Origin: a virus
Length of the DNA stretch: 23,134 nucleotides
Reading direction: 5' to 3' (one strand)
IMG/VR virus record: IMGVR_UViG_3300044678_000715
Location: 1 to 23,134 of that record
Shown here: in pieces, positions 1 through 23,134 of the stretch
Layout: every line of letters begins with the position of its first letter
Numbering within the stretch: the stretch's first letter is position 1
Translations under genes and position numbers: made by a program
Notes under the pieces: generated by a model
The model's input: the letters and a program-made list of their open reading frames with translations, nothing else
Database searches by the model: none
What the model was told of the DNA's origin: nothing

Positions 1-840
1 CGTGCTGGAACTCACAGTGCCGCCGTTGGCATAGACCCTATCAATCCAGTTCTGCGCGTCGGCGTTGCTGACTTGCGGGGCGAGGGTGATGCCCCACTTC
101 GTCCCCAACGCCTGCTCAACGCGACGGCATTCTGCCGCAGAGAGAACGCGGTTGTACACGGCCAGTTCAAAGACGCGCCCCGTAAAAAACTGCTCGTTCG
201 CCAGCGGGGTAGTCCCAACTGCAAACGTATCCGATGTGTATGCCGCAAGGGCGGGGCTTAACGATGCTTGAGAAAGCACCTGCGCACCATCCATGCGAAT
301 GCCCAGCGAGTTTGCTGACGGATTGAGCGTAAACGATGTGATGCCTGTCCTGTTGGACGCAGAGGCGGAGACGCTGGCGGAGTTTGTGTAGTAGTCGATG
401 CCAATCTTGCCCAGACTTGAGCCAGAAATCCATCGCTTTCCGGCGGCACTGTCTCCAACAGCAAACAGCGACGAATAGTTCACAGCGCCAGAGAAGTACG
501 CCCCGATCACCGTCATGCCTGTCTTGAGAGCCTGCGCTCCAGTGCCAAGCAAGGCATCGTTGCTGCCGTCGAACGACAGAATCTTTCTGTTGTTCTGAGT
601 GGCCGAATGAATGACAGGGCGATTTCCCGCCGTACCCTGCGTAACGTGCCTCGCGTTGCCGCTCTTGTCCAGCCATGCCCCCACCGGATCGCTCGTCGCG
701 GTGGCGGGCGTCGTTGCCGCAGCGTCTTGGAACAGCGTGGACGCATCGCTTGCGTCAAGCCAGAGGGCGAGGCCGGGGATGGAGCGCGGCGTGAAGCCGC
801 TGGCAGACGGACGCAGCGTGCGGTTGTTCATCGCCATCAT
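1..840 (-). CDS. LamG/concanavalin-like lectin domain tail-fibre protein (partial, 3' end outside window)
   Basis: The reading frame is open from ATG at 840 to the left edge, giving 280 residues with no stop. The start overlaps the stop of the 90-aa gene as ATGA (837-840). Residues about 20-60 read GLALWLDASDASTLF, then DPVGAWLDKSGNARHV, and NNRKILSFDGSNDAL follows near 82-96. This order of motifs is typical of LamG/concanavalin A-like jelly-roll domains. FELAVYNRVLSAAECRRVE near 204-222 is the usual last strand and helix of such a domain. After it, NADAQNWIDRVYANGGTVSS looks like the beginning of a second domain seen in phage tail proteins. Such proteins usually bind glycans, so host-surface recognition by a tail fibre or tip is inferred. 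The domain call is firm; the fibre role rests on position behind a fibre-adaptor-like gene. Confidence 0.8.
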   Translation of the reverse strand, partial: MMAMNNRTLRPSASGFTPRSIPGLALWLDASDASTLFQDAAATTPATATSDPVGAWLDKSGNARHVTQGTAGNRPVIHSATQNNRKILSFDGSNDALLGTGAQALKTGMTVIGAYFSGAVNYSSLFAVGDSAAGKRWISGSSLGKIGIDYYTNSASVSASASNRTGITSFTLNPSANSLGIRMDGAQVLSQASLSPALAAYTSDTFAVGTTPLANEQFFTGRVFELAVYNRVLSAAECRRVEQALGTKWGITLAPQVSNADAQNWIDRVYANGGTVSSST

Positions 841-1109
841 GGGTTTGCCACCGAGATGAGCAGGCCGTTGGAGAACGTCAGCAATTTGGTGGTGTTCGTA
901 TCCTCGTCGAACACCGACATCGACCCGGTGTATCCGGTCGGGATAGATCGCACAGCACCCTGGTGGTTCTTGTAGAGGATCTTGCCGTCTGCAGAGTTGA
1001 GTGCAGTCTCGCCGGGCACCAGGCCGTCCGCGCCAAGAGACTCCCCAGCCACGGGCGAATACTTCATTCGCGACTTACCGCCACTGTTGTCGCTGTCCTG
1101 CCACGCCAT
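837..1109 (-). CDS. Small tail-fibre-type protein with GE-x-N-x-x-DGK motif
   Basis: This is a 90-aa protein starting at ATG 1109, with GGAGA 8 nt upstream and 3 nt after the preceding stop. Residues about 30-52 read LVPGETALNSADGKILYKN. This matches the phage fibre pattern 'P-x-GE-x-A-x-N-x-x-DGK-(L/I)-(F/Y)' that precedes trimeric fibre shafts. The C-terminal stretch TKLLTFSNGLLISV is a strand-rich ending also common in such proteins. It is translationally coupled (ATGA) to the LamG protein, so the two probably form one fibre or tip structure. No enzyme motif is seen. The fibre role is inferred from the motif and its neighbour. Confidence 0.65.
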   Translation of the reverse strand: MAWQDSDNSGGKSRMKYSPVAGESLGADGLVPGETALNSADGKILYKNHQGAVRSIPTGYTGSMSVFDEDTNTTKLLTFSNGLLISVANP

Positions 1110-1112
1110 TGG

Positions 1113-1433
1113 CTAGTTCTCCACGGGGTGACTGCCGCTGATGAGAATGTCCTTCACGACGTTGTGAAGTTCAGTCTGGCCGCGATAGAGTTCGTCGAGC
1201 GTTGTGGCCTGCTGCCTCTGGACTTGTCCGATCTCGCGGAGCGTCGATGCAGTCGTGTCGAGGTATTCCATATGGCTTTGAACCATCGGCTCGACGACTG
1301 TTCGGTGCAGCGCGACTGCAGCCTCGCGGCCGAAATACAAAACAATCGCCAGAACGACGCACGGCACGCCGAAGCGGTCTGCAATCCGAAAGAAGGCGTC
1401 AAGCGCCCCCTGCTTGAGTTCTTCGGAAGTCAT
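1113..1433 (-). CDS. Small single-TM protein with C-terminal coiled coil (holin-like or tail-tip unknown)
   Basis: This is a 106-aa protein from ATG 1433, 5 nt after the stop of the preceding gene. An in-frame GTG at 1463 would add 10 residues but would overlap the upstream gene and has no ribosome binding site. Residues about 23-37 (GVPCVVLAIVLYFGR) form one hydrophobic segment. A long amphipathic, Gln-rich helix follows (about 50-95, STLREIGQVQRQQATTLDEL), probably a coiled coil. A short N-terminus, one membrane segment and a charged helical tail are the layout of BhlA/UviB-like holins and of some spanin-like proteins. No signal peptidase site or lipobox is visible. A lysis role is possible because no other lysis gene is seen, but the evidence is topology only. 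Confidence 0.55.
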   Translation of the reverse strand: MTSEELKQGALDAFFRIADRFGVPCVVLAIVLYFGREAAVALHRTVVEPMVQSHMEYLDTTASTLREIGQVQRQQATTLDELYRGQTELHNVVKDILISGSHPVEN

Positions 1434-1438
1434 GCGTC

Positions 1439-1792
1439 TCAGGTCTTCATGGTGACGATGCACACAGCGCCAGTGCCAGCGGCCTGGCCAGCCACCAGTT
1501 TGATAGACCCTGCGCCATAGCAGGCGTCAGGAAGTGCGTAGACGCGGGCCTCTGTCGTGCTCGCGGCCAGCGTGATGTCCGCAGCCGAGCCATCGGCGTT
1601 GTAGAGTCGCCCGAACGTGCTTGATTCCGAGTCGGACGCCCACACCTGGATGCTGGTGGCTGAGGTGGATACTGTCCCCATCTCAAGCGTCCCGCCAGCA
1701 ACGTCGTCCCAGCGGAGCGTGGTCGATGTTGCGGTGGCCGTTCCGAGAGTCACCCCGACAGCCTTGAACTTACGACGAATCTTCGGTTCCAT
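1439..1792 (-). CDS. Small beta-rich structural protein, unknown role
   Basis: A 117-aa protein starting at ATG 1792, where AAGGAGG lies 8 nt upstream. An in-frame GTG at 1801 overlaps that Shine-Dalgarno sequence and was rejected. The protein has a basic N-terminus (MEPKIRRKFKAV) and then alternating Thr/Ser/Ala strands. It includes SIQVWASDSESSTFGRLYNADGSA and ends in a strand-like GAVCIVTMKT. Low complexity and absence of catalytic motifs suggest a virion component such as a tail-tip or decoration-like protein. I do not recognise the family. Its leader carries one of the AAGGAN hairpins described at 1798-1811. Confidence 0.6.
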   Translation of the reverse strand: MEPKIRRKFKAVGVTLGTATATSTTLRWDDVAGGTLEMGTVSTSATSIQVWASDSESSTFGRLYNADGSAADITLAASTTEARVYALPDACYGAGSIKLVAGQAAGTGAVCIVTMKT

Positions 1793-1797
1793 TGCGG

Positions 1798-1811
1798 GCA
1801 CCTCCTTGTGC
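1798..1811 (-). promoter_or_regulatory. Shine-Dalgarno hairpin GCAC-AAGGAG-GTGC
   Basis: On the transcript, a 4-bp stem (GCAC/GTGC) presents AAGGAG in a 6-nt loop. It lies 5 nt before the ATG at 1792, with 9 nt between AAGGAG and ATG. The same architecture with different stem bases occurs before the tail-tube-like gene at 12751 and the tape measure gene. The pairing is seen directly; a regulatory role is inference. Confidence 0.45.
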
Positions 1812-1846
1812 GTTGCGGGCCTCTAGGGCCACTCATGGCGTGTCAC

Positions 1847-2392
1847 TCACTCTATTGTATAGCGCAGTAGCCTTTCATAAGCCCCGTCCACGGCCCCCCA
1901 GAGGTCGTCCAGAGTGCCGCTGTTTTGGACCGTCGCGCTGACGTACTTGTCGGCCACGCCGCCCTCGCTGGAGTGCCCCGATGCCTCTTTGCCGATGTTC
2001 GCCTCCCGGCCAACAACTCGCCAGACCTCGCCGCCACGGGCAAGGATCGCCTCGGCCTCGTTGTTGAACCGAACGTCTGTGATGACGGCGTCCCGAACGC
2101 CCTCCACCCTCTGCATGAGCGACATCACCCAGATCTCCGGGTGGATCATGTCGCGGCCCCACTCCGTCCCGAGCGACTGCAGGAGCCGCCTGGGCGAGTG
2201 ACTGATCCAGCCAAGGCAGTTTTCTTTGCGAGACCGATCCTTGAGTTCGTGGACTTCAAGTCCGGTGATGACCGAGACCGCTTCGTAGATCGGGTCTGCG
2301 AACGCAAACTGCAGAAACCCGTGCATGAACACAAGCCGTTCAGCGACAGTGTCTTTCCCGGCCCCAGCCGCCCCGCACAAGCCAATAATCAT
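1847..2392 (-). CDS. Deoxynucleoside monophosphate kinase (T4 gp1-like)
   Basis: A 181-aa protein from ATG 2392, with GGAG 8 nt upstream. The N-terminus MIIGLCGAAGAGKDTVAERL holds the Walker A P-loop (GxxGxGKDT, residues 7-15). FADPIYEAV near residue 32, LLQSLGTEWGRDMIHPEIWV near 70-89 and VITDVRFNNEAEAI near 102-115 are the conserved blocks of phage dNMP kinases. Such enzymes phosphorylate dGMP, dTMP or modified dCMP with ATP and supply dNTP precursors for viral DNA synthesis in the cytoplasm. It follows the metallophosphoesterase gene by 14 nt, so a nucleotide/DNA metabolism pair sits inside the late structural operon. Substrate specificity cannot be read from the sequence. Confidence 0.85.
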   Translation of the reverse strand: MIIGLCGAAGAGKDTVAERLVFMHGFLQFAFADPIYEAVSVITGLEVHELKDRSRKENCLGWISHSPRRLLQSLGTEWGRDMIHPEIWVMSLMQRVEGVRDAVITDVRFNNEAEAILARGGEVWRVVGREANIGKEASGHSSEGGVADKYVSATVQNSGTLDDLWGAVDGAYERLLRYTIE

Positions 2393-2406
2393 AGTTTCAC
2401 TCCATG

Positions 2407-3429
2407 TCAGTGCAGAAAGATCGGCAGAACCTTGGTCACACGGTTGTGACTGTGATCAACGATGATCAGGCTTTGCGACGGCGGCTGGAACTCAGCGCGG
2501 ATCCTGTCAGCAAATGCGTTGTGCCCGATCAACGACCCATTGGCCACGAACCGGTATGGAAGCCAAGAGAACGTGTGCCAGTGGCCAAAGATGTCCAAGT
2601 CGGCCTTCTGGGCCTGATTCCAGTTGCCGATGGCTTTGTTCGCTGGAATGGTGAGACCCCCGATTCCGCCGCCGAATTTCAGCGCATGGCCATGGTGCGC
2701 GCGGAGCATGAAACCGTCGAGGTTGACGAGGTTCAGATAGCCAGCCCCAACTTGCCAGTCAACGTGCGGGCGCTTCTCTTGGGCCTGCAGCGTCAGATAC
2801 ATATGCTGCTCATAGGAGTGCTCATTTTCTGTGGCAATCCTCGGCTTGTGAGTCGTCCTGCCGTGGTTCCCGGTAGCCGTGGCCACCAGCACTGGCGCGA
2901 TCTCGGACATCGCGCCGACCACGCCGTTCAGCCGCTCTCCGACCCAGCGGATTGCCGCCAGTGGGGCCATCTGCGTCATCTCAATCAGGTCGTCGTGGAT
3001 ATGCCCCGTAATAAAGTCCCCGAGCGCAGCCACGCAGATTCGCCTGATGCCGGTGAGCGACCGTTCGTGCTCGATGAGCATGGACGCACGCTGGACGAGT
3101 TGCGTGATCCGCTTTTCGGCAATGCTCAGATCAAACTCGTTCAGCCCACGGCACGTTCTGGGGTCCACGCGCTCCTCGGCGTGCCAGTCGGAGAGAACCA
3201 AGACGGCCGTGGCTTCCGACTTGTTGCTCCTGGCCTTGGCTCGAGAAATCTTCTTTTCTCGGATACCAGATAGCGAAGTCAGGTTCGCAACAGCGTCCTG
3301 CTCCCGCGACAAGTGTTCAAGCGCAGCCGCATATTTCTTTTTGACAGAGGCCAACTCATGCCTGAGGCGTGCTGCCTCGGCGTCGGCGGCCACCGATACG
3401 ACTCGATCTTTCAATTTCCGGACAGCCAT
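2407..3429 (-). CDS. Calcineurin-like metallophosphoesterase
   Basis: A 340-aa protein. The chosen start is ATG 3429, which overlaps the end of the HTH-like gene by 19 nt; an upstream in-frame extension to 3594 covers that gene in another frame and was rejected. Residues 1-50 are a charged helix. The catalytic blocks follow in family order: LSDWHAEE (D81-x-H83), ALGDFITGHIHDD (GD at 137-138), TGNHGRTTH (GNH 187-189), HHGH (245-248) and FGHWHT (GHxH 282-285). All metal ligands of a two-metal phosphoesterase appear present. In this superfamily the substrate may be a nucleic acid, a nucleotide or a phosphoprotein. Its neighbours (HTH-like protein, dNMP kinase) suggest a nucleic-acid role, but that is inference. 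Confidence 0.85.
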   Translation of the reverse strand: MAVRKLKDRVVSVAADAEAARLRHELASVKKKYAAALEHLSREQDAVANLTSLSGIREKKISRAKARSNKSEATAVLVLSDWHAEERVDPRTCRGLNEFDLSIAEKRITQLVQRASMLIEHERSLTGIRRICVAALGDFITGHIHDDLIEMTQMAPLAAIRWVGERLNGVVGAMSEIAPVLVATATGNHGRTTHKPRIATENEHSYEQHMYLTLQAQEKRPHVDWQVGAGYLNLVNLDGFMLRAHHGHALKFGGGIGGLTIPANKAIGNWNQAQKADLDIFGHWHTFSWLPYRFVANGSLIGHNAFADRIRAEFQPPSQSLIIVDHSHNRVTKVLPIFLH

Positions 3430-3626
3430 ATTCTGATCGTGTCCACTGTGGGTGCCGGGATGCCTCGCGACATCATGTCCTTGCGGATCGCGACCGCGAG
3501 GCCGCGAAACGACTGAGAGACCTCGCCCGACGCCACCTGGCTCTTGAGGACGATGAGATCGTCCTTGTCTTCGGGCGGGATCCTGTCGAGCCAAGTCTTG
3601 TTGCTCTTGGTAGCGGCGATAATCAC
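3411..3626 (-). CDS. Small putative helix-turn-helix DNA-binding protein
   Basis: A 71-aa product if translation starts at GTG 3626, one base after the stop of the HExxH gene. The frame is open further, to 3737, but that part lies inside the upstream gene; an internal ATG at 3674 is the alternative start. Neither has a good Shine-Dalgarno sequence, so the start is uncertain. The sequence KTWLDRIPPEDKDDLIVLKSQ is followed by LAVAIRKDMMSRGIPAPTVDTIRIWL. The last part has the shape of a helix-turn-helix recognition helix (APTVDTIRIWL). Small phage proteins with 'TWLDRLPPE' plus a terminal HTH exist. DNA binding is inferred; it could regulate transcription or assist the overlapping metallophosphoesterase gene. 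Confidence 0.55.
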   Translation of the reverse strand: MIIAATKSNKTWLDRIPPEDKDDLIVLKSQVASGEVSQSFRGLAVAIRKDMMSRGIPAPTVDTIRIWLSGN

Positions 3627-3627
3627 C

Positions 3628-3909
3628 CTACTCAGAAAGCCTGTATCCGATGGCGTGGAGGATCTTGGCGACATCACGCGCTGACGCCGTGATGGCTTCC
3701 TCGCAGATGTCCGGGAAGCAGTGGTGCATCGCTTCATGAATCTCCGTCTCCATGCGCTCGCGTCCTGACAGCCTGTCGTCGATCAGAACCTTGCGAGGCT
3801 TCTTGGGATCGTCGGGCATGTATGCCCATCCTGCGGCCGCTCCACGCAGGCGGCTGTACCGCCACAGGAGCCTGATGCCACGAATCGTGAAGTGGTGATC
3901 GCGTGGCAT
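3628..3909 (-). CDS. 93-aa HExxH metallopeptidase-like protein
   Basis: Start at ATG 3909, 22 nt after the preceding stop; in-frame upstream codons to 3987 overlap the previous gene and were rejected. There is no clear Shine-Dalgarno sequence. After a short basic N-terminus (RGIRLLWRYSRLRG) the protein reads KVLIDDRLSGRERMETEIHE and then AMHHCFPD, giving the zincin motif HEAMH (about residues 57-61). It ends EEAITASARDVAKILHAIGY, where the first Glu pair could supply a third metal ligand. Small phage proteins with 'IxIDxRLxGxxxLExxIHExxHxxF' are known but uncharacterised. At 93 residues it is far smaller than a typical secreted peptidase; it may be a minimal peptidase or a metal-binding structural piece. 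The motif is clear; activity and target are unknown. Confidence 0.7.
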   Translation of the reverse strand: MPRDHHFTIRGIRLLWRYSRLRGAAAGWAYMPDDPKKPRKVLIDDRLSGRERMETEIHEAMHHCFPDICEEAITASARDVAKILHAIGYRLSE

Positions 3910-3931
3910 TTGTATAGTGTGGCCCGGTCGC

Positions 3932-4282
3932 CTACTGGGAGTCAATAGGTTTTTCGCCAGCAGGAAGGCCAAGAAACTTAGTGCCAAACTCGTTCATCGC
4001 CTGCTGGCGCTGCTTGCATCCGCAGTCTTTGATGCCCACAGCAGACGCGATTGCCTGCACGCGGTCTTTTGTGATCCCCACAGCGTCGAGTCCAGCGGCG
4101 ACCATGTCGCCAAGGCCGGGCGACGGCGGTTCATCTATGGAATAATCCCCTTCGATCACTGAGTAAACGCAATGCGTGTCGGTTCTCTTTATCTCGACAA
4201 TAACATCGCCCGCATTAAGAAATCGGAACGCCTCCTCCTTTTCGCACTCACACAAGTAGCATTCCAGAGTCAAGGTTTTCAT
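3932..4282 (-). CDS. Small cysteine-motif protein (GLGD...CGC-RQ-N), unknown role
   Basis: A 116-aa protein from ATG 4282, coupled to the upstream gene by ATGA (4279-4282); the longer frame to 4321 was rejected for that reason. The N-terminus MKTLTLECYLCECEKEEAFR carries three cysteines (CxxCxC). The C-terminal half, GLGDMVAAGLDAVGITKDRV followed by KDCGCKQRQQAMNEFG, fits a recurrent small phage motif 'GLGD-x-V...GIT...CGCxxRQxxxN'. The five clustered cysteines could bind zinc. No enzyme signature is present. It lies between the candidate receptor-binding protein and the HExxH protein, so a tail or host-interaction role is possible but unproven. Confidence 0.6.
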   Translation of the reverse strand: MKTLTLECYLCECEKEEAFRFLNAGDVIVEIKRTDTHCVYSVIEGDYSIDEPPSPGLGDMVAAGLDAVGITKDRVQAIASAVGIKDCGCKQRQQAMNEFGTKFLGLPAGEKPIDSQ

Positions 4283-5508
4283 GTTGCCGATATGCTTGCC
4301 GTCAGGGTGGGGCCGGACCAATAGTTCGGAGAACTCGCCGTCCCCGGTATGACCGGATTTGTCTGCCCATAAAAGTTCCAGCCACTATTATTCCGACTTG
4401 TGAATCCAAGCGTGTCGCATGAAGGTACTCCAAGCCTCCTGGCACGCGCGAACTCCCTGCCGGGAGAGGAGGTTTCAGTCGAAATTTGCTTGAAGAAAAG
4501 AGGAAACCTACCGTACGCAGACAGGTCACCGTCCGGAAAACTCATTCTTCCAGAACTCACAAACGGAAAACTGCCGTTTGCCCCGCTTAACCTAAAGTGA
4601 ACGCTGCCGCTTGTGACTGCATTTTGGTAGAACGTGTAAGAGCCTCCATCAAACTCGCCAACTATTGCTGGCGCGGTTGTGAAATACGCAAATGTGTAGG
4701 TAAGACGCGGGTTTGTATAGATATTAACACTCGTACTCGACTTTGCGACTATCTCGCCTTCGTTCACCCAGCGGTTTGCGCCACCGCTTAGTAATGCGCT
4801 TGGCACATTCCCATTGAAAACAGAAAGTTGTCCAAGGTAGGAAGGGACGGCTTGGTCGTCTGCGGCGTCTAGTTCTGCGCTGCTATAGCCAGTTCGGAGG
4901 AAGGCGTTAATCCATTGAGGTGGAGATGCAAAAGAAAACGGAGGGTATCCGTATATGTTGTAACTTCCGTCTTCTATTGTTGCGTAACCTTTCCTTGCCC
5001 TCAAATTCCATGATTGTGGGCTGCCGAACTGATTTGAGAATGTAGTGGTTGCTGTATAGATCGGCTTGCACACGAACGCAACAGCCCACAGGTACTTGCC
5101 CGAAGTCAACCAACTCGACTGACTGCCGCAATAAAACTCCACGCCCGCGTGCGGGTGGACTCGTCCATTCCCTGCATCGACGAGGGTATCTGTGGCGACA
5201 TACCCATTCGCAATAAACGTAGGCGCAGAACTGTATGAAGAAAAGACCGTGGGGATGCTCCCTACAGCAAGCGTTTGAGTTGCAGAAAGATCACTAAATG
5301 CTCCCGTCGTAGTGGACGTAGCCAGGGTTGCCTCTTCGCAGCCAGTGTCCCTAACAATGACTCCTAATGCTGTTCCGGTGCTATTTTCTGGCGTACCAGC
5401 AGAGAACCCCGTGGTCGTGTAGGTTATTTTGATAGTTGGTATCGCTGCCTGTAGGCCAGCGACGGAGCATGGTGAGTCGCAGCAGTTGCACCCCGGCAGT
5501 AGCACCAT
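4279..5508 (-). CDS. Candidate receptor-binding / tail-tip protein, AT-rich, Cys-cluster N-terminus
   Basis: A 409-aa protein. ATG 5508 overlaps the previous stop as TGATG, so an upstream in-frame extension to 5538 was rejected. The N-terminus MVLLPGCNCCDSPCSVAG has four cysteines in ten residues. The rest is rich in Ser, Thr, Tyr, Gly and Asn with little charge (for example YGYPPFSFASPPQWI), typical of beta-structured adhesins; no catalytic motif is seen. Two sampled 60-nt lines (4681-4740 and 4921-4980) are 40% GC against 58% in one nearby line (4021-4080). This suggests recent acquisition, as is common for host-recognition genes. Position at the distal end of the tail module supports a receptor-binding role. 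The family is not recognised. Confidence 0.55.
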   Translation of the reverse strand: MVLLPGCNCCDSPCSVAGLQAAIPTIKITYTTTGFSAGTPENSTGTALGVIVRDTGCEEATLATSTTTGAFSDLSATQTLAVGSIPTVFSSYSSAPTFIANGYVATDTLVDAGNGRVHPHAGVEFYCGSQSSWLTSGKYLWAVAFVCKPIYTATTTFSNQFGSPQSWNLRARKGYATIEDGSYNIYGYPPFSFASPPQWINAFLRTGYSSAELDAADDQAVPSYLGQLSVFNGNVPSALLSGGANRWVNEGEIVAKSSTSVNIYTNPRLTYTFAYFTTAPAIVGEFDGGSYTFYQNAVTSGSVHFRLSGANGSFPFVSSGRMSFPDGDLSAYGRFPLFFKQISTETSSPGREFARARRLGVPSCDTLGFTSRNNSGWNFYGQTNPVIPGTASSPNYWSGPTLTASISAT

Positions 5509-5876
5509 CACGAGCACTCCGCAGCGACAACGTACCACTTGCCGTTGCCGTGCATCGCCACGCTGACGAACTTTTCGGCTCCGATGTTCGCGTATTTGTT
5601 GATGACGTCCACGACAGTCTCCCCGCTCGTCTGCGTCTCATTTGGAGGAGTCCCGTCCTCCCAGACGTTCAGCGTGGCGACGGTCCCTTTGTTGAATGCG
5701 GACGAAGTTTTGCAGAGTCGCACGCGGCCGCTGCTGCCGCGCTGCATGTGTTGCAGTTTCCCTTTGTCGGCAGGGCCATTTCCGCTTGATGTCTTCGCGG
5801 AGCCAATGTACGAAAAGACCTCTGTGAGTTTTTCGCGAACACCCGGCCCGATGAAGTATCGTTCTTGTCTCGCCAT
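5508..5876 (-). CDS. 122-aa tail-region protein with C-terminal beta domain
   Basis: ATG 5876 lies 3 nt after the preceding stop. The N-terminal half is basic (MARQERYFIGPGVREKLTEV). The C-terminal half reads GTVATLNVWEDGTPPNETQT and then VINKYANIGAEKFVSVAMHG followed by NGKWYVVAAEC. I associate this 'N-K-x-A-x-I...K-x-V-x-V...N-G-x-W-Y' ending with small virion proteins, but I do not know its function. The next gene starts inside its stop codon, so it is probably produced together with the 409-aa candidate receptor-binding protein. It may be an adaptor or chaperone for that protein; this is inference from position only. Confidence 0.55.
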   Translation of the reverse strand: MARQERYFIGPGVREKLTEVFSYIGSAKTSSGNGPADKGKLQHMQRGSSGRVRLCKTSSAFNKGTVATLNVWEDGTPPNETQTSGETVVDVINKYANIGAEKFVSVAMHGNGKWYVVAAECS

Positions 5877-5879
5877 TGC

Positions 5880-6926
5880 TCACCCAACCCTGAGGGCCAG
5901 AGTCTCGGCAAAGTCTGAAGTTTCATAAACGCTATACCTCTTGATCAGAGGCTGCAAGGATGCCGCCATCGGGTAGCCATCGTCGTTGAGGGCGACCGGC
6001 TGCGCCGAAGGTAACTGCGAGACGCCGCCATTTTCGTACTCAAACACCTTCACCATGGCGCGAACCTTGTCTCCTGCCGACACCCCATCCGGGAGCGCAA
6101 GCGGCGTGAGAACCTTTCCGTTTTTGTGCTTGAGCGGTTGGCCGTAGTTGTCCACGCCTTGAATATTCACGTTGAAAGCCTTGACGTTGTATCCAGTCTG
6201 CGGGATTCTCAAATCCCATGTCTCGGGCTTATAGGCAAACTCATAGGTTGCCATCCAGCCTCGATAAATTTCACTGCCCCACGACTCAATTGTGGGCTTC
6301 ATCGTCAACCCGCGAAGCATGAGCGTCCTTGGCTCTATGACCAATGAACCGAGGTTAAGTTGCTCACTGTTGACCGTGCCGACATGGGCAAGGTGTTTCG
6401 TTGGGTCATCCGGCACAAACTGCTCGACGGCAATGGTGGCGATGTACGTCAGGGTGGTGATCCCGTCGTACATATCGCCTGCTGAGTTCTTTGCCGGAAC
6501 CGGATCCCCGCCATCAACCTCTGCGTTCTCGTCAACCTCGCGCCATTCGTATATAGGCAACTCTGCCGTCGAAGTGCTCGTCGTTACGTTTGGGGGCCGA
6601 ATGTCTGGAGAAAACGACTTTGGGTCTTCTCCGCCGCCAGAACTCTCGCTTGAAGGATAGGATCCATACTGGAACGTACACAGAAGGACAAGCCTGCTGT
6701 CGCCTTCGTACTTTGCATCAAAGGCGGTGCAGAAAATGTTGTCGTTTTGCGGGTGGTTGTTGCCAATGTAAACGCCGCAGTCTTTTTGTATGTCAAGCGC
6801 TTCGTTGGGCGAGTTCATCAGAACCCGAAAGACTCTCGTTTGAGAGTCTGCGAGTTTCCCAGAATCGCCGCCAGAGCGGGAAAATTGCTGCCCTGAGGCG
6901 ATTTCACTGACCTGACGCGGAGGCAT
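5880..6926 (-). CDS. Distal tail/baseplate-region protein of unknown family
   Basis: A 348-aa protein from ATG 6926, 3 nt after the stop of the beta-rich 122-aa gene. Residues 1-75 include SQTRVFRVLMNSPNEALDIQ, CGVYIGNNHPQND and YEGDSRLVLLCTFQYGS. A Ser/Gly/Pro-rich linker spans about 88-115. The central part holds ESWGSEIYRGWMATYEFAYK followed by PETWDLRIPQTGYNVKAFNV, and a strand-rich C-terminus ends in YETSDFAETLALRVG. The alternating strands and absence of catalytic residues point to a virion protein. In siphophages the genes just after the tape measure encode distal tail and tail-tip proteins, so a baseplate hub role is plausible. I cannot assign a named family. Confidence 0.55.
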   Translation of the reverse strand: MPPRQVSEIASGQQFSRSGGDSGKLADSQTRVFRVLMNSPNEALDIQKDCGVYIGNNHPQNDNIFCTAFDAKYEGDSRLVLLCTFQYGSYPSSESSGGGEDPKSFSPDIRPPNVTTSTSTAELPIYEWREVDENAEVDGGDPVPAKNSAGDMYDGITTLTYIATIAVEQFVPDDPTKHLAHVGTVNSEQLNLGSLVIEPRTLMLRGLTMKPTIESWGSEIYRGWMATYEFAYKPETWDLRIPQTGYNVKAFNVNIQGVDNYGQPLKHKNGKVLTPLALPDGVSAGDKVRAMVKVFEYENGGVSQLPSAQPVALNDDGYPMAASLQPLIKRYSVYETSDFAETLALRVG

Positions 6927-6929
6927 AAA

Positions 6930-7298
6930 TCAACCCTCAGTGATGTCTACGCGAAGTCGGGATCCAGCAGACCCCTTCGCCTGATACGCAGTCCCGCTCG
7001 ATAGGCGGAACATGGCTGGCTCTCCAGCGCGGAGCGTTGCGAACGAGACGAACGAACCGCCAGCCTCAATCCCAATCTGCACGGTCGACGCTGTCGCGGT
7101 GGACAGGTTCCGCATGAAGCCGAGGCCCACGCTGCCCAGGTTGGCCGTAGAGATGCTTGAAGCGCTTGTCGAAAGCGTATAGATGTCAGCGCGCATGCCG
7201 GTGAGGCTCATCGACGCCGTGACGTTACTTGCAGAGACTGAGTTATCCAGCAAACCCTTGCCCACGCGAAGGTTCATGCTGTAGGTGATGTCGGCCAT
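6930..7298 (-). CDS. Beta-rich virion protein, paralogue of the proteins at 14230 and 14713
   Basis: A 122-aa protein from ATG 7298, with a strong AAGGAGG 6 nt upstream. The sequence is Ser/Thr/Ala/Gly-rich with alternating strands. LGSVGLGFMRNLSTATASTV and RAGEPAMFRLSSGTAYQA align by eye with VSVVKLLCVKNLS / LGSFLLSCPNSTGFAT (gene 14713) and VSITALKLIYLRNTG / AGGVFMLTNPSAAGWAT (gene 14230). All three end in a short strand. This suggests one small beta fold used three times in the virion. Located directly after the tape measure gene, this copy could belong to the tail tip. Function unknown. Confidence 0.6.
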   Translation of the reverse strand: MADITYSMNLRVGKGLLDNSVSASNVTASMSLTGMRADIYTLSTSASSISTANLGSVGLGFMRNLSTATASTVQIGIEAGGSFVSFATLRAGEPAMFRLSSGTAYQAKGSAGSRLRVDITEG

Positions 7299-7312
7299 TT
7301 TTACCCTCCTTG

Positions 7313-10300
7313 TTAGTTGTCGAAGACGCCCGGCGGGGCGCCGTTTTCTTGTGCGATGGAGACGAGTTGTGCGAGTGCCGCGCTCTGCTTCTGTAGTTCG
7401 ACGAGGTTCTGGTTTCTGGCCGAGTCGTCGCCCCGCAGAAGCCTGCTGAGTTCCGACCCGCCCTGCGCTGTGCTGATGTCCATAGCCTGCAGCGAAGCCC
7501 TCGATGGACCCTGCACGACAGCGTTCATGACCTGATCGGCCATGCCGAAGATGGCCGGGGCGGTCTGGCGCATCGAGTCGTCGATGATGCGGCGGTTCGC
7601 GGCGGACGGATCTTGACCGCGCTGCTTAAACTCCTCGCGAACGTCGACCAGGCTTTGGGCCAGTTCCTTGCCAGCGCGTTCGGCTGGTGTCTGCGCTAAC
7701 TCACGCCCCCTGTCCGCAGACCTCGCGCGCTCAACATCTGCCGTCGCCCTGTCCCTTTCCGCCGTCGCCGCGCGGGCGGCTGGAGAATTCTCGACAGCAT
7801 TGCGGGCATCATCCTCAAGCCGCCTCCTTTCGGCTCGCAGTCTGCCTCGCTCGTCAACGGTACCCCCCTGGACGCCATCTGGGCTTGTCTCGTTGGCCGG
7901 TACAGCCAGTTGTCTGTCAATTTCAGCACGCCGTCTCGCGTTCTGATCCTGCCTGTCGATCATGTCTTGCTCGGCTTGCTCGCGGGCAGTTGCCATGTCG
8001 TCCTGGAATCTGCGCTCCCGGCGCCGTGACGCCTCTGCGTCTGCTTCCGCCCTTGCCCGGGCCGACCTGGTGGACGGCGTACTGTTGCCGATGTCCGCTC
8101 TCCGGGCATCGTCGGCACGATTCTGCATTGTTGCGTTGTCAGCAGAAACCGACTCGCCCGCTCTTCTCATTACGTCGGAAAAAGTCTGGAGCGCAGTTGC
8201 TGCTGCAGTTAACTGTCTTGCCATCTCTCTTGCGGCGTCGGCATCTGCCTCAAATGCGGAAGGATCCTGACCCTTCGCTACGGCCTCGTTGGCCATCTGG
8301 TCAAGTTGATTCGCTACGTCGGAAAGTCGACCGATCTCGGCAGCGATTTTGCTAGAAGACGCAAGTTCTCCGAAGACATTCTCGACAATCGAAAGGCCAG
8401 CGCCGAGTTCGTCACCGAGCGAAAACAGTTTCCTGGCAACCGCATCCGCAGCGGCGTAGTTCTGCTGCGCTATATCTGTGAATCCGTTAAGAACGTCCGT
8501 GAGTCGCCCAATCTCTGCGTCAACGGTTCCGAGCGCCGCGCGGGCCTCGTTGCCCTGCGGTGTGTTGAACTGCGCATTGTCTTGGAGATCTGCCCTGAAC
8601 CGTTCAAGAACGTCTATCTGTCGCTGGATGGCGCTTTGCAGCGAACGCCTGTCACCACCGGCGACGTTGCCGCCTGCTTCTCGCAGGTCTCTCCTCAGAG
8701 AAAACGCAGAGTCGAGTCCGGTGGCCGTGAATGAACTAGCAGGGATAGTGCTCTCTCTGCCAGCAATTGCATCGCGGGCTGCTGCATCGGTTATTGGTCG
8801 TCGCAGTCTGCTGTTTCCGATTGCCTCCTGCTCTTGCCGAAGTCTTTCGATCCTCCGAGAAATGCCGATTCGCCTGTTCGTGTAATCAGACTCTGACTCA
8901 AACGACCCCCTAGGCGCCTTGAGTTTCTCTTCCAGGTCTTGAATTTCGAGTCGGTTTTGTATTACAGATCTGTCGCTACCAGAAACACGCTCCCTAAGTA
9001 AGTCATCCCGCCTTTTTGCAATGTCAGATAGTTGCTCGTCTCTCGACTGTCGCGTTCGTTGATTTTGCGTCATACCGGCTTCGCCTACGGACTTGGCGAG
9101 CGCCCCGTATGCGCTAGCGAGCGATTCAGCAAGAGACTTTTGCCGCTCAAGCGATTTATTGAGAACTTCTACTTCTTTTTCAGCCTCCTGCGTGTTTGTC
9201 GCGAAGCGAAGAAGCGCCAGCCCGACGTTCGCGCCGATAGTTGCACCGAGCGCAATAAAGAGGCCGCGAGTCGCATCCAGTCCAGCAATCAAGCCTGACT
9301 GCCCGAGTAGAAGTCCCAATTGGGTGATGTTGTTACCGATAGCGCGGAGTTTGTATTCCAGCGGGCCGGTTGACGAGATAAAGTCGTCAACTGCGAACAA
9401 CCCCTGCTGAATGGCAAGTTGCGCCGATGCGGCACCGCCAACTCCGAAAGAACCAGCGTTGTTCCTGCCCCGCTTCATCGCTGACGCGATCTGATCTTTT
9501 CCGTACACGCCGCCGCTTTCTGCGGCGATAAACTCGTCGAGGCCGCCTGTGGACTGCCTGATCTGATTGTCCAGCCTATCGAGTTCGGCGGCCTTCTCGT
9601 CTGCGCCCAGGTCACTCGCCGCCACGGCGGCCATTGCCTTCTGCAGATTGCGAACGCTCTCCTCTATGCGCATCATTTCAGTCTCTATCCTGATGCGCGC
9701 GCCGCCATCTTTGATGCCACCTCTAAACTGCGCGCCAACGTCCAAGTCAGACGCGGCGTCCCTAGCGCCCTGCGAGAGTTTCTCAGAACTTCTTCCAGAC
9801 GCCCTCAAAAACAGTTCCGTTTGCCTGCGGGCGGCGTTCGCAGTGGAGATGTCTCCAGCAATCTCTGCCTCAAGTTGGGATTGTTCAGCGAGGAGTCTGT
9901 TGATTGTTTTGAGTGACGCTGCGGCCGCATCGTAGTTCTTGTTCGCATTTAGGTTGTCTTGTCTCCGCAACTCCGCGCTGATCTCGCGGTTGTATTGAAG
10001 AAGCCTGTTCGCCTGCTGCTCAAGTTTGGGGTCTCCAAAGCCTTTGGCTGAATCCGCAAGTCCTTGCGTCCTCGGAATGATCTCGCTGTTGAGCCGCAGC
10101 CGCGTCAAACCAATGTCTCGCTCGTTCTCCGGACCGCGACGCGCGGGATCGTCCGGCGCAAGCCTGGACACCTGCCTGTCAAAGTTGCTCTGAATCTGAC
10201 GGCGCTGGAGATCGGTCGGTGAGTAGAGAAGCGACTCCGTCTGCTGCGCGAGATTGCGGTTGATGTTTACCGACGACGCGGCGGCGGCAAACGAATCGAC

Positions 10301-11338
10301 GGCCTGCCGGGCTTCTTTGGCAGACGCAGTACCACGGTTGAGTTGCTCAACGACCGAACCGACGCCAGCAATCAAGCCGTTGAACCTAGTGCCTCCGAGT
10401 TGGCGAAGGTCGTTGGCAAGAGTCTCAAAGCGAGCGCGAAGTCCGTCAACCTGCCTCTCGGCGTCAGGAGACACGACTTGCTGGATCTGTGCAGAGGTGA
10501 GTTCTCGCTGGAACGAGGCGTTGATGACTGTCTGCCTGTTGGTCAGGCGGTCGAGGTCTTGCTGGGCGCGGCCGCGACGAGTTAGGTTTGCTGGCGTCTC
10601 GCCGTAGTCAGCGATGCGGAGTTGCGCCGCCGCAACCCTCGCCGCAGCGCGCTCGATGTCGTCTGCGTTCCGCTCTGCCTCGACAGACAGGTCAGCGAAG
10701 GCGCCTCCGCGAAATCTGGCCGGGACGTTCTGGGCCTGGTTCCGCAACTCAAGCGAGCGCTGCAGCGACTCCCTGGCTCTCGGCTGGAAGAACGACGCGC
10801 CAGTGTTGTTGGCGTTCAGCGACTTGGCGAGGTTCGAAAAGTCGCCAGCGGCGGCCGTGGCTCGACCCAGCGCCGTGATCCTGCGCTGGAGGTTCTCGAT
10901 CCGCGCGGCCGAGCGGTCGTATGTGGTCGTTCCGGCGTCGATCTCGTTGTAGAGATTTCGAAATCCAGCCTGCACTCGCTCAAGCGCTGGATACAACTCG
11001 GCCTGGACGGTGTTGGACAAGCCCTCGATCTGGTTCTTCACGGCCGTCAGCGGCCTGCCGACATCCTCAAAAGCGCGAAACTGGTCGCGCAGTCTGTTGG
11101 CATTCGGCAGGCCAGCATCCACGCCGCGAGCCTGCAGTTGCTGGATCTCGCGAATCGTCCTCTGGAACCGCTGCAGTTGCGTCAGCGTGCCGTCGAGAGA
11201 CCGCGTGTTCAGATTGAACTGAACGCCACGGGCCTGGCGGGCAAAGTCCTGGATCTCTCGGCGCGCTGTGCCGATCTGGCGCGTGAAGTCCTGCGTGTTA
11301 GCAGTGAGGACTGCAGATATTCTTCCGAGAAGCGCCAT
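7313..11338 (-). CDS. Tape measure protein
   Basis: A 1341-aa protein, by far the largest in the window, from ATG 11338, 3 nt after the stop of the GT frame. AAGGAT 5 nt upstream is in a hairpin loop. The N-terminus MALLGRISAVLTANTQDFTR begins like many siphophage tape measures. Long helical, Arg/Gln/Ala-rich stretches cover about 20-640 and 715-1341. A hydrophobic region spans about 668-712 (LGLLLGQSGLIAGL through NVGLALLRFA). The protein sets tail length, fills the tube and helps DNA entry through the inner membrane. At about 0.15 nm per residue it predicts a tail near 200 nm. Position right after the frameshifting chaperone pair confirms the call. No embedded peptidoglycan hydrolase motif was seen. 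Confidence 0.95.
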   Translation of the reverse strand: MALLGRISAVLTANTQDFTRQIGTARREIQDFARQARGVQFNLNTRSLDGTLTQLQRFQRTIREIQQLQARGVDAGLPNANRLRDQFRAFEDVGRPLTAVKNQIEGLSNTVQAELYPALERVQAGFRNLYNEIDAGTTTYDRSAARIENLQRRITALGRATAAAGDFSNLAKSLNANNTGASFFQPRARESLQRSLELRNQAQNVPARFRGGAFADLSVEAERNADDIERAAARVAAAQLRIADYGETPANLTRRGRAQQDLDRLTNRQTVINASFQRELTSAQIQQVVSPDAERQVDGLRARFETLANDLRQLGGTRFNGLIAGVGSVVEQLNRGTASAKEARQAVDSFAAAASSVNINRNLAQQTESLLYSPTDLQRRQIQSNFDRQVSRLAPDDPARRGPENERDIGLTRLRLNSEIIPRTQGLADSAKGFGDPKLEQQANRLLQYNREISAELRRQDNLNANKNYDAAAASLKTINRLLAEQSQLEAEIAGDISTANAARRQTELFLRASGRSSEKLSQGARDAASDLDVGAQFRGGIKDGGARIRIETEMMRIEESVRNLQKAMAAVAASDLGADEKAAELDRLDNQIRQSTGGLDEFIAAESGGVYGKDQIASAMKRGRNNAGSFGVGGAASAQLAIQQGLFAVDDFISSTGPLEYKLRAIGNNITQLGLLLGQSGLIAGLDATRGLFIALGATIGANVGLALLRFATNTQEAEKEVEVLNKSLERQKSLAESLASAYGALAKSVGEAGMTQNQRTRQSRDEQLSDIAKRRDDLLRERVSGSDRSVIQNRLEIQDLEEKLKAPRGSFESESDYTNRRIGISRRIERLRQEQEAIGNSRLRRPITDAAARDAIAGRESTIPASSFTATGLDSAFSLRRDLREAGGNVAGGDRRSLQSAIQRQIDVLERFRADLQDNAQFNTPQGNEARAALGTVDAEIGRLTDVLNGFTDIAQQNYAAADAVARKLFSLGDELGAGLSIVENVFGELASSSKIAAEIGRLSDVANQLDQMANEAVAKGQDPSAFEADADAAREMARQLTAAATALQTFSDVMRRAGESVSADNATMQNRADDARRADIGNSTPSTRSARARAEADAEASRRRERRFQDDMATAREQAEQDMIDRQDQNARRRAEIDRQLAVPANETSPDGVQGGTVDERGRLRAERRRLEDDARNAVENSPAARAATAERDRATADVERARSADRGRELAQTPAERAGKELAQSLVDVREEFKQRGQDPSAANRRIIDDSMRQTAPAIFGMADQVMNAVVQGPSRASLQAMDISTAQGGSELSRLLRGDDSARNQNLVELQKQSAALAQLVSIAQENGAPPGVFDN

Positions 11339-11339
11339 T

Positions 11340-11353
11340 ACTCATCCTTGAGT
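11340..11353 (-). promoter_or_regulatory. Shine-Dalgarno hairpin ACTC-AAGGAT-GAGT before tape measure gene
   Basis: On the transcript ACTC pairs with GAGT and exposes AAGGAT in a 6-nt loop, with 5 nt between the loop and the ATG at 11338. It overlaps the stop codon of the GT frame. The layout matches the hairpins at 1798-1811 and 12758-12771, with another stem sequence. The stem has only two G-C pairs, so stability is modest. Regulation is inference. Confidence 0.4.
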
Positions 11354-11976
11354 CAGTTTCATCAGTTCCGCAGCCATCTGCTCTGGCGTCTGGTGCGGCT
11401 TCATAGATGCTGGAATAAATACGTCTTCCTCTGGCACCCTCTTGTAGTTACCGCTGGCCGCCATGATGGTTCGGCAGATCCTTGCCGTTTGCCACCATTG
11501 GTCAGGGAGTGGCCAGCGCTGGTCATACGCGTACCACTCACTGAGTTCCTCTGAATCAATCTCTGTCAGCAACCTCTTGACCGTCATCCCAAGCGCGAGC
11601 GCTAGGCGGAAGTAGAATCTCCGCTCTGGCCGCTCGGTGAATCTTTTCCCAGGCCTTCCACAGCCTCCGGGGTGAAGGCGTTGTGGCTCCAAGCCTTTTC
11701 GAACAGGCGGTTGATCACGATGCTCGACTTCTTTCCAAGCGTCTCATAGTCGCCGTCCGAGAACAGCCGCTCGCCGCCATCGTCGCAGAGCGTCAGGCAG
11801 AGGAAGCGAACGCGGAACGCCTTCATCTTCTGCTCTTGGTAGGACTCTTCGAATGCGTCTCGCTCAAGACCGGAAAGCGTCTTGATGAAGACATCTCCGT
11901 TCCACTCCGGGACCGGAACAGCATCACTCAGCCGAACATCCTTCGCCGCCAGAATCGCCGCCTTGCTCAAAGACAT
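11342..11976 (-). CDS. Tail assembly chaperone GT (product of -1 ribosomal frameshift)
   Basis: Translation from ATG 11976 shifts to the -1 frame at GGGAAAA (11650-11644) and continues to the TGA at 11342. This gives about 211 residues: 111 from the G frame and 100 from the T frame. The T part reads RFTERPERRFYFRLALALGM then TVKRLLTEIDSEELSEWYAY, which is the classic 'LALALGMTVxxLLxxIxSxELxEW' block of siphophage gpT. In the lambda system G binds the tail tube protein and GT the tape measure during tube assembly. The T frame has no good start of its own in the overlap; its only start is a TTG at 11692 without a ribosome binding site. Position between tail tube and tape measure genes fits exactly. 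Confidence 0.88.
11597..11650 (-). other. Programmed -1 frameshift signal: GGGAAAA plus downstream stem-loops
   Basis: In the G frame the codons are CTG GGA AAA GAT, so the heptamer G GGA AAA (11650-11644) fits X XXY YYZ. After an 8-nt spacer, GAGCG (11635-11631) can pair with CGCTC (11601-11597). Inside it, GCGGAG (11624-11619) can pair with TTCCGC (11611-11606), with one G-U pair. The lambda GT site uses the close relative GGGAAAG. Both the sequence and the pairings are read directly. The efficiency of the shift is unknown. Confidence 0.85.
11602..11976 (-). CDS. Tail assembly chaperone G
   Basis: A 124-aa protein from ATG 11976, with AAGGA upstream and 17 nt after the tail-tube-like gene. 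MSLSKAAILAAKDVRLSDAV and PVPEWNGDVFIKTLSGLERD are followed by AFEESYQEQK. Then come FLCLTLCDDGGERLFSDGDY and KKSSIVINRLFEKAW. This is the usual order of the siphophage tail chaperone: 'ILAA', 'VPEW', 'L-(S/T)-G-x-ERDAFE', 'LFSDxD', 'LF'. Without a frameshift, translation ends 13 residues after the slippery site. It is a cytoplasmic assembly factor and not expected in the mature virion. Confidence 0.88.
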   Translation of the reverse strand: MSLSKAAILAAKDVRLSDAVPVPEWNGDVFIKTLSGLERDAFEESYQEQKMKAFRVRFLCLTLCDDGGERLFSDGDYETLGKKSSIVINRLFEKAWSHNAFTPEAVEGLGKDSPSGQSGDSTSA

Positions 11977-11993
11977 ATCGCAAAGTCCTTCAC

Positions 11994-12395
11994 TTATGGT
12001 TGTGGTATGGTTGTGTCGACTACGAACGTAAGTTTTCCACGAATGAAATCACCGACAGCCATCTCCGTAGATGCGCTCTCCACGCACGCGTATCGCGACA
12101 TGAAGATTCCGCCATCGATGTGGCCTACTGAGAGCAGGCCGTACTGCCCGACCGGGGCGTTCGCCATCGGGTAATTGATAAGATTTGCCTGGCTGCGCAT
12201 GTAGTCTATTGACACCTTGGGCGGCGATGTGATGTCGCCCGTGGTCATAAACTTCCTGACGGCAATGTCGTCCGTAACCGCCGTCATATCCACGATCTCT
12301 GGCTGCGCTTCCTCGACAGAAATCGAGAGAACGCTTCCAGTCAGCCCGGCGATTCCGGAGAACGCGAACGTCGTCCCGTGAGACGAGATAGCCAC
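11994..12395 (-). CDS. Tail-tube-like protein, copy 2
   Basis: A 133-aa protein starting at GTG 12395, with GGGAGG 5 nt upstream. MAISSHGTTFAFSGIAGLTG is the 'HGTxFxF' opening of small phage tail-tube proteins. SPPKVSIDYMRSQ and the end MAVGDFIRGKLTFVVD also occur, in shorter form, in the preceding gene product (VQIDYI, SVGDFIRGSATFRLA). The two are therefore paralogues by eye. Being just upstream of the chaperone pair, one of them should form the hexameric rings of the tail tube. Which copy is the major one cannot be told from sequence; this one has an extra segment near residues 67-90. Confidence 0.65.
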   Translation of the reverse strand: MAISSHGTTFAFSGIAGLTGSVLSISVEEAQPEIVDMTAVTDDIAVRKFMTTGDITSPPKVSIDYMRSQANLINYPMANAPVGQYGLLSVGHIDGGIFMSRYACVESASTEMAVGDFIRGKLTFVVDTTIPQP

Positions 12396-12418
12396 TGCCG
12401 CCTCCCGTCACCAAAGAA

Positions 12419-12751
12419 TCAGGCGAGCCGGAAGGTCGCGGATCCACGAATGAAGTCGCCAACCGATCCGCCGATGCTCGCGTTGGAGCAAGTGGCGTTC
12501 CCGCTGAACGACATCGGGCCAGAGATCGACAGGGCGCCAGACGTACCGGCAGCGAGAATGGTCGTGTTGATGTAGTCGATCTGGACTTCTCGCTCAGTGG
12601 CGAAACCGCCGACGAACAAACGCCTGGCGTTGGCCGCCACGCCGAGGTGGGTCGCGTCGAGGAGGTCTTGCGAATCACTGACTTGTACCGATGTAACCGT
12701 GACGTTGCTGCCGCCGAACGTGAAGGTGAGTCCCTGTGCCGAAGTGCCCAT
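12419..12751 (-). CDS. Tail-tube-like protein, copy 1
   Basis: A 110-aa protein from ATG 12751, with AAGGAGG about 9 nt upstream inside a small hairpin. MGTSAQGLTFTFGGSNVTVT then SVQVSDSQDLLDATHLGVAA resembles small siphophage tail-tube proteins ('G-x-TFTF-G ... D-x-THLG'). It ends IGGSVGDFIRGSATFRLA, sharing VGDFIRGxxTF with the downstream paralogue. Tube monomers of this group are usually longer, so two proteins may share the work or one may be a tube-tip or decoration variant. The strong ribosome binding site suggests abundant synthesis. The fold call rests on motif similarity and gene order. Confidence 0.65.
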   Translation of the reverse strand: MGTSAQGLTFTFGGSNVTVTSVQVSDSQDLLDATHLGVAANARRLFVGGFATEREVQIDYINTTILAAGTSGALSISGPMSFSGNATCSNASIGGSVGDFIRGSATFRLA

Positions 12752-12757
12752 TCGCGT

Positions 12758-12771
12758 GCGCCTCCTTGCGC
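12758..12771 (-). promoter_or_regulatory. Shine-Dalgarno hairpin GCGC-AAGGAG-GCGC before tail-tube-like gene
   Basis: On the transcript GCGC pairs with GCGC and leaves AAGGAG in a 6-nt loop. There are 10 nt between AAGGAG and the ATG at 12751. It lies in a 29-nt gap between the tail-terminator-like and tail-tube-like genes, so it is not constrained by coding. The loop equals that at 1798-1811, while the stem differs at one complementary base pair. Confidence 0.45.
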
Positions 12772-12780
12772 GATAATGTG

Positions 12781-13209
12781 TTAGCCAGTCGCTTCAGACC
12801 AGCGAACTTGAAACAGTTGTCTGACTTCGTAGGCTGGCGGCAGTTGCGCCCCAACCGCCGTGGGGTCGAGGAAGTCGTCCACTTCGGAGACAAGCCTCAT
12901 ATCATGTATTGTAACCCCGGAGAGTGTTCCTGTGTGGCCATCTAGGGAGAGCCTGACGGCGTCGGACAACTCCTTCGCGCCGCCGTAAGTCATCGACCAA
13001 GAGGCGATCTGAAGCGACACTTCTGGCATAAACAGCGGCGTGTTTCCGAGGGTTCCCTCGCGCCGAACATTCGCCCGCTTGTAGATGATGAAAGGAACGG
13101 AGGCTCCCTTGGGGACGGCAATCGGGTAAACCTGGAAGCCAATGAGCCTCGCAACCTGGGGGCTGGAGACGAGTTTGGTGTAGATGTGCTGCTCGGGAAG
13201 CAAAACCAT
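12781..13209 (-). CDS. Tail terminator / tail completion protein (DUF3168, SPP1 gp17-like)
   Basis: A 142-aa protein from ATG 13209, overlapping the previous stop as TGATG. The N-terminus MVLLPEQHIYTKLVSSPQVA is followed by RLIGFQVYPIAVPKGASVPF and IIYKRANVRREGTLG. This is the 'hIYxxLxxxxxVxxLxGxxxxP...VPFIxY' pattern of DUF3168 proteins. LQIASWSMTYGGAKELSDAV in the middle fits the helix that packs against their beta sheet. Family members close the end of the tail tube and join it to the head. The position between the gp10-like gene and the tail-tube-like genes is the expected one. Confidence 0.8.
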   Translation of the reverse strand: MVLLPEQHIYTKLVSSPQVARLIGFQVYPIAVPKGASVPFIIYKRANVRREGTLGNTPLFMPEVSLQIASWSMTYGGAKELSDAVRLSLDGHTGTLSGVTIHDMRLVSEVDDFLDPTAVGAQLPPAYEVRQLFQVRWSEATG

Positions 13210-13919
13210 CAGAGCGCTCCAGCAACTGCCGTGTTGATTGCGTCAATCAGGCCGTTTCTGATGATCCCCTGCACTTGGCTTCGCCTGGCCGTAATGGTGT
13301 TCTCCATCAGGTGGTAGCCTGGCATGGCGCCGTAGGTCTCGCCGGGGTGCAGCGTGAAAACCCCGCCGTCCGGAAGGAAGTCGTGCGTATACCCTCGACC
13401 GGCGCGTGCCTGGCGAGTCGGCTCTCGCCACGACGACATCAGGAAGTAGTAACCCTTGGACCGCGCCTTGAACTTGTCGCTGTCTTCAAGAGTGGCCACG
13501 CGCGTCATGCGCATGTTGATGCTCTGGTGGACGTTGACGTATGCCTTTCGGGTGCCTCGCGAGGACGGGCTTCGCCTGCCGTTGGACCCAAATTCGACGA
13601 GCCAACTGTGATTACCGCTCGCCACAGACCCGCTGGCCCCAGCGCTGCCGGTGTGGCGCGGGCCAGCGATGGCCACTGACACGCCGGGGCGATACGTCTT
13701 CGTCTTGATGGTCGTGCTTCTGGCCAGATTCCCAGTGGCGTCGTGAGTCCTCGCCGCTGCCCGGTATCCGTCCCGGATCGGCACGGCGGCCCGCCGAAGA
13801 ACCCGCTCTAGCGTCGTGCCAGCAGCCATCGTGCCGACAACGAGATCCAGAGTATCGAGGATTGGCTTGACGCCAGTGACGCTCACTCTGACGAATGCTT
13901 CAGCGCGGGCGAGTGACAT
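13209..13919 (-). CDS. HK97 gp10-like tail/neck completion protein
   Basis: A 236-aa protein from ATG 13919, sharing one base with the upstream TAA. MSLARAEAFVRVSVTGVKPI and MAAGTTLERVLRRAAVPIRD are followed by GYRAAARTHDATGNLARSTT and VSVAIAGPRHTG. The pattern 'A-x-PIRD-x-Y-x-A-A...H...TGNLARS...' is that of the HK97 gp10 family. The C-terminal half holds a basic, aromatic section and GYHLMENTITARRSQVQGII, where family members have a similar 'P-x-xFLxxA' helix. At 236 residues it is longer than the usual 130-150, with an insertion near 80-170. Proteins of this family act at the head-tail interface. Confidence 0.75.
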   Translation of the reverse strand: MSLARAEAFVRVSVTGVKPILDTLDLVVGTMAAGTTLERVLRRAAVPIRDGYRAAARTHDATGNLARSTTIKTKTYRPGVSVAIAGPRHTGSAGASGSVASGNHSWLVEFGSNGRRSPSSRGTRKAYVNVHQSINMRMTRVATLEDSDKFKARSKGYYFLMSSWREPTRQARAGRGYTHDFLPDGGVFTLHPGETYGAMPGYHLMENTITARRSQVQGIIRNGLIDAINTAVAGAL

Positions 13920-14233
13920 TACTGCATTTCCTTTGCCAAAATCTCGAGAGACGTTCGGCCGTCACGCTCGACCACGCTCGACATTTCCATCGTGCGGCCA
14001 CGCCAGATGATCCGCTGAACGTGCGAGACACCGGCCCGATACCGTATTTTAATCTTGTGGGTGGCAACCACGTTGGCCTGCTGGGCCTGCAGAATCTCCC
14101 TCGTCGATAGGCCATCTACGCTCGCCCACACCGTCGCCACCGTAGACCACGAAAGCGTCGTCTCACCAGAGGGGCTGCGCACCTCGGCTGGCGACTGAAT
14201 CGTCACGCGCTCTCGCATCTTGCCGATGATCAA
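13919..14233 (-). CDS. Head closure / head-tail joining protein (SPP1 gp16-like)
   Basis: A 104-aa protein. The start is taken as TTG 14233, which overlaps the preceding stop as TTGA and has AAGGGA about 7 nt upstream; an internal ATG at 14218 is the alternative. The N-terminus MIIGKMRERVTIQSPAEVRS followed by PSGETTLSWSTVATVWASVD matches the family pattern 'G-x-LRxRVTIQ...D-x-x-G...WxxVATVWAxV'. The C-terminus holds HKIKIRYRAGVSHVQRIIWR then GRTMEMSSVVERDGR, again as in the Phage_H_T_join family. These small beta barrels plug the connector after DNA packaging. Both length and position fit. Confidence 0.85.
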   Translation of the reverse strand: MIIGKMRERVTIQSPAEVRSPSGETTLSWSTVATVWASVDGLSTREILQAQQANVVATHKIKIRYRAGVSHVQRIIWRGRTMEMSSVVERDGRTSLEILAKEMQ

Positions 14234-14709
14234 GAGATCGTCCCTTCGCCAATGAGGACGATGTCAAATGAGGGGTTCGCCCCCGTCGTGGAGACGATAT
14301 AAAACGTCTGTCCGCTTGATGTTGCCCACCCTGCTGCGGAAGGATTCGTCAGCATGAAGACTCCGCCAGCCGGGACGATGATGTCTTGGTCTTTCGAAAA
14401 AATAACCCTCTGGCCGGAACCAATTGGCGAACCCAGCCAGAGGTCAACAGCGCCGGTGTTTCTCAGGTATATGAGTTTGAGCGCTGTGATTGACACAGTG
14501 CCCCTGTCGTCCAAGAGCGCGTTGGGCGTGACGTTTGTGTCATACGCTGTCAGCGAGTCACTCCAGACCACCTGAGACTGCGACGCGCCGGTGCCATCGG
14601 TCAGCGAAAGCGAGTACGACGCGGGGGTCACTCGCATCTGGTTGAACATGTCGCCAGAAGATGACTCCTGGCCCACGATAGAAACCAAGATCTGTGCGTT
14701 TAGCGCCAT
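14230..14709 (-). CDS. Beta-rich virion protein, paralogue B
   Basis: A 159-aa protein from ATG 14709, 3 nt after the preceding stop, with GGGGA about 6-7 nt upstream. It has Ser/Thr/Gly-rich strands: SQVVWSDSLTAYDTNVTPNA, then VSITALKLIYLRNTGAVDLW, then VPAGGVFMLTNPSAAGWATS, and a final VSTTGANPSFDIVLIGEG. The blocks align by eye with the neighbour at 14713 and, more weakly, with 6930. No enzyme motif is seen. Between the gp6-like adaptor and the head-closure gene, two such proteins are not expected in a standard siphophage order. They may be accessory head or neck decorations; this is inference. Confidence 0.6.
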   Translation of the reverse strand: MALNAQILVSIVGQESSSGDMFNQMRVTPASYSLSLTDGTGASQSQVVWSDSLTAYDTNVTPNALLDDRGTVSITALKLIYLRNTGAVDLWLGSPIGSGQRVIFSKDQDIIVPAGGVFMLTNPSAAGWATSSGQTFYIVSTTGANPSFDIVLIGEGTIS

Positions 14710-14712
14710 TTG

Positions 14713-15201
14713 TCAGTTCCCCAGAACGTAAATTTCGTATGCCGCGCCGCTGGGGCCGCCGATTCGGAGGACGCTTCCGCCGCTCGTCGTCGCGAACCCG
14801 GTTGAGTTTGGGCAGGACAACAGGAAAGACCCCAGCGGCTTGATTGGGTATCCCCGGAGGGTCAGGCTTCCGAGGTTCACCATGGGGGCGAAGTTCCAAG
14901 AAAGCGTATCCGTCATGAACGTCCGGAAGTCCGTTCCGTTCCAGCCTGCCGTCATGGCGATGGTTGCCGATGGCGACAGATTCTTGACGCACAGAAGTTT
15001 GACGACTGATACGCCGCTGGACTCAAGATTTACGTCGTCGTACCCATAGGCTTGGCACGACCGTCTCTCGCTCCAAACAATGCTGCAGTCGCCAACGTCT
15101 ACCGAGAACGACATCCGGCGACTTTCCGTACCAGTAGACAGACCGCTCTGGGAGGTCTTCGTTGCGTCGATGCTGGCTTGGACTGTCGCTGATACGGTCA
15201 T
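14713..15201 (-). CDS. Beta-rich virion protein, paralogue A
   Basis: A 162-aa protein from ATG 15201, coupled by ATGA to the gp6-like gene (15198-15201). A longer in-frame extension to 15576 lies inside that gene and was rejected. Strands include CSIVWSERRSCQAYGYDDVN, VSVVKLLCVKNLS and LGSFLLSCPNSTGFATTSGG, with a final YEIYVLGN. The last two blocks correspond to IYLRNTG and FMLTNPSAAGWATSSG in the next gene, so a tandem duplication followed by strong divergence is likely. It has five cysteines, unlike its relatives. The role is unknown; a neck or capsid accessory is inferred from position. Confidence 0.6.
   Translation of the reverse strand: MTVSATVQASIDATKTSQSGLSTGTESRRMSFSVDVGDCSIVWSERRSCQAYGYDDVNLESSGVSVVKLLCVKNLSPSATIAMTAGWNGTDFRTFMTDTLSWNFAPMVNLGSLTLRGYPIKPLGSFLLSCPNSTGFATTSGGSVLRIGGPSGAAYEIYVLGN
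14716..14727 (-). promoter_or_regulatory. Small hairpin over the GGGGA ribosome binding site of the 159-aa gene
   Basis: On the transcript GTTC pairs with GAAC around the tetraloop TGGG, so part of the Shine-Dalgarno GGGGA lies in the loop and closing stem. It lies inside the last codons of the upstream gene, 6 nt before ATG 14709. Its loop differs from the AAGGAN hairpins, so it may be chance. Confidence 0.25.
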
Positions 15202-15830
15202 CGGTATCCCCCCCACCCAGAAGCAGCCATGAGCGTGTCGAACGTGCCTGGGATCGGCATCTGCATCCCCTGAGACACCGGCTGGCGGGTTTCGTACCAG
15301 TGGGCCACCAGCAGCAGGATCGCGTGCTTGATGACGCTTGGGACGCTGGATCCTGACGCGCCATATCCAGCCGACCAGCGGACGACCACGCTGTTTTCGT
15401 CGCCGCGAACCGCAGGCCACACCCCTTCGAACTTCGGGTAGATGCGCCCCGGCGTGACGTAGTGATCGACCTGATACTCGACCGATGAGAGAGTCCTGAC
15501 AGTCCCGCCCTCGTCTCGGTACGTCACCGTCACGGCGGCGTCCTGCATCGGCGGCCGAGGCAGGATGATCTCCCACAGCGGGAAGCAGTCGTAGCGAGTC
15601 TCCCAGACGGTCGTGATCAGCGAAACGTCCAGAACGTCCTCAACGTACAGCCTCGCGGTAGCGATCAGCGTCGAGATGTAGGCATCGTCGTCTGCCGTAT
15701 CGACGCGGCACTGAGCCTTGGCTTCCGCGAGCGTCACCGGCTCAACCGCTGGCGCAGTCTGCCGGAACAGGCTCCTGTAGGGGGTGACGCCGGAAGATGG
15801 CTGTTCTGGCGATATAAACTGAATCGTCAC
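15198..15830 (-). CDS. Head-tail connector/adaptor (HK97 gp6-like, phiE125 gp8 family)
   Basis: A 210-aa protein from ATG 15830, ATGA-coupled to the 64-aa gene. Residues about 25-70 read PAVEPVTLAEAKAQCRVDTA, DDDAYISTLIATARLYVEDV and LDVSLITTVWE. This is the hallmark 'EPVTLAEAKxxLRVD...DDxxIxxLIxxAxxxxExxxxxxLxxxTW' block of gp6-like adaptors. RVYRDEGG-type loops, the strand VVVRWSAGYG and the helix SVIKHAILLLVAHWYETRQP follow in the family order. Twelve or thirteen copies form the ring below the portal. Slightly longer than minimal members, but all blocks are present. Confidence 0.9.
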   Translation of the reverse strand: MTIQFISPEQPSSGVTPYRSLFRQTAPAVEPVTLAEAKAQCRVDTADDDAYISTLIATARLYVEDVLDVSLITTVWETRYDCFPLWEIILPRPPMQDAAVTVTYRDEGGTVRTLSSVEYQVDHYVTPGRIYPKFEGVWPAVRGDENSVVVRWSAGYGASGSSVPSVIKHAILLLVAHWYETRQPVSQGMQMPIPGTFDTLMAASGWGGYR

Positions 15831-16021
15831 TTCATCCTCTTCTTTCCTTGCGGCTGAATGGCCCGCTCTGCCCGCTCCTCGACAGTGGCCACTTCGAAGT
15901 CTCGGCTCTCGACCTCTTCGATGAGCCGTCGAGCGATCAAGACGCGGGCCATCCCGTCGCTCCAGTCAAACTCTTGACCGGCCTTGTATCCGCCAAATGG
16001 CTTGATGACCCTAATCTTCAT
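15827..16021 (-). CDS. 64-aa head-tail region protein, unknown
   Basis: Start ATG 16021 and stop 15827 are both in ATGA overlaps with the neighbours, so it is surely translated as part of the operon. MKIRVIKPFGGYKAGQEFDW followed by SDGMARVLIARRLIEEVE is a small beta-hairpin plus helix pattern ('K-x-GY-x-x-GQ...G-x-A-x-x-LI-x-RR-x-A/I-E') common just before gp6-like adaptors in phages. The tail after residue 40 is highly charged (VEERAERAIQPQGKKRMK). Its function is not established. Confidence 0.65.
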   Translation of the reverse strand: MKIRVIKPFGGYKAGQEFDWSDGMARVLIARRLIEEVESRDFEVATVEERAERAIQPQGKKRMK

Positions 16022-16743
16022 TTTACGATTCCCCAGGCCTTCTCATGCGGCTTGCACTCGCTCCAGTAGTCAGTCGTGTGCTGCTGCACCTTGCCGCTGG
16101 GATCCTGTCGGCTGGGCCAGGTGATCATCAGTTCGGCGTGGCCGATGCTGATCTGGGTCGCCAGGCCTAGGGTGTTCCCGGCCTTGGCCCAGGCCCTCCA
16201 CATGTGGATGTCTTCGTCGATGTGACCGCCCGTGAACTCGCCTTGCTCGTTGGCGTGGGCCAGAAACCAGGGCTTCTGAACCTTCTTGAGCGCGGATGTT
16301 CGAAACAGCGTGCATCCGAAGTGGGCTGTCTCGACCGGCTGCACGATCTTGCCGAACCAATCGTCCTCAACGGTTGTCTGATCTTCCGGCTTCACGCCCG
16401 GCACGGCGAACATAACCGCGTTGCTCTCCCGCTTTTGCTGCAGCGGCGCAATAGCGTCCATCCCGGAGTAGTAGAGGAGCGTCATGAGCGCCTCGACCGT
16501 CCGAGACGTAAAGATGCTGTCGAAGTCGATGGTCAGGATTACGTCATAGTCGTTGATGACGGTCTCCATCGACCTCTGCAAACACTGCCCCCAAAACGCC
16601 CCTGAGTGTTTGATGAGGGGGATTCTGTGCGGCGTCAGCGCCTGAGAGACGCAGAAGAAATTATCAGTGAAGCCGAGGCGAGGCGTACTCATTAGAGCAA
16701 CCACCTTCGCCTCGGCTTCACACTGTCCGACACGCAGCATCAT
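16018..16743 (-). CDS. GT-A-like glycosyltransferase inside the head gene cluster
   Basis: A 241-aa protein from ATG 16743, with AAGGAG upstream in the stem of a hairpin. AKVVALMSTPRLGFTDNFFC near 12-31 is the first strand and nucleotide-binding turn. DYDVILTIDFDSIFTSRTVE near 65-84 holds a DxD motif (D73, D75). AHFGCTLFRTSALKKV near 140-155 and GGHIDEDIHMWRAWAKAG near 172-189 are the acceptor/catalytic blocks (E177-D178). GHAELMITWPS follows. Together these fit an inverting GT-A family 2-like enzyme that transfers sugar from a nucleotide-sugar. No membrane segment is seen. Placed between the decoration-like and adaptor genes, it could modify a capsid or neck protein, or the host surface. The fold call is good; donor and acceptor are unknown. 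Confidence 0.75.
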   Translation of the reverse strand: MMLRVGQCEAEAKVVALMSTPRLGFTDNFFCVSQALTPHRIPLIKHSGAFWGQCLQRSMETVINDYDVILTIDFDSIFTSRTVEALMTLLYYSGMDAIAPLQQKRESNAVMFAVPGVKPEDQTTVEDDWFGKIVQPVETAHFGCTLFRTSALKKVQKPWFLAHANEQGEFTGGHIDEDIHMWRAWAKAGNTLGLATQISIGHAELMITWPSRQDPSGKVQQHTTDYWSECKPHEKAWGIVK

Positions 16744-16749
16744 GCTAAA

Positions 16750-16784
16750 CGCTCCTTGATGGAGCGGGCGCGCTTCCTTGCGCC
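16750..16784 (-). promoter_or_regulatory. Tandem hairpins in the glycosyltransferase leader, second one masking the RBS
   Basis: In the 77-nt gap before the glycosyltransferase two hairpins lie back to back on the transcript. The first (16784-16767) pairs GGCGC with GCGCC; an alternative register is GCGC-AAGGAA-GCGC (16783-16770). The second (16766-16750) pairs CGCTCC with GGAGCG around ATCAA, so the GGAG used by ATG 16743 is inside a 6-bp stem. This could hold translation low until the RNA is unfolded. There is no T-run, so neither is a typical intrinsic terminator. Confidence 0.5.
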
Positions 16785-16820
16785 TTAGTCAGCCGTCATG
16801 GCCGTCCCGCTTATGCGAGA

Positions 16821-17264
16821 TCAACCCTTGACGATTCCGATGACGCCGACTTCGGTGGTCGTCACCGGAGTCTCTTCGCCGCGACCGAGGCGTGCCACGA
16901 TGGACACGTTGGCCGAGGCACCCGGCGTGTACGACACCCGCAGGTAGCGCTTCCGAGCCTTGGTATCAACGTCCAACTTGAGGATGGACGCCGAGCCGGT
17001 GGCGCTGGCCGCAATCGCAGGGATCGAGAACCCGCCCGTGCCGCCGCCAACGAGGGCGGTGACATCGGTGTAGGTCGAGTTGTCGTCGGAGTCGGCAATC
17101 TTGATGGCGTTCGCGAAGACCGTGCTTGCGTTGCTGGCACGCAGGACGGCAACACTGGCGACATCGTAGCCAATCGTGTCAATCGTGAGGGTGGCGGTCG
17201 CCGTGGCACCAACGGCCGCAGCGGGAACGTCACCGACGATCTTGTTGTTCTGGAGATGGATCAT
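16821..17264 (-). CDS. Putative capsid decoration / head-associated protein
   Basis: A 147-aa protein from ATG 17264, with AAAGGAG 10 nt upstream and only 18 nt after the capsid gene. ATATLTIDTIGYDVASVAVL then IKIADSDDNSTYTDVTALVG, and KLDVDTKARKRYLRVSYTPG then ANVSIVARLG. The pattern 'IDT-x-GYD-x-x-x-V...I-x-x-SDD-x-S-x-(Y/F)-x-D-V...RKRYLRV' is shared by small proteins encoded just after major capsid genes. It is strand-rich, with no catalytic motif. A decoration or head-stabilising role is inferred from gene order, small size and strong ribosome binding site. Confidence 0.6.
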   Translation of the reverse strand: MIHLQNNKIVGDVPAAAVGATATATLTIDTIGYDVASVAVLRASNASTVFANAIKIADSDDNSTYTDVTALVGGGTGGFSIPAIAASATGSASILKLDVDTKARKRYLRVSYTPGASANVSIVARLGRGEETPVTTTEVGVIGIVKG

Positions 17265-17282
17265 TTTTTGCTGACTCCTTTA

Positions 17283-18623
17283 TCACGAAGCGGCAGACCG
17301 GAGGGCGACCACGGGGCCAGCCTCGCTGTTGCTGCCAAGAGAGTGGTGGTTCACATCGAAACGCATGGTGCCCTGCAGGAGCAGTTGATCTGTGGTGGCG
17401 TACACCTGATCAAACAGTCGGACAGAGAAGTCGCGACGGCGGGCGTAGATGCTGGACAGGCTCATGTTGCCGAACAGCACCTTGACCTTGTTGGCATCGG
17501 CGCCGAGCGTGCTGTTGAGAACATGCACCATCCGGACTGGGTAGCCGAGGAACGACTCGCCAGCGTCACCGCCGAGGTTATCGACCGTGTTGCCGCCAGC
17601 GGCGTACTTCAGACGGCTGATGCTCGCGGCGTAACCGGCTGGCGAGATGTACCAAGCGGCACCGGCCCGAGCGTACAGCGGCAACTTGCCGATGACCCCG
17701 AGGAAGTCCTCGATGTCGAGGGTTTCAAAGGCCGTGTTGCCAGAGATCGCCGTCGATACGCTCGCGGTGTGCGTGCCGTCGTTGATCTTGTTCACGATGC
17801 CGTTGATTCCGCCGAAGCCGCTGGTCCCGTCGCCCAGCCACCCGCAGGTGTCGATTTTGTAGGCCAGCGAAGTTGCAAATTCCTGGGCTACGCTGTCTGC
17901 CAAGGACACCAGAGCGTCCTCGACAACTTCCGAAGACATCCGGCAACCCACGGCCAACTTTTTGGCAACGAGGCTGACGTTTGCGTAGGTCGGCTCGCTC
18001 TCCGTCACCGCAGAGCCTTCGCCCACGAAGTAGGCCGTGGTGCCCGAAAGCCGCTTCGGGATCACCATCGTGTCGCGGCTCATGTTCACGCTCTCGGCGG
18101 CGCCGGGGAACGTGCCATAGGTCTCAACGAGGCGGATCACGCGGCTCGCGAACTCTTCGGGGACGAGAGCGCCACCCGTCGAGTTGCTGTTTTCGCCAAG
18201 GGCACGGCCCTCGACGCCATGGTCTCGGCACCACCGGAGGTCATCCTCGTTGCGGAACGCCGTGGCACGAAGCCAGCGGCCGCAGCGGTAGGCCGACTCG
18301 ACGGCATCGGGGCCGTCGTTGAAGGCCCGGAGCGTGGTGTGATGCGGGTGGATGGCCCGGATCTCGACCTTCTTCGGCTCCTCGGCAGCAACCGGAGCGG
18401 CCGGGGCGGGAGCAGCCCGCTCGACCACAGCGCGGAGTTCCGATTCCTTGGCAGCGAGACGCTGCTCAAACTCAAGGTCCGACTTCACGGTGTCGGCCTC
18501 GTCCGTCAGACGACGGAGTTCGGTGGTTTGCTCTTCCGACCGCTCCTCGCAGTCAGCGAGTTCGTTCAGCCGGGCGGCAATCGCAGCAGCGCGATCCTGG
18601 AGACGCTTGAGATTCGAGGCCAT
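17283..18623 (-). CDS. Major capsid protein, HK97 fold
   Basis: A 446-aa protein. ATG 18623 is chosen because AAGGAG lies 10 nt upstream and a helical delta domain follows at once; the frame stays open to 18863 but that part has no phage-like sequence. Residues 1-70 form a charged coiled coil (scaffolding delta domain), then an Ala/Pro linker (71-80). The mature core begins near 95-140. GGALVPEEFASRVIRLVETY (150-169) is the signature N-arm/E-loop entry of the HK97 capsid family. AYFVGEGSAVTESEPTYANV and AKKLAVGCRMSSEVVEDALV follow, then the A-domain with GTSGFGGINGIVN and AAWYISPAGYA. The prohead protease presumably cuts off the delta domain, as in HK97. Confidence 0.95.
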   Translation of the reverse strand: MASNLKRLQDRAAAIAARLNELADCEERSEEQTTELRRLTDEADTVKSDLEFEQRLAAKESELRAVVERAAPAPAAPVAAEEPKKVEIRAIHPHHTTLRAFNDGPDAVESAYRCGRWLRATAFRNEDDLRWCRDHGVEGRALGENSNSTGGALVPEEFASRVIRLVETYGTFPGAAESVNMSRDTMVIPKRLSGTTAYFVGEGSAVTESEPTYANVSLVAKKLAVGCRMSSEVVEDALVSLADSVAQEFATSLAYKIDTCGWLGDGTSGFGGINGIVNKINDGTHTASVSTAISGNTAFETLDIEDFLGVIGKLPLYARAGAAWYISPAGYAASISRLKYAAGGNTVDNLGGDAGESFLGYPVRMVHVLNSTLGADANKVKVLFGNMSLSSIYARRRDFSVRLFDQVYATTDQLLLQGTMRFDVNHHSLGSNSEAGPVVALRSAAS

Positions 18624-18799
18624 TTGGCTATTGCTCCTTGTCTGAGCCAGCCAAACGCGAATAGCGGCGGCTGGCGGTGTAAGTCCCGCAAGCACGCCGC
18701 GACAAGAATCCTCAAGTCGCTCGCACTGCACTTCGCGAAATCCATCGCGAAGCAATATGTCTACCTGTAGCCTAACGAGGCGGAGCGCTAGCGTGCAAG
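18624..18799 (-). promoter_or_regulatory. 176-nt leader of the major capsid gene with hairpins
   Basis: This is the only sizeable gap in the window. On the transcript, CTTCGCGA pairs perfectly with TCGCGAAG around TGGATT (18752-18731). TTGGCT (18654-18649) pairs with AGCCAA (18629-18624), with the capsid AAGGAG in the 19-nt loop. A competing stem GCCAGCC/GGCTGGC uses 18646-18652 and 18669-18675. No T-run follows the 8-bp hairpin, so it is not a usual terminator. No convincing -35/-10 promoter was found. A role in mRNA processing, stability or setting capsid output is plausible. Confidence 0.45.
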
Positions 18800-19093
18800 T
18801 CAGTCGGCGGGGCCGCCCTCGCCCTCGTATGTCACGTTGACTGCCTTTGCTGCGACTCCCCACTTTTTGAGGAACTCAACTACGTCCTCATACAGCGGGC
18901 CAAGCCTGTTCCCGTGCGTGATCACAAACTTTTCAAGATATTCGTCAAGAACCCTCTGCGACGAAAACTCGCTGCTGATCATCTTATAGATGTCTGTGTT
19001 TTGGTCGCCGTCAGGCATTTCTACCATCCAGAGCGGGTATCCGTCAGACACCCACGCAACCCATCCATTTCCAGCAATGTGTTCGCCTGTCAT
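18800..19093 (-). CDS. 97-aa hypothetical protein
   Basis: ATG 19093 overlaps the stop of the upstream 525-aa gene as ATGA, so it is translationally coupled. The sequence MTGEHIAGNGWVAWVSDGYP LWMVEM has a strand-rich, aromatic start. A helical middle follows (SSQRVLDEYLEKFVITHGN, VVEFLKKWGVAA), and an acidic Gly-rich end. No family is recognised and no motif suggests enzymatic activity. It is the last gene before the capsid leader, so it may help head assembly or partner with the metallopeptidase-like protein, but this rests on coupling alone. Confidence 0.55.
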   Translation of the reverse strand: MTGEHIAGNGWVAWVSDGYPLWMVEMPDGDQNTDIYKMISSEFSSQRVLDEYLEKFVITHGNRLGPLYEDVVEFLKKWGVAAKAVNVTYEGEGGPAD

Positions 19094-20667
19094 CTGTGGA
19101 GCATTCCCGATAAAAATGCGAGTGTCAAATTGTAGTGCCTGCGGTGTTTTTTCCTAAACGACACCGGATCTTCGTACAGGCGCTGCACGCCCATCGTAAC
19201 TACTTCAGTTGCGCCCGTTGCGTTTCCGTTCTCGAAATCGCAGTAGTCGCTGCAGTACCCCAGATTGCTCCCGGTCTTTCCAGGAACCTTGTACCCAAGA
19301 TACCGACTTCTCTGTGAACTGTATTGCACCTTTCGCAAAGTTGGGTTTTGCGACAGCAACTCGGCAACCCGCGTGTCGTAGTCATCCTTGATTGCCGCGA
19401 TTGCTCTATTTCCTGCAGCAGACCCGTCTCCATAGTGAAGCCCGTGGGCAACCTCGTGAACTACGACAGCCTTGCTTGTGTGGTATTCGGCGTGCTTTCC
19501 GGAAGTTCCGTGTCGTGCCGACTTTGTCAAGTGGTCGTAGTCAGCGCCGGACTTCTTGACGAGTCGCACTTTCACAGCGGAGAGTGCGGCTTGGTGAACT
19601 CGCGAAAGCGAGGAGTTGAGGAAATTGTATGCGTCCCCTACGTTTTCACGAAAGGAATCTCTCCTTTTTGACGACTTCACGTCAATGGATATCTGGCTCT
19701 TCGGGTTGACCGTTGCAAGGCCTCCGCCATTCTTCGACACAAACTCGCTGACCGCCCCGTGAGCCTCCCTCTGCCTCTGCGACTCAAGCCTTCTGGCAAT
19801 GTCGTGAGCGTCGTTTATGTCTTTGTTGTATTTAATCGCCTCATTGGCGTGCTGCTGCGCTTCTTGGAGGAGTGTTTCTTTGGCTGCTCCAGAATACTTC
19901 TGAGCCTCCAGTCTTTTTTGGCGCGCCTGATCGTTGAGCCAGTCTCTGTTGTCGGACATTGCCTTGATAGCAGACCTTGGGCCCTCAAGTCGCGTTTCGT
20001 ATCGGGCCTCAATCTCGTCCAGGCTTTTGTGCAGGCTATCGAATTCTTTCTTGTTTTCCCTCACTGCGGAGTCTACCGACGACTCGCCTGGTAGTTTTTG
20101 GCGAGCAGGCTGCGGCGCTTCGACGATCTCCAGTTTCTTGTTCGCCTCCTTGATGCGGATCTTCTGCAGCATCTCGGAGCGTTTCTTGTCAGCGGCCTCT
20201 TGGGCAGCCTTGCGCTCGGCGGCGTCACGTTCGCCCTTCTGGGCCTTCCGCTCGGCGGCAGCGCGGCGAAGTTCGTCGATCTTGGCCTGCTTTTCCTTGG
20301 CCCGCTTCCGCTCGACCTTTGCGGCCTCGCGCTGCGGCTTCGTAGCGATGGACTTCGCCTTGTCGGCGGCTTCTTTCTTGGCCTTCTTCGCGGCGGCTTT
20401 CTCTTTCAGTGCCTTGGCGCGAGCGAAGTCATCCTTGGCGTTCGCGCCCTTGAGAGCGCCGCCCTGCGAGAGCGGCCTCTGCGGGATGCCGTCTTCTTTG
20501 GCGCAGTTGTTCCCCGCCTTGAAGCCGCCAGAACCAGTCCCACACCCAGCAGACGGCCCCATCTTGGCAGGGCGGCCGGTTGTTCTGACTTTCTTGCGCT
20601 TCTTCGGCTTTCTGGCACGCTCTTCGAACCGCGCCAGCGCCGCGATGAGGTCAGCGAGTTCGTCCAT
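19090..20667 (-). CDS. Coiled-coil (scaffold-like) protein with C-terminal HExxH metallopeptidase-like domain
   Basis: A 525-aa protein from ATG 20667, overlapping the protease gene by 17 nt. Residues 15-30 are basic. GCGTGSGGFKAGNNCAKEDG (41-60) is a Gly/Cys motif I have seen at the start of other phage head proteins. Residues 80-180 form a long Lys/Ala/Glu coiled coil, and 200-305 a second one. The C-terminal domain (about 320-525) holds VVVHEVAHGLHYGDGSAAGN with zincin motif HEVAH (404-408). TEVVTMGVQRLYEDPVSFRK follows, where Glu488 is the likely third ligand. The 'TE-x-x-(S/T)-MG-x-x-x-LYEDP' ending recurs in minor head proteins. A scaffold gene is often found in this place. Whether it cleaves head proteins, or whether the fold is structural, is unknown. 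GC falls sharply in the C-terminal half. Confidence 0.7.
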   Translation of the reverse strand: MDELADLIAALARFEERARKPKKRKKVRTTGRPAKMGPSAGCGTGSGGFKAGNNCAKEDGIPQRPLSQGGALKGANAKDDFARAKALKEKAAAKKAKKEAADKAKSIATKPQREAAKVERKRAKEKQAKIDELRRAAAERKAQKGERDAAERKAAQEAADKKRSEMLQKIRIKEANKKLEIVEAPQPARQKLPGESSVDSAVRENKKEFDSLHKSLDEIEARYETRLEGPRSAIKAMSDNRDWLNDQARQKRLEAQKYSGAAKETLLQEAQQHANEAIKYNKDINDAHDIARRLESQRQREAHGAVSEFVSKNGGGLATVNPKSQISIDVKSSKRRDSFRENVGDAYNFLNSSLSRVHQAALSAVKVRLVKKSGADYDHLTKSARHGTSGKHAEYHTSKAVVVHEVAHGLHYGDGSAAGNRAIAAIKDDYDTRVAELLSQNPTLRKVQYSSQRSRYLGYKVPGKTGSNLGYCSDYCDFENGNATGATEVVTMGVQRLYEDPVSFRKKHRRHYNLTLAFLSGMLHR

Positions 20668-22165
20668 GAGCAGCCGTCTCCAGTGCTTTTGCCTTCAGCC
20701 TGGCCGCCTCTGCCGCCGGATCGACGCTCCGCTGGCCCTGAGAAACGAGCCGCTCCTCGGGAATCACCCAGAGTTTGCAGATCGCGTTCGGATCAATGGC
20801 CCCCTCAACGACTTCGCAGGCGCCGTTCTCAAAGAAGATGCAGTTCTCGCACCGCATCCCCTGCTTGGCGAACGGGTTCTCGGTCATGTAGTGGGCGCCG
20901 TCCGGGCCTTCCTGCGGCCACGGCCCGTTCTCGACCGCGATCTGCTCGATGGCTTCGTAGAGGGCGAAGTTCGCAGGAGAGAGCGATTCCATCGGCTCTT
21001 CCTCGGCCCGCTGCTCAGCGCCTTCTTCTGGCAACTCGCGGCTCATGGCGGCCGCCTTTCGCGCAGACCAGTTCTTCGCTGGCGTGCCGCCCCAGAGGAG
21101 CCACGCAACGAAGCCGGGCTTTTCCTCGCCAGCCTTGTCCCATCCCGGTGACTTGCTGGCCTTCTCATGCCGGGCGAACCATGCGTTCATCTCGACAACG
21201 TGGTCTTCCGTCAACTCCTCGCGCCTCGCAATCTTGTTGGCGCGGGCCACGGTTTCCGGCTTCAAGCCGTCCCCAGACTTCCCTTCTTCGTGCAGCCGCA
21301 GGCCGCGCTTGGCAGCGGCCGCCATGCCGGAAGTCGGCTTGAGGCCGACAGCCCGCTGGTCGATGAACATCGGCGCCTCGCCCATAATGTTGCTGGCAGA
21401 CACCAGTTCGCTCATCTTCTTGGCAACGAAGTAGTCGGACTCTTCCCAGACGCCGTCTTCGAAGTCGTACTTTCGCACCAGCGCTGCCGGATCCTCTGGG
21501 GTCGCCTCAATCGGCTCCTCCGAGTAGTCGCCAATCGAGCCGTCGTTCATGACGTACTCGACGCGCCCCACGCCGCCGTCCCACGCAACAAACTCGCCAG
21601 CCGAATACATGGCACGCTTGGCCATGTCGAGCGCCCGTCTGCTCACGAACGTCTCGGTGGCTGGGTACGCTGGCCGCAGGACTGGGCCGACATCGAACAA
21701 GCCGTCGAAGTCGGTGATTTCCCTGAGTTGGCGGCCGTCCTGCATCCGGCTCCACCGCTCACCAGCACCCTTGACCTTGAAGGCGAATGAACTTCCGCGC
21801 ACGTCGCCTCTTTCGATGGCCTCAACAACGTCAGCCCGGCTCTCCGGGGCGTCGATTTCGTACCGCAGGCCGCGCTCATCGACAGACAGCCGCAGCGTCC
21901 CTGCGGACTCACGGCCCAGCAGGAACATCGGCTCATGGTTGTAGAGAGCGACAACGTCGGTGCCGCGCTTGATGACGTTGTCAAAAGCGCCTGGCGAAAT
22001 CCGCTCCACGAACCCGCCCAAGTCCTGACTGTCGCTGCCAAACAAGGCCGCGTAGCCGCGAATTACGACTTTCTTTTTGCCTGTCTTGTCGCAGAGGCAC
22101 CGCTCGACGGCGGTGTCGCACTCTACAAGTCGGCGCTCAATGTCTTCTCGACTCTGTCCGTCCAT
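20651..22165 (-). CDS. HK97-type prohead protease with three C-terminal accessory domains
   Basis: A 504-aa protein, more than twice the usual ~200 aa. ATG 22165 has GGAGG 10 nt upstream and overlaps the portal gene. The protease (about 30-190) shows VVIRGYAALFGSDSQDLGGF, ISPGAF, NHEP (His77), GSSFAF (Ser126) and DVGPVLRPAYPATE, which are the S78-family blocks. Residues about 188-260 (GEFVAWDGGVGRVEYV...TPEDPAALVR) look like a small SH3-like domain found in phage proteins. Residues about 280-375 (RANKIARREELTEDHV...AWFARHE...WLLWGG) match an uncharacterised phage helical domain. Residues 437-470 hold Cys439, 442, 450 and 463 (CENCIFFENGACEVVEGAID PNAIC), a likely metal-binding or Fe-S-like end. 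The protease matures the capsid; the extra domains have no known role. Confidence 0.9.
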   Translation of the reverse strand: MDGQSREDIERRLVECDTAVERCLCDKTGKKKVVIRGYAALFGSDSQDLGGFVERISPGAFDNVIKRGTDVVALYNHEPMFLLGRESAGTLRLSVDERGLRYEIDAPESRADVVEAIERGDVRGSSFAFKVKGAGERWSRMQDGRQLREITDFDGLFDVGPVLRPAYPATETFVSRRALDMAKRAMYSAGEFVAWDGGVGRVEYVMNDGSIGDYSEEPIEATPEDPAALVRKYDFEDGVWEESDYFVAKKMSELVSASNIMGEAPMFIDQRAVGLKPTSGMAAAAKRGLRLHEEGKSGDGLKPETVARANKIARREELTEDHVVEMNAWFARHEKASKSPGWDKAGEEKPGFVAWLLWGGTPAKNWSARKAAAMSRELPEEGAEQRAEEEPMESLSPANFALYEAIEQIAVENGPWPQEGPDGAHYMTENPFAKQGMRCENCIFFENGACEVVEGAIDPNAICKLWVIPEERLVSQGQRSVDPAAEAARLKAKALETAAHGRTR

Positions 22166-23134
22166 GTTTCAAGAACCTCCTCATACTTGCGACCGCTGCG
22201 ATGACATGAGAGCAGCAGTTCCCTTGTTTCGTTCATCCACGCATCAGAGAAATCATCAATGTTCAGACCGGCCGCCTTGGCCGAGTCGCACAGTTCGTTT
22301 CGCATCCGCTTTTCGTGCGCCTCGAGCCACGCCGCCAACTTGGCGGGCTTGCTGCGGCGCTCCATGATTCCGTCAGACTCGATGGATGCCAGTTTCCGCA
22401 GCGTCTGCTTGAACAGAACCAGCGCCGAGGACCGCGTGGCTTCCACTGCTGGGTCGGCTGGCATGGTCTCAGGTGCGGGTTCTTCTGCGGCCGGTTCAAC
22501 TTCTGGCTCTGGCGGCTCGACCACGAAGGACTCAAGCAGCGCCATATTGACCTGGACGAACCGCTTGTCGCCGCCGTCAATCGGGTTCATGCCTTCGGCG
22601 GATCGAATCTCATTGATCGAAAGAACGCCAAGTTGCCAGAGATCCCGAAAATACTGGGCGCGTCCGGCGTTGTCGCCGCGAAGCAGGCCGCGAACGTCGA
22701 ACTCAGCGAAGTAGTTGTCGTCGTCGAGAATCAGGTCACGCCGAACGGCACCTTCCCAGCGGCGAAGCCACGGGACGAGCGTGAACGTCACGAAGTCCAG
22801 CCCCTGCTGCTCGACCGATGAGTAGGAACTCTTGGTCAAGTCCCCGATCATGTAGACCGGAACCCGGAAGGCCCTGGCGATATCCTCGACTTGGTAGCGC
22901 CTGGTCTCAATTAGTTGGCTGGACTCATTCGTCCCAGACAGTTCCTTGACCTTGATGCCGTGCGGGAGGACGGCCGTTCGTGAGGCATTCTGTGGGCCGC
23001 GCCCGTGAATGTCGTCCCACGACTGCCGCAGCCGCTGGGCTGTCTCGGGCTTGAGCGGCTGATCGCTCTCAAGAACCACTCCGGGCTTCGCGCCGTTGCC
23101 GAAGAAAGCCCCAGAGTGGTTCTTGAGAGCGATC
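22123..23134 (-). CDS. Portal protein, HK97 family (partial, 5' end outside window)
   Basis: The frame is open to the right edge; 336 codons are visible. The first visible block, GAFFGNGAKPGVVLESDQPL, is the 'FFxNGAxPxGVLE' motif of HK97-type portals. QVEDIARAFRVPVYMIGDLT, SSYSSVEQQGLDFVTFTLVP WLRRWEGAVRRDL and FDVRGLLRGDNAGRAQYFRD, LSINEIRSAEGMNPI follow in the family order (clip, stem and crown). After residue about 205 of the visible part comes a Pro/Glu linker (EPPEPEVEPAAEEPAPETMP). A helical C-terminal extension of about 100 residues then follows. The dodecameric portal forms the vertex through which DNA is packaged. The C-terminal extension is longer than usual for this family. Confidence 0.95.
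   Translation of the reverse strand, partial: IALKNHSGAFFGNGAKPGVVLESDQPLKPETAQRLRQSWDDIHGRGPQNASRTAVLPHGIKVKELSGTNESSQLIETRRYQVEDIARAFRVPVYMIGDLTKSSYSSVEQQGLDFVTFTLVPWLRRWEGAVRRDLILDDDNYFAEFDVRGLLRGDNAGRAQYFRDLWQLGVLSINEIRSAEGMNPIDGGDKRFVQVNMALLESFVVEPPEPEVEPAAEEPAPETMPADPAVEATRSSALVLFKQTLRKLASIESDGIMERRSKPAKLAAWLEAHEKRMRNELCDSAKAAGLNIDDFSDAWMNETRELLLSCHRSGRKYEEVLETWTDRVEKTLSADL
23061..23134. repeat. Perfect 21-bp inverted repeat ending exactly at the right edge
   Basis: Bases 23061-23081 are the exact reverse complement of 23114-23134, separated by 32 bp. The outer end coincides with the last base of the window, so the true length of the repeat may be greater. Both arms lie in the portal gene and both read as plausible portal protein on the minus strand (VVLESDQ and IALKNHS). 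Either a genuine hairpin or an inverted-duplication / contig-end artefact could explain it. Confidence 0.7.

What the first reader, a model, noticed from the sequence alone, without database searches (positions are those of the whole stretch)
19090..20667. Scaffold-position coiled coil fused to a zinc-metallopeptidase-like domain, next to a serine-type prohead protease
The protein encoded between protease and capsid genes has two long charged coiled coils (residues 80-180, 200-305) and a C-terminal HEVAHG domain with a possible third ligand Glu488. A scaffold normally lacks catalytic domains and is removed by the serine protease encoded just upstream. Here the head could carry two independent proteases, or a self-removing scaffold. 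The domain ending TE...MG...LYEDP recurs in minor head proteins, so it may be an unrecognised virion metallopeptidase family.
Basis: partly seen in the sequence, partly recalled or inferred. Interest (0 to 1): 0.62.

Follow-up and report, generated by a model that had tools for sequence, protein, structure and literature searches.

The report
Swappable enzyme cassette in phage head
A phage gene next to the capsid gene encodes a conserved carrier fused to an interchangeable enzyme (here a predicted zinc protease) plus a small acidic partner protein, and near-identical phages have swapped this pair for other enzymes, so it looks like a weapon carried in the phage head rather than a part used to build the head.

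Summary
Window 19090-20667 (-) encodes a 525-aa protein between an S78 prohead protease and an HK97-type capsid gene, with charged helical stretches and a C-terminal zincin (HEVAH 404-408, E488). AlphaFold gives a confident domain (pLDDT 92.6) whose best solved-structure match is anthrax lethal factor (weak, E 0.04); HExxH and the Glu survive in almost all relatives.

The scaffold reading fails. Only the first ~180 residues (carrier) are conserved. In phages whose flanking DNA is 92-99.8% identical, the rest of the protein is replaced as one block by a different zincin subtype, an ADP-ribosyltransferase-like protein or a kinase-like/ART protein. The small acidic gene immediately downstream (18800-19093) is replaced with it. 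Several independent exchanges were found. A head-maturation enzyme could not be exchanged this way. The best reading is a polymorphic, head-associated effector with a cognate inhibitor/immunity-like partner, as in MuF toxins but on a non-MuF carrier. The same zincin occurs on MuF proteins.

The carrier contains a motif, CGTGxGGFxxGNxCA, that recurs in >=119 viral contig stretches, usually between portal proteins and ART, zeta-toxin, 2H or GNAT domains. Virion packaging, injection, toxicity and immunity are inferred.

The parts
20119..20667 (-). Carrier module, aa 1-183: basic, Ala/Lys/Glu-rich helix; conserved across all effector types; fused in frame to the S78 protease C-terminus in L012-L014
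   Evidence: Alignment A1 of 13 relatives; 92-98% identical to L003/L004/L010
20488..20547 (-). Junction motif GCGTGSGGFKAGNNCAKEDG (aa 41-60) with two invariant Cys
   Evidence: Invariant in A1; CGTGxGGFxxGNxCA in >=119 viral stretches and 1 bacterial genome contig
20140..20172 (-). Conserved block MLQKIRIKEAN (aa 166-176), left border of the swapped cassette
19768..20118 (-). Second helical segment (aa 184-300), part of the swapped cassette
   Evidence: No DNA similarity to L004 in this segment while flanks are 97% identical
19093..19767 (-). C-terminal zincin domain (aa 301-525), lethal-factor-like fold
   Evidence: AlphaFold pLDDT 92.6; Foldseek PDB best hit anthrax lethal factor, prob 0.93, E 0.041; viral head/polyvalent proteins
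19444..19458 (-). HEVAH (aa 404-408), predicted zinc-binding and catalytic motif
19204..19206 (-). E488, predicted third zinc ligand, in TEVVTMG
   Evidence: Invariant in A2 and A3
18800..19093 (-). 97-aa acidic protein (net charge -9), 4-nt overlap with the effector gene; swapped with it; predicted cognate inhibitor/immunity protein (alternative: loading partner)
   Evidence: no family or fold hit
18813..20131 (-). Extent of the swapped effector plus small-gene cassette relative to L003/L004
   Evidence: blastn breakpoints 20120/20131 and 18812/18813
18769..18798 (-). Right border: TTGCAC-N18-TAGGCT, invariant hexamers with variable spacer; promoter-like element of the capsid gene
   Evidence: Alignment A9 of 15 phages; the generic sigma-70 scan does not flag it
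17283..18623 (-). Major capsid protein with its own N-terminal helical (delta-like) segment
   Evidence: Pfam Phage_capsid 1.7e-29, TIGR01554 5.7e-49; start MASNLKRLQDR
20651..22165 (-). S78-family prohead protease, 504 aa, with long C-terminal extension

Best explanation
The 525-aa protein is a phage-head-associated polymorphic effector. Residues 1-180 (helical carrier plus the CGTGxGGFxxGNxCA motif) target it to the procapsid together with the S78 protease. The C-terminal 340 residues are an exchangeable payload, here a lethal-factor-like zinc peptidase that is most likely injected with the DNA and cleaves a target in the infected cell. The 97-aa acidic protein made from the overlapping downstream gene is its cognate partner, most likely an inhibitor/immunity protein protecting the producing cell or lysogen. 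Shown: gene order, carrier conservation, zincin fold prediction, swapping of effector plus partner between near-identical phages, co-segregation of partner type with effector type. Inferred: packaging, injection, enzymatic activity, target, immunity.
For: (1) Cassette swaps: window (zincin Z1) vs L004 (ART-like) is 96.7% identical up to carrier aa ~179 and 96.9% from the capsid promoter on, with nothing alignable between; L003 (zincin Z2) is similar. Other swaps to another class: L022(Z2)/L025(ART) 97.7/98.7%; L168(Z2)/L184(ART) 95.0/99.7%; L001(Z1)/L025(ART) 99.8% downstream; L044(Z1)/L017(ART) 91.8/93.8%; L036(kinase-ART)/L039(ART) 86.8-95.7/97.5%. (2) Each effector on the carrier is followed by a small acidic ORF, at about -4 to +9 nt. 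Partner identity is 53% within and 29% between effector types (0 of 2000 label shuffles reach this); capsid protein is 88 vs 86%. (3) Zincin model and lethal-factor-like fold, HExxH/Glu conserved. (4) The same zincin family sits on MuF head proteins, each with a small downstream ORF (L175, L177, L020). (5) Carrier fused to the S78 protease C-terminus in three contigs, which would place it inside the procapsid. (6) The junction motif links portal proteins to ART, zeta-toxin, 2H and GNAT domains in other phages. (7) Six of the 12 phage records searched, all above 31 kb, carry a tyrosine recombinase; the others are shorter fragments. (8) Precedents: T4 Alt, MuF toxins, polyvalent proteins (PMC5512222, PMC5576092).
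Against: No experiment shows virion packaging, injection, toxicity or immunity. The partner proteins of zincin and ART cassettes share a common core, which is unusual for target-specific immunity proteins and fits an adaptor/chaperone too. L012 (kinase-ART as a separate ORF) has no small ORF of 60 aa or more before the capsid gene. Foldseek E-values against PDB are weak (0.04). ART and kinase labels rest mainly on motifs. The permutation test of co-segregation ignores relatedness, although capsid and carrier show little of the effect. No host genome was found.
Confidence: 0.74

Rival explanations
1. One reading: the protein is a scaffold that removes itself, or the head carries a second maturation protease.
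For: Position between protease and capsid; charged helices; HExxH domain.
Against: Near-identical phages replace the peptidase by ART-like or kinase-like domains; the capsid ORF has its own N-terminal helical segment; one zincin relative (L027) has lost the first His.
Confidence: 0.05
2. Polyprotein-processing model: the zincin releases payload domains from the carrier, as proposed for metallopeptidases of polyvalent proteins, rather than attacking a host protein.
For: Iyer et al. 2017 (PMC5512222) propose processing by zincins; the motif separates successive domains in other phages.
Against: In the window the zincin is the only predicted enzymatic domain on the polypeptide, so there is no other payload to release; ART and kinase versions have no zincin; the partner gene changes with the effector.
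Confidence: 0.1
3. Same head-carried effector, but the 97-aa family is a loading chaperone/adaptor, or both chaperone and inhibitor, instead of an immunity protein.
For: Shared core W..W....LYEDA.xFL..WG across zincin and ART partners with a type-specific acidic N-terminal extension in the ART group; acidic partner against a basic carrier.
Against: An unrelated 63-aa protein occupies the slot in kinase-ART phages; MuF zincins also have small downstream ORFs, and the one compared (L020) is unrelated, the usual pattern of immunity genes.
Confidence: 0.25
4. Anti-defence effector: the exchangeable enzymes disarm host immune systems at entry, and swapping tracks the defences of local hosts rather than competition between bacteria.
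For: Swapping between near-identical phages; ART/zincin repertoire as in polyvalent proteins, several of which are predicted to target host defences (PMC5512222).
Against: Does not by itself explain the co-swapped partner gene; no target known.
Confidence: 0.3

Closest known systems
MuF polymorphic toxins of temperate phages (Jamet et al. 2017, PMC5576092)
   Same: Head-module protein with conserved N-terminus and exchangeable C-terminal enzyme (20% metallopeptidases, ARTs frequent); small ORF directly downstream (89.4% of MuF toxin genes); tyrosine recombinase in the longer records. The same zincin family is found on MuF proteins.
   Different: No MuF domain in the protein or in 12 phage records; the carrier is a basic helical protein between prohead protease and capsid, sometimes fused to the protease; swapping seen at nucleotide level.
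Polyvalent proteins (Iyer et al. 2017, PMC5512222)
   Same: Phage head/portal-linked polypeptides carrying zincin, ART, 2H and related effector domains.
   Different: Usually one payload per protein here, cassette with its own partner gene, and a dedicated carrier.
Phage T4 Alt
   Same: ART packaged in the head and injected (PMC5512222).
   Different: Alt is not an exchangeable cassette and, from general knowledge, has no swapped partner gene.
Lethal-factor-like (ATLF) zincins
   Same: HExxH plus downstream Glu; best solved-structure match.
   Different: Only 7-14% identity over the aligned parts; the window protein does not hit Pfam ATLF; a portal-fused protein with the same junction motif does (L042, E 1.7e-4, below the curated cut-off).

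Membership tests
MuF polymorphic toxins | N-terminal MuF domain | tested here: not met
   No Pfam hit on the protein; PF04233 absent from 12 of 12 records
MuF polymorphic toxins | Variable C-terminal enzymatic domain on a conserved N-terminus | tested here: met
MuF polymorphic toxins | Small ORF (<150 aa) directly downstream | tested here: met
   Loci with the effector on the carrier; exception L012, effector on a separate ORF
MuF polymorphic toxins | Encoded by temperate phages | tested here: inconclusive
   Tyrosine recombinase in 6 of 12 records, all six above 31 kb; not in any host genome
MuF polymorphic toxins | Toxicity neutralised by cognate immunity protein | not testable with these tools
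   Needs expression assay
Lethal-factor-like zincin (ATLF) | HExxH plus downstream Glu ligand | tested here: met
Lethal-factor-like zincin (ATLF) | Fold match to lethal factor | tested here: inconclusive
   Ranks 1-19 of PDB are lethal factor, prob up to 0.94, but E >= 0.04 and TMq 0.38-0.48
Lethal-factor-like zincin (ATLF) | Match to Pfam ATLF model | tested here: not met
   No hit for the window protein
Phage scaffolding protein | Needed for assembly, so conserved as a whole among close relatives | tested here: not met
   C-terminal two thirds exchanged between 92-99.8% identical backbones
Phage scaffolding protein | Present in procapsid, absent from virion | not testable with these tools
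   Needs proteomics
Polyvalent proteins | Two or more unrelated enzymatic domains in one phage- or plasmid-transferred polypeptide | tested here: inconclusive
   Window protein has one enzymatic domain; kinase-ART relatives have two by motif

The most novel reading that the evidence does not exclude
CGTGxGGFxxGNxCA marks a general effector-junction module of phage heads: a short, virus-restricted element that tethers payload enzymes to portal, MuF or protease-linked carriers (and to each other, up to three copies per polypeptide) and directs packaging or release. The protease-capsid locus of this window would be one dedicated, cassette-swapping delivery system built on it, independent of MuF.
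Probability: 0.35. Interest if true: 0.82.

Novelty: new variant of a known kind. Interest (0 to 1): 0.63.

Why it matters
If right, phage heads carry polymorphic effectors on at least one carrier other than MuF, with natural near-isogenic pairs (97% identical backbone, different enzyme plus partner) ready for testing what head-delivered enzymes do and whether their small neighbours are immunity proteins. The shared junction motif gives a sequence handle to find head-borne effectors in uncultured viruses, where profile searches see nothing. It also corrects a scaffold/maturation-protease annotation for such genes.

Tried and rejected
Scaffold or self-removing scaffold: rejected by the swaps. 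HExxH as chance: not excluded by the motif alone (2.8% of shuffles), excluded by conservation and fold. Cultured phages: only one distant hit, Bacillus phage vB_BpsS-36 MuF protein. Searching the phage collection for the 24-aa motif gave nothing, but the low-complexity filter makes this inconclusive. No relative of the carrier in 84,980 bacterial/archaeal genomes; the motif occurs once, in Singulisphaera acidiphila, so the host is unknown. Fold and family searches of the 97-aa protein gave nothing, and its alignment was too divergent for a collection scan. ART1 profile against PDB: no ART hit; the kinase-ART profile matches the ART Vis weakly (E 0.008). The MuF-zincin's small neighbour in L020 is not homologous to the window's small protein. 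Literature search for the motif letters: no paper (short-string full-text search only).

Full report
What is in the window. The gene at 19090-20667 (minus strand) encodes 525 residues and lies between a 504-aa S78 prohead protease (20651-22165) and an HK97-type capsid gene (17283-18623), with a 97-aa gene (18800-19093) in between. The portal gene runs off the right end. No Pfam, NCBIfam or PHROGs family matches the 525-aa protein at a meaningful level. HExxH by itself occurs in 2.8% of shuffles of this protein, so the motif alone proves little. The capsid ORF has its own N-terminal helical segment, so an internal scaffold function is probably already provided (inference).

Relatives are modular. 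Searches of viral contigs returned relatives that share only the first ~180 residues: a basic helical carrier with an invariant GCGTGxGGFxxGNxCAxEDG motif and a conserved MLQKIRxK block. Behind it sit four different payloads: zincin type Z1 (HE(V/I)AHG; window, L001, L024, L044, L163), zincin type Z2 (HEYGHA; L003, L005, L007, L022, L031, L037, L168), an ART-like protein with R, SS and EQE motifs invariant (L004, L011, L017, L025, L032, L039, and also L183, L184), and a kinase-like plus ART protein (L015, L018, L036, L041), whose profile weakly matches the ART Vis (E 0.008). In L012-L014 the carrier is the in-frame C-terminus of the S78 protease, and in L012 the payload is a separate ORF. The ART and kinase labels are motif-based.

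Cassette swaps. Against L004, window DNA is 96.7% identical from the portal to position 20131, has no similarity from there to 18812, and is 96.9% identical afterwards; L003 gives 93.8% and 94.9-95.6% with breakpoints at 20120 and 18813. The exchanged block is the payload plus the 97-aa gene. The same happens in other lineages: L022/L025 (97.7 and 98.7%), L168/L184 (95.0 and 99.7%), L001/L025 (99.8% downstream), L044/L017 (91.8 and 93.8%), L036/L039 (86.8-95.7 and 97.5%). The borders are the MLQKIRxK block on the left and the capsid promoter-like element on the right. This rules out a required head-maturation role for the peptidase in this lineage.

The small gene. Payloads on the carrier are followed, usually at -4 to +9 nt, by a small acidic ORF (net charge -6 to -23). 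Z1, Z2 and ART partners share a core (W, W, LY, FL, WG); ART partners have an extra ~55-aa acidic N-terminus, and kinase-ART phages have an unrelated 63-aa protein. Identity is 53% within and 29% between payload types (0 of 2000 label shuffles), against 88 and 86% for the capsid N-terminal region and 67 and 63% for the carrier (the shuffle test ignores relatedness). No fold or family is known for it. Immunity/inhibitor is the favoured reading; loading chaperone is the main rival.

The zincin. AlphaFold on aa 301-525 gives pLDDT 92.6 and pTM 0.90, with HExxH and E488 in separate helices. The first 19 PDB matches are anthrax lethal factor (best E 0.041, prob 0.93). In viral models it resembles phage head morphogenesis, 'lethal factor', virion RNA polymerase and polyvalent proteins. 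HExxH and Glu are kept in 10 of 11 aligned carrier zincins, the exception being L027 (LEYGH). The same domain sits on MuF head proteins (Bacillus phage vB_BpsS-36, with a PF04233 hit; L175 and L177 by sequence inspection) and on the related L176, each followed by a small ORF.

A junction motif. It occurs in 123 distinct ORFs, 11 of them with two or three copies. Upstream of it, 19 and 17 of 59 segments match the two portal families (some may match both), with single S78 and MuF hits. Downstream are ART-PolyVal (8 of 74), ADPrib_exo_Tox (6), zeta toxin (3), topoisomerase IB, 2H and GNAT. I found no description of it in the paper library. Whether it anchors, packages or releases payloads is unknown.

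Biology. Tyrosine recombinases are present in 6 of 12 phage records, all above 31 kb; PF04233 (MuF) is absent from all 12, while portal is found in all 12. With the MuF-toxin and polyvalent-protein precedents (PMC5576092, PMC5512222), the best model is a head-delivered polymorphic effector with a cognate partner on a non-MuF carrier. Packaging, injection, enzymatic activity, target and immunity are inferred, not shown. It is a new variant of a known kind.

Noticed in passing
window 18621-18802 (-), and A9 relatives: Between the cassette and the capsid ATG: invariant TTGCAC-N~18-TAGGCTACAG (promoter-like, spacer variable) and a ~150-nt leader predicted to fold into hairpins with covariation (7 of 35 pairs changed on both sides and kept); the last hairpin pairs the GGAGC ribosome-binding sequence. 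No Rfam match.
   Followed up: partly
L012:5206-6579, L013, L014: Carrier fused in frame to the C-terminus of the S78 protease in three contigs; in L012 the kinase-ART payload is a separate ORF without a small partner ORF of 60 aa or more.
   Followed up: partly
L042:4366-7323, L050:2146-4956: Portal proteins with the CGTG motif in a C-terminal extension followed by a lethal-factor-like zincin (L042, Pfam ATLF E 1.7e-4) or a possibly nuclease-like tail after a long PNASTK repeat (L050, tail named by eye; contig apparently from Singulisphaera acidiphila).
   Followed up: partly
window 3628-3987 (-): Small ORF with another HExxH (HEAMHHCFPDI...), resembling short zincin-like proteins of phages; no NCBIfam hit.
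   Followed up: no
window 20651-22165 (-), C-terminal third: Prohead protease extension with weak LPD22 similarity and a Cys-rich segment RCENCIFFENGACEVVEGAIDPNAICKLW (C..C, C, C), which looks like an iron-sulphur or metal-binding domain.
   Followed up: no
window 16018-16743 (-): Glycosyltransferase-like ORF (weak Pfam hit, E 0.004) inside the structural module, two genes after the capsid gene.
   Followed up: no
L027:688-2241: Zincin relative with HEYGH changed to LEYGH, a probably inactive payload or a sequencing error; its partner gene is kept.
   Followed up: no
L111, L122, L153, L082, L067, L099: Polypeptides with two or three copies of the CGTG motif, successive copies separated by different domains, including ART-PolyVal-like ones.
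   Followed up: partly
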